A DNA stretch of 64,000 nucleotides from Chloroflexota bacterium (GTDB lineage Bacteria > Chloroflexota > Anaerolineae > Anaerolineales > Villigracilaceae): the NCBI GenBank assembly GCA_016223135.1, contig JACRPQ010000006.1, positions 1 through 64,000 of the forward strand, in the 5' to 3' direction. The notes below the pieces were generated by a model. It had not been told where the DNA came from, did no database searches, and saw nothing but the letters and a program-made list of their open reading frames with translations. The translations under genes were made by a program, and so were the position numbers. Positions 1 to 64,000 of this stretch are shown one piece after another (the stretch's first letter is position 1; each line of letters starts with the position of its first letter).

Positions 1-132
1 CTCCTGCTCCAGTGGCGAAAACGACCCACACTGATTATGGGACAGCATCTATGATATGAAATTGTTAATGTGCAAACCTGTTACAACTTTTCCAGATTCT
101 CGAACGGGTACGAGTTTAACAGGTCTTACAAC

Positions 133-193
133 AGGTATACAAGTAAAATACGTGTCTACCTGTGTACCTGTGTACCTGTGTACTTGTATACCT
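133..193. repeat. GTGTACCT-type minisatellite inside an inverted repeat
   Basis: A short run of GTGTACCT-like units is bounded by AGGTATACAAGTA (133-145) and its exact inverse TACTTGTATACCT (181-193). The same word family (GTACACAGGTAGACAAGT) recurs inside the lutBC gene near 5028-5115. Bases 1-132 show no gene or other signal I can support. Confidence 0.75.
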
Positions 194-195
194 CC

Positions 196-540
196 CTAAT
201 AAAACCCCACCGTTTGATCAACCTCACGTGCATACGCGTCAATCCCTCCGCGCACGTTGAAGACGTTCTTCCATCCCTGCCCGGCAAGCCAGGCAGTGAC
301 TTGCATACTGCGGTTGCCGTGATGACACAGGACATAAATGACCGCATCCTGCGAACGGGCAGATTCGGAAAGCGCGTTGACCCCTTCCCGCGCCAGGCGG
401 CTCAATGGCGTGACCTCGAGCCGGGTATCTGTCAATTTGACGTAATTCAACTCTGAAAGCTCGCGCACATCCAGCAGGATGAAGCGTTCATCCGATTGCA
501 GTTTTTCGGCGAGTTGAGCGACGGTAATTTCGGGAAACAT
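196..540 (-). CDS. Single-domain rhodanese-like sulfurtransferase
   Basis: A 114-residue protein made of one rhodanese fold. The active-site loop reads CHHGNRS, with the catalytic cysteine that would carry a persulfide. The aspartate of LLDVRE, near the N terminus, is the other family landmark. Such small proteins transfer sulfur or sulfide equivalents in the cytoplasm; the partner cannot be read here. I chose the ATG at 540 because GATGAGG lies just upstream; a TTG and an ATG 10-15 bases earlier are also in frame. It follows the phosphorylase gene by about 30 bases on the same strand and is probably cotranscribed, with no obvious functional link. Confidence 0.88.
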   Translation of the reverse strand: MFPEITVAQLAEKLQSDERFILLDVRELSELNYVKLTDTRLEVTPLSRLAREGVNALSESARSQDAVIYVLCHHGNRSMQVTAWLAGQGWKNVFNVRGGIDAYAREVDQTVGFY

Positions 541-570
541 AAACAACCTCATCAAGGATGACGCGAATCT

Positions 571-2706
571 TTATTCCAGCGCCTTCAAGTACAATTTCTC
601 CACATATTCCTTCACCATGCGGCGGGTGGAAAACTGCGGCGCTACGGTCTTGATGGATTCTTTCATCCGCTCCACCCACCCGAGGGGGATATTGTTGATG
701 TCGCGGTTATAGTACAGCGGAATGATCTCGTTTTCGAGTTTGCTGTACAAATCCTGTGCGTCAATGGCATCCTGCACTTCCTGCGATTCTATCTGCTTGT
801 CCTCGCCAATGGACCAGCCGTTCTTGCCGTTATACGCCTCGCGCCACCAGCCGTCCAGCACGGAGAAATTCAACACGCCGTTAAGTCCTGCCTTCATGCC
901 GGAGGTGCCGCTGGCTTCCATGGGGCGGCGCGGTGTGTTCAGCCACACATCCACACCCTGGACGAGGTACCTCGCCAGGTTCATATCGTAATCTTCCACG
1001 AAGACCAGGCGGCCGCCCGTTTCGGCGCGCTTGACCGTGCGGTAAATCTTTTGGATTAACTGCTTGCCCGGTTCGTCGGCAGGATGCGCCTTGCCGGCAA
1101 AGACAATTTGCACCGGCATGTTCGGGCGGTTGATGATGTGCAGCAGGCGCTCCACATCCGAAAGGATCAGGCTGGCGCGTTTGTAGGTGGCAAAACGGCG
1201 GGCAAAACCGATGGTCAGCATGTAGGGATTGAGCAAAACCCCCGCCGATACCACCTGCACCGGATGAAAGCCGCCCACAATCCAGCGGTCACGGACGCGC
1301 TCGCGCAGGTAGAAATTCAATTTCCGCTTGAGATGCTGATGCACCTCCCAAAGCGCCTGGTTGGGGAGTGTGTCCAGTTTATCCCACAGTTCCGGTTCAT
1401 CCAGCCGCTCCATCCAGCCTTCGTCAAAATGAAGGTCGAGCAGCAAGCGCAGACGGCGCGCCATCCAATTGGCGGTGTGAACGCCGTTGGTGATATAGGT
1501 GATTGGCACATCCTCCACGCGGCGGTCCTTCCAAAGGAAATGCCACATCTCCCGCGAGACGTGCCCGTGCAATTCCGAAACAGCGTTTCGTCCCTCGGAA
1601 AAGCGCAAGGCAAGGATGCCCATGCTGAAGGTCTGACCATGCGGCTGGTCGTGACGAGCCAGGTCATAGAATTGCTCTTGCGTCAACCCCAGTTGATGCC
1701 AAATCGCCGCGAGATATTTGTCTATAAGCCAAAGGGGGAATTCGTCGTTGCCAGCCGGGACAGGCGTGTGCGTGGTGAAGACGTTCTGTCCGCGTGTTTT
1801 CTGAATGGCAGATTCGAACGATTCGCCTTTTTCAACCCATTCGCGGGCGCGTTCGAGCGTCAGAAAAGCGGCATGACCTTCGTTCATGTGCCAGACTGCG
1901 GGATTGATTCCCAACGCCCGCAGTATCCGCACGCCGCCAATGCCGAGCAGAACTTCCTGCATGATGCGGCGGTCGAGGTCCGACCAATAGAGGCGGGCGG
2001 TCAACAGGCGGTCGAAATCGGAGTTGCCGTCCACGTTTGAATCCAGCAGGTAAAGCGGAAGCCGTCCCACGCGCACTTCCCACACCTGCAAGGCAACATG
2101 GCGGTCAGGGAATTCCACAGAGACCGATACAGGCTTGCCGTTTTCCATCACCAAATTGACGGGCAGGTCATCGAATTTCAATGGGTTGTTCAGCGCTTCC
2201 TGCCAGCCGTCTTCGCTGATGCGCTGGGAGAAATATCCCTGTGCGTACATGAAGCCCACCCCTACCAAGGGCAGTCCCAGGTCGCTTGCCTCTTTCAAGT
2301 GGTCGCCTGCCAAGACGCCAAGCCCTCCCGAATAAATCGGGAGGGTTTCGTGCAGACCAAACTCCATGGAGAAATAAGCAATGGGATGTGAGACAAGTTT
2401 CGGCTGAGTCCGATGCGCCCAGGTTTCTTGTTTTGCCATGTAGGCGTCGAAGTCCGCAAAGACGCGCTTGTACGAGTCCATGTAATCTTTATCCTTGAGG
2501 ACTTCATTCAAACGGGCGCGTTTGATTTCGCGCAACATGCGGATGGGGTTGTGGTTGAGGCGCTCCCACATGTCGCGGTCCAGCTGTGAATACAAACGCG
2601 CGGCTTCGGGCTGCCATGTCCACCACAGGTTGTAGGCAAGTTCGCCGAGGCGGGATAGTTTTTTGGGAAGGTCAAACAAAGGAAGTTGAGTGCGAAAAGT
2701 ATCCAT
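571..2706 (-). CDS. glgP: Alpha-glucan (glycogen/maltodextrin) phosphorylase
   Basis: About 711 residues, the shorter thermophile/archaeal-type glycosyltransferase 35 family rather than the 800-residue E. coli type. It removes glucose-1-phosphate from alpha-1,4-glucans in the cytoplasm. The N-terminal stretch (LAYNLWWTWQPEA) is typical of this subgroup. The PLP-binding lysine lies in GTSGMKAGLNG near the C terminus, and the glycogen-binding core EFGLHETLPIYSGGLGVLAGDHLK (shown in two parts: EFGLHETLPIYS, then GGLGVLAGDHLK) is intact. The ATG at 2706 is preferred; a TTG at 2727 is possible. The gene is divergent from lutA, and the two starts are only about 50 bases apart. Confidence 0.93.
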   Translation of the reverse strand: MDTFRTQLPLFDLPKKLSRLGELAYNLWWTWQPEAARLYSQLDRDMWERLNHNPIRMLREIKRARLNEVLKDKDYMDSYKRVFADFDAYMAKQETWAHRTQPKLVSHPIAYFSMEFGLHETLPIYSGGLGVLAGDHLKEASDLGLPLVGVGFMYAQGYFSQRISEDGWQEALNNPLKFDDLPVNLVMENGKPVSVSVEFPDRHVALQVWEVRVGRLPLYLLDSNVDGNSDFDRLLTARLYWSDLDRRIMQEVLLGIGGVRILRALGINPAVWHMNEGHAAFLTLERAREWVEKGESFESAIQKTRGQNVFTTHTPVPAGNDEFPLWLIDKYLAAIWHQLGLTQEQFYDLARHDQPHGQTFSMGILALRFSEGRNAVSELHGHVSREMWHFLWKDRRVEDVPITYITNGVHTANWMARRLRLLLDLHFDEGWMERLDEPELWDKLDTLPNQALWEVHQHLKRKLNFYLRERVRDRWIVGGFHPVQVVSAGVLLNPYMLTIGFARRFATYKRASLILSDVERLLHIINRPNMPVQIVFAGKAHPADEPGKQLIQKIYRTVKRAETGGRLVFVEDYDMNLARYLVQGVDVWLNTPRRPMEASGTSGMKAGLNGVLNFSVLDGWWREAYNGKNGWSIGEDKQIESQEVQDAIDAQDLYSKLENEIIPLYYNRDINNIPLGWVERMKESIKTVAPQFSTRRMVKEYVEKLYLKALE

Positions 2707-2741
2707 AGGCGCATAATGATACTCCAATTTTTCATTTGGAT

Positions 2742-2747
2742 TAGAAT
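2742..2747 (+). promoter_or_regulatory. -10 box for leaderless lutA
   Basis: TAGAAT ends six bases before the lutA ATG, and no purine-rich ribosome site lies between them. It matches the spacing seen at several other starts in this window. No convincing -35 is visible. Confidence 0.5.
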
Positions 2748-2753
2748 TGCTTT

Positions 2754-3503
2754 ATGACAACTGTGCAATTATTCGTCACCTGCCTGATCGATTCTTTCTA
2801 CCCGAAAACGGGCGAGGCGGTAGTGAACATTCTCCACCGCCTCGGCATTGACGTGGACTTCCCGCGGGACCAAACCTGCTGCGGACAGCCGAACTTCAAC
2901 GCGGGCTTGTGGGCGGAGGCGCGCCCAATTGCGGAACATACGATTCGCGTATTGGAACGACCTCCGAAGTCTTCGAAGACTTCGGAAGTCTGCGACATTG
3001 TGATCCCCTCAGGTTCGTGCGCGCACATGCTTAAGCACGGATATTTGGAGCTATTTGCCGATGACCCCGTTTGGCTTCCGCGTGCGCAAGCGCTGGCAGG
3101 GCGTGTGTATGAATTCACCGAATACCTGGTGGACAAACTCGGCGTGACCGACCTGGGCGCACGCTGGGACGGCTTGCTGACATATCATCCCTCCTGCCAC
3201 ACCCTGCGCGGTATGAACATTGACCGTCAGCCGCGCGCTTTGCTGGCAAACGTGAGAGGCGCAACGGTTATCGAACTGCCCCATGCCGAGGAGTGCTGCG
3301 GCTTCGGCGGCATTTTCTCGATGGAACATCCCGAACTTTCGGCAGAGTGGCTGAAGCGAAAAATTGTCAATCTGGAGGCAACTCAAGCGCCCACGCTGGT
3401 GGTGGCAGATTCGGGCTGCCGTATGCACATCGCAGGCGGACTGCACAGGCAGAAGAAACCGCAAAGGGTTGTGCATATTGCGGAAGTGCTGGCGGGACAG
3501 TGA
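2754..3503 (+). CDS. lutA: LutA-type lactate utilization Fe-S oxidoreductase subunit
   Basis: 249 residues with two CCG domains: CCGQP near residue 42 and CCGFGGIFS near residue 181, each with the upstream cysteine (VTC at residue 10; PSC in the second half). The cysteine-rich repeats bind an Fe-S cluster. LutA acts with LutB and LutC in cytoplasmic L-lactate oxidation, and the next gene is a LutB-LutC fusion. A 24-bp perfect palindrome (2963-2986) sits in frame around residues 71-78 and adds PPKSSKTSE between two conserved blocks. There is no Shine-Dalgarno; TAGAAT (2742-2747) lies six bases before the ATG, suggesting a leaderless message. Confidence 0.92.
   Translation: MTTVQLFVTCLIDSFYPKTGEAVVNILHRLGIDVDFPRDQTCCGQPNFNAGLWAEARPIAEHTIRVLERPPKSSKTSEVCDIVIPSGSCAHMLKHGYLELFADDPVWLPRAQALAGRVYEFTEYLVDKLGVTDLGARWDGLLTYHPSCHTLRGMNIDRQPRALLANVRGATVIELPHAEECCGFGGIFSMEHPELSAEWLKRKIVNLEATQAPTLVVADSGCRMHIAGGLHRQKKPQRVVHIAEVLAGQ
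2963..2986. repeat. 24-bp perfect palindrome inside lutA
   Basis: TCCGAAGTCTTC followed by its exact inverse GAAGACTTCGGA. The same word family forms the hairpin at 6256-6292. It is translated in frame as part of LutA, where relatives have no such segment by my recollection of the family. Confidence 0.8.
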
Positions 3504-3504
3504 G

Positions 3505-3530
3505 GAAGTGATCAGTGGACAGTAATCAGT
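3505..3530. repeat. ATCAGTGGACAGT repeat carrying the lutBC start codon
   Basis: The words GTGATCAGTGGACAGTAATCAGT (read in two parts: GTGATCAGTGG, ACAGTAATCAGT) span the lutA-lutBC junction and contain the GTG start at 3515. The same words fill 4736-4812 and 8336-8372. Confidence 0.7.
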
Positions 3531-5710
3531 TTCGGGCGCGGATCCGCAAGTCGTTATCGAACGAGGCGCTTCAGGCGGCGCTGGATGCCAACGCCGAGCG
3601 TCGTATCTCCGGGCGCGTCAACGCTTTTGCGTCCCTGCCCGATTGGCGCGAACGCAGGCTAAAGGCGCACGCCATTCGAGCGGAGGTCATCGAACATCTT
3701 GATTCCTATCTCGAACAGTTCATTCAAAACGCAACGCAAAACGGCATCACCGTCCATCGCGCCAAAGGCGCGGACGAGGCGATACAGATCGTATTGGGAA
3801 TCGCCAAATCTTTACCGCAAAGGCGCGAAGAACGCCAAGGGAACAACGAAGAAATCAGCATTCATCAGCGCTCCTCTGCGTCCCCGAAAATTCTTTTTGC
3901 CAAGTCCAAATCCATGGTCTCGGAGGAGATCAACCTCAACCACGCGCTTGAAGCTCAAGGGATGCGCGTCGTTGAGACCGACTTGGGCGAGTACATCATC
4001 CAATTGCGAAACGAGAGACCCAGCCACATCATCACGCCCGCCGTGCATCTGCGCCGCCACGAAGTCGGTCAACTCTTTCACGAAAAACTCGGCGTCCCCT
4101 ACACCGACGACATCCCCACCATGACGAACACCGCCCGCAAAGTCCTGCGGGAGGTCTTCCTTACCGCCGACGTCGGCGTGAGCGGCGTCAACTTCGGCGT
4201 GGCAGAGACGGGCGGCATCTGCATCGTCACCAACGAGGGCAACGGACGCATGGTCACCAGCCTGCCGCCGGTCCACATCGCCTTGATGGGCATGGAACGT
4301 CTTGTCCGCAACTTCGATGACCTTGCCCTGCTGCTCTCGCTTCTGCCGCGTTCTGCCACCGGGCAAAAACTCAGCGTTTACACACAAGTCATCCATCAGC
4401 CCTTGCCCGGTCAGCGGCGCCACATCATCATCCTCGACAACGGACGTTCGCGCCTGCGCCGCTCGCCGCTCCGCGAGTCGCTTTACTGCATCCGCTGCGG
4501 CGCATGTCTCAACGCCTGCCCGGTCTTCCGCGAAATCGGCGGTCACGCCTACGACAGCGTTTATCCGGGACCCATCGGTTCGGTCATTTCGGCGGGGCTG
4601 TTTGGCAGCGAATTCGTCCCGCTGGCGCAAGCCTCGTCGCTGTGCGGGGCGTGCAAGGAGGCTTGCCCGGTGGATATTGATTTACCCAAGCTGCTGACGC
4701 GCGTGAGAGCGGGGTTGGCGCCGGGGAATAGTGAACAGTTATCAGTGATCAGTTATCAGTGGGCAGTGGGCAGTGGGCAGTTATCAGTGGACAGTGATCA
4801 GTTATCAGTGAGCGGTGGAGGACTATCCTGGATCAGCCGGCTTTTCCTGAAGACATACAACCGCATCGCGACTCACCCGAGGCTGTTTGCTCTCTCCCAA
4901 AAATTTGCCTCGCTGGGAACTTTTCTCCTCTCCCCGGTCAGCGACTATGTCCGTTTGCCGGCGTTTACCGGCTGGGGTTACAGCAAGGATTTGCCGAGGT
5001 TCGCGGGGAGGACGTTTCGGGAGAGGTACACAGGGAGACAAGTACACACGTACACAGGTAGACAAGTAGACAGGTACACAGGGACACGGGTAGACAAGTA
5101 CACAGGTAAACAAGTAAATGAGGAAACGCTACGCATAAAAGACTCTGCAGTTGCTGCGCTCCCTCAACGTGACATGAACCGAGTAAAGCAATTTATCGAG
5201 GAATTGACCAAGGTGAGCGGACAAGTCATTCGTGCAGGCAAGGAGGAAGTGACGAACAAGGTTATCGAATTTCTGCAAGACAGAGGCATCCGTCACATTC
5301 ACCTCGAGCCGAATGTGCTAAATGAAGATGTTTTGCAGCAGGCAGGTATTATTGTCAGCCGCAAACAGGATGCAGGCATCCGCGCCGGGGTGACCCCGCA
5401 CGTCTCTTTTCGATATAGTGAAACGTGCGGGGTGACAAAAGCCCTTTGCGGGCTGGCAGATACCGGGTCCGTTTTGGAGGCGGACGGCGAGGGAGATAAA
5501 CTGTTCGCCTCGCTCCTGCCGTCAATTCATCTGGTCATTCTAGATGCGTCGGATATTTATCCCTCACTCAAAGATGCGCTTCCGCTCACGCGCAGTACAA
5601 AATCTGCGGTCTTTATCACGGGTCCCTCGCGCACGGGCGACATCGAAATGTCGCATACCATCGGCGTGCACGGACCGGGCGAGGTGGTTGTCTTTCTTGT
5701 TGACGATTGA
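3515..5710 (+). CDS. LutB-LutC fusion: lactate utilization Fe-S/LUD-domain protein
   Basis: 731 residues. Residues 1-400 are LutB: an LUD-like domain, then a 4Fe-4S motif CIRCGACLNACPVF (about 326-339) and CGACKEACPVD. Residues about 550-731 are a second LUD domain like LutC (SETCGVTKALCGLADTGS, ending GVHGPGEVVVFLVDD). LutB and LutC are usually separate proteins; here they are one chain. The GTG start is 11 bases after the lutA stop, with GAGGAAG upstream, and it lies inside a GATCAGTGGACAGTAATCAGT-type dispersed repeat. Three in-frame repeat-derived segments interrupt the chain: about 100-126, 407-433 and 503-535. The last two fall in the linker between the halves, so function is probably kept. 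Confidence 0.9.
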   Translation: MDSNQFRARIRKSLSNEALQAALDANAERRISGRVNAFASLPDWRERRLKAHAIRAEVIEHLDSYLEQFIQNATQNGITVHRAKGADEAIQIVLGIAKSLPQRREERQGNNEEISIHQRSSASPKILFAKSKSMVSEEINLNHALEAQGMRVVETDLGEYIIQLRNERPSHIITPAVHLRRHEVGQLFHEKLGVPYTDDIPTMTNTARKVLREVFLTADVGVSGVNFGVAETGGICIVTNEGNGRMVTSLPPVHIALMGMERLVRNFDDLALLLSLLPRSATGQKLSVYTQVIHQPLPGQRRHIIILDNGRSRLRRSPLRESLYCIRCGACLNACPVFREIGGHAYDSVYPGPIGSVISAGLFGSEFVPLAQASSLCGACKEACPVDIDLPKLLTRVRAGLAPGNSEQLSVISYQWAVGSGQLSVDSDQLSVSGGGLSWISRLFLKTYNRIATHPRLFALSQKFASLGTFLLSPVSDYVRLPAFTGWGYSKDLPRFAGRTFRERYTGRQVHTYTGRQVDRYTGTRVDKYTGKQVNEETLRIKDSAVAALPQRDMNRVKQFIEELTKVSGQVIRAGKEEVTNKVIEFLQDRGIRHIHLEPNVLNEDVLQQAGIIVSRKQDAGIRAGVTPHVSFRYSETCGVTKALCGLADTGSVLEADGEGDKLFASLLPSIHLVILDASDIYPSLKDALPLTRSTKSAVFITGPSRTGDIEMSHTIGVHGPGEVVVFLVDD
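4736..4812. repeat. In-frame (A/G)TCAGTTATCAGT repeat array in lutBC
   Basis: About eleven loose units of TTATCAGTG/ATCAGTG/GGCAGTG. It is translated without a stop as a low-complexity segment containing QLSVISYQ, between the second Fe-S motif and the LutC-like half. Similar ATCAGT arrays are common as dispersed repeats in cyanobacteria and Chloroflexota. Confidence 0.85.
5028..5115. repeat. In-frame GTACACAGGTAGACAAG repeat in lutBC
   Basis: About seven 12-bp units of ACACAGGTAGAC/AAGTACACAGGT. They are translated as YTGRQVD-like repeats (residues about 505-532) just before the LutC-like domain. The unit is the inverse of the repeat at 133-193. Confidence 0.85.
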
Positions 5711-5728
5711 ATTAGGCAGTGATACAAT
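5700..5728 (+). promoter_or_regulatory. Sigma70-type promoter of tRNA-Glu
   Basis: TTGACG (5700-5705), a 17-base spacer and TACAAT (5723-5728). The -35 overlaps the last codons of lutBC. The tRNA begins 19 bases after the -10. Confidence 0.75.
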
Positions 5729-5746
5729 CGCGCCCGCTTGAATTGC

Positions 5747-5819
5747 GCCCCCATCGTCTAGCGGCCCAGGACGGAGCCCTCTCAAGGCTCAAACAGGGGT
5801 TCGAGTCCCCTTGGGGGCA
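5747..5819 (+). tRNA. tRNA-Glu (CUC)
   Basis: 73 nt with acceptor stem GCCCCCA/TGGGGGC, anticodon stem GAGCC/GGCTC and loop CTCTCAA giving anticodon CTC. The T arm is AGGGG-TTCGAGT-CCCCT. The CCA end is not encoded. It is the only RNA gene I can recognise in the window. Confidence 0.95.
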
Positions 5820-5824
5820 CAGTA

Positions 5825-5857
5825 AAAGAGTCGCCGGCATAGGCGGCTCTTTTTTTT
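5825..5857 (+). terminator. Intrinsic terminator after tRNA-Glu
   Basis: Stem AAGAGTCGCC/GGCGGCTCTT with a GGCATA loop, followed by eight T. It is the first of three copies of this hairpin in the tandem array that follows. Confidence 0.85.
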
Positions 5858-6060
5858 CAAACAGGCGTCCCCGCAGGGGGATGATATTCGAGCCCCTTTG
5901 GGGGTACAGCAGTAAAAGAGTCGCCATACCAGCGGCTCTTTTTTTTCAAACAGGCGTCCCCGCAGGGGGGATGATATTCGAGTCCCCTTGGGGGCACAGC
6001 AGTAAAAGAGTCGCCATACCAGCGACTCTTTCTTTCAAACAGGCGTCCCCACAGGGGGGA

Positions 6061-6210
6061 TATGGCTTTCTCATTATCGCTTGACATCAATTTTTGTACA
6101 CGGATCACACGGATGATACGGAATTCTCCGTGAAAAACGGAAAGAAATCCGTTCATTCCGCGAAATCCGTGTACAAAGAAGGCTCGCATCCAGATTTTGA
6201 GAAAGCCATA
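6061..6210. mobile_element. 150-bp MITE-like insertion with 13-bp inverted ends
   Basis: It begins TATGGCTTTCTCA and ends with the exact inverse TGAGAAAGCCATA. It is flanked by a duplicated (A/G)CAGGGGGGA (6051-6060 and 6211-6220) in the third unit of the tRNA-tail array. Removing it and one flank restores the 90-bp unit. Inside is a second inverted repeat, TTTGTACACGGAT (6093-6105) against ATCCGTGTACAAA (6165-6177). It has no coding capacity. Confidence 0.8.
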
Positions 6211-6255
6211 GCAGGGGGGATGATATTCGAGTCCCCTTGAAGGCACAGCAAACGC

Positions 6256-6292
6256 CAAGACTTCCGAAATCTCAGAGACTTCGGAAGTCTTG
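6256..6292. repeat. CAAGACTTCCGAA inverted repeat, possible gpmA terminator
   Basis: CAAGACTTCCGAA is opposed to TTCGGAAGTCTTG across an 11-base loop, 13 bases downstream of the gpmA stop (gpmA is read leftwards). There is no clear T run, so it may act only weakly as a terminator. It is related to the palindrome inside lutA. Confidence 0.6.
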
Positions 6293-6304
6293 ATTTACTT
6301 GGTT

Positions 6305-7051
6305 CTATTGCGCCTTGCCCTGATTTGCCACCGCGGCGGCTTTGCGGGCGGCTTCTTCGGGGTCGCCAAGGTAGTAACTCTTGAGCGGTTTCAAATTCGT
6401 GTCCAATTCATAGACGAGGGGCAAGCCGGTGGGAATGTTCAACTCGGTGATGTCGGCGTCGGAGATGTTATCGAGGTATTTCACCAGCGCGCGAATGCTG
6501 TTGCCGTGCGCAGCAACGAGAAGACGCTTGCCCGATTGAATCGCAGGGACCAGCGTGGAATGCCAATAGGGCAGGACACGTTCCAGCGTAATCTTGAGCG
6601 ATTCGGTGGCGGGCAGCTGTTCGGGCGGCAGCGAGGCGTAGCGTGGGTCGAAGCGGGGATGGCGTTCGTCGTTCCAGTCCAGGGCAGGAGGCGGCACGTC
6701 GTAACTGCGCCGCCAAATCTTCACCTGCTCTTCGCCGAATTTCTTCGCCATCTCGGCTTTATTCAATCCCTGCAAAGCGCCGTAATGACGCTCGTTCAAC
6801 TGCCAGGCTTTCGTGACGGGAATCCATTCGAGATTCATCTCCTGCAAAATAATCCACAGGGTCTGAATGGCGCGCCGCAGCACAGACGTATATGCCTCAT
6901 CGAAGACATAGCCTTCCTGCTTCAGCAGTCTCCCCGCTTCCAGCGCCTCGGCTCTGCCCAAGTCGGTCAGCCCGACATCCGTCCAGCCGGTAAAACGGTT
7001 TTCAAGGTTCCAAATGCTTTGTCCATGACGGACCAACACAAGTTTGTACAT
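6305..7051 (-). CDS. gpmA: 2,3-bisphosphoglycerate-dependent phosphoglycerate mutase
   Basis: 248 residues, full length for the dPGM family. It interconverts 3- and 2-phosphoglycerate in glycolysis and gluconeogenesis. Signature residues are RHGQSIWN (the phosphorylated histidine), ERHYGALQG, the R-R pair in RSYDVPPP and the second histidine in [12 protein letters not shown]. The ATG at 7051 has GCGGAG seven bases upstream, and TATAAT lies about 25 bases further upstream. It is divergent from mutS. The C-terminal end ([17 protein letters not shown]) is a little longer than usual. Confidence 0.95.
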
Positions 7052-7129
7052 AGGTACTCCGCGATGAAAAGGTTTTGCACATTATACAGCAGCGCCATAA
7101 TCAACCTTGCTCAATTCACGCCTTGCTCA

Positions 7130-7135
7130 TAAAAT
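7130..7135 (+). promoter_or_regulatory. -10 box for leaderless mutS
   Basis: TAAAAT ends six bases before the mutS ATG, and no Shine-Dalgarno is present. Confidence 0.5.
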
Positions 7136-7141
7136 CAACCC

Positions 7142-9745
7142 ATGCCCCAAGACGATATTACCCCCAGCCGACAGCAATACCTCGAAATCAAACGCCAATA
7201 TCCCAACACCATCCTGTTCTTCCGCCTCGGTGATTTTTACGAGACGTTCGACGAGGACGCCGAAATCACCGCGCGCGAACTCGACATCGTCCTCACCTCG
7301 CGTCCCGTCGGCAAAGGCGTGCGCGTGCCGCTGGCAGGCATCCCTTACCATGCAGTGGACAACTACCTCGCACGCCTCATCGAAAAAGGTTATCACGTCG
7401 CCATCTGCGAACAGATGGGCGACACGCCCATCAAGGGACTCGTCCCGCGCAAAGTGGTACGGGTGGTGACTCCGGGGACAGTGACCGAGCCCGGTCTGCT
7501 GCCCGGCGACTCGAACAACTACCTCGCCTCGGTCGTTCTAGACGAGAAGACTGCTTCTGTTTCCTATGCCGACATCACCACCGGAGAGTTTGCCGTCACC
7601 GAACTGCCGCTGGAGGCGCTGCGCGCCGAACTGACGCGCCTGCATCCCGCCGAAATCATCCTGCCGGAGAGTCAAACCCTCACCCCGACCTCTCTTCCCG
7701 ATGGAGATGCGCGAAGGAGCGAGGGAGGGTCACATCTAACCCCCTACCCCGCCTGGAAGTTCGAGCCCGGCAAATGTGAAGAGACGCTGCTCACGCACTT
7801 CAACGCTTCCACGCTGGAAGGCTTCGGCGTCAAGGGACACAGTCTCGCCATTCGTGCGGCAGGGGCAATCCTGCAATATCTGAAAGAGACACAGCCCGAC
7901 TCGCTGAAACTGCTGACCAGCCTGCGCTTCTACAGCATCAACGAATTCATGACTCTCGACGCCTCCACGCGCCGCAACCTCGAACTGACGGAAACCCTTC
8001 GACAGGCTCAGGGCGACTCCCTGCACGGCGAACGAAAAGGTTCCCTGCTGGGCGTGCTGGACCGCACCGTCACACCGATGGGCAAACGTCTGATGCGCCA
8101 ATGGATCAGCCAGCCGCTGCTCAGCGTGGAAAAGATTCGGCGGCGGCAGGACGGCGTTCAGTATTTCTTCGATAACGGCATGAAACGCGCTGAAATCCGC
8201 AACGCGCTGAAACCGTTGGCAGACCTGGAGAGGCTGGTCAACCGCGTGATGGCGGGACAAGCACAGCCGCGCGACTTGGTGGCGATGCGCGACACGTTGG
8301 GACGGTTGCCCGAAGTGAAGGAAGCGCTTGAAGGGCAGTCATCAGTGATCAGCAATCAGTGGTCGGTGTGTGCGGAGGAACTGACGCTCCTCCAATCTGC
8401 CATTGACGACGATCCGCCTGCCACACTGCAGAATGTCGGCGTCATTCGCCCGGGTTACTCGCAGGAACTGGATTCGGTCATCGAAGCCTCGAAACATGCC
8501 CGCGACTGGATTGCCAATCTCGAAGCGGTCGAACGCGAACGGACGGGCATCAAGACGCTCAAGGTGGGATACAACAAGGTCTTCGGCTATTACATCGAAA
8601 TCTCGCGCGGCGCGGCGGAACGGGCGCCCGCTCATTACATTCGCAAACAAACGCTGGTCAACGCCGAGCGGTTCATCACGCCGGAGATGAAGGAATATGA
8701 GACGCTTGTGCTGAATGCCGAAGAGCGCATCCGCGAAATCGAACTGAGGCTGTTCAAGGAGGTATGCGCGGAATTGTCCAAGTCTGCGTTCAAGATGTTG
8801 GAGACGGCGCGGGCGCTGGCGGAGTTGGATGTGCTGGCGGCTCTGGCGGAGGCGGCGGCTTTGGGAGGCTATTGCAGGCCCGAGGTCCATGAGGGAAGCG
8901 AGTTGGAAATCCGCGAGGGGCGGCATCCCGTCGTCGAACAGACCCTCAAAGGCGAGCGCTACATCCCCAACGATGTCATCTTCGAAAAGGGCGAAATCGT
9001 GCGCGTCATCACGGGACCGAACATGTCGGGCAAATCCACCTATCTGCGGCAAACGGCGCTGATTGTGCTGATGGCGCAAATCGGCTCGTTTGTGCCGGCG
9101 GAGGCGGCGCGCATCGGGCTGGTGGACCGCATCTTCACCCGCATCGGCGCGCAGGATGAGATTCACGCCGGGCAGTCCACCTTCATGGTGGAGATGATCG
9201 AAGCCGCAAACATTCTTCATCACGCCACCCCGCGCTCGCTTTTGATTCTGGATGAGATCGGGCGCGGCACCTCGACCTATGACGGGCTTTCGATTGCCTG
9301 GGGGATGATCGAGTTCATCCACAACCATCCGCACCTGCGGGCAAAGACCTTGTTCGCCACGCATTATCACGAGTTGACGCAACTGGCGGAGTTGCTGCCC
9401 GGCGTGCGGAATTACAATGTGGCGGTCAGCGAGGCGGATGGCAAGGTTGTGTTCCTGCACAAGATTGTGCCGGGCGGCGCGGACAAGTCCTACGGCATTC
9501 ACGTGGCGCAGCTGGCGGGGCTGCCTGCGCCGGTCATTCAGAGGGCAAACGAAATCATGGCGGAGTTGGAGAAGTCGTCCGGGCGGGCGATGCGCATCAG
9601 CCCTCATGCCGCACAGCAGGTCGCTTTGTTCCCCGAAACCAGTCCGCTGCTGGAGGAGTTGAAGTCAGTGGATGTAAACAGCCTGTCGCCCATTGAGGCG
9701 CTGAACAAGTTGTTCGAGTGGCAGAAGAAATATCTCAAACCCTAA
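7142..9745 (+). CDS. mutS: DNA mismatch repair protein MutS
   Basis: 867 residues. The N-terminal mismatch-reading motif is FYE in FFRLGDFYETF. Then come the connector, the lever/clamp region and the C-terminal ABC-type ATPase: Walker A GPNMSGKST (about 625), STFMVEM, Walker B LILDEIGRGTSTYDG and ATHYHEL. MutS binds mispairs and recruits repair; no mutL is in this window. Three segments look repeat-derived and in frame: about 181-198 (SLPDGDARRSEGGS), about 283-299 (LRQAQGDSLHGERKG) and about 400-410 (SVISNQWSV). All lie in loops between conserved blocks, so the enzyme is probably active. The start lacks a Shine-Dalgarno. Confidence 0.95.
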   Translation: MPQDDITPSRQQYLEIKRQYPNTILFFRLGDFYETFDEDAEITARELDIVLTSRPVGKGVRVPLAGIPYHAVDNYLARLIEKGYHVAICEQMGDTPIKGLVPRKVVRVVTPGTVTEPGLLPGDSNNYLASVVLDEKTASVSYADITTGEFAVTELPLEALRAELTRLHPAEIILPESQTLTPTSLPDGDARRSEGGSHLTPYPAWKFEPGKCEETLLTHFNASTLEGFGVKGHSLAIRAAGAILQYLKETQPDSLKLLTSLRFYSINEFMTLDASTRRNLELTETLRQAQGDSLHGERKGSLLGVLDRTVTPMGKRLMRQWISQPLLSVEKIRRRQDGVQYFFDNGMKRAEIRNALKPLADLERLVNRVMAGQAQPRDLVAMRDTLGRLPEVKEALEGQSSVISNQWSVCAEELTLLQSAIDDDPPATLQNVGVIRPGYSQELDSVIEASKHARDWIANLEAVERERTGIKTLKVGYNKVFGYYIEISRGAAERAPAHYIRKQTLVNAERFITPEMKEYETLVLNAEERIREIELRLFKEVCAELSKSAFKMLETARALAELDVLAALAEAAALGGYCRPEVHEGSELEIREGRHPVVEQTLKGERYIPNDVIFEKGEIVRVITGPNMSGKSTYLRQTALIVLMAQIGSFVPAEAARIGLVDRIFTRIGAQDEIHAGQSTFMVEMIEAANILHHATPRSLLILDEIGRGTSTYDGLSIAWGMIEFIHNHPHLRAKTLFATHYHELTQLAELLPGVRNYNVAVSEADGKVVFLHKIVPGGADKSYGIHVAQLAGLPAPVIQRANEIMAELEKSSGRAMRISPHAAQQVALFPETSPLLEELKSVDVNSLSPIEALNKLFEWQKKYLKP
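7683..7735. repeat. In-frame dispersed-repeat segment in mutS (1)
   Basis: CGACCTCTCTTCCCGATGG and GATGCGCGAAGGAGCGAGGG encode PTSLPDGDARRSEGGS, a low-complexity insertion between the mismatch-binding and connector domains. The words resemble noncoding dispersed repeats rather than MutS sequence; I judge this from composition only. Confidence 0.5.
7997..8037. repeat. In-frame CCCTTCGACAGGCTCAGGGC repeat in mutS (2)
   Basis: CCCTTCGACAGGCTCAGGGC is a widespread dispersed repeat word. It is translated here as LRQAQG and followed by DSLHGERKG. A variant, CCCTTCGGCGTGCTCAGGGC, is found in the noncoding element at 57350-57430. Confidence 0.7.
8336..8372. repeat. In-frame ATCAGT repeat in mutS (3)
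   Basis: CAGTCATCAGTGATCAGCAA continues as TCAGTGGTCGGTG and is translated as QSSVISNQWSV. It is the same word family as at 3505-3530 and 4736-4812. Confidence 0.75.
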
Positions 9746-9777
9746 CTCGGACAAGCCGAAACCAAAAAGGTTTTGAA

Positions 9778-9842
9778 TCACGGAGACACGAAGGCACAGA
9801 GAAAAAAACTTGAAGGAATTCCGTGTCTCAGTGCCTCCGTGG
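9778..9842. repeat. CACGGAGACACGAAGGCACAG inverted repeat
   Basis: CACGGAGACACGAAGGCAC faces GTGTCTCAGTGCCTCCGTG in the mutS-hppA gap. This is a common dispersed inverted-repeat family in environmental genomes. No gene lies in 9746-10011. Confidence 0.7.
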
Positions 9843-9924
9843 TTAGCAAAAATTCTTGTACACGTGTGCCTGTGCCCAGTGCAGGCAAAAAGCAAGCATT
9901 TAACTTCTAAGTTCCTAAGAGCAA

Positions 9925-9961
9925 AGACCCTAAAGGTTTTCCCGGGGAACCTTTAGGGTCT
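9925..9961. terminator. Strong hairpin AGACCCTAAAGGTT/AACCTTTAGGGTCT
   Basis: A perfect 14-bp stem with a TTCCCGGGG-type loop, between convergent mutS and hppA. The stem word CCTAAAGG also forms the ends of the elements at 13054 and 40958, so it may be a relic of that family as well as a terminator. Confidence 0.6.
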
Positions 9962-9965
9962 TCGA

Positions 9966-10010
9966 TCAAAAAGAAACAGAGCCTGCCGGGCTGGCAGGCT
10001 CTGTCTTTCT
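9966..10010 (-). terminator. Bidirectional terminator of hppA
   Basis: Stem CAGAGCCTGCC/GGCAGGCTCTG lies just after the hppA stop. On the minus strand it is followed by TTTCTTTTT, and on the plus strand by TCTTTCTTCT. Confidence 0.8.
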
Positions 10011-10011
10011 T

Positions 10012-12426
10012 CTAGGAACTTGCTTTCTTCTTTTTTGCCTTTACAACAGGCTTGACCGCAGGCGACTTTACATCAGCCGCCGCAGCCGTCATGGAAGGCG
10101 CCGGCTTCTTGGATTGAGTCACCGCCCAGCCCAGCACGCCGAGCAGCACCAGAGCAATCGCCCAAATGGTAAAGAGAGCGCCGCCGCTGACGTTTTCATA
10201 CTGGACGACAATCGGCGCAATGATGACCGCCACCAGATTCACGACCTTGATCATCGGGTTGAGGGCAGGACCAGCCGTATCCTTGAACGGATCGCCGACC
10301 GTATCGCCGACCACGCCCGCCTTGTGACGTTCGGAGCCTTTGCCCAAGTTCTTCGCCGGGTCCTTCGGCTCGTCTTCGATCAACTTCTTGGCGTTATCCC
10401 ATGCACCGCCGGAGTTGTTGAGGAACACCGCCAGCAGCTGTCCCGAAACGATGATGCCCGCCAGGAAACCGCCCAGCGCTTCCACCTTCAGCGTCAAACC
10501 GACGAAAATCGGTGTGATGATGCCGAGCAAAGCCAGCGAGACCAGTTCCTTCTGCGCCGCAGTGGTGGAAATGGAAACCGCCTGAGCGTAATCGGGTTTG
10601 ACTTTGCCTTCCAGCACGCCCAATTTAAACTGACGGCGGACTTCCATCACAATCAACGAAGCCGCGCGGCTGACCGCCTGAATGGCAAAGGAGGAGAACA
10701 ACCAGGGCAGTGCGCCGCCCAACAGCATACCCACGAACACTTGCGGAATATCCACACGGATGCCGATGGATTGAATCTGCTGTGCCAGAGGAACGCCCAG
10801 CGTTGTCTGCGCGCGGGAAACGTCCACGAGGAAGGAGCCAAAGAGCGAGACCGCCGCAATCACCGCCGAGCCAATCGCAACGCCTTTGGTGATGGCTTTG
10901 GTGGTGTTGCCCACTGCATCGAGGTCTGCCATGATTTGCTGGGCATCTTTCGTCGCCTTATCGGTTTTGCCCGACCAGGACATTTCGCCGATGCCGTTGG
11001 CGTTATCCGCAATGGGACCGAACGAATCCATCGCCACGTTGTTGCCGGTCAGCGTCAACATGCCGATGCCGGTCATCGCCACGCCGTATAGGACGAAAGT
11101 GGCTCGCTGTGCGCCTTCGATGCCGGGGATTGTGCCGAAGATGAAGATCGACGCGACAATCGTCAGCGCCAACACCACCACCGACCAGACCGACGATTCA
11201 AAACCGACCGACACACCCTGCAAAATCAGCGTGGCAGGGCCGGTATCCGCCGCCTTCTTGATGTCATTGACCGGCGAGGCATGCGTGCCAGTGAAATATT
11301 CGGTCAGGCGGTCAATCAAAATCGCCAGCAAAACGCCCACGGCAACCGCCATCGGAGTGCGCCACCAGCCGCCGTAATCCGCCATCGTGTCTTTCATGTA
11401 GAGATAACCGGCGCCGAAGAACAACGCGGCAGAAATCGCAGCGGAAGTCAAAAAGCCGCGGAAGATCGCCGCCATCGCATCGCCGCTCTTGCCCGGTCCG
11501 CCCTTCACGGCGTATGTTCCAAAGATGGACGACAAAACGCCGATACCGCGCACCATGAGCGGGAAGATGATCCACTCGAGGCGTCCGGTGATGTGCCAGA
11601 GCGCCAGCCCGAGGATCAAGCCGGAGACGATGGTCACTTCATAGGACTCGAAGATGTCCGCCGCCATGCCGGCGCAATCGCCGACGTTATCGCCGACGAG
11701 GTCTGCCACCACCGCCGGGTTGCGCGGATCATCCTCAGGGATGCCTGCTTCGACCTTCCCAACCAAGTCTGCACCGACATCCGCCGCCTTGGTAAAGATA
11801 CCGCCGCCCACGCGCATGAACAGCGCCAGCAGGGTGCCGCCGAAGCCAAAGCCAAGCAAAGCATCCGGCGCGGCAATGCCCAAGACAATGAAGATGAGCG
11901 TACCGCCAAGCAGCCCCAGTCCGTCAGTCAACATGCCCGTAATCGTCCCGGCGCGGTAGGCAATGCGCAGCGCATCGCCAAACGACTTGCGGGAAGCCGA
12001 AGCCACGCGCACGTTACCTTCCACCGCCATGCGCATGCCGATCTGACCGACTGCCAGCGAAAAGCCCGCGCCCATCACAAACGCCAGCGCCCGGGCGACG
12101 CCGATGATGAGACGCACCGTATCTGCAGGCACGCCCTCGAAGCGTTCCAGCGCCTCGGGCGTCGGCGGGACAATGTAAACCGAGAGAAAGAGAGCGATGG
12201 TAAGAATGGCAATCAGGGGCAGGATGGAACGCAACTGCTTCTGCAAATAGGCGTTCGCACCGTCCCGGATCGCTCCCCAGACCTCCTGCATTTTTTCCGT
12301 GCCTTTATCTTCACGCAGAATCTGGGAACGGAGGAAAATCGCATAGAGCAGACCGAGAATGGCAACGCCAAACACAGCCCAAATTGCGATTGCCTCCAAT
12401 TGAGTAAGTCCTTGCATAGCGTACAT
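10012..12426 (-). CDS. hppA: Membrane-bound proton-translocating pyrophosphatase
   Basis: 804 residues with about 15-16 membrane segments. It couples hydrolysis of pyrophosphate to ion pumping across the cytoplasmic membrane. Substrate-binding motifs are DVGADLVGKVEAGIPEDDPR, then DLVGDNVGDCAGMAADIFESYE, and late GVVGDTVGDPFKDTAGP. The cation-selectivity motif reads GNTTKAITKG, with lysine where K+-dependent enzymes have alanine, so a K+-independent H+-pumping type is predicted. The tail is Ala/Lys-rich (AVKPVVKAKKKKASS), unusual but cytoplasmic or low complexity. The ATG at 12426 is preceded by GGGAGGA, and a clear promoter lies upstream. Confidence 0.96.
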   Translation of the reverse strand: MYAMQGLTQLEAIAIWAVFGVAILGLLYAIFLRSQILREDKGTEKMQEVWGAIRDGANAYLQKQLRSILPLIAILTIALFLSVYIVPPTPEALERFEGVPADTVRLIIGVARALAFVMGAGFSLAVGQIGMRMAVEGNVRVASASRKSFGDALRIAYRAGTITGMLTDGLGLLGGTLIFIVLGIAAPDALLGFGFGGTLLALFMRVGGGIFTKAADVGADLVGKVEAGIPEDDPRNPAVVADLVGDNVGDCAGMAADIFESYEVTIVSGLILGLALWHITGRLEWIIFPLMVRGIGVLSSIFGTYAVKGGPGKSGDAMAAIFRGFLTSAAISAALFFGAGYLYMKDTMADYGGWWRTPMAVAVGVLLAILIDRLTEYFTGTHASPVNDIKKAADTGPATLILQGVSVGFESSVWSVVVLALTIVASIFIFGTIPGIEGAQRATFVLYGVAMTGIGMLTLTGNNVAMDSFGPIADNANGIGEMSWSGKTDKATKDAQQIMADLDAVGNTTKAITKGVAIGSAVIAAVSLFGSFLVDVSRAQTTLGVPLAQQIQSIGIRVDIPQVFVGMLLGGALPWLFSSFAIQAVSRAASLIVMEVRRQFKLGVLEGKVKPDYAQAVSISTTAAQKELVSLALLGIITPIFVGLTLKVEALGGFLAGIIVSGQLLAVFLNNSGGAWDNAKKLIEDEPKDPAKNLGKGSERHKAGVVGDTVGDPFKDTAGPALNPMIKVVNLVAVIIAPIVVQYENVSGGALFTIWAIALVLLGVLGWAVTQSKKPAPSMTAAAADVKSPAVKPVVKAKKKKASS

Positions 12427-12482
12427 TTGGGGTCATTCCTCCCGAAGGATGATTTTTGGGCTTCCGCCCGTATAGCAGGGGG

Positions 12483-12511
12483 ATTGTACAGGCGGGATAG
12501 GGATGTGTCAA
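12483..12511 (-). promoter_or_regulatory. Promoter of hppA
   Basis: On the minus strand TTGACA (12506-12511), a 17-base spacer and TACAAT (12483-12488). The hppA start follows after a leader of about 50 bases. Confidence 0.8.
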
Positions 12512-12537
12512 GCATTAATATCGCTATCATGCTGCTG

Positions 12538-12566
12538 TTGACACTTGGGGGTGAATTTGATAATAT
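12538..12566 (+). promoter_or_regulatory. Promoter of the A-type Fe-S carrier gene
   Basis: TTGACA (12538-12543), exactly 17 bases, then TAATAT (12561-12566). The start codon is 40 bases downstream with an AAGGAG site. It is divergent from the hppA promoter. Confidence 0.8.
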
Positions 12567-12606
12567 CAATCCAATTCACTTCCATTCACTTCCCAAGGAG
12601 AGCAAC

Positions 12607-13038
12607 ATGCTGGAAGAACTCAATTTCAAGACGGTCATCGAAACCACCCCCGCCATCTCCCTCACGCCTGCTGCGGCAGAGGCGGTTAAAAACATCCTTA
12701 CCGAACGCAATCTGGAAGGCTACGCCCTGCGCGTGTACGTGGCTGGCGGAGGCTGCTGCAGTGTGAACTTCGGCATGGCGCTTGATAACAACATCCGCGA
12801 CGTGGACCTCACCTTCGAAAGCAACGGCGTCAAGGTGGTGGTGGACGAAGTCTCCATTGACTATCTGCGCGGCGCAAACATTGACTTTGTCAACGACCCC
12901 GTCCGCGGCTCCGGCTTTGCAGTGGACAGCCCATCTGCAAAAGGTCACAGCCATGGAGAAGGCGCCTGCGCTTGCGGAAGCCACAGCGAAGCGGAAGGTT
13001 CCTGCGCCTGCGGCGGCTCCTGCAGTTGCGGTCACTAA
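12607..13038 (+). CDS. A-type iron-sulfur carrier (IscA/ErpA/HesB family) with Cys-rich tail
   Basis: 143 residues. The ATG has AAGGAG at 12594-12599. The HesB fold runs from ISLTPAAAEAVKNIL to GSGFAVDSP. The first conserved cysteine is at C50 or C51 (AGGGCCSVNF). The usual C-terminal CGC is replaced by a tail of His/Gly/Cys with three CxC pairs: C121/C123, C133/C135, C139/C141. The family delivers or holds Fe-S clusters in the cytoplasm. The spacing from C50 to C121 (70) is longer than the usual 63-65, and the extra pairs could bind metal. Confidence 0.88.
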   Translation: MLEELNFKTVIETTPAISLTPAAAEAVKNILTERNLEGYALRVYVAGGGCCSVNFGMALDNNIRDVDLTFESNGVKVVVDEVSIDYLRGANIDFVNDPVRGSGFAVDSPSAKGHSHGEGACACGSHSEAEGSCACGGSCSCGH

Positions 13039-13053
13039 AAATAAAACGCCGCG

Positions 13054-13158
13054 CTCTCTACCGTACACTTCTCTCGTGAAAAACCCTAAAGGTCTTTTTG
13101 GAAATTCTCAAATTCACGAAGGGAAAGCAGACCTTTAGGGTTTCTGTGTACGGTAAAG
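13054..13158. mobile_element. 105-bp inverted-repeat element with 10-bp target duplication
   Basis: The ends are inverted: CTCTCTACCGTACAC...AAACCCTAAAGGTC against CTTTACCGTACACAGAAACC...CTAAAGGTC. It is flanked by a perfect direct repeat AAACGCCGCG (13044-13053 and 13159-13168). There is no coding capacity. A diverged copy in the opposite orientation is at 40958-41178. Confidence 0.85.
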
Positions 13159-13206
13159 AAACGCCGCGTAAAATCTGAATGTCAATAACGAGGGGTTTTG
13201 TGCTGT

Positions 13207-13243
13207 AAAAAAACTCGCCTCCTTTTACGGGGCGAGTTTTTTG
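13207..13243. terminator. Bidirectional terminator
   Basis: AAAAAAACTCGCC and GGGCGAGTTTTTT form a stem across CTCCTTTTACG, between the Fe-S carrier gene and the convergent SH3b protein gene. Confidence 0.85.
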
Positions 13244-13259
13244 TTATCCATTAGCCGCT

Positions 13260-13889
13260 CTACCTGCCGCGCAGATACGAGATGACTGCCCCCATCAGCC
13301 CAAACAACGCCAGGCTGAGAATCAGCAAACCAGCAGGCAGTCGCGTGGGAGAGGCGTCGGTGGCGGTCGGCTCATTGAAAGAGGGCAGTTCGAGGGGCGG
13401 AGGAGGCGTAAAGGTCGGCAGACGCGTCGGCGTCTGTTGACCGATAAAGGCGGCTTCCAAAGTCGGGTTGATGGTGGGCGTCGAAATCGGCGTGGGCGTG
13501 GGCGGCGCATCTACCCGCGGCAAAAAAGCCCCGGCCGAAAGTTTTACATACAACGCATACACCCACCCTGTGGAGCCCGGCACGCCCGGATAGCGAATCT
13601 GGATCCAATCATCCCTGTCTTTGGCGCGCCCCAATGCAGGAGCGGTTTCGTTTGCCAGCAGTACCCCAATCCGAGGGTAATCAAAGGAACCGGGTCCCGC
13701 ATAAACATAGATAAAATTCAGGCTGGGGTCCACCCGCACCATGGGACCGCTGGGCGTGCTGGTCACCGTTGGCACGGAGCCGGTCGGCTGCTGCGCCAGC
13801 GCAATCTGCTCATGCGGAAAAAGCGCTCCCAAAAGAAACAAACCAGCCAGGACAGCCGCAAACAGGATAGTCTTGCGAAACGACAACAT
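13260..13889 (-). CDS. Secreted, C-terminally anchored SH3b-like protein (2)
   Basis: 209 residues. A signal peptide (LFAAVLAGLFLLGALF) is followed by a domain resembling bacterial SH3 (FIYVYAGPGSFDYPRIGVL ... GSTGWVYALYVKL). Then come a Pro/Thr-rich linker (PTPTPISTPTINPT) and a C-terminal membrane helix ending YLRGR. SH3b domains often bind peptidoglycan or other ligands at the cell surface. It is a tandem paralogue of the upstream gene, whose stop is three bases before this start. The two copies share the linker motif PTFTPPPPLE. The exact function is unknown. Confidence 0.8.
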   Translation of the reverse strand: MLSFRKTILFAAVLAGLFLLGALFPHEQIALAQQPTGSVPTVTSTPSGPMVRVDPSLNFIYVYAGPGSFDYPRIGVLLANETAPALGRAKDRDDWIQIRYPGVPGSTGWVYALYVKLSAGAFLPRVDAPPTPTPISTPTINPTLEAAFIGQQTPTRLPTFTPPPPLELPSFNEPTATDASPTRLPAGLLILSLALFGLMGAVISYLRGR

Positions 13890-13892
13890 ACG

Positions 13893-14483
13893 TTATTGCT
13901 TGCCTAGAACCAGCGAGACAAAGAAAATCACAGCCGCAATGAACATCAACCCCACAGCCACTGCACCGGGCGCCAAGCCGTTGGCTCGCGCGGGGGGAAC
14001 CTCGGTAAATTGCGGCACCTCCAGCGGCGGCGGCGGTGTAAAAGTCGGAACGCGCGAAGGCGTAGGTTGAAAAATGAATGCGGCGGCAAATGTCGGGTTA
14101 ACGGTGGCGGTGGCAATCGGCGTTTGAGTCGGCGGCGGCTCCACCACCCGCAACTCCCCTCCCGAAATGGTCACATACGCCGCATACACCCATCCCACCC
14201 CGCCTGGCGCGGAGGGAAACGCCACCTGCACCCATTCCCGCCCCGGCGAAACCCCCAACGCAGGCAAAACATCGCCCGGCGACACTTGCCCGACAATCGG
14301 ATAAAAGACCGTGCTGGGACCGCCGCGCACGTTGATCGGATCGGAATACGTAACCGTCGCCACAGGACCGGAACTCTGCGCTTCGCCCTCCGCCTGAACC
14401 TGCTTCGGCATCCCAAGCATCACCGCCCCGACGATGACTCCGGCTGCCAGCAAACCGACAACTTCAAACCAAATTCGCTTCAT
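13893..14483 (-). CDS. Secreted, C-terminally anchored SH3b-like protein (1)
   Basis: 196 residues if started at MKRIWFEV (14483); upstream in-frame starts exist. An N-terminal hydrophobic segment (VVGLLAAGVIVGAVML) precedes the SH3b-like block DPINVRGGPSTVFYPIVGQV ... GVGWVYAAYVTIS. A Thr/Pro linker and a C-terminal membrane helix (VGLMFIAAVIFFVSLVLGK) complete it. RGGPS resembles the RxGPS motif of SH3b domains. It is paired with its paralogue and divergent from the zinc-ribbon gene; no ligand can be inferred. Confidence 0.8.
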   Translation of the reverse strand: MKRIWFEVVGLLAAGVIVGAVMLGMPKQVQAEGEAQSSGPVATVTYSDPINVRGGPSTVFYPIVGQVSPGDVLPALGVSPGREWVQVAFPSAPGGVGWVYAAYVTISGGELRVVEPPPTQTPIATATVNPTFAAAFIFQPTPSRVPTFTPPPPLEVPQFTEVPPARANGLAPGAVAVGLMFIAAVIFFVSLVLGKQ

Positions 14484-14544
14484 ATCGTACATAGATAGGA
14501 TATACATGAAATACGACGACAATCGTCGCCGTTTGCAAAAGGAT

Positions 14545-14550
14545 TATAAT
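14545..14550 (+). promoter_or_regulatory. -10 box for leaderless zinc-ribbon gene
   Basis: TATAAT ends seven bases before the ATG at 14558, and no ribosome-binding site is present. Confidence 0.55.
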
Positions 14551-14557
14551 CGAAAAC

Positions 14558-15142
14558 ATGGAACGTCGAATTTTTCACGGCAGCATCACCCCCAGCGACA
14601 TTGCCCAGGCGCTTATGGCGGAATTCAACCGCGGCAATCTGCACGCACAAACCATCGGGCAGGCGGAAAAACTTGCCGTTCAAATCGCCACCCGCGACAA
14701 TGCCAGCGCCGGCGGGCAGACCGCTCTCACCGTCTCGATTCAAAAAGTGGAAGACGGCGTGATGATCGAAATCGGTCAGCAAGCCTGGCTGGGAGTGGCG
14801 GCAAGTTTGGGAATGACCGCCTTCTCCGCCCTGCGCAATCCCCTCAGCCTGCTGGGGCGGCTGGACGATTTGGCGCAAGACATTGAAAACCTGCAACTTC
14901 AGGAACGCGTCTGGCGTGTGATTGACCGCACAGCCGCGGCGCTTGGCGTCTCTCAGGAACTTTCGGAACGCTTTCAGCGCGTTGTGTGCGAATATTGTCA
15001 AACCGCCAACCCGCTCGGCGAGGGCTCCTGCCTGGCATGCGGCGCCCCGCTGGGAAATGTACAGCCATCCACCTGTCCTCGCTGCGGCTTTGTCGTCGGT
15101 CAAAAAGACGCCGCCTGCCCCAATTGCGGTCAGAAGTTGTAG
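14558..15142 (+). CDS. Hypothetical protein with two C-terminal zinc ribbons
   Basis: 194 residues. The first 120 residues are unrecognised; around residue 70 a short apolar stretch (WLGVAASLGMTAFSAL) could associate with a membrane. The C terminus has CEYCQTANPLGEGSCLACG and CPRCGFVVGQKDAACPNCG, two CxxC-CxxC ribbons likely to bind zinc. It lies divergent from the SH3b pair and upstream of fhaA, separated by an inverted-repeat element. I do not assign a function. Confidence 0.75.
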   Translation: MERRIFHGSITPSDIAQALMAEFNRGNLHAQTIGQAEKLAVQIATRDNASAGGQTALTVSIQKVEDGVMIEIGQQAWLGVAASLGMTAFSALRNPLSLLGRLDDLAQDIENLQLQERVWRVIDRTAAALGVSQELSERFQRVVCEYCQTANPLGEGSCLACGAPLGNVQPSTCPRCGFVVGQKDAACPNCGQKL

Positions 15143-15237
15143 TCTTTTAAACCAAAAAGGCAAACGCTGCGCTTGCAGTTTTCCTCCCAACCCCCTATAA
15201 TAGACTTCAAACGAAAATCTGCGTCATCTACAGATGA

Positions 15238-15346
15238 GTCCAGTAAAAACTCACCGCAGAGACGCCAAAAACGCAGAGTCATTCATTACTGTATATCTCC
15301 GCGTTACTCTGCGGCTCAGCGGTGAATGACCTTTTTGCAGTAAAGT
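15238..15346. repeat. CACCGCAGAGACGC inverted-repeat element
   Basis: TCCAGTAAAAACTCACCGCAG at the left is opposed by CTGCGGCTCAGCGGTGAATG and CCTTTTTGCAGTA at the right. A second copy of the same organisation is at 31065-31158. No gene lies in 15143-15385. Confidence 0.7.
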
Positions 15347-15385
15347 CATAAACAACAGGTCAAAAAGATCACGCGGACCCGGATT

Positions 15386-16240
15386 ATGAATATAAACTTC
15401 GATCAACTGGAAGCCAGACTTCAGGCGCTGTTCGAGAACCAAATCCTCTCCATTTTGCCGGGGGTGTCACGGGAGGAGCGTCTGATTCAGAAACTGGCGC
15501 TGGCATTGCGGCAAAATATCGTCGAGCAAAAGGAAGAGGGCGCTTTTGCCCCCAACACCTTCACCCTTATTGTCGCCAAAGGAGCCGAACAGCGCTGGAA
15601 AGAACCGCGCGTGATGAACGCCCTCAAAAACGTCATCAGCGCGGCGGTAAAAGAAGTGGGACTGAAAATGGAATCCCAGCCCATCATCACGATTACCACC
15701 GATGAGACTTACTCAGAAAAGGATGTCTCCATCATCGCTTCCCATACGCTTGAACCTGTGGAGGATACGAAAGGCATGGCTATGGAATCGGAAAAATCCA
15801 GCGGAAACGCCGAACCCTTTCCTGAAAATGCGTTTCTGATTGTGGAAGGCGTCAAAGTCTTCCCTCTTAAAGAACCCGTGATCAACGTGGGGCGGCGGCT
15901 CGAAAACCACCTGGTCATTGATGACCCTCGCATCTCCCGCAACCATGCCCAACTGCGCGCCATCAACGGACGGTATGTCATCTTCGACCTGAACTCCACC
16001 GGCGGCACCTTCGTCAACGGACAGCGCACCAGCCAGACCGTGCTATACCCCGGTGACGTCATCTCCCTTGCCGGCGTCGCCCTCATCTTTGGACAGGATA
16101 CTCCCCCTCCCCGCCTCGACCTCAACGACACCCTGCCTCTCAAAGACGCCGACTCCAGCGAGCGTCCCACCGCCGCCCTCGATCAGGATACGGTAGATAT
16201 TCGAACCGGCAGCCTCAAAGACACCAAATCGCACAAATGA
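15386..16240 (+). CDS. FhaA-like protein (DUF3662-type domain plus FHA domain)
   Basis: 284 residues. The N-terminal 110 residues match the domain found in actinobacterial FhaA (LEARLQALFENQILSILPG ... EPRVMNALKNVISAAV). After a linker comes an FHA domain (about 165-245) with GRRLENHLVIDD, SRNHAQL and LNSTGGTFVNG, the phosphothreonine-binding residues. In Mycobacterium, FhaA links Ser/Thr kinase signalling to cell-wall synthesis. No kinase or phosphatase gene is adjacent here. It overlaps the next gene by four bases (ATGA). The start has no clear Shine-Dalgarno. Confidence 0.88.
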   Translation: MNINFDQLEARLQALFENQILSILPGVSREERLIQKLALALRQNIVEQKEEGAFAPNTFTLIVAKGAEQRWKEPRVMNALKNVISAAVKEVGLKMESQPIITITTDETYSEKDVSIIASHTLEPVEDTKGMAMESEKSSGNAEPFPENAFLIVEGVKVFPLKEPVINVGRRLENHLVIDDPRISRNHAQLRAINGRYVIFDLNSTGGTFVNGQRTSQTVLYPGDVISLAGVALIFGQDTPPPRLDLNDTLPLKDADSSERPTAALDQDTVDIRTGSLKDTKSHK

Positions 16241-16704
16241 CTGCCACTGTCGTTCTTGTTTTGCGGATTGGGCTTGCCGTCCTTCTCTACGCGTTTCTCT
16301 GGCGGGTTATGCAATCACTCTGGCAGGACCTCAAAGGGCAAAGTACATTTCTCCTCTCGCAAAGAACGCCCGGCATCCTTGTAAATGCCCACACGGAAGG
16401 CGGCGCAGAACTCAATCACCACTTCCGCCAGACGGAAATCATCATCGGGCGCGGCGCAAACTGCGACATCACCCTGAACGACGAAGCCCTCTCCGCCCGC
16501 CATGCCCGTCTGTCCTTTCATCACGGGCAATGGTGGCTCGAAGACCTCGGCTCGACCAATGGCACCTTCCTCAACAAAGACCGCATCAAGGTGCCAACCG
16601 TCATCATCACTGGCGACCAATTCCAATGCGGCAACACGTTCTTCTCCCTTCGCATTGACCAAATATCCCCCATCGTCCACAACGAAATTGGAGACTTGCA
16701 ATGA
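16237..16704 (+). CDS. FhaB-like membrane-anchored FHA-domain protein
   Basis: 155 residues: one N-terminal membrane helix (VVLVLRIGLAVLLYAFLWRVM) and a C-terminal FHA domain with GRGANCDITLNDEALSARHA and DLGSTNGTFLNKDRI. The phosphothreonine-binding Arg, Ser/His and Asn residues are present. This is the FhaB (FipA) layout of actinobacteria. It overlaps fhaA by four bases upstream and mtnP by four downstream, so all three are one transcript. Confidence 0.87.
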   Translation: MTATVVLVLRIGLAVLLYAFLWRVMQSLWQDLKGQSTFLLSQRTPGILVNAHTEGGAELNHHFRQTEIIIGRGANCDITLNDEALSARHARLSFHHGQWWLEDLGSTNGTFLNKDRIKVPTVIITGDQFQCGNTFFSLRIDQISPIVHNEIGDLQ

Positions 16705-17564
16705 CCGAACAAGTAAGCCTGGCAATCATTGGCGGCTCAGGGCTGTATGCCATGCAGGGGCTTGCCAACACCAAAGAACTGAACATAGATACCCCCTTCG
16801 GTAAACCCAGCGCGCCCATCGTCGTCGGCACCCTCGAAGGGCTGCGGGTTGCCTTCCTTGCCCGTCATGGCATTGGGCATCACATCACCCCAAGTGAAGT
16901 GCCTTATCGCGCCAACATCTACGCCTTGAAATCCCTGGGCGCACAGCGCATTGTCAGCATCAGCGCCTGCGGTTCCCTCAAAGAGGAACTTGCCCCCGGT
17001 CACATCGTCATCCCCGACCAAATCTACGATAACACCCACAAACGTGCGCGTTCGTTCTTCGGCGAAGGCTTCGTGGCGCACGTTGGCGTGGCAGAGCCAT
17101 TTTGCAGCGACCTTTCCGGGCAGGTGGAATCAGCCGTCAGGGCGGCGGGAGGCGTCGTTCATCGCGGCGGAAGCCTCATCACCATCGAAGGTCCGCGCTT
17201 TTCCACCAAAGCCGAATCCAACACCTACCGCGCCTGGGGCATGTCCATCATCGGCATGACCGCCTCGCCGGAAGCCTTCCTGGCGCGCGAAGCGGAAATC
17301 TGCTATGCCACCATGGCGCACGTCACTGATTACGACGTTTGGCATGTCAGTGAAGCGCCGGTCACCGTCGAAATGGTCATCCAGACCTTGAACCGCAACA
17401 CCGAACTCGCGCAGGAAGCGGTGCGACTCCTTGTCCGCAACTTCAGGCACGAACGAAAATGCGAGTGCGGGCATGCCCTTGCAACCGCCATGATCACGCG
17501 CCGCGACGTCATCCCCCCCGAAACGCTTCAAAAACTGGACCTGCTCGTCGGCAAGTACATGTGA
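16701..17564 (+). CDS. mtnP: S-methyl-5'-thioadenosine phosphorylase
   Basis: 287 residues. It phosphorolyses methylthioadenosine to adenine and methylthioribose-1-phosphate, the first step of methionine salvage or purine recovery. Marks are IIGGSGLYAM, the phosphate site RHGIGHHITPSEVPYRANIYALK (in pieces: RHGIGHHITPSEVPYRAN), SACGSLKEELAPGH, and IEGPRFSTKAESNTYR with VIGMT-type TASPEAFLAREAEICYA. The motif combination fits the MTAP branch, not inosine or guanosine phosphorylase. It is translationally coupled to the FHA gene. Its place between fhaB and a RodA gene is unusual, since in actinobacteria a phosphatase gene sits there. Confidence 0.93.
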   Translation: MTEQVSLAIIGGSGLYAMQGLANTKELNIDTPFGKPSAPIVVGTLEGLRVAFLARHGIGHHITPSEVPYRANIYALKSLGAQRIVSISACGSLKEELAPGHIVIPDQIYDNTHKRARSFFGEGFVAHVGVAEPFCSDLSGQVESAVRAAGGVVHRGGSLITIEGPRFSTKAESNTYRAWGMSIIGMTASPEAFLAREAEICYATMAHVTDYDVWHVSEAPVTVEMVIQTLNRNTELAQEAVRLLVRNFRHERKCECGHALATAMITRRDVIPPETLQKLDLLVGKYM

Positions 17565-17577
17565 CGCCGCCCGCCTC

Positions 17578-19989
17578 ATGAAACGCACTCTTCAAGGCAG
17601 CCTGCTGAAACTCGCAGGGGGATTTCTCTTTCTGCAAGCCCTGCTCATCACCCTTGCGCCCGCCGTCCGCGAACGGACGTGGAACGTCAGCCTGCCGTGG
17701 ACACATTGGCTGGCGTTCCTCCTTTGGGCGGGGTTTGCGGCGCGCATCCACGCCGACCTCGAAAAACGTCTGCCCGAAGCCGACCCCTACCTCTTCCCCG
17801 TCGCCGCCCTGCTGACCGGCTGGGGCATGCTTGCCATCTGGAGCATTGACGCGGACTTTGGCGCACGGCAGGCGCTCTGGTTCGCCATCAGCCTGCTCAC
17901 CTTTCGGGCAGCGCTCCGCCTGCGCTCGCTTCAATTCCTGCAGCGCTACAAATACGTCCTGCTGGGAAGCGGCTTGGCGCTCACTGCGCTCACCCTGCTC
18001 TTCGGCGTCAACCCATCGGGCTTTGGTCCGCGCCTGTGGCTGGGATGCTGCGACATCTACATCCAGCCGTCCGAACCGCTAAAGCTTCTGCTCATTGCCT
18101 ATCTTGCCGCCTATTTTTCCGATAAACTTCCTTACCGCCTGCGCATCATCCACATCCTTTATCCCACCATCGTCCTCGGCGGCATTGCCGTCCTGCTCCT
18201 CATCGCCCAGCGTGACCTCGGCACTGCCTCCATTTTCCTCGCGCTCTACACCATTCTCGCCTATCTCGCCACCAGCCGCAAAGTCATTCCCATCGTCAGC
18301 GTTCTGGCGCTGATGGTGGTCGGCGCGGCAGGATATTACTTCGTCAACATCGTCCAAATCCGCATCGAAACCTGGCTCAACCCGTGGAACGACCCGCAGG
18401 GCGGCTCCTATCAGGTCGTGCAGGGGCTGATTGCCATTGCCAACGGCGGCGTGGAAGGACGAGGACCCGGGCTGGGGGCGCCGCGCCTCATCCCTGTCGC
18501 CATCTCCGACTTCATCTATGCCGCGATTGCGGAACAAACGGGTCTTTTCGGGACCTTGGGCTTGCTTGCCCTCTTTGGCATTCTCATCACCCGAGGCTTG
18601 CGCATCGCCCTGCGCGCCCCCGACCTCTTCCGCCGCCTGCTTGCCGCCGGCATATCGGCGTACATCGGCGTGCAAGCCATCCTGATTGTGGGAGGCAACA
18701 TCCGCCTCCTGCCGCTCACCGGCGTGACGCTTCCTTTTGTTTCCTACGGCGGCTCATCCCTGCTGACTTCCTTCTCCGCCCTGCTCGTCCTGCTCTTCAT
18801 CAGCAACCACATGGACGAGGATCCCGCCCCCCTCGAAAACGCATTCCCCTATGTGGCGTTGAACAGCGCGCTTCTGATTGGCTTGTTCGCCGCCGCCCTG
18901 GCAACCGGCTGGTGGGCGGTAATCCGCAGCCCCGACCTGCTTGCCCGCAGCGACAACCTGCGCCGCGTCATCGAGGAGCGTTATGTGCCGCGAGGCGCAT
19001 TGCTTGACCGTTCCAATACGCCCATCACCATCACCAGCGGCGAAATCGGCTCCTTCAAACGCAGTTATCTCTATCCCGCTTTGTCTCCGGTAACAGGTTA
19101 TGACGAGCCGACTTACGGACAGGCAGGGCTGGAAGCCGCGCTGGACGGCTACCTGCGCGGTCTGGACGGAAACCCCGCCTCGACCATCTGGCTGAATCAT
19201 CTGCTCTATGGCACGTCGCCGCACGGCTTGGATGTGCGCCTGAGCATTGACCTCTCGCTGCAAGCCCGCGCCGATGAGTTGATGGCGGGACGGCGCGGCG
19301 CGGTCATCCTGCTCAATGCACAGAGCGGCGAGGTTTTGGTCATGGCGTCGCATCCCACCTTCGACCCCAATCGGCTGAACGAAACCGCCGCCGACCTGCT
19401 GAGCGACCCGCACAAGCCGCTCATCAACCGCGCTGCGTTGGGCGTATATCCCACCGATTCAATCATGGAACCATTTGCCCGCGCGCTCTTCGGAAGTTCA
19501 AACCTCACCCCGGCGCAATGGCAGACGGTGTATGAGGCGTTTGGGTTTCTCCGCACGCCGCAGGTGAGAATGAATGCCTCTTCTTCCGCCAGCGACGGGC
19601 AGGATTTTTACGTCTCGCCGCTGCAAATGGCGCTGGCTTCAGCTGCCTTGAGCAATCGGGGAACCATCCCTGCGCCGCGCATTGCGCTGGCAGTCAACAT
19701 TCCGCGTGAGGGCTGGGTGGTGCTTCGGGAGGAGGGAATGCCTCTCGAAGCGTGTCAGGCTTCGGCGGCGGAAGAAGCGGCGCGGTCGTTTGTCGAGGCG
19801 GGAGAAAATGTCTGGTCGCACGTCAGCCGGGCGCAGGGAGCGGAATCGTCTGTTGTCTGGTTCATCGGCGGGACTTTGCCGGACTGGCAGGCTTCGCCGC
19901 TGGCAGTGGTCGTCCTGCTCGAAGAGGATACTCCAGCCGCGGCGGCGCAGATTGGGCGCGAACTGTTGAGCGCGGCAATGACCCCCTAA
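17578..19989 (+). CDS. RodA/FtsW-type SEDS protein fused to a degenerate penicillin-binding transpeptidase domain
   Basis: 803 residues. Residues 1-430 are SEDS with about 10 helices; the conserved loop reads LNPWNDPQGGSYQVVQGLIAIANGG (part: NPWNDPQGGSYQ) and late PLTGVTLPFVSYGGSSLL. SEDS proteins polymerise glycan strands from lipid II. A further helix (LLIGLFAAALATGWWAVI) leads to a PbpA-like region: VPRGALLDRS, SIDLSLQARADELM, RRGAVILLNAQSGEVLVMAS, SPLQMALASAAL. The transpeptidase SxxK is replaced by SIME (S628-E631), and no KTG triad is seen, so the domain should be inactive. It starts 13 bases after mtnP. The fhaA-fhaB-rodA-pbpA order mirrors mycobacteria. Confidence 0.87.
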   Translation: MKRTLQGSLLKLAGGFLFLQALLITLAPAVRERTWNVSLPWTHWLAFLLWAGFAARIHADLEKRLPEADPYLFPVAALLTGWGMLAIWSIDADFGARQALWFAISLLTFRAALRLRSLQFLQRYKYVLLGSGLALTALTLLFGVNPSGFGPRLWLGCCDIYIQPSEPLKLLLIAYLAAYFSDKLPYRLRIIHILYPTIVLGGIAVLLLIAQRDLGTASIFLALYTILAYLATSRKVIPIVSVLALMVVGAAGYYFVNIVQIRIETWLNPWNDPQGGSYQVVQGLIAIANGGVEGRGPGLGAPRLIPVAISDFIYAAIAEQTGLFGTLGLLALFGILITRGLRIALRAPDLFRRLLAAGISAYIGVQAILIVGGNIRLLPLTGVTLPFVSYGGSSLLTSFSALLVLLFISNHMDEDPAPLENAFPYVALNSALLIGLFAAALATGWWAVIRSPDLLARSDNLRRVIEERYVPRGALLDRSNTPITITSGEIGSFKRSYLYPALSPVTGYDEPTYGQAGLEAALDGYLRGLDGNPASTIWLNHLLYGTSPHGLDVRLSIDLSLQARADELMAGRRGAVILLNAQSGEVLVMASHPTFDPNRLNETAADLLSDPHKPLINRAALGVYPTDSIMEPFARALFGSSNLTPAQWQTVYEAFGFLRTPQVRMNASSSASDGQDFYVSPLQMALASAALSNRGTIPAPRIALAVNIPREGWVVLREEGMPLEACQASAAEEAARSFVEAGENVWSHVSRAQGAESSVVWFIGGTLPDWQASPLAVVVLLEEDTPAAAAQIGRELLSAAMTP

Positions 19990-19996
19990 AATGAAA

Positions 19997-20021
19997 AGAG
20001 CCAGGTTTTCAGCCTGGCTCT
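19997..20021. terminator. Bidirectional terminator
   Basis: AGAGCCAGG and CCTGGCTCT form a stem across TTTTCAG, between the convergent SEDS fusion and ferredoxin genes. Confidence 0.75.
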
Positions 20022-20035
20022 CGCTTTCATGGAGA

Positions 20036-20449
20036 CTACACGCCGTTGTCAGCGTCCTTGGCGCTGTAGCCAGGACCGCTCTTGAAGAATTCGTAGTTCT
20101 TCTGGATATCGGGGGTGAGGTCAACAACTTCACCGGCAGACAGTTGACGGACGCAATCAAGCACCACCTGCTTGCCGTGATGGTTCGTGCCTTCGTAGTG
20201 ACCGGTCAAGCCGACGTTGCTGATGTATTCGCCGCCCTTGGCGGTGTAAGCGGAGGGGACTTCATCTTCGGGGAAGATGGCGGCATAGGGGCATTCCGGC
20301 ACGCAGGCGCCGCAGTCAATGCAGGTGTCGGGATCAATGTACATCCAGGGCCACTCGGCAACGGGTTGACCAGGGACGATGCATTCAACAGGACAGACTT
20401 CGATACAGCCGCGGTCCCGCAAACACAAACTGGTGATTATGTGAGTCAT
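20036..20449 (-). CDS. 7Fe/8Fe-type ferredoxin
   Basis: 137 residues. The first cluster uses C9, C15, C19 and possibly C23 (CLRDRGCIEVCPVEC), like the 3Fe-4S/4Fe-4S FdxA group. The second is a perfect CIDCGACVPECP. The C-terminal 70 residues are an extension without cysteine motifs other than one Cys in VVLDCVRQ. It is a soluble electron carrier with an unknown partner. The ATG has AAGGAG eight bases upstream. A promoter follows the superoxide dismutase gene, so it is probably transcribed on its own. Confidence 0.9.
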   Translation of the reverse strand: MTHIITSLCLRDRGCIEVCPVECIVPGQPVAEWPWMYIDPDTCIDCGACVPECPYAAIFPEDEVPSAYTAKGGEYISNVGLTGHYEGTNHHGKQVVLDCVRQLSAGEVVDLTPDIQKNYEFFKSGPGYSAKDADNGV

Positions 20450-20490
20450 GGAGGTTCTCCTTCTTGGATTGTGAATTGACGGATGTGCGT

Positions 20491-20518
20491 ATTATATCTT
20501 GCTTCAACTTTCGGGCAA
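20491..20518 (-). promoter_or_regulatory. Promoter of ferredoxin gene
   Basis: On the minus strand TTGCCC (20513-20518), a 16-base spacer and TATAAT (20491-20496). The start is about 40 bases downstream. Confidence 0.65.
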
Positions 20519-20542
20519 GGTGTACTTTGTCACAATGGACGG

Positions 20543-21145
20543 TTATTTGCCGAATTTGTCGGCGACCACATCCCAGTTGACCACGTTCCACCAGGCGGCG
20601 ACGTAATCGGGACGGCGGTTTTGATAGAGCAGGTAGTAGGCGTGTTCCCATACGTCAATGCCCAGGATGGGAGTCATGCCTTCGGAGATGGGATTATCCT
20701 GATTGGCGGTGGAAACGACCGCCAGACCGCTGCCCTTCTTGACCAGCCACGCCCAGCCGGAGCCGAAACGACCGATGGCGGCTTTGGTGAATTCATCCTT
20801 GAACGCCTCGAACGAACCGAAGGATGCGTCAATCGCCTTTGCCAGTTCGCCGCGGGGAGCGCCGCCTGCCTTGGGCGCCATCATCTCCCAGAACAGATTG
20901 TGGTTGTAGGTGCCGCCGCCGTGATTGCGCACCACCGTCCGCACCGCTTCGGGGACAGCGTTCAGATTGCCCAGCAATTCTTCCAGCGATTTGCCAGCCA
21001 GTTCGGGGGTCTTTTCGATTGCGCCATTAAGGTTGGTAATGTATGCCTGATGATGCTTGGTGTGATGGATTTCCATCGTGCGGGCATCAATATAGGGTTC
21101 GAGCGCGTCGTACGCGTAGGGAAGTTTGGGAAGTTCAAATGCCAT
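20543..21145 (-). CDS. Superoxide dismutase, Mn-type of the Fe/Mn family
   Basis: 200 residues, full length. Metal ligands are the histidine in [12 protein letters not shown], the histidine in NHNLFW, and the Asp and His in [19 protein letters not shown] and the glutamine in STANQDNP suggest a manganese (or cambialistic) enzyme rather than the Fe type, which has Gln near the second histidine. It removes superoxide in the cytoplasm. AAAGGAGAG lies eight bases before the ATG. A strong promoter with a GC palindrome in its spacer lies upstream. Confidence 0.95.
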
Positions 21146-21210
21146 TTGGTTCTCTCCTTTGTTGAGTTGATCTGCCCTCAGGCAGATGGGACGGAATTGG
21201 TTCGCAAAAA

Positions 21211-21239
21211 ATTGTAGCCCCGCCGGGGAGGCATGTCAA
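21211..21239 (-). promoter_or_regulatory. Promoter of superoxide dismutase gene with palindromic spacer
   Basis: TTGACA (21234-21239), 17 bases, then TACAAT (21211-21216), read on the minus strand. The spacer holds GCCTCCCCGGCGGGGC, whose CCCCGGCGGGG core is an inverted repeat and could be an operator. Confidence 0.75.
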
Positions 21240-21331
21240 GAAAAATATTCAATCTGCTCTTTCTAACCTCCGTCATATCCTTTTGTGCTATTCTATGAAC
21301 GGAACAGGTTCCTTCCAGAAAGGAGCAAGCT

Positions 21332-21619
21332 ATGACGGACTGGGATCTGATTACCGAATATATTCAAAACGCCATGCAAGCCGTGGACAAGGCACACGAC
21401 GCCGCCAACGGTCTGCGCGAAAACGCCAGCCGCGAAACGCTCGACCAATTCCGCGCACAAATGGCGGAACTCACCGAGCATCTCACCAAACTTCAAACGG
21501 TTCTCGAACATCAGGATACCTACGTTCTCGAAGAACTGGCAGACCGGCTCAGCACGCTGTTGGGCGGCAAGCGTCCTGAATACCGCCGCACGCCGCGCAT
21601 GGAAGAAACAGCCTTGTAG
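21332..21619 (+). CDS. Small coiled-coil protein, unknown function
   Basis: 95 residues, mainly helical with heptad-like spacing (LDQFRAQMAELTEHLTKLQ). AAGGAG sits eight bases upstream of the ATG, so it is clearly translated. No Cys motif, signal or membrane segment is seen. Its stop codon TAG lies inside a perfect palindrome that precedes the transporter gene. I do not recognise a family. Confidence 0.75.
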   Translation: MTDWDLITEYIQNAMQAVDKAHDAANGLRENASRETLDQFRAQMAELTEHLTKLQTVLEHQDTYVLEELADRLSTLLGGKRPEYRRTPRMEETAL

Positions 21620-21643
21620 AACAAGTCTATAGACTTGTTCTAC
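21616..21643. repeat. 28-bp perfect palindrome at the end of the coiled-coil gene
   Basis: GTAGAACAAGTCTA joined to its exact inverse TAGACTTGTTCTAC. It contains the stop codon of the upstream gene and ends 32 bases before the transporter ATG. It has no T run, so it could be an operator, processing site or repeat. Confidence 0.75.
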
Positions 21644-21662
21644 AGGCAAAACAAGATGCGGT

Positions 21663-21668
21663 TAAAAT
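21663..21668 (+). promoter_or_regulatory. -10 box for leaderless EamA gene
   Basis: TAAAAT ends six bases before the ATG at 21675, with no ribosome site. Confidence 0.5.
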
Positions 21669-21674
21669 GGGCGG

Positions 21675-22601
21675 ATGCAACCACAACGACTCCGCCTCCT
21701 CCTGCCCTTCAGCCTGTTCATTGCCATCCTGGCTGTCTCCACCGCTTCGATTTTCATCCGCTTCGCGCAAGCGGACGGGACGCCGTCGCTCGTCATTGCC
21801 GCCTTGCGGCTGACGTTCGCCACGCTCCTGCTTGCCCCCATTGCATTGACGCGTCACCGCGCCGAACTTCAGGCGCTCACCCGCCGCCAGATTATTCTGG
21901 GGGTGATTTCCGGGCTGTTCCTCGCCGTCCATTTTGCCACGTGGATTTCCTCCCTTGAATACACCTCAGTGGCAAGTTCGGTGGTGTTCGTGTCAACGGG
22001 TCCGTTATGGGTGGCGCTGCTCTCGCCGATGCTGCTCAACGAGCGGTTGACGCGCGCGGCAATTATCGGGTTGGGGCTGGCAATTTTGGGCGGAACAGTC
22101 ATCGGGTTGTCCGATGCGTGCGTCATCCAGAACGGGGTGCAATGCCCGGAACTGAGTCACGTCCTGCAGGGGCGCGCGATGTGGGGAAACTTCCTGGCGC
22201 TGGCAGGGGCGTGGGCAGTGACGGGGTATCTCATCATCGGGCGGAAACTGCGCGCAGGGATGTCGCTCATTCCGTATATTTTCCTTGTGTATGGCATGGC
22301 GGCGGCGGCGTTGATCGTCATCATGCTGACGGCGGGATATTCGCCGTTGGGATATGCACCTACTACCTACGGTTGGATTTTCCTGCTGGCGGCGCTGCCG
22401 CAGTTGATTGGGCATTCCACCTACAACTGGGCGCTGCGTTATCTGCCCGCCGCCTTTGTGGCAGTGACCACGCTGGGCGAACCCATCGGCTCCGCGATTC
22501 TGGCATATTTCATTTTGCAGGAAACACCCGCCGCGGCGACCATCTTTGGCGGCATCCTGATTTTGCTTGGCATTTATCTTGCATCACGGAGTTCGAAATG
22601 A
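21675..22601 (+). CDS. EamA/DMT-family transporter
   Basis: 308 residues with two EamA repeats and about 10 membrane helices (LLLPFSLFIAILAVSTASIF at the start, PAAATIFGGILILLGIYLAS at the end). The substrate cannot be read; relatives export metabolites or amino acids. TAAAAT ends six bases before the ATG and there is no Shine-Dalgarno, so a leaderless transcript is likely. It overlaps the YbaK-like gene by four bases (ATGA). Confidence 0.9.
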   Translation: MQPQRLRLLLPFSLFIAILAVSTASIFIRFAQADGTPSLVIAALRLTFATLLLAPIALTRHRAELQALTRRQIILGVISGLFLAVHFATWISSLEYTSVASSVVFVSTGPLWVALLSPMLLNERLTRAAIIGLGLAILGGTVIGLSDACVIQNGVQCPELSHVLQGRAMWGNFLALAGAWAVTGYLIIGRKLRAGMSLIPYIFLVYGMAAAALIVIMLTAGYSPLGYAPTTYGWIFLLAALPQLIGHSTYNWALRYLPAAFVAVTTLGEPIGSAILAYFILQETPAAATIFGGILILLGIYLASRSSK

Positions 22602-23098
22602 TTCAACTGCCGGCTCACACGTATTTGGACGAACATGGCATCCCCTATGAGCGAAGGAGCTTCTCGCCCGAAACCGAAAAAGGCGCGGCGAATGTTGCTC
22701 ATGTGTTGGGCATTCCCGAGCGGCAGGCGGTGAAGACGCTCATTTTTCAGGTGGTGGAGACGGGCGAGTGCGTGCTGGTGATGCTGGGGGCAGACCAAAA
22801 CGCCATTTCGGGAAATCTCAAGAAGGCGATCGGCTCACGCAATATCAAGATGGCTGACCCCGAAACCGTGAAGCAGGTCACCGGCTACGTCATCGGTTCG
22901 ATCCCCGCCTTTGGCTGGCAGCCGCAAGGCTTCCGTTCCTTCCTCGAGGCGTCTCTCCTCAACGAGGCAGTTCTTGGTACGGGCGCAGGTCAATGGGGGG
23001 AGGAGATTATGATTACGCCGCAGAACCTCATCCGTGCGAGCAATGCCATTGTGGTCAATTTGACGGAAAGGGATGCGCCCGTTTTTCCAATCCGCTAA
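22598..23098 (+). CDS. YbaK/ProX-type aminoacyl-tRNA deacylase-like protein
   Basis: 166 residues of the YbaK/EbsC fold. Motifs include HVLGIPERQAVKTLIFQV, LGADQNAISGNLKKAIGSRN and the YVIGSIPAFGW segment with the conserved G-x-x-P. These proteins clear mischarged tRNA in trans (for example Cys-tRNA-Pro). The start ATG overlaps the transporter stop. A second, distantly related deacylase is at 47202-47681. Substrate is undetermined. Confidence 0.88.
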   Translation: MIQLPAHTYLDEHGIPYERRSFSPETEKGAANVAHVLGIPERQAVKTLIFQVVETGECVLVMLGADQNAISGNLKKAIGSRNIKMADPETVKQVTGYVIGSIPAFGWQPQGFRSFLEASLLNEAVLGTGAGQWGEEIMITPQNLIRASNAIVVNLTERDAPVFPIR

Positions 23099-23142
23099 TC
23101 TACGCCAATCTTCAGGAATTTCAAACGGATTGGCGTAGATTA
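23096..23142. repeat. TAATCTACGCCAATC inverted repeat
   Basis: TAATCTACGCCAATC opposes GATTGGCGTAGATTA across 17 bases. It begins at the stop codon of the YbaK-like gene and may serve as its terminator stem, but no T run follows. Confidence 0.75.
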
Positions 23143-23151
23143 ACGTAAATT

Positions 23152-23253
23152 AACGTCAGTTCGGGATAAGCGTCCCGAAGGCTGATTCTGCTCTCGAACC
23201 CGCTGCGTCAAAAGCCTTCGGGACGATTCAAAAGCCTTATCCCGAATTCAGGT
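23152..23253. mobile_element. 102-bp MITE, copy 1
   Basis: It starts AACGTCAGTTCGGGATAAG and ends CTTATCCCGAATTCAGGT, an imperfect terminal inverted repeat of about 18 bp. An inner stem CGTCCCGAAGGCT/AGCCTTCGGGACG is present. It is flanked by a perfect 6-bp direct repeat TAAATT (23146-23151 and 23254-23259). It differs from copies at 42491 and 50508 by at most one base. No coding capacity. Confidence 0.9.
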
Positions 23254-23270
23254 TAAATTAGCCGGATAAC

Positions 23271-24917
23271 CTACACCTTCGGACCAGCGGCAATCACTTC
23301 TTTGGGTGTTTGGTCTTCAAATTTGGCAAAGTTCTGTTTGAAGCGCATCGCCAAGTCGCGGTAGCGGCGGTCGTATTCCTTTTTGTCGCTCCACGAGGAA
23401 GACGGGTCGAGCACTTCGGATGGCACGCCCGGGCATTCAGTGGGAACTTGGAAGCCAAAGATTGGGTCGGTTTTGTACGGCACGTTCTCCAGTTTGCCGG
23501 TCAGGGCGGCGTTGAGCAGAGCGCGGGTGTAGCGGATGGAAATGCGCTTGCCCACGCCGTAGGGACCTCCCACCCAGCCGGTGTTGACCAGCCAGCATTT
23601 GACGCCGTAGCGTTCGATTTTGTTTTTGAGCAGTTCGGCGTACTTGTACGGATGATGCACCATGAACGGACCGCCAAAGCAGGCGGAGAAGGTCATCTCC
23701 GGTTCGTCGCGCAGACCGATTTCCGTGCCGCCCACTTTGGAGGTGTATCCGGAAATGAACTGGTACAGCGCCTGATTGGGAGTCAGCCGCGCAATCGGCG
23801 GCATGACGCCGTTGGCGTCGCAGGTCAACAGGATGATGTTTTTGGGGTGACCGGCTTTCTTTTCGGGGACGGCGTTGGCGATGAAATCCAGAGGGTAGGA
23901 GGCGCGGGTGTTTTCGGTAAGCGAGTCGTCGTCCAGGTCAATGAAGCGGGTGACCGGGTCAAAGGGGACGTTTTCGAGGATGGTTCCAAACATCTTGGTG
24001 GTGGCGTAGATTTGCGGTTCCGCCTCGGCAGACAAACCGATGACTTTGGCATAGCATCCGTTTTCGAAGTTGAACACGCCGTCGTCGCTCCAGCCGTGCT
24101 CATCGTCCCCAATGAGGCGGCGGGTGGGGTCGGCGGAGAGGGTGGTCTTGCCGGTGCCGCTCAAGCCGAAGAACAGCGCCACGTCGTTCGGGTCCTCAGG
24201 GTTGACGTTTGCCGAACAGTGCATCGAAAGCACGCCATCCAACGGGAGCAGGTAATTCAACAGCGTGAACACCGATTTTTTCAATTCGCCGGCATAGAGC
24301 GTGTTGCCGACAATTGCCAGTCGTTTTTCGAAATTCAGGATGATGAACGTGTCGCTGTTGGTGTTATCCACTGCGGGGGCAGATTTGAAACCGGGCGCGG
24401 CAATAATCGTAAAGTCTGGCACGAAGCGTTTGTATTCCTCCAGCGACTGAGGCGCGATGAACATGTTGCGAATGAACATGGAATGCCAGGCATGTTCGGT
24501 CGCAAAGCGCACGGCAAGGCGGTATTTTTCGTCCGCGCCGGCGTACACGTCCTGCACGAAGACGTCCCTGCCCTGCAAGTATCCAAGCAGACGGGCGTAG
24601 AGCGCATCGAATTTTTCGATTTCAAAGGGGCGGTTATAGACCCCCCACCAGACATTGTTCTCTGAATCGGTGTGACGCACCACAAACTTATCATTGGCAG
24701 CGCGCGCCGTGTGTTTGCCGGTGTGCGCCACAAACGGACCGCCGCGCACGGTGACGCCCTCGCCGCGAAAAACGGCTTCTTCATACAAGGCTTCGGTCAT
24801 CAGGTTCCAATACGCCAGACGCAAATTCGAAACGCCGATGGCGGAGAGATTTAAGTCCGCCTTGCGGATTTGGGCAATGGATTCAGCAGGGGTTTTGATG
24901 TTCAGTAAATTGTTCAT
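23271..24917 (-). CDS. pckA: Phosphoenolpyruvate carboxykinase (ATP)
   Basis: 548 residues. It converts oxaloacetate and ATP to phosphoenolpyruvate, CO2 and ADP, for gluconeogenesis (or the reverse for CO2 fixation). The P loop is FFGLSGTGKTTLSADP, followed by LIGDDEHGW, the metal-binding pair. The oxaloacetate/PEP-binding arginine region YTSKVGGTEIG is intact. The ATG at 24917 lies two bases after the aminotransferase stop, so the two form an operon; a TTG 12 bases earlier is possible. Oxaloacetate made by the neighbour could be used directly. Confidence 0.95.
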   Translation of the reverse strand: MNNLLNIKTPAESIAQIRKADLNLSAIGVSNLRLAYWNLMTEALYEEAVFRGEGVTVRGGPFVAHTGKHTARAANDKFVVRHTDSENNVWWGVYNRPFEIEKFDALYARLLGYLQGRDVFVQDVYAGADEKYRLAVRFATEHAWHSMFIRNMFIAPQSLEEYKRFVPDFTIIAAPGFKSAPAVDNTNSDTFIILNFEKRLAIVGNTLYAGELKKSVFTLLNYLLPLDGVLSMHCSANVNPEDPNDVALFFGLSGTGKTTLSADPTRRLIGDDEHGWSDDGVFNFENGCYAKVIGLSAEAEPQIYATTKMFGTILENVPFDPVTRFIDLDDDSLTENTRASYPLDFIANAVPEKKAGHPKNIILLTCDANGVMPPIARLTPNQALYQFISGYTSKVGGTEIGLRDEPEMTFSACFGGPFMVHHPYKYAELLKNKIERYGVKCWLVNTGWVGGPYGVGKRISIRYTRALLNAALTGKLENVPYKTDPIFGFQVPTECPGVPSEVLDPSSSWSDKKEYDRRYRDLAMRFKQNFAKFEDQTPKEVIAAGPKV

Positions 24918-24919
24918 GG

Positions 24920-26137
24920 TTACATCCAATCCCGGATCATTTTCTTATCGCCAATATAAATTTCATTCGGGCTGGTGGGGTCGAGCGCCCATTTGATGCG
25001 GGCAATGCCTTCGGTCACATCTTTGACCGAGCCGGAGAACGAGATGCGGATGTGTCCCTCCATGCCGAACTCCCTGCCCGGCACCGTCACCACCATCGCC
25101 TTTTTGAGCAGGAAGCGTGAGACCTCCACCGAATTGCCGTTGAAAGCGCGGATGTCGGGCAGCGCGTAGAAGGTTCCCTGCGGTTCAATCAGACGAACGC
25201 CGCTGAAGGATTTGAACTCCTGAAGCAGTACGTCGCGGTTGTTTTGGATGTGGAGACGCAGCGCCTCCACCACCGACTGCAAGCCGTTCAGCGCGCCCTC
25301 CGCCGCCGCCTGGCTGACGGGGCTGACTCCCGAAGTCGTCTGCGCGGTGACGTTGGTCATCACCCGCACCAGTTCGCGCGGAGCGACCACCCACCCCACC
25401 CGAAAGCCGGTCATGCCGTACAACTTCGCCACGCCATTGACGACGATGATGTGGGAATCTTCGATGTCCTTTTTGGTGAAGCGGTAGGCTGGCGCCGCTG
25501 TGTTGTCGTCGAAGGTCAATTTGTGGTAGATGTCGTCGCAAATCAGGTAGATGCCTTTGCGTTCGCAAAAGTCCACCAGTTTCTCAATCAGCGCCGGCGG
25601 ATAAATGACGCCGGAAGGGTTGTTCGGACTGTTGACGATGATCGCCCGCGTGTAGGATGTGACCGCTCTTTCGATCTCCTCGAAGCGCGGCGTGAATGTG
25701 CCGTCTTCGGGTGTGACGATGACAGGTCTGCCCATGCACATCTTGATGATTTCCGGATACGAGACCCAATAGGGCGCGAGAACAATGACTTCATCCTGCG
25801 GGTTCAGGATGCTGTACATGATGTTGAACAGGGACTGTTTCGCGCCATTGGTGACGATGACGTTTTCCGGCGCAGCCAGGCGGTCATAATTTTCTTCCGT
25901 ATAACGGATGATCGCCTTTTTCAATGAGGGCAAGCCATCCGCCGGCACGTACTTCACCTCGCCGCTGGTCAGTTTGGCGGCAGAGGCAAGGATGGCGTTG
26001 ATGGGCGTCTTGTTTTTGGGCTCGCCGATGCCCAGGTTAATGACGGCTTCGCCGCGCTCTCGAAGGAGACGGGCTTCCTCGTTGAGCGCCAGCGTCGGCG
26101 ACTCGGCAATTTCGCTTGCAAGTTTACTTAATCTCAT
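24920..26137 (-). CDS. Class I/II aminotransferase, aspartate aminotransferase-like
   Basis: 405 residues. PLP-dependent. The Schiff-base lysine is in VAKLYGMTGFRVGW, the asparagine in NSPNNPSGVIYPP holds the PLP ring region, and the substrate arginine is in HIRISFSG. The start ATG at 26137 has GGAG seven bases upstream; in-frame sequence continues upstream to 26224 but is not convincing. Probably converts aspartate to oxaloacetate, which fits the following pckA gene. A hairpin precedes the start. Confidence 0.9.
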   Translation of the reverse strand: MRLSKLASEIAESPTLALNEEARLLRERGEAVINLGIGEPKNKTPINAILASAAKLTSGEVKYVPADGLPSLKKAIIRYTEENYDRLAAPENVIVTNGAKQSLFNIMYSILNPQDEVIVLAPYWVSYPEIIKMCMGRPVIVTPEDGTFTPRFEEIERAVTSYTRAIIVNSPNNPSGVIYPPALIEKLVDFCERKGIYLICDDIYHKLTFDDNTAAPAYRFTKKDIEDSHIIVVNGVAKLYGMTGFRVGWVVAPRELVRVMTNVTAQTTSGVSPVSQAAAEGALNGLQSVVEALRLHIQNNRDVLLQEFKSFSGVRLIEPQGTFYALPDIRAFNGNSVEVSRFLLKKAMVVTVPGREFGMEGHIRISFSGSVKDVTEGIARIKWALDPTSPNEIYIGDKKMIRDWM

Positions 26138-26155
26138 ATCTACTCCGCTTAAGAA

Positions 26156-26200
26156 ATTATCTGGTCTGGGCGAGGCGCTCAGACCAGATAGGATGTGAGA
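26156..26200 (-). promoter_or_regulatory. Leader hairpin upstream of the aminotransferase gene
   Basis: On the minus strand TCTGGTCTG and CAGACCAGA form a stem across AGCGCCTCGCC, about 20 bases before the start. The region 26138-26432 holds no gene. The hairpin could be an attenuator or protein site; I do not match it to any named riboswitch. Confidence 0.45.
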
Positions 26201-26432
26201 ACCGCAAAGAAGCGGCAGGGACAATAGAATTGTCCGCAGTTGCGTGCATGGGCGAAATTATACCGCTGGAAGAAAAGCGGCATGGATGATTTCCATCCAC
26301 CAAGCGCGGGAGTATCGTCACATGAGGCAAATCATGACACGTCCCGCATTTCCTTTTGTCAGGCGAAATTGGTCTTCTTGCAAGGTAACATGCCGTCGGC
26401 AATGCAAACCATTTTCAATGACCAGATTGAGC

Positions 26433-28751
26433 CTATTCAACCGCTTCGGGAAGGATTGCCTCCAACAAGAAGGTTTCCTGGCATTGGGTGCATTGCGCTT
26501 CCCGTTTGCTGGCAGCCACCAGCAATCCGCCGCATTTTGGGCAGGGCGTCTGAAGCGGGCGCTTCCAGGATGTGAAATCACAATTCGGATAATTGGCGCA
26601 GCCGTAGAACGTGCGTCCCTTGCGGGTTTTTTTCTCGACAATTTCGCCGCCGTCTTTGGGACACTGTACACCGATTTTTTCCAGCCAGGGTTCGGTGTAA
26701 CGGCAGGACGGGAAATTGGAGCAGGAAATGAACTTTCCAAAGCGCCCATAGCGGATGACCAGTTCGCCGCCGTCTTCGGGGCAAGTGCGCCCGATTTTTT
26801 CGGGTCCGCTCTTGGTGACGGGCATTTCCGCCTGCGCCCGCTTCAAGTCTTCTGTGAAGGGATGGTAGAACTCATGGATGACTTCCGTCCACTCCGCCTG
26901 ACCGTTGGCAATCATATCCAGGTCCTCTTCCATGCGGGCGGTGAATTTGTAATCCACAATATCCGAAAAATACTTGACCATCAGGTCGTTGACCTGCATG
27001 CCAATCTCTGTCGGCACGAGGCGTTTATCCTCACGGACAACATAGCCGCGCTGTTGAATGGTCGAAATGGTGGGCGCATAGGTGGAGGGACGCCCGATTC
27101 CCTCTTCTTCCAGCGCCTGCACCAGGGAGGCTTCGGTGTATCGCGGAGGCGGTTGGGTGAAATGCTGTTCGGGGATGAGGCGGATGAGTTCCTGCCGCTG
27201 TCCTTCCTCGATGCCGGCGGGAATTTTCACGTTCTCTTCCTCTTCCTCAACCCGCGCGTCTTCACTTTTTGCTTCTTCATACACCACCAGGAAACCGGCA
27301 AATTTCACCGCCGAACCGGAGGCGCGCAAAAGATATTCGTGAGCGTTCGACTTGCCGGTCACCTCCACCTGGAGGGTGTCATAGACTGCCGCTTCCATCT
27401 GTGACGCCACAAATCGCTGCCAGATCAGACGGTACAACTTGAACATGGCAGGGTCCAAATACTTCTGCACCTGTTCGGGCGTGCGCATCACGGAGGTGGG
27501 ACGGATGGCTTCGTGCGCTTCTTGGGCGTTGGCGGAGCGCTTGGTATATTGCGGCGGCTCGGGCGGCAGGAAGTCCGCGCCGTATTTTTGGGTCACATAC
27601 TGACGCGCCTCCTGTTGGGCAAGGGCGGAGACATTGGTCGAGTCGGTTCGCATGTAGGTAATCAAACCGGTCTCGCCGCCGTTGCCCACATCCTGACCTT
27701 CATAGAGCGCCTGCGCCAGCGCCATGGTGCGCTTGGCGGTAAAGCCAAGTTTGCGTGAAGCCTCCTGCTGAAGGGTCGAAGTGGTGAACGGCGCAGCGGG
27801 CTTGCGCCGGCGCTCGCCGCGTTTGATTTTGGTGATGGTATAAGCGGCGGTCTCCATATCCATGAGAATGGGCTTGACCGTCTCTTCGTTGGGGAGCTGC
27901 GGCTCCTGGTCGTCCATTTTTGCCAGTTTTGCCGTGAAGGTGGACTTCAATCCTTCAGGCTTAAATTCACCGTGAATGGACCAATACTCTGTCGGCACGA
28001 ACGCCTCAATCTCGCGTTCTCTCTCGACGATGAGCCTGAGCGCCACCGATTGAACTCTCCCAGCCGAAAGGCGGCTGCGCACCTTCTCCCACAGAATCGG
28101 GCTGATGCTGTACCCCACCAAACGGTCCAGGATGCGGCGCGCTTGTTGAGCGTCCACCAAATCCATGTTGATCTGGCGCGGATGAGAAAAGGCTTCTTTG
28201 ATGGCAGGCTCGGTAATTTCGTGGAAGACGACGCGTCTGGCGCGCTGCGGGTCAATCTCCGCCGCTTCCATCAAATGCCACGAAATGGATTCGCCTTCCC
28301 GGTCGGGGTCGGTGGCGAGGTAGATTTCCTCCGCCTTTTGGGCAAGTTTCTTGATTTCCCGAACGACTTCCTTCTTTTCGTTGGGCACGCGGTATTTGGG
28401 TGTAAAGTTATTCTCGACGTCCACCGACAATTGCGACTTCAACAAATCGCGCACGTGCCCCACCGAAGCGCGGACGGTGAATCCCTTGCCGAGGTAACGG
28501 CTGATCGTCTTCGCTTTGGCGGGCGATTCAACAATGACCAGTTTTCCGTTGCGCTTCTCTTCCTTGATCTGCTTTTCGGGCTTCGGCGGAGGCGTCAGAC
28601 CGGCGTGTGCGTCGGTGCGTCCCATCTTATAAAGCTTTGTGCCACAAACAGGGCAAACACCAATTGTGACGGGAGAACCTTTGGCGTTGAAACCCGCCGC
28701 AGGGTCTTTCATCTCACGCTTGGTTTTGCATTTCATACAATATGCTTCCAT
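26433..28751 (-). CDS. topA: DNA topoisomerase I with N-terminal zinc-ribbon domain
   Basis: 772 residues. Residues 1-50 form an extra ribbon, YCMKCKTKREM ... VCPVCGTKLYKM, of the kind seen on Chloroflexota topoisomerases (DUF5679, from memory). Then the TOPRIM (KLVIVESPAKAKTISRYLGK, DPDREGE), the catalytic tyrosine in TYMRTDSTN, and three C-terminal zinc fingers (CPEDGGELV..., CPKDGGEIV..., CPKCGGLLV...CTQC). It relaxes negative supercoils. The ATG at 28751 has AGGAG five bases upstream, which decides the start. It is followed by the guanylyltransferase gene upstream on the same strand with 43 bases between. Confidence 0.95.
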   Translation of the reverse strand: MEAYCMKCKTKREMKDPAAGFNAKGSPVTIGVCPVCGTKLYKMGRTDAHAGLTPPPKPEKQIKEEKRNGKLVIVESPAKAKTISRYLGKGFTVRASVGHVRDLLKSQLSVDVENNFTPKYRVPNEKKEVVREIKKLAQKAEEIYLATDPDREGESISWHLMEAAEIDPQRARRVVFHEITEPAIKEAFSHPRQINMDLVDAQQARRILDRLVGYSISPILWEKVRSRLSAGRVQSVALRLIVEREREIEAFVPTEYWSIHGEFKPEGLKSTFTAKLAKMDDQEPQLPNEETVKPILMDMETAAYTITKIKRGERRRKPAAPFTTSTLQQEASRKLGFTAKRTMALAQALYEGQDVGNGGETGLITYMRTDSTNVSALAQQEARQYVTQKYGADFLPPEPPQYTKRSANAQEAHEAIRPTSVMRTPEQVQKYLDPAMFKLYRLIWQRFVASQMEAAVYDTLQVEVTGKSNAHEYLLRASGSAVKFAGFLVVYEEAKSEDARVEEEEENVKIPAGIEEGQRQELIRLIPEQHFTQPPPRYTEASLVQALEEEGIGRPSTYAPTISTIQQRGYVVREDKRLVPTEIGMQVNDLMVKYFSDIVDYKFTARMEEDLDMIANGQAEWTEVIHEFYHPFTEDLKRAQAEMPVTKSGPEKIGRTCPEDGGELVIRYGRFGKFISCSNFPSCRYTEPWLEKIGVQCPKDGGEIVEKKTRKGRTFYGCANYPNCDFTSWKRPLQTPCPKCGGLLVAASKREAQCTQCQETFLLEAILPEAVE

Positions 28752-28794
28752 GTACACTCCTGCCTCGCGCATCTCCTTGAAGAGCGAGAGTCGT

Positions 28795-29886
28795 TTATAA
28801 ATATTTCTCCTGATGGTGTTTCTTCAAGTGCTCCACGATATTCTTGACCTTTTGTGATTGATCGGTTTTGCAAACCAGCAGTACATCGCCGGCGTCCACC
28901 ACTACTACATCGTCCAAGCCGATGGTGACAATCAGACGTTCATCATTCACGCTGTACACCAGGGCGTTGTGCGTATCGAGCGGCAAATGCTGGGAGTTGA
29001 CCGAAACGTTTCCGTTCAGATCCGGCAGCAGCACCTCAAAAAGCGAATCCCACGAGCCCACATCGCTCCAACCCAAGCCGCCTGCCGGCAGGACCGCCAC
29101 GCGTTCTGCCTTTTCCATCACACCATAGTCTATGGTTTGAGAGCGCAAATCATACCAAAGTTTCTGGATGACGGCGTCCCTTTGGGGCGTATCCCAGGCG
29201 GAGGCAATTTCCTCAACTGCCCGGAATAAATCGGGCATCTGCCGCTCGATCTCCGCCAGGATGACATCTGCCCGCCAGACGAACATGCCGCTGTTCCAGG
29301 AATGATCGCCGCGGCGCAGAAGTTCCTGTGCGGTTGCCTGATCGGGCTTCTCTTTGAAGCGCTTCACTTTATAGACGGGATACTTGTAATCGCCATCCAG
29401 CGGTTCGCCCTGCTGAATATACCCATACCCCGTAGAGGGAAAGGTGGGCGTAATCCCCAGCGTGACCAGATAATTTTTTTCCGCCACTTCAAAAGCGGTG
29501 CGGAGCAGATATTGGAACAAATCCAGGTTGCGGATGTGATGGTCAGCGGTTTGTATCGTCATCACCGCCTGAGGATCGCGCTTTTTGAGCACGGCAGCCG
29601 CCAATGCTACCACAGATGCTGTACCGCGCGGCGCCGGTTCAATCAAATAGTTCTCTTTTGGAATGGAAGGCGCCTGCTCTTGCATGACCCGCGCCTGCTC
29701 TTCAACGGTAACAACCAGAATACGTTCGGGTGGAAACAGACGCTCCAAGCGGGCAACAGTGCTTTGGAACAACGTCTCCTTGCCCAGCAGCGGAAGCAGC
29801 TGCTTGGGCGTTTCCTTTCTGGAAACGGGCCACAAGCGCGTCCCGCCGCCGCCTGCCATGATGACTGCATAGGTATGTTCATTCAT
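28795..29886 (-). CDS. Mannose-1-phosphate guanylyltransferase
   Basis: 363 residues, the nucleotidyltransferase core without the C-terminal isomerase of ManC/AlgA. Motifs are MAGGGGTRLWPVSR with PKQ, and FVEKP-like RFKEKP and GWSDVGSWDSLFE. It makes GDP-mannose from GTP and mannose-1-phosphate for glycans. The ATG at 29886 sits at the junction with the dprA stop (gene overlap of a few bases depending on the start chosen; a GTG at 29895 is possible). Transcribed with dprA and probably topA. Confidence 0.92.
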   Translation of the reverse strand: MNEHTYAVIMAGGGGTRLWPVSRKETPKQLLPLLGKETLFQSTVARLERLFPPERILVVTVEEQARVMQEQAPSIPKENYLIEPAPRGTASVVALAAAVLKKRDPQAVMTIQTADHHIRNLDLFQYLLRTAFEVAEKNYLVTLGITPTFPSTGYGYIQQGEPLDGDYKYPVYKVKRFKEKPDQATAQELLRRGDHSWNSGMFVWRADVILAEIERQMPDLFRAVEEIASAWDTPQRDAVIQKLWYDLRSQTIDYGVMEKAERVAVLPAGGLGWSDVGSWDSLFEVLLPDLNGNVSVNSQHLPLDTHNALVYSVNDERLIVTIGLDDVVVVDAGDVLLVCKTDQSQKVKNIVEHLKKHHQEKYL

Positions 29887-29887
29887 C

Positions 29888-31012
29888 TCATTCACCGTTC
29901 AAAGTATTCACATTGTAATCGGCTCGCTCCTCGCGTACTGCCACATACTGCATACCGCCAACCTGACGCACCATGCCTTTCAATTCCATCAACGCCAGCG
30001 CAGCAGAGACCTTTTCAATCGGCAAGCCCGACTGATTGCGAATTTCATCCACATGTAAAGGCTCGCTGCCAATCACGCTCAACAATTGGGCTTCGGTTGG
30101 GTCGCCCGGCATGATCTTGCGGGCGGCTTTGTGCTCGCCCACACGCGTCAAATCCAGCGCCTGCATCAGATCGTTGACGCTCAACAGCGGGAGCGCGCCG
30201 TTTTGAATCAACTTGTTCGTACCCTTGCTTTGAGGCGCAAGGATACTGCCAGGCACTGCAAAGACCTCGCGCCCCTGTTCTGCGGCAAACTCCGCCGTAA
30301 TCAGGGCGCCGCTGGTTTCGCCAGCCTCTACCACCACAACCGCCAGCGACAAGCCGGAAATGATGCGGTTGCGCGGCGGAAAATTCGACGCATCCGGCGG
30401 CGTGCCGGGAGCATAATCGCTCAGCAGAGCGCCATGCGCCATGATTTGCTCCGCCAGCGCGCGGTGTTCGGGAGGATAGATTTTATCCACACCTGAGCCC
30501 AATACGGCAAGCGTCCGCCCGCCTGCTTTGAGCGCCGCCTGATGCGCAATCGCATCTACGCCGCGCGCCAAACCGCTGACCACCGTTATGCCGTGCGCGG
30601 CAAGAAACGCCGAGAGTTCTTCTGTGATTTGTCTTCCGTAAGGCGTTACCCTGCGTGTGCCAACAATCGCCACTGCGAACAAATCGTCGGGCAGATACTC
30701 GCCGCGCAGATACAACACTGGCGGAGGCTGGTCAATTTCCTTCAAGCGCTGAGGATACGCTTCGTCCTGCCAGGTCAGGATTTTAATACCCTGCTGCTCG
30801 ATACGCTCCCAGACCTTGTCCAAATCCACGCCTGCCCGCGCCTGAATGACGCGTTCGATCAATTTGGACCCCAAGCCTGCCGCCGCCAATTCGGCTGGCG
30901 ACGCCGCCCAGGCAGACTCCAAATCGCCGAAGTACGCAACAAGACCCTGCATGCGTACCGCGCCGATGCCTTTGATCAAATTGAAGCCGACCCAGTATTT
31001 TTTCTCATCCAT
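29888..31012 (-). CDS. dprA: DNA processing protein A (DprA/Smf)
   Basis: 374 residues. An N-terminal HhH/SAM-like region (KYWVGFNLIKGIGAVRMQGL) leads to the Rossmann-like DprA core (AIVGTRRVTPYG, GLARGVDAIAHQ, LGSGVDKIYPPEH, FPPRNRIISGLS) and a C-terminal winged helix. DprA loads RecA on incoming single-stranded DNA during transformation. The ATG at 31012 matches the usual N-terminal MDEKKYW; an in-frame GTG at 31066 exists. No ribosome site is evident at either. Confidence 0.93.
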   Translation of the reverse strand: MDEKKYWVGFNLIKGIGAVRMQGLVAYFGDLESAWAASPAELAAAGLGSKLIERVIQARAGVDLDKVWERIEQQGIKILTWQDEAYPQRLKEIDQPPPVLYLRGEYLPDDLFAVAIVGTRRVTPYGRQITEELSAFLAAHGITVVSGLARGVDAIAHQAALKAGGRTLAVLGSGVDKIYPPEHRALAEQIMAHGALLSDYAPGTPPDASNFPPRNRIISGLSLAVVVVEAGETSGALITAEFAAEQGREVFAVPGSILAPQSKGTNKLIQNGALPLLSVNDLMQALDLTRVGEHKAARKIMPGDPTEAQLLSVIGSEPLHVDEIRNQSGLPIEKVSAALALMELKGMVRQVGGMQYVAVREERADYNVNTLNGE

Positions 31013-31064
31013 AAGCGGCGCTGCATTCGATATTCCGGCTTGCAGTTGTCGAATCCATGAGCCC

Positions 31065-31158
31065 ACTGAAAAAACTCACTGCAGAGAGGCGGAGAGCGCA
31101 GAGTTCTTCATCCTCATGTCTCCGCTTACTTGGCGGCAGAACCACCTTTTTGCAGTAA
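31065..31158. repeat. CACTGCAGAGAGGC inverted-repeat element, second copy
   Basis: It has the same organisation as 15238-15346: CTGAAAAAACTCACTGCAGAG at one side, CCTTTTTGCAGTA at the other, with GCGGAGAGCGCAGAG and CTCCGCTTACTTGGCGG between. It fills the gap between dprA and rimM. Confidence 0.7.
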
Positions 31159-31180
31159 ACGCGTCCATGCCTTCGAGCAT

Positions 31181-31726
31181 CTACCCGCTGGAATCTATCA
31201 AGCCGTCAAGTAGATGAACTTTCAGAATACCGCGCTCAAAATCCAGGTCCAGAATGACCGAAGGGATGGCGGGCAGAAGGATTTCTTTGCCGCTGTCACC
31301 CGCCACAACGTACACATCGTTTGCACCGGTCTCCAAAATTTCAACCAGTTCGCCCAGCGGTTTCCCGTCTTCGTCCACCACACGCAATCCAAGAAGCTCG
31401 TGTTTGTAATGTTGTCCCTCAGGCAATGGGACATCCTTCGCCAAAACATACACCCATTGATTGCGAAACATGCCCGCTTCTTCGGGCGTGTCAATGTTTT
31501 CGAATTTTACAAGCATTCCGGTTTTATATGGGCGTACGCTGGTCAGGGTGACCGGCTTGTAGTCTTCGCCCACAAAGAGCCGTCTGCCCTTCTTCATGCG
31601 TTCAGGAAAATCGGTGTGCAAGTCCATGATGATTTCGCCGCGCACACCATGCGGGCGCCGCAAGAATCCAACACTCAAATAAAGAGGCTCGCCAGTTGGC
31701 GAGCCCGGTTTCTTTGTATCAGCCAT
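31181..31726 (-). CDS. rimM: Ribosome maturation factor RimM
   Basis: 181 residues. The N-terminal RimM domain starts YLSVGFLRRPHGVRGEI, and the C-terminal PRC-barrel ends ILLPAIPSVILDLDFERGILKVHLLDGLI. RimM helps mature the 30S head with ribosomal protein S19. Its ATG overlaps the khpA stop (TAATG), so the two are translationally coupled, the classical rpsP-khpA-rimM order. Confidence 0.95.
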   Translation of the reverse strand: MADTKKPGSPTGEPLYLSVGFLRRPHGVRGEIIMDLHTDFPERMKKGRRLFVGEDYKPVTLTSVRPYKTGMLVKFENIDTPEEAGMFRNQWVYVLAKDVPLPEGQHYKHELLGLRVVDEDGKPLGELVEILETGANDVYVVAGDSGKEILLPAIPSVILDLDFERGILKVHLLDGLIDSSG

Positions 31727-31962
31727 TACTCTGGCTCTACCACATCGAGGGTGACTTGCTTGCCCTCCCGCTCCGCCGCCACTCTCAGCAGGGTACGGAT
31801 GGAGTTGGCAACCTTGCCGCCCTTGCCAATGACGCGTCCCATGTCATCCTTGGCAACGCTCAATTCGATGCGGATGCGCGAACCACTGCCCATTTCGCGC
31901 ACCTGCACTTCTTCCGGATGATCCACGAGCGACCTGGCAATATATTCGATGAGTTCTTTCAT
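31726..31962 (-). CDS. khpA: KH-domain RNA-binding protein KhpA (YlqC family)
   Basis: 78 residues, one KH domain with the nucleic-acid loop VIGKGGKVANSIRTLL (GxGG type: GKGGK). KhpA usually pairs with KhpB and binds many RNAs. It lies between rpsP and rimM in the usual ribosome-maturation operon. Confidence 0.95.
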   Translation of the reverse strand: MKELIEYIARSLVDHPEEVQVREMGSGSRIRIELSVAKDDMGRVIGKGGKVANSIRTLLRVAAEREGKQVTLDVVEPE

Positions 31963-32020
31963 ATGAATGCCTTATGTTACGCAGTACGCAACATAATCCA
32001 CTGCGTACTGCGTAAACCCT

Positions 32021-32362
32021 TTACTTACTCGTCCTGGCAGTTGCACCGCGCTTGACTTCGGCTTCTTCCGCTTCTTTCAGGAGCGTTTCAATCGCTTCGC
32101 CCTTCTTGAAGCGTTCCCAGCGTTCCAGCGTTCCGGCGGTCTTGAAAACCTGCGCCACCGATTCGGTCGGCAGTGCACCGTTCTTCATCCAGTGGAAGAT
32201 GCGGTCTTCCTTCAAACGGATGGTCGCAGGCTGGGTGCGGGGGTTGTAGAAGCCCAAAATCTCCAGGAAGCGCCCGTCGCGAGGGGACTCACTGTCCGCG
32301 GCGACGACACGATAGGTGGGCTGACCCTTCAACCCGATACGGCGTAAACGTAAACGAACCAT
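32021..32362 (-). CDS. rpsP: 30S ribosomal protein S16
   Basis: 113 residues. It begins MVRLRLRRIGLKGQPTYRVV and contains the DGRFLEILGFYNPRT block. The C-terminal 35 residues (ETLLKEAEEAEVKRGATARTSK) are longer than in E. coli, as in many non-proteobacteria. The ATG has AGGAG about 10 bases upstream. The 190-base gap to ffh contains a candidate -10 (TAAAAT on the minus strand, 32515-32520). Confidence 0.96.
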   Translation of the reverse strand: MVRLRLRRIGLKGQPTYRVVAADSESPRDGRFLEILGFYNPRTQPATIRLKEDRIFHWMKNGALPTESVAQVFKTAGTLERWERFKKGEAIETLLKEAEEAEVKRGATARTSK

Positions 32363-32552
32363 CTTGCTTTTTCTCCTGTTTTTCTGTGCAGCCGGCGTTC
32401 TCTTATGTCAACGATTGCGTTGGAGAGCGTAGCCTACACAACATGTTGATTTGCGTTTCAGACAGGCATAGAGGGGTGCGGAAAGGACGCATGCGGGCTG
32501 AAATCGCAGGCGCTATTTTACCAGAGATTTCCGCCGCACCAGCGGCAGGCGC

Positions 32553-33875
32553 TTATCCAAACAGTCTTCCCAGCCCTTTGCCGCCGGTCTTTTGCAGCAT
32601 TTTCATCATCTTCTGCGCTTCGCGGAATTGCTTGATGAGGCGATTCACATCCTGCACTTCCATGCCCGATCCAGCCGCGATGCGCCGCCTGCGGGAGGCG
32701 TTCAAAATATCAGGATCGCGGCGTTCCTGACGGGTCATCGAGTTGATGATGGCTTCGGTCTGTTTGAAATTCTTTTCAATATCGCGCGGGTCAATCTGAC
32801 GCGCCGCCTGCCCCAACTGCCCCGGCAGCATTTCCATGATTTGCGCCAGCGGTCCCATCTTTTTCATCTGGCGCATCTGTTCGAGCCAGTCTTCGAGCGT
32901 GAACTGTCCCTTCATCATGCGCTCGGCGGTTTGCTGTGCGGTTGCCTGGTCGAAGGCGGCTTCGGCTTTTTCGATCAAGCCAATCATGTCGCCCATGCCC
33001 AAAATACGGGACGACAAACGCGCCGGGTCGAAGGTCTCGAGCGCATCCAGTTTCTCGCCGGTGCCGATGAATTTGATGGGAACGCCCGTCACCGAACGAA
33101 TGGAGATCGCCGCGCCGCCGCGCGAATCGCCATCCATTTTGGTCAGCATCAAACCGGTGATGGACACGGCATCGCGGAATCCCTGCGCGATGTTCAACGC
33201 CTCCTGACCAATCATGGAATCAACCACGAGCAGGATTTCCACCGGCGGGACTTTCGCCACGATGGCTTTCAACTCGTCCATCAACTGCGCATCCAACTGC
33301 GACCGACCGGCAGTATCCACAATCACGACGCTGTACCCACCCTTTTCGGCTTTCTCGAACGCGCGCCGGGCAAGCTCCGGAGGCTTGAGGTTGAGATCCG
33401 CCTCCACCGGCACATCAATTCGTTCACCGAGTTGCTGCAACTGCGTCACGGCGGCAGGGCGGTAGGGGTCACCGGCGACAAGCATCACCCGTTCGCCTTT
33501 GGAGCGGAGCAGACGCGCCAGTTTCCCCGCGCCGGTCGTTTTACCCGAACCTTGCAAGCCAACCATCATAATGACGCGCGGCTTGGGTCCCGTCAAATTG
33601 AGCGGAGCCGGTTCGCCGAGCGTTTTGATTAACTCCTCGTGAACGATTTTGATGACCTGCTGTCCCGGCGCCAGCGCTTTGGAGACCTCGGCGCCAATGG
33701 CGCGTTCGCGCACACGCGCAATGAAGGTTTTGACGACGCTGAAATGCACGTCTGCCTCGAGCAGAGCGAGGCGCACTTCGCGCATGGCAGCGTCCACGTC
33801 CGCTTCGGTGAGTTTGCCGCGGCGGCGGAGTTGGTCGAAGACCTGATTAAGTCGGTTGGTGAGGGTTTCAAACAT
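32553..33875 (-). CDS. ffh: Signal recognition particle protein Ffh (SRP54)
   Basis: 440 residues. N domain, then GTPase G domain (GLQGSGKTTGAGKLARLL, DPYRPAAVTQL, DTAGRSQLDA, TKMDGDSRGG), then a methionine-rich M domain ending with GSGMEVQDVNRLIKQFREAQKMMK. It targets nascent membrane proteins with 4.5S RNA to FtsY, whose gene is at 38940-39851. On the minus strand TATAAA lies about eight bases before the ATG and there is no Shine-Dalgarno, so it may be leaderless. Confidence 0.96.
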   Translation of the reverse strand: MFETLTNRLNQVFDQLRRRGKLTEADVDAAMREVRLALLEADVHFSVVKTFIARVRERAIGAEVSKALAPGQQVIKIVHEELIKTLGEPAPLNLTGPKPRVIMMVGLQGSGKTTGAGKLARLLRSKGERVMLVAGDPYRPAAVTQLQQLGERIDVPVEADLNLKPPELARRAFEKAEKGGYSVVIVDTAGRSQLDAQLMDELKAIVAKVPPVEILLVVDSMIGQEALNIAQGFRDAVSITGLMLTKMDGDSRGGAAISIRSVTGVPIKFIGTGEKLDALETFDPARLSSRILGMGDMIGLIEKAEAAFDQATAQQTAERMMKGQFTLEDWLEQMRQMKKMGPLAQIMEMLPGQLGQAARQIDPRDIEKNFKQTEAIINSMTRQERRDPDILNASRRRRIAAGSGMEVQDVNRLIKQFREAQKMMKMLQKTGGKGLGRLFG

Positions 33876-34134
33876 GGCGTTTGTTTATATCAATCTTGGT
33901 ATGTTCATTGAGCGATAGAAACCCTTTTCAGGGCAGGACAAGGATTGTAGTGGCGAAGCCGATTCGGGTCAAGAGAGATGCGGCGTACATGTATGGTTCG
34001 TTCATTCTGTTTGTACTGTTTGTATTTTTGGGAGGTTTCATGCTACACTTTTCACGCTCGCAGGCAAGACTTTACCGCAAACCGTCTGACTGCTGGGGTG
34101 CGGGTGAAAAACATGAGCGAAACAGGAGGTTAGA

Positions 34135-34941
34135 ATGCCCCATTTAGAAATTAACGGAGCCAATCTCTATTATGAAGAACATGGCGCTGGTCAAGAGACA
34201 ATTGTCTTCTCACACGGGCTGCTATGGAGCGGGCGCATGTTTTTCGACCAGATTGCCGCGCTGAAAAATCAGTATCGTTGTATCACTTTCGACTTTCGTG
34301 GACAAGGGCAAAGCGAGGTCACCCAATCTGGCTATGATATCGAAAGCCTATACGAAGACGCGGTGGCGTTGATTGAAAGGCTTGGATGTTCACCTTGTCA
34401 TTTCGTGGGGCTGTCCATGGGCGGCTTTGTTGGCTTGCGCCTGGCTATTCGGCGTCCCGATTTGCTCAAGTCGCTGATTCTTTTAGAGAGTTCCGCCGAG
34501 CCAGAGCCGGCGGAAAATGTTGGTCGGTATCGAATGCTCAATTTTGTTGCACGCTGGATGGGATTGAGAGTGGTTGCCAACCGTGTCATGGACATCATGT
34601 TTGGGCAGAAGTTTTTGACCGACCCAGCCCGCGCAAATCTGAGAAATGAGTGGAAAGAACGCCTGGTGGCAAATCATCGCATCGGGATCACACGTGCAGT
34701 CGTCGGCGTCATCACTCGCGCTGGAGTGGCAGATCAACTTGATCGAATTAAAACGCCGACTTTGATCGTTGTCGGCGATCAGGATGTTGCCACCCCGCCA
34801 GCCAAAGCAAAACTCATGCACGCGCGTATCCCCAATTCCAAGCTGGTTATCATTCCCGGTGCAGGACACACCACCACTGTCGAGGAGCCGGCTGCAGTAA
34901 CCGCCGCCATTGCAGAGTTTCTTGCCACTTTAGCAGGCTAA
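34135..34941 (+). CDS. Alpha/beta hydrolase
   Basis: 268 residues of the alpha/beta-hydrolase fold. The nucleophile elbow is GLSMGG with Ser at about 98; the oxyanion region is FSHGLLWSGR. The acid is in VVGDQDVATPP and the histidine in GAGHTTTVEEP. The product is unassigned: relatives include esterases and 3-oxoadipate enol-lactonase. AGGAGG lies six bases before the ATG. The 33876-34134 gap holds only a weak, low-support reading frame. Its base composition seems slightly lower in G+C than the flanks. Confidence 0.88.
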   Translation: MPHLEINGANLYYEEHGAGQETIVFSHGLLWSGRMFFDQIAALKNQYRCITFDFRGQGQSEVTQSGYDIESLYEDAVALIERLGCSPCHFVGLSMGGFVGLRLAIRRPDLLKSLILLESSAEPEPAENVGRYRMLNFVARWMGLRVVANRVMDIMFGQKFLTDPARANLRNEWKERLVANHRIGITRAVVGVITRAGVADQLDRIKTPTLIVVGDQDVATPPAKAKLMHARIPNSKLVIIPGAGHTTTVEEPAAVTAAIAEFLATLAG

Positions 34942-35012
34942 ACCGCCAAAAGGACTTCCCCCTTTCCTTTTCCCTGACCTTGCCACAATCGTAAATTGAT
35001 ACGAATTTCACA

Positions 35013-35041
35013 TTGACGCATATATACTCAGTGGGTATAAT
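35013..35041 (+). promoter_or_regulatory. Promoter of the S1-domain gene
   Basis: TTGACG (35013-35018), 17 bases, TATAAT (35036-35041). The start codon at 35078 has AAGGAG upstream. Confidence 0.85.
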
Positions 35042-35077
35042 CGTTTTTCGGCATTATCCCCATTCAAGGAGTATATA

Positions 35078-35845
35078 ATGGAAGCAAACAATCTCGCGTT
35101 GGAAACAACGCTGGCACCAAAAACGAAACTTTCGGGCAAGGTAATCAAAACAACACTGGCAGGAGCAATTATTGACATAGGTCAACCGTTGCCCGGTGTG
35201 GTTCACATTTCACAACTCAGCAAAGATCCTGTAAACAAGGTTGAAGACGTTGTAAAGGAAGGTCAGATTGTTGACGTGTGGGTGCGCCGCGCAAAGAAGG
35301 ACCGCATCGAGTTGACCATGATCGAACCGCTGGCGCTCGAATGGAAAGAGATCGAGCCGGATATGATTGTAAAAGGCAAGATTGTCCGCCTGGAACCGTA
35401 TGGAGCCTTTGTTGATATCGGAGCGGAGCGCCCCGGCATGATCCACGTCAGCGAGCTGGCACACGGCTACGTGAAGACCCCAAGCGAGGTCGTCAAGGAA
35501 GGCGATGAAGTCGAGGCAAAAGTCCTGGAAGTTAATCGCAAGAAGAAACAAATCAAATTAAGCATTAAGGCTTTGGAACCGGAAATTGAAGAGTTCAAAC
35601 CGGCAAAGAAGGAAAACCGCAAGGGAAGCAAGGCTGGCTCCAGGAAGGACAATGCGGAAGTCGTCGAAACAAAGGAACCGCAGGAACCTGAATTGACCGC
35701 CATGCAAATTGCCTGGCAGGAAGCCCTCAGTCGCTCCGGCGCAGGCAAGGATTTAAAACTCCGAAAGACCAAAGCAGCCGTTTCACGCGAGCAGGAAGAC
35801 CTGTTGAACCGCACCTTGGAGAAACGTCTGCCCACCGGCGGATAG
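35078..35845 (+). CDS. Protein with two S1 RNA-binding domains
   Basis: 255 residues. The first S1 domain (about 15-80) is GKVIKTTLAGAIIDIGQPLPGVVHISQL; the second (about 96-165) is KGKIVRLEPYGAFVDIGAERPGMIHVSEL. A charged Lys/Glu linker and a short helical tail end the protein. It resembles pared-down ribosomal protein S1/YugI-type proteins and probably binds RNA or the ribosome. A promoter, AAGGAG and a terminator frame it as a single-gene unit. Confidence 0.9.
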   Translation: MEANNLALETTLAPKTKLSGKVIKTTLAGAIIDIGQPLPGVVHISQLSKDPVNKVEDVVKEGQIVDVWVRRAKKDRIELTMIEPLALEWKEIEPDMIVKGKIVRLEPYGAFVDIGAERPGMIHVSELAHGYVKTPSEVVKEGDEVEAKVLEVNRKKKQIKLSIKALEPEIEEFKPAKKENRKGSKAGSRKDNAEVVETKEPQEPELTAMQIAWQEALSRSGAGKDLKLRKTKAAVSREQEDLLNRTLEKRLPTGG

Positions 35846-35859
35846 AACGAAAACAAAAT

Positions 35860-35892
35860 CAAAAAAAGCAGGCACGAGCCTGCTTTTTTTGA
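35860..35892. terminator. Bidirectional terminator
   Basis: AAAAAAAGCAGGC and GCCTGCTTTTTTT form a stem with an ACGA loop, between the convergent S1-protein and acyl-AMP ligase genes. Confidence 0.9.
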
Positions 35893-35906
35893 TTCAACCA
35901 GATGCC

Positions 35907-37592
35907 TCATGTTTTTTTTGTTTCCTGCAGTTCTTTTAGAAACTTCTCTCTGTTCGCCGAGCGCGCAGTCTTGCCGCTGGATGTTTTGATGATCCATTTC
36001 GGATCCACCACTTTGACGTGCCGCAGGGCAATGGCGGAGTTTTTCGTCACGTGCAGGCGGATGGCATCGGCAATTTTCTGCTGTTCCAACGGATCTTCAG
36101 TATCCACCTCCGCAATGATGACCACATCCTCCGTGCCCTGTTCTTCGTTGAAGATGCCAAACGCCACCGAACGTCCGGCATGGACGCCCGGCACTTCATA
36201 CGTCAGCGCTTCCAGGTCCTGCGGATACACATTCCTGCCGCCCACAATAATCATATCCTTTTTGCGGCCCGAAACAAAAATTTCCCCGTCAGCCATATAG
36301 CCGTAATCGCCCGTCACATACCAGCCATCTCGAAACGCCTTTTCCGTCAGGTCGCTGCGATTGTAATAGCCCGTCAACATACAATCGCTTTTCAGCGCAA
36401 TTTCACCGATGAAGCGTTCCGGCAGAACGTTCCCATGTTCGTCGAGAATCCGAATCTCGACATTTTCAAGCGGATATCCGGACGATAGCATCTTCATAGA
36501 CGGACGCCCATCGAACGGACTTTTCGCCACACGCTCGACCATGAACGCCTCGCGGTCAATCTCATGGACGGTTGGCTCGCTCCCCAAGCGGCTTTGGGTC
36601 ACGCCGAAAACGTTCTCTGCCATGGCATACGACGTTTGCAGCGCTTCCCACCGCAAGCCATAGTCCTTGAAACGGTCATAAAACGCCCGGTGGCTTTCCC
36701 ACCGCACAGGTTCCGAACAATTGATAACCGCCCGCCAGGAGGATAAATCCACACCTTCCAGATGGCGGTCACGAATTTTTTGGGCGCAGAAATTGTACGC
36801 AAAGTTGGGGAGCCAGGTGAGCGTGCCGCGATATTTCGTGACAGCCTGCATCAACTTGTACGGGGCGCGCACCCAATCGAACGGAGACATCAACACCAGA
36901 TGAATCCCCGACAAAATGGGCATGAGAAAGCCGGCAATCAACCCCATGTCGTGATACAACGGCAGCCATGAAACGACGACATCGTCTCCCTGCAAGTTCA
37001 AAGCGCGGCTGTATGCATTCAATTGATTAAAGACCGCCTGATGCGAAAGCGCCACTCCTTTTTGCAGACCGGTGGTGCCGGAAGAGTGTTGTAAAAGAAC
37101 AATGTCTTCCGGCTTTCTCTGGAAGCCTTCCAGTGAGTCAAAGTCCACTTCTGCGGCTGGCGGGATTTGATCGGTGACAATGACCGCGCGGACCGATGAT
37201 CCATCACGGATTGCCATGCGGACTTCGCCCTCGAAGTCGGGATAGGTCACGATGGCGGCGGGTTTTGTCACTTCCATCAGCGAGGCGAGGTCGGCGCGGT
37301 AACGCTCAGGCGAAAGTTTCTCCGTGAGGAACGGCATGATGGAGGGAATTGCCCCATGCAGGATGGCGCCCCAAAAGGCGTAGAGCAGGTCTTCGCCATG
37401 CTGGAGAATTAAGATAACCACTTCCCCCGGCTGAATTCCCTCGCGGGCGTAGGCATGAGCAAAGGATTGGGAACCGCGCAGCAACCCATCGAGCGTGACG
37501 GGCAAGTCGTCGGCGGCGGGAAATTGCAGGGTGACGGCAACCCGCTGAGGGTCCTGAGAATGAAGCGCTTGTAATCGTTCAGGGAAAATCAT
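35907..37592 (-). CDS. AMP-binding enzyme, likely fatty acyl-AMP ligase/acyl-ACP type
   Basis: 561 residues of the adenylate-forming superfamily. P loop HSSGTTGLQKGVALSH, A4-A5 region WLPLYHDMGLIAG and TSYAMAENVFG, A7 TGDYGY, and the C-terminal catalytic lysine in SSGKTARSANR. WLPLYHDMGL and the neighbouring carrier protein suggest a fatty-acyl or aryl-acid adenylate loaded on the ACP (FAAL-like), not CoA. It overlaps the carrier-protein gene by four bases and forms an operon with it, prfB and ftsY. No polyketide synthase lies nearby, so the product is unknown. Confidence 0.87.
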   Translation of the reverse strand: MIFPERLQALHSQDPQRVAVTLQFPAADDLPVTLDGLLRGSQSFAHAYAREGIQPGEVVILILQHGEDLLYAFWGAILHGAIPSIMPFLTEKLSPERYRADLASLMEVTKPAAIVTYPDFEGEVRMAIRDGSSVRAVIVTDQIPPAAEVDFDSLEGFQRKPEDIVLLQHSSGTTGLQKGVALSHQAVFNQLNAYSRALNLQGDDVVVSWLPLYHDMGLIAGFLMPILSGIHLVLMSPFDWVRAPYKLMQAVTKYRGTLTWLPNFAYNFCAQKIRDRHLEGVDLSSWRAVINCSEPVRWESHRAFYDRFKDYGLRWEALQTSYAMAENVFGVTQSRLGSEPTVHEIDREAFMVERVAKSPFDGRPSMKMLSSGYPLENVEIRILDEHGNVLPERFIGEIALKSDCMLTGYYNRSDLTEKAFRDGWYVTGDYGYMADGEIFVSGRKKDMIIVGGRNVYPQDLEALTYEVPGVHAGRSVAFGIFNEEQGTEDVVIIAEVDTEDPLEQQKIADAIRLHVTKNSAIALRHVKVVDPKWIIKTSSGKTARSANREKFLKELQETKKT

Positions 37593-37834
37593 GAGCGGCG
37601 GGATTCGATCAGGGCGGCAAGCTGCGTCAGGTTATCGAAGGTGTCCGCGTTGAGTTCGGTATCCTCGATGCGGACGCCAAAGGTATCTTCGACGAACAGA
37701 GCAACATCCATCAGGCTGAAGGAGTCAATCAGCCCGCTGGAGATGAGCGGCTCATCGGGAGCAATGACACGGCCGGGTTGTTTGAGAATTTTTTCTGCAA
37801 GAAAAGACGACAGGTTTGAAATCAAATTGGACAT
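37589..37834 (-). CDS. Acyl carrier protein
   Basis: 81 residues. The 4'-phosphopantetheine serine lies in LIDSFSLMDVALFVED. The N-terminal MSNLISNL start at 37834 has GAGGAG five bases upstream. It is coupled by ATGA to the adenylate-forming enzyme and follows prfB by eight bases. It is distinct from the housekeeping acpP (no DSLD... motif: here DSFSL) and is likely dedicated to its neighbour. Confidence 0.85.
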   Translation of the reverse strand: MSNLISNLSSFLAEKILKQPGRVIAPDEPLISSGLIDSFSLMDVALFVEDTFGVRIEDTELNADTFDNLTQLAALIESRRS

Positions 37835-37842
37835 GAAACTCC

Positions 37843-38926
37843 TCACTTTGCGGAACGCAGATAGGCTTCCATAAACTCGTTGAGTTCGCCATCCAACACC
37901 GCCTGGGCGTTGCCGCTTTCGTATTCGGTGCGGTGGTCTTTGACCAGTTGGTAGGGATGCAGGACGTAGGAGCGGATCTGACTGCCCCATTCGGCTTTGG
38001 TGTATTCGCCGCGCAGGATGGCGCGTTCTTCTTCTTTTTCCGCCTGTTTGAGTTCGAGCAGGCGGGCGCGCAGAATGCGCATGGCAAATTCACGGTTTTG
38101 GGTTTGGGAACGCTCGTTTTGACAGGTGACGACGATACCGGTTGGGATGTGCGTCAGGCGCACGGCGGTGGCGTTCTTTTGGACGTTTTGTCCGCCCGCG
38201 CCGGAGGAGCGATAGACATCCATTTTGATGTCGCTTGGGTCAATCTCGATTTCAGCGTCGTCCATTGCCACCTGGGGCAGCACTTCAACCAACGCAAAGG
38301 AGGTGTGCCGGCGGTGGGCAGCATCGAATGGCGACAGGCGCACGAGGCGGTGAACGCCCTTTTCCGAGCGCAGGTAGCCGTAGGCATATTCGCCGTTGAC
38401 CGCAATGGTGACGCTTTTGATGCCGGCTTCTTCTCCCTCGGTCATGTCGAGAATTTCGGTTTCGTAGCCGTGCGCCTCCGCCCAACGCAGGTACATGCGC
38501 TGGAGCATAGCCGCCCAATCCTGTGAGTCAGTGCCGCCCGCCCCAGCGTGAATGGCAAGGATGGCGGAGTCGGAATCGTACTTGCCTGAAAACATCGTCG
38601 TAAACGAGCGCTTCTCCAACTCCGCTTCGATGGCGGCGATTTCGCTCTCCAGTTCCTCCCGCAGGCTTTCGTCTTCCATGCGGGCGAGTTCGAGGGCGTC
38701 ATGCAGACGGCGCGAAAAATTCCGCCAAGATTCGACCTCCGTCTTGACGGCGTTGTACTGCTTCATCAATTTTTGGGCTTCGGAGGGATTCCCCCACAAG
38801 TCCGGCGCTTCGATTTCTTTTTCGAGTTGTGAAAGTTGGGCTTCTTTACCGGCGAAGTCAAAGACGCACCAGTAACTGCTGGGTTAATTCCTGCGCGGAT
38901 TGTAAGCGGTTGACAAGGTCTTGCAT
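37843..38926 (-). CDS. prfB: Peptide chain release factor 2, with programmed +1 frameshift
   Basis: The gene starts at ATG 38926 (AGGAGA five bases upstream) and reads 22 codons (MQDLVNRLQSAQELTQQLLV + RL) to CTT TGA C. The TGA (38858-38860) must be skipped by +1, after which reading continues as DFAGKEAQLSQLE to the stop at 37843, giving about 360 residues. The stop-recognition SPF (RLSPFDAAHRR) and the peptidyl-hydrolase GGQ (GAGGQNVQKNA) are present. The frameshift site is the standard CUU UGA C; the SD-like stimulator before it is weak (GGTG). It precedes acp and the ligase. Confidence 0.95.
38857..38863 (-). promoter_or_regulatory. prfB frameshift site CTTTGAC
   Basis: On the minus strand CTT TGA C, codons 22-23 of prfB. 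GGTG lies three bases upstream of CTT, a poor match to the usual AGGGGG stimulator. Confidence 0.9.
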
Positions 38927-38939
38927 GGTATCTCCTGCA

Positions 38940-39851
38940 TTAATTTTGATTCAAAATTCCCTGCACGAAGGCGTCAGGGTCAAAGGGAGTCAGGTCTTCG
39001 GGTTTTTCGCCGAGCCCGGCAAATAGAATGGGCAGCCCCAGTTCGCGTCGTATGGCAAACACCATACCGCCGCGCGCCGATGAATCCAACTTCGAGAGGA
39101 TGATGCCGCCAACGCCCACCGCCTCTTTGAACGCTTTTGCCTGCGCCATGGCATTCTGCCCGGTGGTCGCATCCAGCACCAGCCAGACGGCGTGCGGCGC
39201 GCCGGGCAGCGCTTTGCCGATGACGCGGTGTACTTTCTTCAACTCTTCCATCAGGTTGAACTTTGTCTGGAGGCGTCCCGCCGTATCGATCAGGACAAGG
39301 TCCACGCCGCGCGCCACACCCGCTTGGACGGCGTTGAAAGCCACCGCGCCGGGATCCGATTCCGGCGCGCCGGCGATCACGTCCACGCCGAGTCTGTCGC
39401 CCCATACCTGAAGTTGGTCCACTGCTGCAGCGCGGAAGGTGTCTGCCGCGCCGAACAACACCGTTTTCCCCTCTGCCTGAAAGCGCTGACCCAGTTTGGC
39501 AATGGTGGTCGTCTTGCCGGAACCGTTGACGCCGACCATCATGATGACGGAAGGTTTATTCGTCCATGTCAACGGAGGCGGCGGGGTGAGGCGGGAGCGG
39601 AGTTCGGCTCGGAGCGCCTCCCAAAGTTCCTCGGAGCGGGTCAGTCCCTCGGTCCGCACGAAGCGGCGCAGGGCATCCAAAATTTCGGCGGCGGTCTCGA
39701 TTCCCAAGTCGGCTTGCACGAGAAGCGCTTCCAAATCATCCCAGGTTTCCTGAGTAATCTCCGTCGCGCCTAAAATGGACTTCAACCGTCCAAACGTTGC
39801 CTTGCTGGTCTTGGCGAGACCGCTTCGCCATTTTGCAAACATTTCAGCCAT
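38940..39851 (-). CDS. ftsY: Signal recognition particle receptor FtsY
   Basis: 303 residues. The NG domain has GVNGSGKTTTIAKLGQRF, DTFRAAAVDQL, DTAGRLQTKFNLM and TKLDSSARGGM-type SKLDSSARGG. The acidic A domain of E. coli is missing, as in many bacteria. It is the membrane receptor of Ffh. The ATG at 39851 has TATAAT (39861-39866, minus) nine bases upstream and no Shine-Dalgarno: leaderless. It runs 13 bases before prfB and shares a gap with trxA on the other strand. Confidence 0.94.
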   Translation of the reverse strand: MAEMFAKWRSGLAKTSKATFGRLKSILGATEITQETWDDLEALLVQADLGIETAAEILDALRRFVRTEGLTRSEELWEALRAELRSRLTPPPPLTWTNKPSVIMMVGVNGSGKTTTIAKLGQRFQAEGKTVLFGAADTFRAAAVDQLQVWGDRLGVDVIAGAPESDPGAVAFNAVQAGVARGVDLVLIDTAGRLQTKFNLMEELKKVHRVIGKALPGAPHAVWLVLDATTGQNAMAQAKAFKEAVGVGGIILSKLDSSARGGMVFAIRRELGLPILFAGLGEKPEDLTPFDPDAFVQGILNQN

Positions 39852-39860
39852 AGCGGGCGG

Positions 39861-39866
39861 ATTATA
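39861..39866 (-). promoter_or_regulatory. -10 box for leaderless ftsY
   Basis: TATAAT on the minus strand ends nine bases before the ftsY ATG. A TATACT box for the divergent trxA lies about 25 bases further on the plus strand. Confidence 0.5.
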
Positions 39867-39925
39867 ACACGACGATTGTGTTATACTTTTTGACCGTTCA
39901 ATTAATCTTTCCATAAAGGTGCAAC

Positions 39926-40270
39926 ATGCCAAGTGAACCAATCAACGTAACCGATGCCGCTTTCGAAAAGACCGTCCTGCAATCGCCCATTCCCGTCATC
40001 GTGGATTTTTGGGCGCCGTGGTGCGGACCCTGCCGAATGGTGGCGCCTATTCTCGAAAAACTTGCCAAAGAATATGAAGGCAAGCTGCTCGTCGCAAAAG
40101 TCAACACCGACGAAAATCCCGAATGGATGATGAAATACGGCATTCAGGGCATTCCCACCATGCTGTTCATTGCCGGCGGCAAGGTCGTCCACCGCCAGGT
40201 GGGTGCATTGCCTGAGCGTATGCTGCGTGATACCGTGAATCAGTTCCTCGAGGTCGTCAGCCAGTCCTAG
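39926..40270 (+). CDS. trxA: Thioredoxin
   Basis: 114 residues with WCGPC in DFWAPWCGPCRM and the cis-proline region GIPTMLFI. It is a cytoplasmic protein-disulfide reductase. AAAGGTG lies five bases before the ATG. It is followed after 18 bases by the lipoprotein genes, probably independent. Confidence 0.95.
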   Translation: MPSEPINVTDAAFEKTVLQSPIPVIVDFWAPWCGPCRMVAPILEKLAKEYEGKLLVAKVNTDENPEWMMKYGIQGIPTMLFIAGGKVVHRQVGALPERMLRDTVNQFLEVVSQS

Positions 40271-40288
40271 CCCTGAGAGGAGGGCGCG

Positions 40289-40942
40289 ATGAAAAGACTG
40301 TTCGGCGTTCTTTTCCTGCTGACGGTGTTCGTCAGTTCCTGCTCCGCCATAGGATTGGAACAGACGCCCGCCGTCAACATTGACACGCAAGCGACCATTG
40401 ACGCGATTGTGCAAACTGCCGCCGAACAGACCGCTGCGGTTCAACCCTCGCCGACGCCTGCTCCGCCCACCCCAACAGAGACCGCCGCCTCAACCGCTTC
40501 TCCGCTCCCCCTCACCGTCACCGCCAGCCCCACCAGCGCGCCTTCCGGGACTCCTCTCCCCAACCTGACGACAACACCCGCCACCGCCACCAGCGGACCG
40601 AGCGACACGCCAACGCCTGCCTCTTCTGCCAAGCCCACTCAAACCCCTACGCCGGGACCTCTTCTGTATGGCACTTTGCCGCCGGCGGTGCCTTCTGCCA
40701 GCATTACCATCATCAACAAATCCAAGACGCCGGTGTACATCTCCCTGCAAAATTATCCGCCTCATAGGCCCGCGGCGTTTCTGGAATATCCGGTCAAAAG
40801 GCAGGTTCAGGTGGATGCGCCGCTCGGCTATTATGTGTACGTCGTCTGGGTGGACGGCAAACAGATTGTGGGCAGTTTCAGGCTGCACAATGGCGACAGT
40901 CTCACCATTGTCATTTTCAAAGACCGGGTTGTAATCAAGTAA
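40289..40942 (+). CDS. Lipoprotein with Pro/Thr linker (tandem copy 1)
   Basis: 217 residues. The lipobox FVSSC gives the lipidated cysteine at residue 18. A Thr/Pro/Ser-rich linker of about 90 residues follows, then a beta-rich C-terminal domain (ASITIINKSKTPVYISLQNY ... GDSLTIVIFKDRVVIK). AGAGGAGG lies six bases before the ATG. The next two genes have the same layout. Probably a surface-exposed protein; no family recognised. Confidence 0.8.
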   Translation: MKRLFGVLFLLTVFVSSCSAIGLEQTPAVNIDTQATIDAIVQTAAEQTAAVQPSPTPAPPTPTETAASTASPLPLTVTASPTSAPSGTPLPNLTTTPATATSGPSDTPTPASSAKPTQTPTPGPLLYGTLPPAVPSASITIINKSKTPVYISLQNYPPHRPAAFLEYPVKRQVQVDAPLGYYVYVVWVDGKQIVGSFRLHNGDSLTIVIFKDRVVIK

Positions 40943-40957
40943 GCAAAGAGCCAAATT

Positions 40958-41178
40958 CTTTACCGTACAGAAACCCTAAAGGTCTACTTTCCCTTCGTGA
41001 AAGAGAGTGTTTTATAAATCGAGATTCACCACAGCTAAACGCAGATGAACGCTGATTTTGATGAAAAACGTGATGCAATCACCCTTAAATCCAATTTATC
41101 TGTGTTCATCTGTGGTTGGAAAATGAATTTCAAAACACGCTCTTGGGGTTTTTCACGAGAGAAATGTACGGTAGAGAG
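40958..41178. mobile_element. Second CCTAAAGG-type element, with a nested insertion
   Basis: It begins CTTTACCGTACAGAAACCC and ends GTTTTTCACGAGAG...GTACGGTAGAGAG, in the opposite orientation to 13054-13158. Its interior is replaced by a 145-bp segment (about 41005-41147) that has its own ends AGAGTGTTTT / AAAACACGCTCT and contains CGCAGATGAACGCTGATTT. Flanks GAGCCAAATT/AAGTCAAATA match in 7 of 10 positions. Confidence 0.75.
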
Positions 41179-41208
41179 AAGTCAAATAAGCAAATAACGG
41201 AACAAAAT

Positions 41209-41805
41209 ATGAAAAAACAGCACTGGGCGGGTCTTCTCGTACTCAGCCTATTCTTGAATGCGTGCGGAACAACACCTGCGCCATCCGAAAACCCACAAGA
41301 CATGCAGGAAACCGCCATGGCGGGAGCGTTTACCGCCGTTGCACAAACCCTGGCGGCGCTTCCCACCCTCACACCGCCGCCAACCTTCACCCCCCTTCCG
41401 CCCACCGAGACCCCTCTCCCACCCTCCCCAACCCTCGAGCCAACGATTGCCGTCACACCGACCGCGCAAGCCGTCGCATTCACTCCCACTGCCGATCCTT
41501 GCAATAAACCTCTCACTTCCTGGCAGGGACCTTCTGCAAGCCTGAATATTGTCTATGACTACACGCCGCGAAAGAAAGACGACAAAGTGATCGTATCCAT
41601 TTGGGTGATGACCGACCTTGGCGAATGTGGATACCTGTATAATCTGTCCACTGGTCCTGTTGGGCAATATTCGGTAATCGCGTATGTATCAGGCGCCAAA
41701 AACTTTAACGTTTCGGGCGGTTTTCGCATCACCACAGGAGCATGGAAAATCGTCATCCGAAACGACCGAATCGTTGCCCTGGGCGTTTGTTACCCCAACT
41801 GTTAG
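41209..41805 (+). CDS. Lipoprotein with Pro/Thr linker (tandem copy 2)
   Basis: 198 residues if started at MKKQHWAGLL (41209), with lipobox LFLNAC. The linker PPPTFTPLPPTETPLPPSPT leads to a 90-residue C-terminal domain with six cysteines in part (DPCNKPLTSW, GECGYLYN, GVCYPNC). It shares PCNK...GECGY with the next gene. No function assigned. There is no strong ribosome site. Confidence 0.78.
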   Translation: MKKQHWAGLLVLSLFLNACGTTPAPSENPQDMQETAMAGAFTAVAQTLAALPTLTPPPTFTPLPPTETPLPPSPTLEPTIAVTPTAQAVAFTPTADPCNKPLTSWQGPSASLNIVYDYTPRKKDDKVIVSIWVMTDLGECGYLYNLSTGPVGQYSVIAYVSGAKNFNVSGGFRITTGAWKIVIRNDRIVALGVCYPNC

Positions 41806-41820
41806 AAGGATATAACTAAA

Positions 41821-42435
41821 ATGAAACTCTTCCCAAAACTCGTTCTACTCATCACCCTTACGGTTGTCCTCAGCGCCTGCGGAGGCACTCCTGCTGCACC
41901 GACTATGAGCGCGCAGGATATTCAAGCGACAGCGGTTGCCGCAGCCTTTACCATTGTGGCTCAGACCCAAGCCGCAATTCCCACCAACACTCCCATCCCG
42001 CCAACCAACACGCCGGAACCCTCCCCCACCCCCACAGAGACGCCTCTCCCCTCGCCCACGCTTGACCCTGCGCTTGTGCCGACTTTTACGCCTCTGCCTC
42101 CCACCGCAGGCGGCGACCCCTGCAACAAGGCGCTTGGCAGCTCGGTTTCTGGCACTCAAACCAAAATCAGACTGAGCAATGAGACAAAAGGCAGTCTCGT
42201 CATTTCCCTCTACTTGAACCTGACGCCGTTTGGCGAATGCGGCTACCGCGGCTACAACCTTGAAAAAGGCGGCTCAGTGATCATCACCGACCTGGTGACT
42301 GGATGCTACAACATCAGCGTATTCGTCACCCTGCCGAATAAAAACTCGAAAGCCTTTGGTTATGGCTGCATCAACAACACCGACTTGTGGGAATTCAAAA
42401 TCTACGAAGACAAAGCGGTTTTGTTAAGCCCGTAG
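41821..42435 (+). CDS. Lipoprotein with Pro/Thr linker (tandem copy 3)
   Basis: 204 residues; lipobox VLSAC, linker PTNTPEPSPTPTETPLPSPT, then a C-terminal domain with DPCNKALGSS, GECGYRGYN, TGCYNISV and YGCINNTD. It is closest to copy 2. AAGGATA lies 10 bases before the ATG. It is 15 bases after copy 2 and is closed by a strong terminator. Confidence 0.8.
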   Translation: MKLFPKLVLLITLTVVLSACGGTPAAPTMSAQDIQATAVAAAFTIVAQTQAAIPTNTPIPPTNTPEPSPTPTETPLPSPTLDPALVPTFTPLPPTAGGDPCNKALGSSVSGTQTKIRLSNETKGSLVISLYLNLTPFGECGYRGYNLEKGGSVIITDLVTGCYNISVFVTLPNKNSKAFGYGCINNTDLWEFKIYEDKAVLLSP

Positions 42436-42450
42436 TTCAGACACGCAAAC

Positions 42451-42482
42451 AAAAAGCCGGCAGAACTTGCCGGCTTTTTTTG
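42451..42482. terminator. Intrinsic terminator after the lipoprotein genes
   Basis: AAAAAGCCGGC and GCCGGCTTTTTTT form a stem across AGAACTT. Confidence 0.9.
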
Positions 42483-42490
42483 ATTCTATT

Positions 42491-42592
42491 AACGTCAGTT
42501 CGGGATAAGCGTCCCGAAGGCTGATTCTGCTTTCGAACCCGCTGCGTCAAAAGCCTTCGGGACGATTCAAAAGCCTTATCCCGAATTCAGGT
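42491..42592. mobile_element. 102-bp MITE, copy 2
   Basis: It has the same ends as copy 1 (AACGTCAGTTCGGGATAAG / CTTATCCCGAATTCAGGT) with one internal difference (CTTTCG for CTCTCG). TATT lies on both sides; a 6-bp duplication is not evident. The rest of the gap to 42721 holds only the repeat at 42615-42698. Confidence 0.85.
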
Positions 42593-42614
42593 TATTAGCG
42601 ACCTGACAGTTTCA

Positions 42615-42698
42615 AATGGGACGCTGAAAAACGCAGATAAACGCAGAAAAAAACAACTTAAATCAGCGTAAATCAGCGTTCATCTGCGTCCCAAAACA
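42615..42698. repeat. GACGCAGATGAACGCTGATTT-type inverted repeat
   Basis: TGGGACGCTGAAAAACGCAG is opposed by CAGCGTTCATCTGCGTCCCA across an A-rich centre. It sits downstream of the ABC ATPase gene on the minus strand and shares words with the nested piece at 41040-41060. Confidence 0.65.
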
Positions 42699-42721
42699 AG
42701 AGTGTCGGGTGGCTAGTGATT

Positions 42722-43471
42722 CTAATGCGAAAGGATTTGCGAAAGGAACAATTTTGTTCGCTCTTCCTTGGGGCTTTTGAAAATCTCGTCCGGCGTGCCG
42801 CTTTCCACAATTTGACCCTGATCGAAGAAGAACATACGGTCTGCCACGGCGCGGGCAAAGCCCATTTCATGCGTAACCACCAGCATGGTCATGCCCGATT
42901 TCGCCAGTTCAATCATCACATCCAGCACTTCTTTGATCATTTCCGGGTCGAGCGCCGAAGTCGGCTCATCAAACAGCATAATCTTCGGCTGCATCGCCAG
43001 CGAGCGCGCAATGGCAACGCGCTGCTGTTGCCCACCGGAGAGTTGACCGGGATACTTGTGCGCCTGTTCCGGGATGCCCACCCGCTCCAGCAGTTGCATG
43101 GCGATTTCTTCGGCTTTCTGCTTCGTCCACTTGCGCACCTGAATGGGCGCGAGCGTGATATTTTGCAGCACGGTCAAATGCGGGAAGAGGTTGAACTGCT
43201 GAAACACCATCCCCGTCTCCATGCGGATTTGCTCAATGTTACGCACATCATGGCTCAACTCGATGCCATCTACAATGATTTTTCCGCGCTGGTGTTCCTC
43301 CAAGCGGTTGATGGTGCGGATGAAGGTGGATTTACCCGACCCCGAGGGACCGAAAATCACAATCACCTCGCGCCGCTTCACCTCCATGTTGATGCCCCGC
43401 AAGGCGTGGAAGTCACCATACCATTTGTGAACATCCTGAACGCTAATGATGGTTTCGGCTTCGTGTGTCAT
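42722..43471 (-). CDS. Amino-acid ABC transporter ATP-binding protein (AapP-like)
   Basis: 249 residues. Walker [10 protein letters not shown], signature [15 protein letters not shown], Walker [16 protein letters not shown]-loop [15 protein letters not shown]. It belongs to the polar amino-acid uptake ATPases (PAAT). ATG 43471 has GAGGAG six bases upstream. It is last in the four-gene AapJQMP-like operon and energises the two permeases. Confidence 0.93.
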
Positions 43472-43487
43472 TGAATGCTCCTCAAAG

Positions 43488-44687
43488 TTATCGCTTTCCA
43501 ACACCCAGGCGTTCTTCCAGCCGCTGGCTGAGATACGACATGCCATAACTCAATACCCAGTAAACCAGCGAAACGAACACATATACCTCGCGCTGCAAGC
43601 CCAGGAACTCCGGCTGCGCCAGCACGGTCTTGGCGATGCCCACCAAATCGAGCAAGCCCACAATCGCCACCAGCGCCGTATCTTTGAACACGGCAATGAA
43701 CTGCCCCACCAGAATGGGGATGACCAGACGCAACGCCTGCGGCAGGATGATGAAAATCATGGTCTGCGCGCCGCTCAAGCCCAGCGCCTGCGCCGCTTCA
43801 TATTGTCCCTTCGGGATGGCTTGCAAACCGCCGCGCACATTCTCCGCCAAGTACGCCGCGCTGAACAGCGTAATCCCCACCATAGCGCGCAGCACGCGGT
43901 CAATCGTCATGCCTTGCGGCAGGAAGAGCGGCAGCATCAACTGCGCCATGAACAAAATCGTAATCAGCGGCACGCCGCGCACCAACTCGATATACAACAC
44001 GCTGAACCAGCGCACCACCGGCAATTCCGACCGCCGTCCCAGCGCCAGCAAAACGCCAAGAGGAAACGAAAACAGAATGGCAACCACCGTGAGCAGGAAC
44101 GTGAGCAGCAAGCCGCCCCAGAGATTGGTCCTTGCCACCGTCCAAAACCCTGTAGTGGATTCGGAAAAACCATGCGTCAGCAGGATGATGACCGGCAGGG
44201 CGATCACCCAGCCCACAATCACGCTTCTTTTCAGGACCTCGGGCTTGGTCCACCCACCCAGCCATCCCGCCGCCCCGATGACTGTCAGCGCTAACAGCCA
44301 ATTCCGAGCCGACCCTTCAAACGGGAAAACCAACGCCAGCACAGCCGGCAGCGCCAAGACGCCAACCGCCAGCCAGGAACGCCGCGCCCAGATTCCAAAC
44401 GAATTGCCAGCCAGGAACGCCAAAAAAGCCAGCCACAGCCACAACCTGCCCACCTGCTCGATGGGATACTGCCCGATCATCAGCAGGCGCAGATTGGCGG
44501 AAATGACCCTCCATTCGGCAACCGTGAAAGCCCACGTCAGAAATCCTTTGACCGCCCAATACACGATGAGCAGCCCCACTACCGTCAGCAAAGAATCCAG
44601 CCAGGAGCCGAACAGGTTCTTGCGCAGCCAGCGCAGAATGGTGGAACGTTCCGTCAGAGGAGGGAGTACATTGTCAATGTTTGCCAT
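43488..44687 (-). CDS. Amino-acid ABC transporter permease (AapM-like)
   Basis: 399 residues. The C-terminal half has the transmembrane domain of binding-protein-dependent permeases, with the EAA loop [24 protein letters not shown]. Its N-terminal half has several extra helices ([18 protein letters not shown] etc.), as in AapM. It starts one base after the aapQ-like stop and is 16 bases before the ATPase gene. Confidence 0.9.
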
Positions 44688-44688
44688 C

Positions 44689-45867
44689 TCAACGCTCCAC
44701 CAGGCGGATTTTCTTGTTGTACCAATTCATCAGCAGAGAGGTAATCAGGCTGAACGCCAGATAGGTCAGCATGACCATGCCAATCATTTCCACGGCGCGC
44801 CCGGTCTGGTTTTGGATGGTGTTCGAGACATAGAAGACATCGGGATAGCCCACTGAAATGGCAAGCGATGAGTTCTTGATGAGGTTCAGGTATTGACTGG
44901 TCAACGGCGGAACGATGACGCGCAGCGCCTGCGGAAAAACCACCAGCCGCAAGGTTTGGAAGCCGTTCAAGCCAAGCGCGCGCGCCGCCTCCACCTGTCC
45001 CTTCGAGACCGATTGAATGCCAGCCCGCACCACCTCTCCGATGAAGGCGGCTGTGTAGAGCGTCAGCCCGGAGGTCAACGCCATGAATTCGGGCGTGAGG
45101 ATTTTGCCGCCGGTCAGGCGCAGCCCTTCCACGCGGGGCAGGTCAATCATCAGCGGTTTTTCGGGCAGGATGACCCAGCCCAGCAGTGCAACCACGACGA
45201 AGGTCAGAAACGTCCACAGCAGGGTGAGCGGGGCGCGTCCCGTGCGCTGGCTGTAGGCGCGCAGGGAGAAGAAAACAGCCAAAGCGAGGAAAAAGCCAAA
45301 GAGCAGGATCAGGCGGAAGGTCGGGAAGGAAGCGGTGGGTATCCCCCACGGAATCCCCACGCCGCGGTTTGAGAGGAAGATGTCCCCAGGCCAGATGATG
45401 GCTTCCTTCACTTTGGGAAGTTTGAGGAAAACGCCGAGATACCAGAAGATGAGAAATACGAGCAAGGAAAGGTTGCGGATGAGTTCGAGGTAGAAAGCCG
45501 CCAACCGGTTGATGATGAAGTTGGTGGAAAGACGCGCAACGCCGAGAATCACCCCGAGGATGGTGGCAAAGAAGATACCCACCACACTCACCAACAGTGT
45601 GTTGAGCAAGCCGATTTGATATGCCTGAAGGTAGGTGGAGCTGCGGTCGTAGGGGAAGAGCGTTTCGGCGATGTCGAAGCCGGAAACGCCGCGGATGAAA
45701 TTCAGGCTCAGGGTGATGCCTTGTTTTGCCAGCCCTGCCTTCATATTCTGAAAGATGAAGGAGAAGAAGATGAAAACAAGCACAACAAAGGCAATCTGCC
45801 CGAGGACTTTGAGGACGCGTTCATCGCGCCAGAACGGGATGGTCGTTTGGGATGTTTCGCGCTGCAT
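44689..45867 (-). CDS. Amino-acid ABC transporter permease (AapQ-like)
   Basis: 392 residues. EAA loop VEAARALGLNGFQTLRLVVFPQAL. Extra N-terminal helices (QIAFVVLVFIFFSFIF) and a long extracytoplasmic region are AapQ features. It is the first permease after the substrate-binding protein. A hairpin separates it from that gene. Confidence 0.92.
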   Translation of the reverse strand: MQRETSQTTIPFWRDERVLKVLGQIAFVVLVFIFFSFIFQNMKAGLAKQGITLSLNFIRGVSGFDIAETLFPYDRSSTYLQAYQIGLLNTLLVSVVGIFFATILGVILGVARLSTNFIINRLAAFYLELIRNLSLLVFLIFWYLGVFLKLPKVKEAIIWPGDIFLSNRGVGIPWGIPTASFPTFRLILLFGFFLALAVFFSLRAYSQRTGRAPLTLLWTFLTFVVVALLGWVILPEKPLMIDLPRVEGLRLTGGKILTPEFMALTSGLTLYTAAFIGEVVRAGIQSVSKGQVEAARALGLNGFQTLRLVVFPQALRVIVPPLTSQYLNLIKNSSLAISVGYPDVFYVSNTIQNQTGRAVEMIGMVMLTYLAFSLITSLLMNWYNKKIRLVER

Positions 45868-45884
45868 GAGCCTGCCTTGTAAAG

Positions 45885-45916
45885 TTCGAGGGCAGGGAAA
45901 GTTCCCCGCCCTCGAA
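45885..45916 (-). promoter_or_regulatory. Intercistronic hairpin between binding protein and permease genes
   Basis: TTCGAGGGC(A)GGGAA and its inverse form a stem over AAGTT. Such hairpins often protect the upstream mRNA and lower downstream expression; this is inferred, not seen. Confidence 0.6.
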
Positions 45917-45933
45917 GTATGGTACGTTGGATT

Positions 45934-47064
45934 TTAGCGGAAGGGCGGAGCGTAGAGCAGACCGCCGTTGATGTACAGGTTGTTCAAACCGCGCGGGATG
46001 TAGGTGGGGGTGTCGGGACCGAGGTTGCGGTTGTACACTTCCTCATAGTTGCCGACCAGTTTGATGATGTTGTACGCCCAGTCGTTGGTGAGACCGAGTT
46101 TCAAGCCCAGGTCGCCTTCCACGCCAAGCATGCGTTTGACTTCGGGGGCGGTGGCGGTGGCTTTGACCTCATCCACGTTGGCGGAGGTGATGCCAAATTC
46201 TTCAGCGGAAAACAGGGCAAAGACTGTCCACTGGGCAATGTCAAACCATTGGTCGTCGCCGTGACGGACCATCGGTCCGAGCGGTTCCTTGGACATGGTC
46301 ACATCGAGGATGACGTGCGCCGTCGGGTCGGCGAGGACGGTGCGGCGGGCAACCAGACCGGATTTGTCGGTGGTGACGGCGTCACAGCGTCCTTCGGAAT
46401 AGGCGGCAAAGGTGGAATCGGCGTCTTCAAAAACAGCCGGGGTGTAGGAGACACCCAGCGATGCCATCACGTCGGCAAGGTTGAGTTCGGTGGTGGTGCC
46501 GGTCTGAACGCAGATGGTGCCGCCTTCCAGGTCTTGCAGGGTGGTGATGCCGCTGTCGGCGGGAACCATCATGCCCTGACCATCATAGAAGGTGGTGTGG
46601 ACGAAGTTGCCGCCCAGTTCGGTATCGCGCACGAGGGTCCAGGTGGTGTTGCGGCTGAGGATGTCAATTTCGCCGGATTGCAAAGCGGTGAAGCGTTCGG
46701 CGGCGGTCACCGGGCGGAATTCCACTTTGGTCGGATCGCCAAAGATGGCGGCGGCAAGGGCGCGGCAGTAATCCACGTCGAAGCCGGAGAAATTACCGTT
46801 GGCATCCACATAGCCGAAGCCGGGCACTTGCGAGTTGACGCCGCAAATCAGTTTGCCGCGCGCTTTGACGGTTTCGAGCGTCACGCCATAGCCGGTGGGC
46901 GCTACCACTGCCGGCGATGCAGGCGCAACGACGGTGACGACAACGGTCTCTTTGACGGTGACAGTTTCCCCGCCGGAAGGCGCGGGCGTGGCGGCTCCGC
47001 CGCAGGCGGCAAGCACCAGGCTTGCAACAACCAATATCCCCATGATCGCAAAGATTTTACGCAT
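45934..47064 (-). CDS. General L-amino-acid ABC transporter binding protein (AapJ-like lipoprotein)
   Basis: 376 residues. Signal peptide with lipobox LVLAAC (cysteine at 21), a short Thr/Ala/Pro linker, then a family 3 periplasmic binding domain (TLETVKARGKLICGVNSQVPG, GFSGFDVDYCRALAAAIFGD-like, DILSRNTTWTLVRD). AapJ captures diverse L-amino acids. AAGGAGGAG lies eight bases before the ATG. It is upstream of the permease and ATPase genes on the same strand. Upstream sits a candidate 14-codon leader. Confidence 0.93.
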   Translation of the reverse strand: MRKIFAIMGILVVASLVLAACGGAATPAPSGGETVTVKETVVVTVVAPASPAVVAPTGYGVTLETVKARGKLICGVNSQVPGFGYVDANGNFSGFDVDYCRALAAAIFGDPTKVEFRPVTAAERFTALQSGEIDILSRNTTWTLVRDTELGGNFVHTTFYDGQGMMVPADSGITTLQDLEGGTICVQTGTTTELNLADVMASLGVSYTPAVFEDADSTFAAYSEGRCDAVTTDKSGLVARRTVLADPTAHVILDVTMSKEPLGPMVRHGDDQWFDIAQWTVFALFSAEEFGITSANVDEVKATATAPEVKRMLGVEGDLGLKLGLTNDWAYNIIKLVGNYEEVYNRNLGPDTPTYIPRGLNNLYINGGLLYAPPFR

Positions 47065-47094
47065 GTTCTCCTCCTTGAGAGAATTTGAGTTGAT

Positions 47095-47139
47095 TCACTT
47101 GCTCACAGCACACAAATCAGCCAATCGTATCTTTGCCAT
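47095..47139 (-). CDS. Candidate leader peptide of the amino-acid transporter operon
   Basis: A 14-codon reading frame MAKIRLADLCAVSK with AAAGGAGGTGG immediately upstream of the ATG, then a 30-base gap to the AapJ-like start. The ribosome site is strong but its spacing to the ATG is short (three bases). A TATAAT is about 45 bases upstream. Translation is plausible but unproven, and it could be a chance ribosome site. Confidence 0.35.
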   Translation of the reverse strand: MAKIRLADLCAVSK

Positions 47140-47201
47140 CCACCTCCTTTCAAAACTTGTTCCGCATTATAGCAAAGAATTGCTCCAGACCGCTAAAAAA
47201 T

Positions 47202-47681
47202 TCATAAATTCGAGGCGATGACGGCGAAGCGGGCATGCGTCAATGCGGCGAGGTCGTGAGGAGAGAGGCGGATGTTCAATCCGCGCTGACCACCGGAGAT
47301 ATGAATGTGCGGCAGTTGTTGGGCGGAGGCGTCAATCACCACCTGAAACCCTTTATTGATGAGCGCCAGCGGAGAAATGCCGCCCGCCTGCAAGCCGGTC
47401 AATTGCTCGGCTTCGCGCTCGGTGGGCAGATAAACCTTCTTTTCTCCCAGCGCCGCGGCAAGCAGTTTCAAATCCACTTGGGCAGGACCCGGCACAACCG
47501 CCAGCACCGGCTTCTTCGGCTTTTCGCGGGTGACTACAATCGTCTTGAAAACAGTAGCAGGCTCGACGTTAAGAAGATGCGCCACTTCCAGCGCGCCGAG
47601 TTTTTCCGGGGGCGTTTCAAAAGCGGTGTAGGTTATCTTACGAGAGTCCAAAAAACGGGTGACGTTATTCACAGGGGGCAT
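47202..47681 (-). CDS. YbaK-type aminoacyl-tRNA deacylase (Cys-tRNA-Pro/Ala-tRNA-Pro type)
   Basis: 159 residues. Motifs HLLNVEPATVFKTIV, LAVVPGPAQVDLKLLAAAL, LQAGGISPLAL and DASAQQLPHIHISGGQRGLNI are those of the Ybak group, where the G-x-x-P region (GISPL) and lysine matter. The ATG 47681 is preferred over the one at 47693 because TATAAC (47694-47699, minus) would place transcription start between them. It shares its upstream region with the divergent gene at 47736. Confidence 0.88.
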   Translation of the reverse strand: MPPVNNVTRFLDSRKITYTAFETPPEKLGALEVAHLLNVEPATVFKTIVVTREKPKKPVLAVVPGPAQVDLKLLAAALGEKKVYLPTEREAEQLTGLQAGGISPLALINKGFQVVIDASAQQLPHIHISGGQRGLNIRLSPHDLAALTHARFAVIASNL

Positions 47682-47735
47682 GTGAGCATCCATGTTATAC
47701 TGAATTCACCAAATTTTACCGCCTTGGAGGAAGTT

Positions 47736-48188
47736 ATGCTCACACCGGAAATGCTGGCAGAGTTCGACCTTTTCAAGGAAGTTTCCAAAGATACTTTGAG
47801 AGAAGTCGCCGCCATCAGTGAAACCATTCAAGTGAAAAAGGACGACATGGTCTTCCGCGAGGGCGAACGGGCAGACAAACTACACCTGCTCGTCAACGGA
47901 AGCATTGCCCTGCGCGTCAAACTGACCTCGAGGCCCGATTCTGTCACCGTTTCCTTTGTCAACCGCCCGCATCAGACTCTGGGCTGGTCGGGCGTGGTTT
48001 CCCCCCACCACTACACCGCCTCCGCCGTTTGCGAAGAAGACTCCGAACTGGTCGCCATCCCCGCCGACAAGTTCATGAAAATCCTCGAACAGCACCCCGC
48101 CGACGGATTCAAGGTCATGCTCCGCATTGCCGCCATCGTCTCTGACCGCCTGCGCAACAGCCGACAGGCGCTGCTGAAAACCCTATAA
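47736..48188 (+). CDS. Cyclic-nucleotide-binding (Crp-like) domain protein without DNA-binding domain
   Basis: 150 residues. A cNMP-binding beta-barrel covers about 10-130: FDLFKEVSKDTLREVAAISE, VFREGERADKLHLLVNGSIAL, then a short helical end. There is no helix-turn-helix, so it is not a complete Crp/Fnr regulator. The usual cAMP-binding R(S)SA pattern of the phosphate cassette is not seen, and the ligand is unknown. TTGGAGGAAG lies six bases before the ATG. Confidence 0.82.
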   Translation: MLTPEMLAEFDLFKEVSKDTLREVAAISETIQVKKDDMVFREGERADKLHLLVNGSIALRVKLTSRPDSVTVSFVNRPHQTLGWSGVVSPHHYTASAVCEEDSELVAIPADKFMKILEQHPADGFKVMLRIAAIVSDRLRNSRQALLKTL

Positions 48189-48213
48189 CTTCTCTATTAC
48201 AAAACCATTCGGA

Positions 48214-48244
48214 AATCAGCCTTCCCTGAGAAGGGCTGATTTGT
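48214..48244. terminator. Hairpin after the cNMP-domain gene
   Basis: AAATCAGCCTTC and GAAGGGCTGATTT form a stem over CCTGA. The downstream T run is short. Confidence 0.6.
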
Positions 48245-48258
48245 TTAACCCCGCGTAG

Positions 48259-48264
48259 TAAAAT
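48259..48264 (+). promoter_or_regulatory. -10 box for leaderless rel gene
   Basis: TAAAAT ends seven bases before the ATG at 48272. No ribosome site is present. Confidence 0.5.
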
Positions 48265-48271
48265 ACTTGTC

Positions 48272-50491
48272 ATGCAGGAAACAATCAAGGTAATCACCTT
48301 TGAAAAACTGATGGAACAACTCCCTGAACATTACACCGTGGCAGATCGGGAGTTGGTTCAGCGCGCCTATCGTGTGGCGGAAGAGGCGCATCGCGGACAA
48401 AAACGCCACTCCGGCGAACCCTATATCAATCACTGCGTGGCTGTGGCAAGCATCCTCGCCGACTTGCGCATGCCGCCGGAAGTGATCATCGCCGGGCTCC
48501 TGCACGACACCGTCGAAGACACCCCTCTCACGCTGGAAGACATCCGGCGGGATTTCGGCGACACGGTCGCCAACCTGGTCAACGGCGTGACCAAACTCAC
48601 CAACCTGCCCCGCGTCTCACGCGGCGACCAGCACGCTGCCGACGGCGGCAACGGCTCTCAACTTCCCGAAGAAATCGAGGCTGCCAAAACCCGTAAGCAG
48701 GATTTGAAATCCGAAACCCTGCGCAAAACCTTCCTCGCCATGGGCGAGGACGTGCGCGTGGTGTTGATCAAACTGGCAGACCGCCTGCACAACATGCGCA
48801 CGCTATACGCCGCACCGGAAGAAAAGCAAAAGCGCATCGCCAAAGAGACCCTCGACATTTTTGCGCCGCTCGCCAACCGCCTCGGAATCTGGCAAATCAA
48901 GTGGGAATTGGAAGACCTCAGTTTTCGCTACGTCAACCCGGAAAAATACAAGGAAATCGCCAGCCAACTCAGCGAAAAGCGCCCCGACCGCGAAGCCCAA
49001 ATCGAAGCCATCAAGAAAAACCTCAGCCAATTGCTCGCCAAGCACAACATCCACGCCGAAATCAGCGGCAGGCCCAAACACATCTACTCCATCTACAAAA
49101 AGATGACCCAGAAGGGGAAACCGTTCGACCTCGTGCGCGACGTGCGCGCCGTGCGCCTCATCGTGCCAGACATCCCCTCCTGCTACGCCGCCCTGGGCGT
49201 CATCCACACCCACTGGCGACCCATCCCCGGCGAATTCGACGATTACATCGCCGCCCCGAAGGACAATTTCTACCAGTCGCTGCACACCGCCGTCATCTAC
49301 GACGACAAGCGCCCGCTGGAGGTACAAATCCGCACACCCGAAATGCACATGAACGCGGAGTACGGCATCGCCTCGCACTGGCGTTACAAGGAAGGCGGGC
49401 GCGTCTCCGACAAGGCATTTGAAGAACGCATCAACTGGCTGCGCCGCATGATGGAATGGCGCTCGGAGGTGAGCGACGCACAGGAATTCGTGGAAGGCAT
49501 GAAGACGGATGTCTTCCAAGATCGCGTGTACGTCTTCACCCCGCGTGGCGACATCATTGACCTCGCCGCCGGCTCCACCCCCATAGACTTTGCCTACCAC
49601 GTCCACACCGACATCGGTCACCGCTGCCGCGGCGCGCGTGTCAACGGAAAACTCGTCCCGTTGTATCAGGAATTGAAAACCGGCGACCAGGTCGAAATCC
49701 TGACGGCGAAGCGAGGCGGTCCCAGCCGCGACTGGCTCAATCCCAACCTGGGACTCGTCAAAACCCAGCGCGCCCGTTCCAAAATCAAAGCCTGGTTCAA
49801 AAAACAGGAGGTGGAACAAAACCTCGCCCAAGGACGCGCCGCCCTCGAACACGAACTTCATCGGCTTGGCATCACCGAAACGAACTTCGAGAACCTGGCG
49901 CGTGAGCTTGGCTATAAAACCCCGGATGAACTCTTCATTGCCATCGGCACCGGCGACCTGTCCATCAGCCGCGTCATCCGCCGCTTTGCCGAATCCGAAG
50001 AAAACGCCGACACGCTGGTGATTGGCGCACAGCCCAAAGAAAGCCCCAGCGCCAACGCCATTGAAGTCGTCGGCTTGAAGGGTCTGCTCTCGCAAATGGC
50101 AAAATGCTGTACCCCCATGCCCGGCGACCAAATCGTCGGCTACATCACCCGCGGACGCGGCGCCACCATCCACCGCCAAGACTGCCCCAACATCCTGCGC
50201 CTCAAAGACAAGGAACGCCTCCTTCAGGTCGGCTGGGGAAAAGTGGAACATACCTATCCGGTGCACATCAAGATTCGCGCCTATGATCGCAAGGGCTTGA
50301 TGAGCGACATCTCCACCCTGCTCGATAGCGAAGGCGTCAACATCGCCGATGTCTCGGTCAACGCCAATCACACAATCGCCAGCCTGGACCTGACCATCGA
50401 GGTCAAGAATCTCGACCAACTCAGCCGCATCCTCACTCGCATCGAAAACCTGCCCAATGTCATCGAAGCGCACCGCGTCAAACCGGGGTGA
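48272..50491 (+). CDS. Bifunctional (p)ppGpp synthetase/hydrolase Rel
   Basis: 739 residues. The HD hydrolase domain keeps HDTVEDT and LADRLHNMRTL; the synthetase has GRPKHIYSIYKKM, RAVRLIV and FYQSLHTAV. TGS (VFTPRGDIIDLAAGSTPIDFAY), a zinc-finger-like CC (KCCTPMPGDQIVGYI, RQDCPN) and ACT (YDRKGLMSDISTLLDSEGVNI) follow. It makes and degrades (p)ppGpp. Between the HD and the helical segment there is an insert (about 113-140, RVSRGDQHAADGGNGSQ) absent in most Rel proteins. The start has no Shine-Dalgarno. Confidence 0.95.
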   Translation: MQETIKVITFEKLMEQLPEHYTVADRELVQRAYRVAEEAHRGQKRHSGEPYINHCVAVASILADLRMPPEVIIAGLLHDTVEDTPLTLEDIRRDFGDTVANLVNGVTKLTNLPRVSRGDQHAADGGNGSQLPEEIEAAKTRKQDLKSETLRKTFLAMGEDVRVVLIKLADRLHNMRTLYAAPEEKQKRIAKETLDIFAPLANRLGIWQIKWELEDLSFRYVNPEKYKEIASQLSEKRPDREAQIEAIKKNLSQLLAKHNIHAEISGRPKHIYSIYKKMTQKGKPFDLVRDVRAVRLIVPDIPSCYAALGVIHTHWRPIPGEFDDYIAAPKDNFYQSLHTAVIYDDKRPLEVQIRTPEMHMNAEYGIASHWRYKEGGRVSDKAFEERINWLRRMMEWRSEVSDAQEFVEGMKTDVFQDRVYVFTPRGDIIDLAAGSTPIDFAYHVHTDIGHRCRGARVNGKLVPLYQELKTGDQVEILTAKRGGPSRDWLNPNLGLVKTQRARSKIKAWFKKQEVEQNLAQGRAALEHELHRLGITETNFENLARELGYKTPDELFIAIGTGDLSISRVIRRFAESEENADTLVIGAQPKESPSANAIEVVGLKGLLSQMAKCCTPMPGDQIVGYITRGRGATIHRQDCPNILRLKDKERLLQVGWGKVEHTYPVHIKIRAYDRKGLMSDISTLLDSEGVNIADVSVNANHTIASLDLTIEVKNLDQLSRILTRIENLPNVIEAHRVKPG

Positions 50492-50507
50492 TTGGATTTT
50501 GGATTTT

Positions 50508-50609
50508 AACGTCAGTTCGGGATAAGCGTCCCGAAGGCTGATTCTGCTCTCGAACCCGCTGCGTCAAAAGCCTTCGGGACGATTCAAAAGCCTTATCCCG
50601 AATTCAGGT
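50508..50609. mobile_element. 102-bp MITE, copy 3
   Basis: Identical to copy 1 over its length. It is flanked by a perfect GATTTT duplication (50502-50507 and 50610-50615). It inserted in a tract of GATTTTGGATTT repeats between rel and moeA. Confidence 0.9.
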
Positions 50610-50665
50610 GATTTTAGATTTTGGATTTGCGATTTACGATTTGCGATTTGCGATTTTCAATTGAA
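50610..50665. repeat. GATTTGCGATTTACGATTT repeat tract
   Basis: A loose run of ATTTxxGATTT units upstream of moeA (GATTTTAGATTTTGGATTTG, then CGATTTACGATTTGCGATTT). It is a common dispersed repeat type. It can be read into moeA in frame but the gene starts after it. Confidence 0.75.
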
Positions 50666-50680
50666 GATAGGAAACTGCCC

Positions 50681-51913
50681 ATGCCTTTACTCAGCGTTGA
50701 CGAGGCGCGGGAAAGAATTCTCGCCCGCCTCACTCCCGTTGGTACAGAAACCATCCCTCTGACCGCCTGCACCCAGCGGGTGTTGGCGGAAGACATCATT
50801 GCGGCAAATGACCTGCCGCCCTTCGACAATTCCTCAATGGACGGCTTTGCTCTGCGCGCCGCCGACACCGCCCGCGCCGCCCCCGCCTCCCCCGTGACCC
50901 TGCGCGTGGTCGCCGACATCCCGGCTGGTTCCACCCCGACAATTTCCCTCGCGCCCGGTCAAGCCGCCCGCATCATGACCGGCGCGCCCCTGCCCGCCGG
51001 CGCCGACGCCGTCATCCCCGTCGAAAACACCGACTTCCATGACCGCTCTGCCGGCGCCCCCCTCCCCCCAACCATCACCATCGAAAAAGCCCTGCAGCCC
51101 GGCGAAAACGTCCGCCCACGCGGCATGGACATTCACGCCGGAGAGATTGCGCTCCAAAAAGGCGCTGTCCTCAACCCCCAGGGCATCGGCTTGCTGGTGA
51201 TGCTTGGTTTCGCGCAGGTGGAAGTGTACAAAAAGCCGCTGGTTGCCCTGCTCTCTTCGGGCGACGAACTGCTCAAAGCCGGCGCGCCCCTCCAACCGGG
51301 CAAAATCCGCGACTCGAACTCCTACATGCTTGCCTCGCTGGTCGAAAGCGCCGGCGCAGAAATCCTGCGCCTGGGCATTGCCAAAGACTCGCGCGAATCG
51401 GTGCATGGCTTAATCGAACAGGCTGTCCAACATCGCGCCGATATGATCCTTTCCTCGGCAGGGGTGAGCGTAGGCGCGTTCGATTACGTCAAGGAAGTTG
51501 TCGAAGCAGGCGGACAGCTCGATTTTTGGCGCGTCAACATGCGCCCCGGTAAACCGCTCGCCTTTGGCGAATATAAGGGCATTCCCTTTATTGGACTGCC
51601 GGGCAACCCGGTTTCGGCGTTTGTGGGATTCGAAGTCTTCGTGCGCGATGCCATCGGGCGGCTGGGCGGACGATTGTTCAGAAACAGGCTGAAGGTCCGC
51701 GTAAGAAGCGAGGAGGAAATCACCTCCGACGGGCGGGAAAGTTATCTGCGCGCCGTTGTCCGCGAGGCAGACGGTCAATTCATCGCCAAACTCACGGGGC
51801 ACCAGGGGTCAGGAAATCTGCTCTCACTGGTACAGGCGAATGCTTTACTAATCATCCCCGCTGGGGTAAAATGCGTGCCTGCTCGCCAGGAAGTGGATGC
51901 CTGGCTGCTCTGA
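50681..51913 (+). CDS. moeA: Molybdopterin molybdenumtransferase MoeA
   Basis: 410 residues. It inserts molybdate into adenylated molybdopterin. N-terminal MoeA domains (DLPPFDNSSMDGFALR, GQAARIMTGAPLPAGADAVIPVE) precede the MoCF fold (LLSSGDELLKAG, LSSAGVSVGAFDYV, MRPGKPLAFGEYKGIPFIGLPGNPVSA (in pieces)). The C terminus is the beta-barrel domain. AGGAA lies eight bases before the ATG at 50681. The VKOR gene begins six bases after the stop. Confidence 0.95.
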   Translation: MPLLSVDEARERILARLTPVGTETIPLTACTQRVLAEDIIAANDLPPFDNSSMDGFALRAADTARAAPASPVTLRVVADIPAGSTPTISLAPGQAARIMTGAPLPAGADAVIPVENTDFHDRSAGAPLPPTITIEKALQPGENVRPRGMDIHAGEIALQKGAVLNPQGIGLLVMLGFAQVEVYKKPLVALLSSGDELLKAGAPLQPGKIRDSNSYMLASLVESAGAEILRLGIAKDSRESVHGLIEQAVQHRADMILSSAGVSVGAFDYVKEVVEAGGQLDFWRVNMRPGKPLAFGEYKGIPFIGLPGNPVSAFVGFEVFVRDAIGRLGGRLFRNRLKVRVRSEEEITSDGRESYLRAVVREADGQFIAKLTGHQGSGNLLSLVQANALLIIPAGVKCVPARQEVDAWLL

Positions 51914-51919
51914 GGAAAC

Positions 51920-52342
51920 ATGGAAAAACGCCTTTCACAAATCACCGTTGCCCTTGCCATTCTGGGTCTGCTGGTTTCGATATACATGACCGTTTACAAA
52001 ATCACATCCAACAACAAGATGTGCCTGGGTTCCGGCGATTGCAGCACCGTCAACGCCAGCCGCTATTCCGAAATCAACGGCATCCCGGTGGCGTTGATTG
52101 GCGTCATCGGTTACGCCGCCATCATCGGCGTTCACTGGCTCGAACGGCGCAACGCCTTCCTCGAAGAAAACAGCAGTTTGATTTTATTTGGATTTTCGCT
52201 CATCGGCTTCCTCTTCACGCTCTGGCTGGTGTATGTGGAAATTGCGCTCCTCAAAGCGCTCTGCCCCTTCTGCGTTACATCCCAAATCACCATGACAATT
52301 ATCTTTATTCTCTCTGTTATTCGAGTGGTTCGCCAACCCTAA
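51920..52342 (+). CDS. Vitamin K epoxide reductase (VKOR)-type membrane protein
   Basis: 140 residues with four membrane helices. Cysteines C35 and C41 (CLGSGDC) and the CPFC pair at 115-118 are the redox centres of VKOR/DsbB-type proteins. It oxidises extracytoplasmic thiol-disulfide partners by way of quinone. No thioredoxin-like partner is fused. GAGGAAA lies six bases before the ATG. Confidence 0.92.
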   Translation: MEKRLSQITVALAILGLLVSIYMTVYKITSNNKMCLGSGDCSTVNASRYSEINGIPVALIGVIGYAAIIGVHWLERRNAFLEENSSLILFGFSLIGFLFTLWLVYVEIALLKALCPFCVTSQITMTIIFILSVIRVVRQP

Positions 52343-52359
52343 TCCATCAGGAGGAATGA

Positions 52360-52575
52360 ATGCCCCGCATCAAGTGTCATTACGCCGATTGTGTGTTCTT
52401 GGACGAAGGATATTGCAGCGCCGCAGCAGTGGAAATTGACCCCGACACCGGCTGCGCCACCTACACCCCCTCCGATGAAGCCGAAGAGGAATGGGATGAG
52501 GAAGAGGAGCTGGAATGGGAGGATGAAGAAGAAGAGGAAGAAGACCTGTGGGATGAAGACGAGGACGAGTTCTAA
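52360..52575 (+). CDS. Small Cys-motif protein with acidic tail
   Basis: 71 residues. The first 35 have four to five cysteines (MPRIKCHYADCVFLDEGYC ... GCATY), resembling the small DUF1540-type metal-binding domain; the tail is a run of Glu/Asp/Trp (EEEWDEEEELEWEDEEEEEE). AGGAGG lies five bases before the ATG, so it is clearly translated. Function unknown; it follows the VKOR gene by 17 bases. Confidence 0.78.
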   Translation: MPRIKCHYADCVFLDEGYCSAAAVEIDPDTGCATYTPSDEAEEEWDEEEELEWEDEEEEEEDLWDEDEDEF

Positions 52576-52668
52576 CGCATCACATCCGACCTGCAGCCTG
52601 ATCCGCCCAAAAGAACCGCTTCTCCCTCGAACCTTTTTATACGGGACACAGCCTGTGCTGTGTCCTTT

Positions 52669-53445
52669 TCATTTCCCAAATTGATAGAGCAAAATTCCCG
52701 CCGCCACCGAAAGGTTCAACGAACTGCATCGTCCCCGCATGGGCAGGGAGACCGTCACATCGCAGGCGTCCATTTGCTCGCGCGAGAGACCCTTCTGCTC
52801 ATTGCCCAACACCAGCGCCCAAGGGATTTGAGGAACGAGAGTGTGATACTCCACCTCGCCATGCGCCGACGTGCCAATTAATTGAAACTTCCGCTCGCGC
52901 GCCCATGCCACGAACTCCCCAAAGGAAGTTTGGACGACCGGCTTCCAGAACAAAGCGCCCATGCTGGAGCGCACCACCGCAGGATGATATAACTCCACCC
53001 CGCCCTCCAGCAGAAACAAAACGTCCGCGCCGATGCCGTCCATCGTCCGCAAAATCGTTCCGACGTTGCCGGGGTCTTGAGGGGAAACCAGCGCAACCGC
53101 CCGGCGGACATTCCGCAGGTCGCTCAATGGGGTCTGCCGCTGACGGACAATGGCGAGGATGCCTTGCGGGTTTTCCTTGTCGGCGAGGGATTCCATCACT
53201 TGCGGAGTGACAGGCTGAGGCGGAGAAGGGAGGCGCGTCATCAGTTCGTGAGCGAATTTGCTCGTGAGCAGGTCCGGCGCATAAAGCACATTTTCCACTT
53301 CCCAGCCGGCTTCAACCGCCTCGCCTACGTGATGGATGCCCTCCACAAGAAACAATCCGCTTTCGCGCCGCGCTTTTTTCTGGCGCAAGGCGCGCACCTG
53401 TTTGACGAGCGGGTTACTGAGACTGGCAATCAATGGCTTTTTCAT
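52669..53445 (-). CDS. SpoU/TrmH-type RNA 2'-O-methyltransferase
   Basis: 258 residues. An N-terminal RNA-binding domain (SNPLVKQVRALRQKKARRESG) precedes the knotted SPOUT domain with NVGTILRTMDGIGAD, LVLGNEQKGLS and LPMRGRCSSLNLSVAAGI. It methylates a ribose in rRNA or tRNA; the target is not known. On the minus strand TACAAT ends six bases before the ATG with no Shine-Dalgarno, so it is probably leaderless. Confidence 0.92.
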   Translation of the reverse strand: MKKPLIASLSNPLVKQVRALRQKKARRESGLFLVEGIHHVGEAVEAGWEVENVLYAPDLLTSKFAHELMTRLPSPPQPVTPQVMESLADKENPQGILAIVRQRQTPLSDLRNVRRAVALVSPQDPGNVGTILRTMDGIGADVLFLLEGGVELYHPAVVRSSMGALFWKPVVQTSFGEFVAWARERKFQLIGTSAHGEVEYHTLVPQIPWALVLGNEQKGLSREQMDACDVTVSLPMRGRCSSLNLSVAAGILLYQFGK

Positions 53446-53451
53446 AGCCCC

Positions 53452-53457
53452 ATTGTA
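53452..53457 (-). promoter_or_regulatory. -10 box for leaderless methyltransferase gene
   Basis: TACAAT on the minus strand, six bases before the ATG at 53445. Confidence 0.5.
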
Positions 53458-53460
53458 AAA

Positions 53461-53496
53461 GAAACCCCCGAAGTCTCAAAGACCGCGGGGGTTTCT
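53461..53496. terminator. Terminator downstream of the cupredoxin gene
   Basis: GAAACCCCCG and CGGGGGTTTC form a stem across AAGTCTCAAAGACCG. The inner AAGTCTC word recalls the CCGAAGTCTT palindromes. Confidence 0.75.
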
Positions 53497-53512
53497 CCTC
53501 GTACAGACAGAA

Positions 53513-53923
53513 TTACTTGCCAGCCACAACAATCAACTTGCCGCTCATCCCCGCTTCCAAGTGACCTTCGATGCCGCAGGTGACATAATATTCACCAGGC
53601 GCGGAGGGCGCGGTAAACGTGGCAGAGGTAGTTTGACCGGGCAGAACCTCCACCTCCCAGTAGATGTTTTCCTCATCCTCATCGCCGAATTTTTCGCCGG
53701 CGTTTGTGCCGAGTTTGAAGATGACGAACTCATGCTCCACTGCGCCGTTGTTGACGGCGTTGATGGTGATTTCCTGTCCGGCCGGCACCGTGAACTCCAT
53801 CGGCTCGAACTTGAAATCGGTCATGGTGACGTTGATGGTGGTGGATGCGCCCCCGCCGCTGCATGCCGCAAGAACAAGCGACAGCACAAGCGCCCCGACC
53901 AATGAAAAATATTTGGCTTTCAT
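53513..53923 (-). CDS. Plastocyanin-like cupredoxin lipoprotein
   Basis: 136 residues. Lipobox LVLAAC; mature domain with the copper ligands His in VEHEFVIF and Cys, His and Met in CGIEGHLEAGM. Type 1 copper, likely an extracytoplasmic electron carrier. An acidic loop (DEDEEN) may guide docking. AAGGAG lies seven bases before the ATG at 53923. Confidence 0.9.
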   Translation of the reverse strand: MKAKYFSLVGALVLSLVLAACSGGGASTTINVTMTDFKFEPMEFTVPAGQEITINAVNNGAVEHEFVIFKLGTNAGEKFGDEDEENIYWEVEVLPGQTTSATFTAPSAPGEYYVTCGIEGHLEAGMSGKLIVVAGK

Positions 53924-54051
53924 TTTTGTCTCCTTACTGGTATTAGGAACACGATAACTATACTCCTGTTTTCGCTGTATTGGCAAGAGTATAAAAACAA
54001 AACTGAAAGGTACGGCGCGCAGGGTATACAGAACAGATGAGTCAAGTCTGT

Positions 54052-55281
54052 TTACTCATAGCGCAAAGCTTCGACCGGTTCGAGGTTGGCGGCGCGGCTC
54101 GCAGGGTAAATGCCAAAGAACAGCCCTACTGCGGCGGAGAAAATGGTGGCAAGCAGAACGGCATCCAAACCAACAAGCGGAATAAATGCCGTGCCGCTCG
54201 CCTCCGCAATTCGACCGACAATATAGGAAATCAACCAGCCAAAAGCAATACCTATCAAGCCGCCAATGAGACTCAGCAAGGAGGATTCGGTCAGGAATTG
54301 CGTAAGGATGTCGCGTTTGCGGGCACCCAGCGCCTTGCGCAAACCGATTTCGCGTGTGCGCTCTGTGACCGAGACCAGCATAATGTTCATGATGCCGATG
54401 CCGCCCACCAGCAGGGAAATGCCGGCAATGCCGCCCAGGAAAATGGTTAAGATGCCGGTGATGGTCTGGAATGTGGCGAGCAAATCCTGTTGAGTGAAGA
54501 TTGTGAAATCATCTGCGCCGACCGGCGTGCGGTGACGCGTTCGCAGAATGGCGGCGATTTCCTCGGCTGCTTGAGTCACCTGGTCGCCGCTGACCGCCTG
54601 CACAAAGATAATGTCCACGCGGTCGCTGGTGCTGCGGCGGATCAGGCGCGCCTGCGCGGTGGTGAATGGGACGATCACCACGTTATCCTGACTTCCAAAC
54701 GAGCCGCCGCCCTTCGACTCCAGCACGCCCAGCACGCGGAAGGGCTGTCCCTCGATGCGGACGGTTTCGCCGGTCACGCCATCGGCATGACCGAAAAGTT
54801 TCTCCGCCACTTCAGGACCGAGCAGGACAACCGAAGCGCGTCCCAAAATATGCTCTTCGCGGATGTATTCGCCCTCCGTGATGGAATAATTGCGCACTTG
54901 AAAATATTCCGGCGTCACACCCAAAACCTCCGGCATAGCCTGTTCGCCGCCAAACGAGACGACGCCGCTGCCCCGCAAAGCAGGCGCCACCGCCTCTATC
55001 GAGGGCGCTGCAAACTGATCGCGCAGCGCCTCGGCATCCCCCAGCGTAAGCGGTTTGGGGTTGCGAATAGTATCGGCGGGATCGCCGCGAAAGACGAACA
55101 ACAGGTTCGTGCCGATGCCGCTGATGGAACCGGTGATGGACGCTTCCGCGCCGCGTCCCACCGCAAGCATGGCAATGACCGCCGCCACGCCGATGACAAT
55201 CCCAAGCACGGTCAAACCGGACCTGAGTTTATTGCCGCTCAAACTTTCCAATGCTTCGAGAAAAGCCTGTCCCAGTGTCAT
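54052..55281 (-). CDS. MacB-like ABC exporter permease
   Basis: 409 residues. One N-terminal helix ([22 protein letters not shown]), a large extracytoplasmic MacB core, and three C-terminal helices (FTSIVGG-like [21 protein letters not shown]). Motif [18 protein letters not shown] is typical. It is half of a lipoprotein/peptide/macrolide exporter; ATPase and adaptor genes overlap or adjoin. Confidence 0.92.
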
Positions 55282-55955
55282 GCGTCACCATCCAGTAAGC
55301 CGTCGCGCAGGCGAATCACGCGCTGCGTCTGCTCGGCGATTTTCGGGTCGTGTGTCACGATGATAAGCGTCGTCCCCAGTTCCTTGTTCAGGTTGAGCAG
55401 AAGGTTCATGATTTCCTGCCCCACTTTCGAGTCGAGGTTGCCCGTCGGCTCGTCTGCCATGATGATGGCGGGGTTGTTGACGATGGCGCGCGCAATGGCG
55501 ACGCGCTGCTGCTGTCCGCCGGAGAGTTCGTAGGGACGGTGCATCATGCGGTCTTCCAAACCCACCGCCCGCAGCGCTTCCATGGCGCGTTCGCGCCGCC
55601 CTTCCCGAATACCGGCATAGCGCAGGGGAAGTTCCACATTGGTCACCGCCGTCTGCCGCGAAAGCAGGTTGAAACTTTGAAAGACAAAGCCCACCTTGCG
55701 GTTGCGGATATTCGCCAGTTGGTCGTCGCTCAGCGAAGCGACCGCCTCACCGTCCAGCCAATACTCGCCGGAGGTGGGGCGGTCGAGACAGCCCAGTGTG
55801 TTCATCAGCGTGGATTTGCCCGAACCGGAAGGTCCCATAATCGAGACCACCTCTCCCCGCCGAATGGTGAAAGACACGCCGCGTAAGGCATGAACTTCCA
55901 CCTCGCCCATCTTGTAAATCTTGCGCAGGTCGCGCGTTTCGATGACGTTCGTCAT
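55278..55955 (-). CDS. MacB-type ABC exporter ATPase
   Basis: 225 residues. Walker [10 protein letters not shown], signature [15 protein letters not shown], Walker [14 protein letters not shown]. LolD/MacB-type. Its stop overlaps the permease start by four bases. The start at 55955 overlaps the end of the adaptor gene; a TTG at 55970 is possible. Confidence 0.93.
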
Positions 55956-55959
55956 GTCA

Positions 55960-57249
55960 TTAATTCCCAAACGGACCGCCGCCTCGCGGACCGAAGAACT
56001 CCGTCGGCGGGTTCAAGATGACCAGGTCGCTCTCCTGCAACTCGCCGCCCGCCAGCACGCTCATCGTGTCGGAAGATAACCCCAAGCGAATGATTTTTTT
56101 GACCGGCTGACCGTTTTCCAACACATACACCACCCGTTCCCCTTCCGAAAGGCGGACGGCGCGGTTCGGTACAAGCAAAACATCATCCAGTTCCTTGACT
56201 GTGATATTGACCGCCGCCGTCATCCCCGGCTTGACCAGCGCATCCGCATCGGTCAACTCGACCGTGACCTTGAAACTGACCACCCCAGCTGTGACGGTGC
56301 CGGTCTTGGCAACCTCCACCACCACGCCGTTGTATTCCCTGCCGAGAATGGCATCGAAGGTCAGTTTGACCGGCTGACCCACTTCCACGCTGTTGATATC
56401 CACCTCCGAAACGCTCACGTCCACCAGCAGGCTGGAGAGGTCGTCGAGGCGGAATGCCGCCATCCCGGCATTGACCAAATCGCCGGGCAGCGGATACGCC
56501 TCGGTCACAATGCCGTTGAAAGGCGCAATGACACGCGCCAGGTTCAGGGTCGCCTTGGCGGCGTCAATGCGCGCCTGCGCAGCGGTAATCTCCACCACGT
56601 TGCCGCTAATCAGGCGGTCATACGTCCGCTGGGCGTCGTCCAGTTTTGCCTTGGCAAGCGCCAGTTCTTCATCGGCTTTGGCAATGGTGGTTGCGTCGGC
56701 GTAGCCCTTATAGGTCTTGACCTCGCGGACCTCGATTTTTCCGAACGGGGTATTCTTCGTCTTGGTGACAATCTCTTGAATGTCAATCAGCCCGTTCAAG
56801 CCTTCACGTTTTTTTCTGGCGCGGTCATACGCCGCTTGAGCGTCGCGCAGGGCAATGGCAGCCTGAGCGCGCGCCGTATCCGAATTGAGCAAATCATCGA
56901 GCGTCTTCTGCGCGCTGACCAGGTCCGCTTCCGCCAGAATGATGCTTTGCGGCAAAGACGACTTGGAAAGATATGCCATCACAAACCCGGCCGGGACGTT
57001 ATCGCCCACTTTCACGTTCACCGTGTCCACCGTACCAGCCGTCTGCCAAACCAGAATGGCGCTCTGCCTGGCGCGCACAGTGCCGGTGGCGCCGATGGTG
57101 GCGGTCAATTTGCCGCGTTCGATAACAGCGGTTTGAAACGTGTTTTGCGCGGCGGCATTGCGGCTGCGATTGAACCAAAAAATTCCCCCGACAACTACTG
57201 CACTCAGCAGGAGCAGCCATGCCCAGTTTTTCTTCAAAAATTTTCCCAT
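55960..57249 (-). CDS. Periplasmic adaptor (HlyD/MacA-like) protein
   Basis: 429 residues. N-terminal membrane helix ([18 protein letters not shown]), then the lipoyl and beta-barrel halves of an RND/MacA adaptor ([21 protein letters not shown] ... [23 protein letters not shown]). A coiled coil (about 110-225) separates them. It links the MacB exporter to the outer surface or to substrate. AGAGG lies seven bases before the ATG at 57249. First gene of the adaptor-ATPase-permease operon. Confidence 0.92.
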
Positions 57250-57340
57250 GTTGTACCTCTGCAAAGAAAAAATCTCGTCGTACTGCAAATATTCAAAATC
57301 CAGTAACTCACCTTACGCAGTTCCTTCGTAGGGCGGGTTA

Positions 57341-57432
57341 TGTCACCTGAAAACGCGAGATGCCCTTCGGCGTGCTCAGGGCAAGAATCTCGCGCTGCCG
57401 CACATCGGCACGGCTCTGCGGTGACGTATCAT
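57341..57432. repeat. TTATGTCACC inverted-repeat element with CCCTTCGGCGTGCTCAGGGC centre
   Basis: TATGTCACC is opposed to GGTGACGTA. Inside, CGCGAGAT faces ATCTCGCG around CCCTTCGGCGTGCTCAGGGC. It lies in the 387-base gap 57250-57636 between divergent genes, which holds no gene. A further TATGAT (about 57585) is a possible -10 for the next gene. Confidence 0.7.
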
Positions 57433-57636
57433 CTGTTTATACGGAAAAACCCAGCCAAAGTTATACCCTGAAAGCGCCGATTCAGTGTGGACGGATTGTG
57501 TAGATTTTACAAAACTCCAACATGACAATTGTGACGATTGTCGTCCAGTTAGGTGACATTTAAGCCTGTGGACGGGTTTTGGGTTTGGGTATGATTACGC
57601 TGTTACCTTGACTGGAACCTTTTTTCGGAGGAATTC

Positions 57637-59076
57637 ATGCAGTTTATACCGAGTGAGACCCTCACCGTTGACCGTAAGGCAAGAGCCAACATGCCGTTCT
57701 TCGATCTCGACCTGCGCTCTCCCGAAGAGCGCATCTGCGATTTCGACGATGTGGTCATTGAGTTCGCCCCCGAACGCGCCATGGTCGAGGCATCCCGCTG
57801 TATCCACTGTCCGGATCCCGCGCCCTGCATGCTCGCCTGCCCCACCCACAACGACATCCCCTCCGCCATGTGGCTGATCGAGCAGGGGCGCTTCTCCGAA
57901 GCCGCCGACCTCTATCACCAGACCAGTTCTCTGCCGGAGATTTGCGGACGCGTCTGCCCGCACGAACAACTCTGCCAGGGTTCCTGTGTCCTCAACAAAC
58001 ACCACACGCCGGTCCTGTGCGGCGAACTGGAAGCGTTTACCGTGGACTACAAACGCCGCCATGAGGGACACAACATCCCGGTCGCACCGCCGACGGGGAA
58101 GCGGGTTGCCATTATCGGGGCGGGACCGGCCGGTTTGGGCTGCGCCGACCAACTCGTCCAGCGCGGACACGAAGTCACCATCTTCGACGCCAAGCCCGCG
58201 CCCGGCGGTCTGCTCGTCTATGGCATCCCCAACTTCAAACTGCCAAAGGAAATCTGGCAGGAAAAGTGGAAAGAGTTCGAACGCGCCGGCGTCAAATTCG
58301 TCCCGAACACTTACATTGGCAAAGACAAAACCATTGACGACCTCTTTGCCGAGGGCTTCGACGCCGTCTTCATCGGCGTCGGCTCGGAAGTGGACGCCAA
58401 GATGGAAGACACACCCGGCACCGACCTGCCCGGCGTGTACGAAGCGACCGATTTCCTCATCCGCGCCAACGTGGACCCGCGACTCCTGCCGCCCGATAAA
58501 CGCCAGCCGCTCGAAATTGGCAAGCGCGTGGTCGTCGTGGGCGGCGGCGACACCGCCTCCGACTGCCTGCGCTCTGCCATCCGCTTGGGCGCCGAAGAAG
58601 TAACCTGCCTCTACCGCCGCACCGAAAAGGAAATGCCCGGCGGCAAAAAAGATCGTAAACTCGCCAAACAAGAAGGGGCGAAGTATCGCTTCCTTACCCA
58701 ACCCGTCAAATTTATCGCCGGCGAAGACGGCAGGCTTGCCGCCGTCGAATGTATCGAAATGAAACTGGGCGAACCCGACGCCAAAGGCAGGCGCAAGCCA
58801 GTACCCGTCGAAGGCTCGAACTTCAGCATCGCCTGCGATACCGCCATCCTTGCCCTGGGCTACTGGCCCGATCCCATTATCGGAAAAACCACGCCCAACC
58901 TCGAAACTCACAACTGGGGCTTGATCAAAGCCGACAAACGCACCGGCGCCACTTCGCGCGAGGGCGTCTTCTCCGGCGGCGACTGCGTCACCGGTCCCGA
59001 CCTCGTCGTCACCGCCATGGTTGGCGGGCGCAAAGCCGCCTGGGCAATTGACGAATACTTGAGAAACAAAAAATAA
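57637..59076 (+). CDS. GltD-like FAD/Fe-S oxidoreductase (glutamate synthase small-subunit type)
   Basis: 479 residues. The N-terminal Fe-S region is CIHCPDPAPCMLACPTHND and CGRVCPHEQLCQGSC; the FAD site VAIIGAGPAGLGCADQL; the NAD(P)H site VVVVGGGDTASDCL; and GGDCVTGPDLVVTAM late. It is a stand-alone glutamate-synthase beta/SudA/NfnB-type flavoprotein; no glutamate synthase large subunit is adjacent, so the electron acceptor is unknown. GGAGG lies six bases before the ATG. Confidence 0.92.
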   Translation: MQFIPSETLTVDRKARANMPFFDLDLRSPEERICDFDDVVIEFAPERAMVEASRCIHCPDPAPCMLACPTHNDIPSAMWLIEQGRFSEAADLYHQTSSLPEICGRVCPHEQLCQGSCVLNKHHTPVLCGELEAFTVDYKRRHEGHNIPVAPPTGKRVAIIGAGPAGLGCADQLVQRGHEVTIFDAKPAPGGLLVYGIPNFKLPKEIWQEKWKEFERAGVKFVPNTYIGKDKTIDDLFAEGFDAVFIGVGSEVDAKMEDTPGTDLPGVYEATDFLIRANVDPRLLPPDKRQPLEIGKRVVVVGGGDTASDCLRSAIRLGAEEVTCLYRRTEKEMPGGKKDRKLAKQEGAKYRFLTQPVKFIAGEDGRLAAVECIEMKLGEPDAKGRRKPVPVEGSNFSIACDTAILALGYWPDPIIGKTTPNLETHNWGLIKADKRTGATSREGVFSGGDCVTGPDLVVTAMVGGRKAAWAIDEYLRNKK

Positions 59077-59101
59077 CACCGCTGAGGGCAGGTGCAAGAA
59101 G

Positions 59102-59137
59102 GAGACTCCCCGTAAACCACGGGGAGTCTCTGCTTTT
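59102..59137 (+). terminator. Intrinsic terminator after the GltD-like gene
   Basis: GAGACTCCCCG and CGGGGAGTCTC form a stem over TAAACCA, then TGCTTTT. Confidence 0.85.
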
Positions 59138-59154
59138 CGCCGCCGCCCCACGGG

Positions 59155-59160
59155 TATAAT
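59155..59160 (+). promoter_or_regulatory. -10 box for the leaderless HExxH-protein gene
   Basis: TATAAT ends seven bases before the ATG at 59168 with no ribosome site. Confidence 0.55.
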
Positions 59161-59167
59161 TCCCGCC

Positions 59168-60442
59168 ATGCGATACAAAATCGGACGAGCCCTCGACCTC
59201 TTCAGCGTACTCCTCCTGCTCCTCATTGCCGGCAGCAGCGACGCGCCGCGCTTCACCGACAGCGCCGACCGCACCCGTTACTACACCCGTGAAATCGAAT
59301 TCGACTACCCCAATTGGGTGCAGAATGCCCTCTGGCTCAAACTCGAACAAGCCTCCCTTCACTCACCTTTCCTCTTCGAGCGCGGCACAGCCAAAAGCAT
59401 CGTCTTCGAATACCTGCGCGTCACACAAGCCCTGCTGCAAACCGAAAACCGCATCGAACAGATCTACGCCGACCCGCAAATCACCGACAAAGAATCCGCC
59501 AGCGCCTTCCTGCGCGATCAACGCCGCGAACTCGCTGCCCGTCAAAAACAACTCGCGCCCTTTGCCGAAGCCATCCTGCAAAATCAAGTCAGCGAAACAC
59601 TCGCCCGGCTCGGTCTCACCACGCTCGGTCAGCCGATACCGCCCGTCCTCTACCACAGTTCCCCCACACCGCTTGCCCTCATCGTATCCAAGCGCGAGCA
59701 AATCGTCCAAGTTGCCAACATTTCCGTCCTGCCCACCCTCACCCTCGACGAACAAATCGCCCTCGAAGACCAGGTGGCGCGCTCCCTCAACGTCTCCACC
59801 CTCGTCGTGCCGGTCGGCGGCGTAGGCGTCTATCCCACCATGGTGATGGAAACCACCAACCTGCCGTGGATGCTCAACACCGTCGCTCACGAATGGACCC
59901 ACAACTACCTCACCTTGCGCCCGCTTGGACTCAACTACAGCACCACCCCCGAACTCCGCACCATGAACGAGACCACTGCCAACATCGTCGGCGACGAAGT
60001 AGGACATCTCCTCCTACAGACCTACTACCCGGAACTCCTCGCCTCATCCTCAGACTTGAGCCTGGTTGCCCTCAAAGGGCAGATTCCACCCTCCAGCCTT
60101 TTCAACGACCCTCCCACCTTCGACTTCCGCGCCGAGATGCGCGAAACCCGCGTCACCGTGGATAAACTGCTGGCGGAGGGAAAAATCGAGGAGGCGGAAG
60201 CGTACATGGAAGCGCGCCGTCAAGTCTTCTGGCAAAACGGCTACCTCATCCGCAAACTCAACCAGGCATACTTCGCCTTCCACGGCGCCTACGCCGACCA
60301 GCCCGGCGGCGCAGCTGGCGAGGACCCCGTCGGTCCCGCCGTGCGCGCTCTGCGCGAACAAAGCGCCTCCCTGGCAGACTTTCTGCACACCATCGCCTGG
60401 ATGACCTCCTTCGAGCAGCTCCAGCAAGCCATTCAACAATAA
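59168..60442 (+). CDS. Exported or membrane-anchored HExxH putative metalloprotease
   Basis: 424 residues. An N-terminal hydrophobic segment (LDLFSVLLLLLIAGSSDA) suggests export or an anchor. The centre has HEWTH (residues 241-245) and a glutamate at 268 (MNETTANIVGDE), the zinc ligands of a gluzincin-like fold. No named family is recognised. It starts a run of four close genes. The next gene begins four bases after the stop, so they are one transcript. Predicted peptidase only from the zinc motif. Confidence 0.72.
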   Translation: MRYKIGRALDLFSVLLLLLIAGSSDAPRFTDSADRTRYYTREIEFDYPNWVQNALWLKLEQASLHSPFLFERGTAKSIVFEYLRVTQALLQTENRIEQIYADPQITDKESASAFLRDQRRELAARQKQLAPFAEAILQNQVSETLARLGLTTLGQPIPPVLYHSSPTPLALIVSKREQIVQVANISVLPTLTLDEQIALEDQVARSLNVSTLVVPVGGVGVYPTMVMETTNLPWMLNTVAHEWTHNYLTLRPLGLNYSTTPELRTMNETTANIVGDEVGHLLLQTYYPELLASSSDLSLVALKGQIPPSSLFNDPPTFDFRAEMRETRVTVDKLLAEGKIEEAEAYMEARRQVFWQNGYLIRKLNQAYFAFHGAYADQPGGAAGEDPVGPAVRALREQSASLADFLHTIAWMTSFEQLQQAIQQ

Positions 60443-60446
60443 CCCC

Positions 60447-61679
60447 ATGCGCCGACTTCAAATATCACTGCTACCATTCTCGCTCTGTTTGCTTTTGCTT
60501 GCTGCCTGTACCTCCGCGCCCGCAACACCAGCGCCGGCAAACCCAACCGTCACCCTCATTCCACAGGCTGCCGCGCCGCCCTGCGATTCCATTCCTACCG
60601 CTCCCACACCCGCCGCTGATGCCCCCTCGCTTATCCCGCCTGTGTCTGCCGCCGACCACATCCGCGGGCGGGAGGATGCCGCTGTCACCTTCCTCGTTTA
60701 CGGCGATTTACAGGACGGGACGAGCGCCCTTTTTGCCGGCGTGATGCAGCGGCTTATCACAGATTATCCAAACGATGTGCGCTACGTCAGCCGGGTCTTT
60801 CCGCTGGTGGGACGTAACGACAAGGCTCTCCTTGCCGCGCAGGCAGTGGAAGCCGCCAGCCGTCAGGGGAAATTTTGGGAGATGCACGACCTGCTCTATG
60901 CCCAACAGGCAAATTGGGTAAACCTGCCGCCCGAGGACTTTGAGCAATGGAGCGCGGCGCAGGCGTCGGCGTTGGGAATGGATGTGGAGCGGTATCAGGC
61001 TGAGGTCAAGAGCGAAGCGGTGATTCAGCAGGTGCAGGACAATTTCGAGACGGCGCGGCAGTTCGGTCCGTTCGCCGTTCCGCTTATCCTTATCAACAGC
61101 GAAATTTATCTGGGTCCGCAGGACTATGGCAGTTTGCGGGACATCGTGGAGTTGATCCTGCTGGGCAGGCGGCAGTTCACTGAATGCCCGCCGTTTTTTG
61201 TGGAGAAGACCAGGCAGTATCTCGCCACGCTGCACACCGAAAAGGGCGATGTGGTGATTCAACTCTTTGCCGATAAAGCGCCCTTCACGGTGAATTCGTT
61301 CGTGTTTCTGGCGCGCAGCGGCTGGTACGACAATATCACCTTTCACCGCGTCATCCCCGACCTGTATGTCCAAACCGGCGACCCCAGCGGCACCGGCAAA
61401 GGCACGCCCGGTTATTATGTGATGACCGAAATTCTGCCCGACCTGAAGTTCGATAAACCCGGCATGGTGGCGATGGTCAATTCGGGACCGGATACCAGCG
61501 GAAGTCAGTTTTTCATTACGCTTGCGCCGGCGCCGGAGTTCGACGGCAGGTACACCATCTTTGGCGAGGTCTTGAGCGGCATGGAGGTTCTCCGCATGCT
61601 CACGCCGCGCAACGCCCAGCCGGGGGTCGAAACCCTGCCGGGCGATAAACTGCTCAGCATTGAAATCGAGGAAAAATGA
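60447..61679 (+). CDS. Lipoprotein fusion: thioredoxin-fold (DsbA-like, no CxxC) plus cyclophilin
   Basis: 410 residues. Lipobox LLLAAC (C21) and a linker. About 75-240 is a DsbA/thioredoxin_4-type fold (VTFLVYGDLQDGTSALFAG ... GPFAVPLILINSEIYLG), in which the usual CPYC is replaced by DGTSA, so no disulfide chemistry is expected. About 258-410 is a cyclophilin peptidyl-prolyl isomerase (VVIQLFADKAPFTVNSFVFL, FHRVIPDLYVQTGDPSGTGKG, SGSQFFITLAP). It is likely a periplasmic-side folding factor. The next gene overlaps by four bases. Confidence 0.88.
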   Translation: MRRLQISLLPFSLCLLLLAACTSAPATPAPANPTVTLIPQAAAPPCDSIPTAPTPAADAPSLIPPVSAADHIRGREDAAVTFLVYGDLQDGTSALFAGVMQRLITDYPNDVRYVSRVFPLVGRNDKALLAAQAVEAASRQGKFWEMHDLLYAQQANWVNLPPEDFEQWSAAQASALGMDVERYQAEVKSEAVIQQVQDNFETARQFGPFAVPLILINSEIYLGPQDYGSLRDIVELILLGRRQFTECPPFFVEKTRQYLATLHTEKGDVVIQLFADKAPFTVNSFVFLARSGWYDNITFHRVIPDLYVQTGDPSGTGKGTPGYYVMTEILPDLKFDKPGMVAMVNSGPDTSGSQFFITLAPAPEFDGRYTIFGEVLSGMEVLRMLTPRNAQPGVETLPGDKLLSIEIEEK

Positions 61680-62917
61680 ACAACGCACAAACACATTACG
61701 GTTCCCTGCTTGGTTTTTTCCTGTTCGCCTTTTCGGCGCTGTTTTTGTTCATCATGGCATTCTTCCTGGCGGTTTCGCTGTTGCCTGCGTATGTGAACAC
61801 AGGGAAGATTGCCACGCCAACGGTGATTTATTCCTTCAGCACCGCCTTCCTCGGGGTTCTGGTCAGCATTGCCGCAGTGATTGTATTGCTGAGGTTTTTG
61901 AACAATCCGCTGGCAGATGCGCCTGTCTCGACTGCGTTCCCCGCCTGGCAAATTGCCGCTGCGATTCTGGGCGGAGGGCTTGCCCTGCTTGTTGGGTATT
62001 CGTTTCAGAATAACGAAGCGGTCAACTGGCTGATTTTGCCGCTATTGACCATTCCCGCCGTTATGCTCCCTCTGTGGACCATCGTGGGGCTGGGCATACG
62101 GGGCATTTCACTCGGTCCGCGCTGGCGCACGTGGGGGGTGTTGGGGATCAGCCTGACGCTCACGCCGTTTGTGTTGGTGGTCATCGAAATTGTTATGATC
62201 ATCGGCATCATTGTGCTGGTTTTTTTGTATGCCGGAACCCAGCCCGATCTGGTGGCGGAGTTCAAGAGACTCGGCACGCAATTCATGTTTCTCGATGTCG
62301 AAACGGAGGCGGGGGCGGAGGAAATTTTGAAACTGATTACTCCCTTTTTGATGAAGCCCGTCGTGTTCATCCCCATGCTGGTGATGTTTTCTCTACTCAT
62401 CCCGCTGGTGGAGGAACTTATCAAGCCGCTGGTGGTCTGGTTTTTTGCGAGGCGGCTGGATTCACCGGCGCAGGGGTTCGCTTTTGGAGCATTGAGCGGC
62501 GCCGGCTTTGCTATGTGGGAAACTTTCAACGTCAGCGGGCAGATGGCAGAGTGGGGCAGCATCCTCTTTAGCCGCATCGGAACCGGGCTTCTGCACATCA
62601 CCACCTCTGGGCTCATGGGAATGGCAATCTACCTTGCCTGACGGGAACGCCGCTATCTGCGTCTGCTTGGCACCTACCTCTTGGTCGTGCTGCTGCATGG
62701 TGTTTGGAACGCCGCCGCCATCACGGTCTCGTTTTCGGAGTTGTCGTTGATGTACATGCAGGCAGACGGCTACCTGCCCTTGAAATGGATAGCGAAGGGG
62801 GGAGTGGTCATCCTTGTCATGGCATTGTTGGCGCTGCTAATTGTCACGAACCGCAAACTCCGTCAGGCGGCTGCGACGCAACAAACCATGGACGCGCCAT
62901 ATCCAGCGGAAGCCTGA
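61676..62917 (+). pseudogene. PrsW-family intramembrane protease gene, interrupted by an in-frame TGA
   Basis: The full frame is 413 codons. Codon 322 is TGA (62639-62641); translation continues in the same frame to TGA at 62917. PrsW motifs are on both sides: EELIK (residues 246-250), FAMWE with E282 and H307 before, and HGVWN (H341) after. Several membrane helices flank them. The stop would remove a conserved motif and at least one helix. TGG (Trp) to TGA is a single change, so this is a recent nonsense mutation, a sequencing error, or recoding; I cannot tell. Start ATGA overlaps the preceding stop. Confidence 0.75.
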
Positions 62918-62968
62918 AGTTGCCTCGCCCTCGCATCCCTTTTATCTGTGGTACTAAAAGTCATCTGG

Positions 62969-62974
62969 TAAGAT
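62969..62974 (+). promoter_or_regulatory. -10 box for leaderless trmI
   Basis: TAAGAT ends six bases before the ATG. Confidence 0.45.
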
Positions 62975-62980
62975 AAGCGC

Positions 62981-63811
62981 ATGACATTTCATCCTCCCTC
63001 CTCCATTGCCCGCGAAGGCGATCTGGCTGAACTGGTCGGCTTGCGGCACAAGCACTTTATCATCACGCTGCAAGCGGGCGCCAAGTTCGAGACACATCGC
63101 GGCATCCTTTTGCACGACGACTTGATTGGCAAACCCTGGGGCTCGCAGGTCTTCAGCCATCTCGGCGCGCCGTTCTTCCTGCTTCAGCCGTCGCTCGCCG
63201 ATCTGCTGGTGGACCTGCCCCGCACCACTCAAATCCTTTACCCGAAAGACATTGGCTTCATCCTCGTCACAATGGGCGTCGGACCGGGGCAAAAGGTCCT
63301 CGAAGCGGGAACAGGCTCCGGGTCCATGACGACCGCGCTGGCGTATGCTGTTGGGAATGAGGGACGAGTCGTCTCTTATGAAATCCGCCCCGATATGCAG
63401 AATCTCGCCCGCAAGAATCTCACCCGCTTCGGGCTCGCTTCGCGCGTGGACTTCAAACTGCGCGACATCCAACAGGGCTTCGACGAAACCGACGCCGACT
63501 CTTTCTTCCTCGACGTGCCAAATCCTTATGACTACATCGCTCAGGTGCGCGCCGCGCTCAAACCCGGCGGGTTTCTGTGTTGTCTGATTCCCACTTTCAA
63601 TCAGGTGGAGAAGACACTGTTTGCCATGCGGCAGAACAAATTTGCCTTTATTGAGGTCTGCGAGATTTTATTGCGCTACTACAAACCCGAACCCACCCGC
63701 CTGCGTCCCACCGACCGCATGGTGGCGCACACCGGCTTCCTCGTCTTCGGACGCCGCATTGAACCCAGCGAAGACCCGCGCGGAAAGGAATTGGCGGAGG
63801 AGGTGGGGTAG
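62981..63811 (+). CDS. tRNA (adenine-N1)-methyltransferase TrmI
   Basis: 276 residues. The N-terminal barrel-like domain is followed by a class I SAM methyltransferase: motif I VLEAGTGSGSMTTALA, motif II YEIRPDM, and DVPNPYDY. TrmI forms m1A58 in the T loop of tRNAs. TAAGAT ends six bases before the ATG and no ribosome site is seen: leaderless. From 63812 to 64000 there is no gene; CTCCCAGCAGGAGAGGGGG and GGGGTGAGGTCATG words look like dispersed repeats. Confidence 0.92.
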   Translation: MTFHPPSSIAREGDLAELVGLRHKHFIITLQAGAKFETHRGILLHDDLIGKPWGSQVFSHLGAPFFLLQPSLADLLVDLPRTTQILYPKDIGFILVTMGVGPGQKVLEAGTGSGSMTTALAYAVGNEGRVVSYEIRPDMQNLARKNLTRFGLASRVDFKLRDIQQGFDETDADSFFLDVPNPYDYIAQVRAALKPGGFLCCLIPTFNQVEKTLFAMRQNKFAFIEVCEILLRYYKPEPTRLRPTDRMVAHTGFLVFGRRIEPSEDPRGKELAEEVG

Positions 63812-64000
63812 AGGGAAACGCCATCACCCTGCCATCTCCCAGCAGGAGAGGGGGAATTTGTCCCGCCATAAACCGTCGCAATCGGGGTGAGGTCATGACC
63901 CCACGCATCGAAAAGTCCGTTTTCGTCTAATAGAACTACTTTATGGAGTGTATTTCCTGTTATTTAGCAAATAAACCACAAGAGGTAAGAAAACTATTGC

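Follow-up and report, generated by a model that had tools for sequence, protein, structure and literature searches.

The window, a 64,000-nucleotide stretch of contig JACRPQ010000006.1 from a Chloroflexota bacterium (assembly GCA_016223135.1), contains an open reading frame (ORF) on its forward strand that starts with ATG, encodes 803 amino acids and has no internal stops. The predicted protein, referred to below as the fusion, joins a SEDS polymerase half to a class B PBP half devoid of transpeptidase (TP) motifs. Two FHA genes and a phosphorylase gene precede it, with ends that overlap or lie close together. The features of the locus are listed in Table 1.

Table 1 Features of the fusion locus, with positions in the window.
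Feature	Position	Strand	Basis
FhaA-like protein	15386..16240	+	FhaA_N slightly below cut-off, plus FHA domain
FhaB-like single-FHA protein	16237..16704	+	Profile match
S-methyl-5'-thioadenosine phosphorylase, between the FHA genes and the fusion	16701..17564	+	TIGR01694 above cut-off
Fusion (803 aa) of SEDS polymerase and class B PBP lacking transpeptidase motifs	17578..19989	+	Single ORF; AlphaFold2 mean pLDDT 92.0, pTM 0.87
SEDS half, residues 1-415	17578..18822	+	PF01098 E 5e-70; structural match FtsW 8bh1_A
Extracellular loop NPWNDPQGGSYQ, residues 268-279, with presumed catalytic Asp D272	18379..18414	+	D272 present in 138/138 family fusions
Linker and PBP membrane anchor helix, residues 416-470 (helix 423-449)	18823..18987	+	Model secondary structure; invariant residues
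Pedestal (dimerisation) domain, residues 471-573	18988..19296	+	PBP_dimer_2 near cut-off; conservation 0.749
Predicted pseudo-transpeptidase domain, residues 574-803	19297..19986	+	PF00905 positions 1-50; PbpA 3upp_A structural match
Former SxxK, S-I-M-E, residues 628-631	19459..19470	+	HMMER alignment with A. baumannii PBP2 SxxK
Shortened stretch, SxN segment absent, 48 residues	19471..19614	+	Intact partners: median 118
Former KTG place, H-V-S, residues 748-750	19819..19827	+	Alignment; model strand 745-753

Upstream of the fusion and on the same strand, at least one FHA match was present at 114 of the 130 family loci with enough flanking sequence. Separate FHA matches were recounted, since the FhaA- and FhaB-like counts could share one FHA gene, and two of them were found at 75 of 89 such loci. 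A thioadenosine phosphorylase homologue was located upstream at 102 of 134. By its FHA genes the neighbourhood resembles the actinobacterial FhaA-FhaB-PstP-RodA-PbpA-PknAB locus, as described in the available portions of PMC6554272 and PMC11898655. Unlike the M. tuberculosis locus, which includes PstP, PknA and PknB, the cluster contains the phosphorylase, and the whole genome gave no PF03793 (PASTA domain) match at E 0.001. No PstP-type phosphatase was detected among the four genes scanned by profile at 14558-17564. Since a PASTA domain was not found in the genome, the phospho-signalling part of the proposed explanation (see Discussion) is weakened.

The SEDS half

The fusion is a SEDS protein by all testable features. 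PF01098 matches residues 94-412 at 236.7 bits against a cut-off of 26.4, T. thermophilus RodA (6pl5_A) matches this half by sequence (E 1.7e-29), and the model superposes on P. aeruginosa FtsW (8bh1_A) with Z 37.1 and rmsd 2.3 over 327 aligned residues. The original prediction had described a RodA-type SEDS protein. The SEDS assignment stands, with the correction that the NCBIfam FtsW profile scores higher than the RodA profile (246.9 versus 205.9 bits), neither reaching its cut-off. The loop quoted in that prediction, NPWNDPQGGSYQ, was found in its entirety, and the end of the half, described there as PVSYGGSS-type, reads LPFVSYGGSS. Residues R262, W266, W270, D272, Q279 and Q282 are identical in all 138 family fusions. 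In the alignment D272 pairs with an Asp of T. thermophilus RodA, and we take the Asp at this position to be the catalytic Asp of SEDS proteins. Placement of a catalytic Asp in the SEDS extracellular loop is drawn from the available part of PMC6207328.

The PBP half

The second half displays the class B PBP architecture of membrane helix, pedestal and TP fold in the predicted model, and lacks SxxK, SxN and KTG. PBP_dimer_2 matched residues 472-552 with 25.8 bits, slightly below its cut-off of 27. PF00905, suggested together with PF01098 as a check on the original prediction, exceeded its cut-off (38.3 versus 22.1 bits) but covered only residues 574-634, corresponding to profile positions 1-50 of 299. 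The two segments cited earlier as signs of the PBP fold, GAVILLNAQSGEVLVMAS and SPLQMALASAAL, are located at residues 574-591 and 680-691. The reported loss of active-site motifs was likewise borne out, with S-T-I-K of A. baumannii PBP2 aligned by HMMER opposite SIME and no K[TS]G motif anywhere in the 803-residue ORF. The missing SxN segment is an addition to the original prediction, which left SxN out; the distance from SxxK to SPLQ is 48 residues in the fusion, with medians of 50 in the family and 118 in intact homologues.

Both the SEDS and the PBP folds are predicted to be kept in an AlphaFold2 model computed from 84 aligned sequences of the examined loci. Comparison with PbpA, another proposed check, indicates a retained PBP fold: model residues 464-802 align with M. 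tuberculosis PbpA (3upp_A) at Z 38.9, rmsd 2.7 and 25% identity over 335 residues, the best structural match of this half among the matches listed. T. thermophilus PBP2 (6pl5_B) was matched by sequence (E 4.4e-13), and 6pl5 is absent among the 50 structural matches listed, mostly PBP entries. In the model, the old SxxK opens helix 627-638 and the old KTG place lies on strand 745-753. The architecture of the PBP half is that of class B, but all three catalytic motifs are lacking, so this half does not belong among the penicillin-binding transpeptidases.

Retention of the fusion and loss of motifs in the host family

A search of 152 genomes of the fusion's own family returned one ORF across both halves in 138, defined as an alignment extending from residue 60 or earlier to residue 600 or later of the 803-residue protein. 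Both protein ends (within 20, past 790) are reached in 130 of these ORFs, and a contig end cuts short some of the remainder. The equivalent protein of Anaerolinea sp. TT109_57_62 is 94% identical across residues 1-803, and a homologue in Anaerolineales bacterium Kmv39 is 47% identical. A local assembly error was ruled out by the 138 family fusions and because TT109_57_62 carries the same protein end to end. Of the 14 genomes without a spanning ORF, seven have the gene in fragments or interrupted by a contig or frame break (G201, G235, G258, G259, G293, G311 and G321), the frame breaks of G259 and of G293 each lying within one contig. In the other seven (G236, G266, G283, G299, G301, G307 and G318) matches did not go beyond E 3.6e-61.

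Of the 138 family members, 103 have neither the Ser nor the Lys of SxxK, 30 have only Ser, four have only Lys and one (L157) has both, so the Ser-x-x-Lys pair is absent in 137. In 133 members there is no SxN segment, and in the other five it reads G-x-P. KTG occurs at its place in none (two are gapped there); His comes first in 65, and the commonest triplets are HVG (17), HIG (9) and HTG (8). The claim of a covalent partner without transpeptidase motifs therefore holds, and is conserved far beyond the source genome.

The lone family exception, L157, has a correctly placed S..K and HTG and lacks SxN. Together with the His found first at the KTG place in 65 members, it is what could be expected if the PBP half were still a transpeptidase with displaced catalytic residues, HTG being catalytically usable in some serine peptidases of the PBP superfamily. 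Against this, no aligned column of the PBP half has Lys in 50% or more of the 138 sequences, and the tallies for all three motifs also count against it. We consider a displaced active site very improbable, and an alternative Ser/Lys dyad was ruled out as a family feature. A second Ser/Lys pair with a KTG-like strand, named in the original prediction as the observation that would contradict it, was sought by sequence and is absent as a feature of the family.

Selection and conservation

dN/dS was calculated for 33 disjoint pairs of family fusions, after 15 of the 48 chosen pairs were dropped as saturated. The median was 0.084 for the SEDS half, 0.105 for the linker, helix and pedestal, and 0.136 for the pseudo-TP domain, where the highest single value was 0.296. 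The fusion is under purifying selection in its host family. Loss of the catalytic motifs could also be read as the sign of a decaying gene without function, but medians of 0.08-0.14 are not near 1 and rule this out; frequent frameshifts were not seen, the frame is open over both halves in 138 of 152 genomes and the presumed catalytic Asp of the SEDS half is present in 138 of 138. The probability left to decay is negligible.

As a measure of conservation, the frequency of the most common residue was averaged over each segment. Among the segments compared in the family, the pedestal scored highest (0.749), the SEDS half scored 0.717 and the former active-site block, residues 626-680, scored lowest (0.421; 0.42-0.44 over both calculations). 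Residues W446, R450, R457, N460 and R462 of the linker and helix occur in 138 of 138 fusions. Pedestal, active-site block and KTG block gave 0.749, 0.438 and 0.452 in the family fusions, 0.571, 0.585 and 0.641 in 22 intact partners, and 0.499, 0.347 and 0.332 in 46 dead partners outside the family; the three sets differ in breadth, and values are comparable only within one set. Pedestal and active-site block are about alike in the intact partners, but within the host family constraint is gone from the active site and retained in the pedestal. At a SEDS identity of 0.5-0.6, the median identity of the PBP part was 38% for dead pairs versus 46% for intact pairs (293 and 50 comparisons).

Conservation in the TP domain persists away from the old catalytic centre. 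The SPLQ helix scored 0.732 in the family, parts of the C-terminal strands are conserved too, and W713, W746, W761, W770 and E782 are each found in 133-137 of the 138 fusions. These parts, along with the purifying selection on the PBP half, would suit a dead TP shell that acts as a reader, binding stem peptide, glycan or an envelope protein and thereby gating or positioning the SEDS half; gating or positioning by binding is common among pseudoenzymes. The old cleft is unlikely to bind a conserved ligand, however, because no family segment compared is less conserved than the former active-site block, and we regard the reader as an unlikely explanation overall. The conserved TP remainder leaves room for a binding role too.

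Dead and intact partners across the phylum

Searches of 199 genomes of the class and 400 of the phylum supplied loci beyond the family, of the same SEDS type and with flanking sequence; they come from the strongest matches listed and are a non-random sample. Motifs were scored in 76 SEDS/PBP pairs, eight of which stand for the 138 family members. This survey of fusion and motif loss in Chloroflexota, proposed with the original prediction, identified 54 dead and 22 intact partners. Outside the family, S..K and SxN were present in 22 of 22 intact partners and KTG in 21, the other being cut at a contig end, and each of the three was present in 0 of 46 dead partners. The three TP motifs go together outside the host family, whether kept or lost. 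Among the scored pairs, dead partners occur in 16 families (f1, f4, f5, f10, f16, f20, f22, f35, f41, f46, f48, f50, f53, f54, f55 and f65) and intact partners in 12. L157, one of the eight family rows, was counted as dead on its missing SxN despite S..K and HTG. Two pairs were left unscored: L225, at a contig end, and L197, which has a low-complexity stretch in place of the active-site region and an intact KTG. The replacement in L197 is probably an assembly fault; its congener L195 is intact.

Dead partners are fused to the SEDS protein in 36 of 54 pairs and are separate proteins in 18. One intact partner, L262 (genome G466), is also fused, so fusion and catalysis are compatible. The proposal that fusion arises only after death of the active site was rejected: all 35 fusions scored in the same class are dead, but L262, from another class, is both fused and intact.

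A maximum-likelihood tree was built from 91 SEDS domains, and therefore without the degenerate half. It holds 75 of the 76 scored pairs (the intact L229 was omitted as too short) and 15 rows without a scored partner, several of which are distant SEDS proteins serving as outgroup. All but one of the 54 dead pairs fall in one clade (support 99/99), together with a single intact pair, L195 of family f7, which is one of the deepest branches of the clade. The remaining dead pair, L261 of f65, is placed outside. The minimum number of changes on the tree was two for dead/intact and eight for fused/unfused. The former count was two with L157 scored dead, two with it unscored and three with it scored intact. 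In a quick tree of 82 rows, made before the final 20 loci were added, the respective numbers were two and six. These numbers, which are blind to direction, fit one loss of catalysis after the split of f7, one more outside the clade and repeated changes in fusion. Fused and unfused dead pairs are intermixed on the tree. Given this mixing and the 18 dead partners that are separate proteins, covalent linkage is probably not the key feature.

Other wall enzymes of the source genome

The source genome (3.82 Mb, 98.4% complete) carries two more SEDS genes, which makes the fusion its third SEDS protein. One of them neighbours MreB- and PBP2-like genes, and the other belongs to a dcw-like cluster. A cluster on C18 contains MreB-, MreC-, PBP2-, Min- and RodA-like genes, and a dcw-like cluster with FtsI and FtsW is located on C3. 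A MecA_N-type class B PBP is likewise encoded on C3, while the gene for a class A PBP is on C19; the Mre, Min and dcw names were assigned by eye. Inspection by eye found the catalytic motifs intact in this class A PBP and in the three other class B PBPs, so that a separate, active-type class B PBP, which the original prediction had advised looking for, is present three times over. Because these four PBPs have intact motifs, a cross-linker is available in trans.

B. subtilis PBP3 belongs to the MecA_N-type PBPs. A PBP of this type was found in 48 of 54 genomes with dead partners and 15 of 22 with intact partners, counts that are given without a significance test because the genomes are related; it is absent from G350, the genome of the one separate loss. 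Its presence is only loosely tied to a dead partner, and the idea that a MecA_N-type PBP takes over the lost activity was not confirmed by these counts.

Since a RodA/PBP2 set by the MreB-like genes and an FtsW/FtsI set also exist in the genome, the third SEDS protein may be dispensable for ordinary rod growth and division. Its glycan could then be meant for a special layer or stage, in which cross-links are deliberately omitted or added late, with the dead partner warding off transpeptidation. We judge this improbable, as the available portions of PMC6554272 and PMC11898655 tie the actinobacterial FHA-linked rodA-pbpA locus to growth and cell length.

Discussion

The best reading of these results is that the fusion is probably a polymerase with a built-in non-catalytic activator, whose product is cross-linked by other enzymes. 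Fixed polymerase residues, a kept pedestal and fold and a freed active site are what an activator-only partner predicts. The suggestion in the original prediction that the partner activates glycan polymerisation thus remains the best-supported explanation, at the level of a proposal, while the weight it gave to covalency probably does not hold. The dead partner, often in the same chain as the polymerase, suggests that its job is switching on rather than cross-linking.

Activity of the SEDS half, its activation by the PBP half, the choice of cross-linking enzymes and any part played by the FHA proteins are inferred. The third SEDS protein, of the FHA-linked RodA/PbpA type, would polymerise peptidoglycan glycan, and its class B PBP partner would serve as scaffold and activator without catalysing anything itself. 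With its membrane helix and pedestal, the PBP half would keep the SEDS half active or activatable. These parts may also take signals from partners, among which the FHA proteins encoded nearby are a possibility, with the TP domain remaining as a folded shell. Cross-linking would be carried out in trans by PBP2, FtsI, the MecA_N-type PBP or the class A PBP.

Several observations sit less easily with an activator. L157 has S..K and HTG, and L262 is fused with an intact active site. A pedestal-only role leaves the conservation of the SPLQ helix and C-terminal strands unexplained. Outside the family, pedestal conservation in dead partners does not exceed that in intact ones (0.499 versus 0.571, from sets of different breadth).

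Studies of model bacteria offer precedents. According to the available part of PMC6207328, linked E. coli RodA-PBP2 still polymerises when PBP2 is blocked by mecillinam, and changes in the PBP2 pedestal activate RodA. MreC is thought to act on that pedestal (PMC10257715, excerpt). Catalytically inactive B. subtilis PBP2B supports division (PMC8078798, excerpt). C. difficile SpoVD S311A partially supports asymmetric division via its SEDS partner, and inactive SpoVD yields no heat-resistant spores (PMC12713402, excerpt), so catalysis is not free to be lost everywhere.

The fusion differs from each of its closest known systems. It shares with RodA-PBP2 and FtsW-FtsI (6pl5, 8tj3, 8bh1) the SEDS fold and catalytic loop, membrane helix, pedestal and TP fold; unlike in those complexes, its TP domain is covalent and without SxxK, SxN and KTG. 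M. tuberculosis RodA-PbpA is similar in the structural match of PbpA and the same-strand upstream FHA genes, but PbpA is a separate protein that has been crystallised as a beta-lactam acyl-enzyme (3upn, 3upo, 3upp). B. subtilis PBP2B and C. difficile SpoVD likewise indicate, in the available parts of PMC8078798 and PMC12713402, that a class B PBP can serve a SEDS protein without catalysis. Those proteins keep their active sites and their inactivity is engineered or drug-induced, whereas the Chloroflexota motifs were lost by evolution in many families. The engineered E. coli RodA-PBP2 fusion, largely functional in the available part of PMC6207328, has the same order in one chain, but with an artificial linker and a catalytic PBP2. 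Among the titles listed by searches of open-access literature, none dealt with a SEDS-PBP fusion that occurs in nature or with a SEDS partner that is naturally dead, which is weak evidence of absence. The accessible text of PMC8406291 mentions neither fusions nor Chloroflexota, and that of PMC8262863 and PMC8657477 contains nothing useful on fusions.

We tentatively propose, as a possibility rather than an expectation, that in a large Chloroflexota clade one SEDS protein shed transpeptidation, leaving polymerisation and cross-linking to different proteins and the dead partner as a dedicated activator. With such an activator the polymerase would be expected to be indifferent to beta-lactams, and its strands would perhaps be cross-linked later or never.

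Tests of whether SEDS proteins need the class B PBP for its catalysis or for activation have relied on engineered or drug-treated proteins from a small number of model bacteria. Evolution seems to have separated the activator from the enzyme in 16 families of a single phylum, counting the scored pairs, under strong selection to keep the protein in the one family measured and often with both halves in one chain. The conserved pedestal beside a freed active site points to a surface that may be key for activation, and a single-chain SEDS synthase unable to cross-link would suit structural work and lipid II assays.

Catalytic motifs in related loci

Among the 138 fusions of the family, a single locus (L157, genome G253) carries S..K at the old active-site position; HTG is also present in this fusion and SxN is absent. 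The S..K and HTG may reflect residual activity, or may have arisen by drift or chance. At L262 (genome G466), from a family (f101) outside the class of the window's genome, a 967 aa ORF encodes a SEDS-PBP fusion of this type in which SxxK, SxN and KTG are all intact. In the PbpA-like protein of L197 (genome G006), a Glu/Leu/Gly-rich low-complexity stretch, which is probably an assembly fault, replaces the active-site stretch while the remainder is intact. Two MecA_N matches per genome were observed in G019, G055, G083, G146 and G163 (family f20), as well as in G483, G513, G543 and G644 (families f53 and f54).

Gene neighbourhood

A thioadenosine phosphorylase homologue lies upstream of the fusion in 102 of the 134 family loci with sufficient flank. 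The two 209 aa ORFs upstream of the FHA cluster lie next to each other and resemble paralogues by eye: in each, a signal-like start is followed by a central domain, and the C-terminal stretch is hydrophobic.

Features in the window and elsewhere in its genome
Feature	Position	Strand	Location
Thioadenosine phosphorylase gene	window 16701-17564		between FHA genes and fusion
ORF, 209 aa	window 13260-13889	-	upstream of FHA cluster
ORF, 209 aa	window 13893-14522	-	upstream of FHA cluster
Class A PBP-like protein	L249:1569-4100 (own genome C12:23068-25596)		outside window

A second pseudo-PBP

The class A PBP-like protein encoded at L249 reads SDPNFWKHAG in place of the GT51 Glu motif, and SSLD, NDY and LGQ in place of SxxK, SxN and KTG, respectively; both its GT51 and transpeptidase domains are apparently dead. 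A search of 41 genomes provided the best 30 loci, 29 of which, including the genome's own copy, were alignable. The GT Glu is absent from 27 of these 29, and the motifs are retained only in L298 and L299. A second pseudo-PBP, besides the PBP half of the fusion, is maintained in the lineage.
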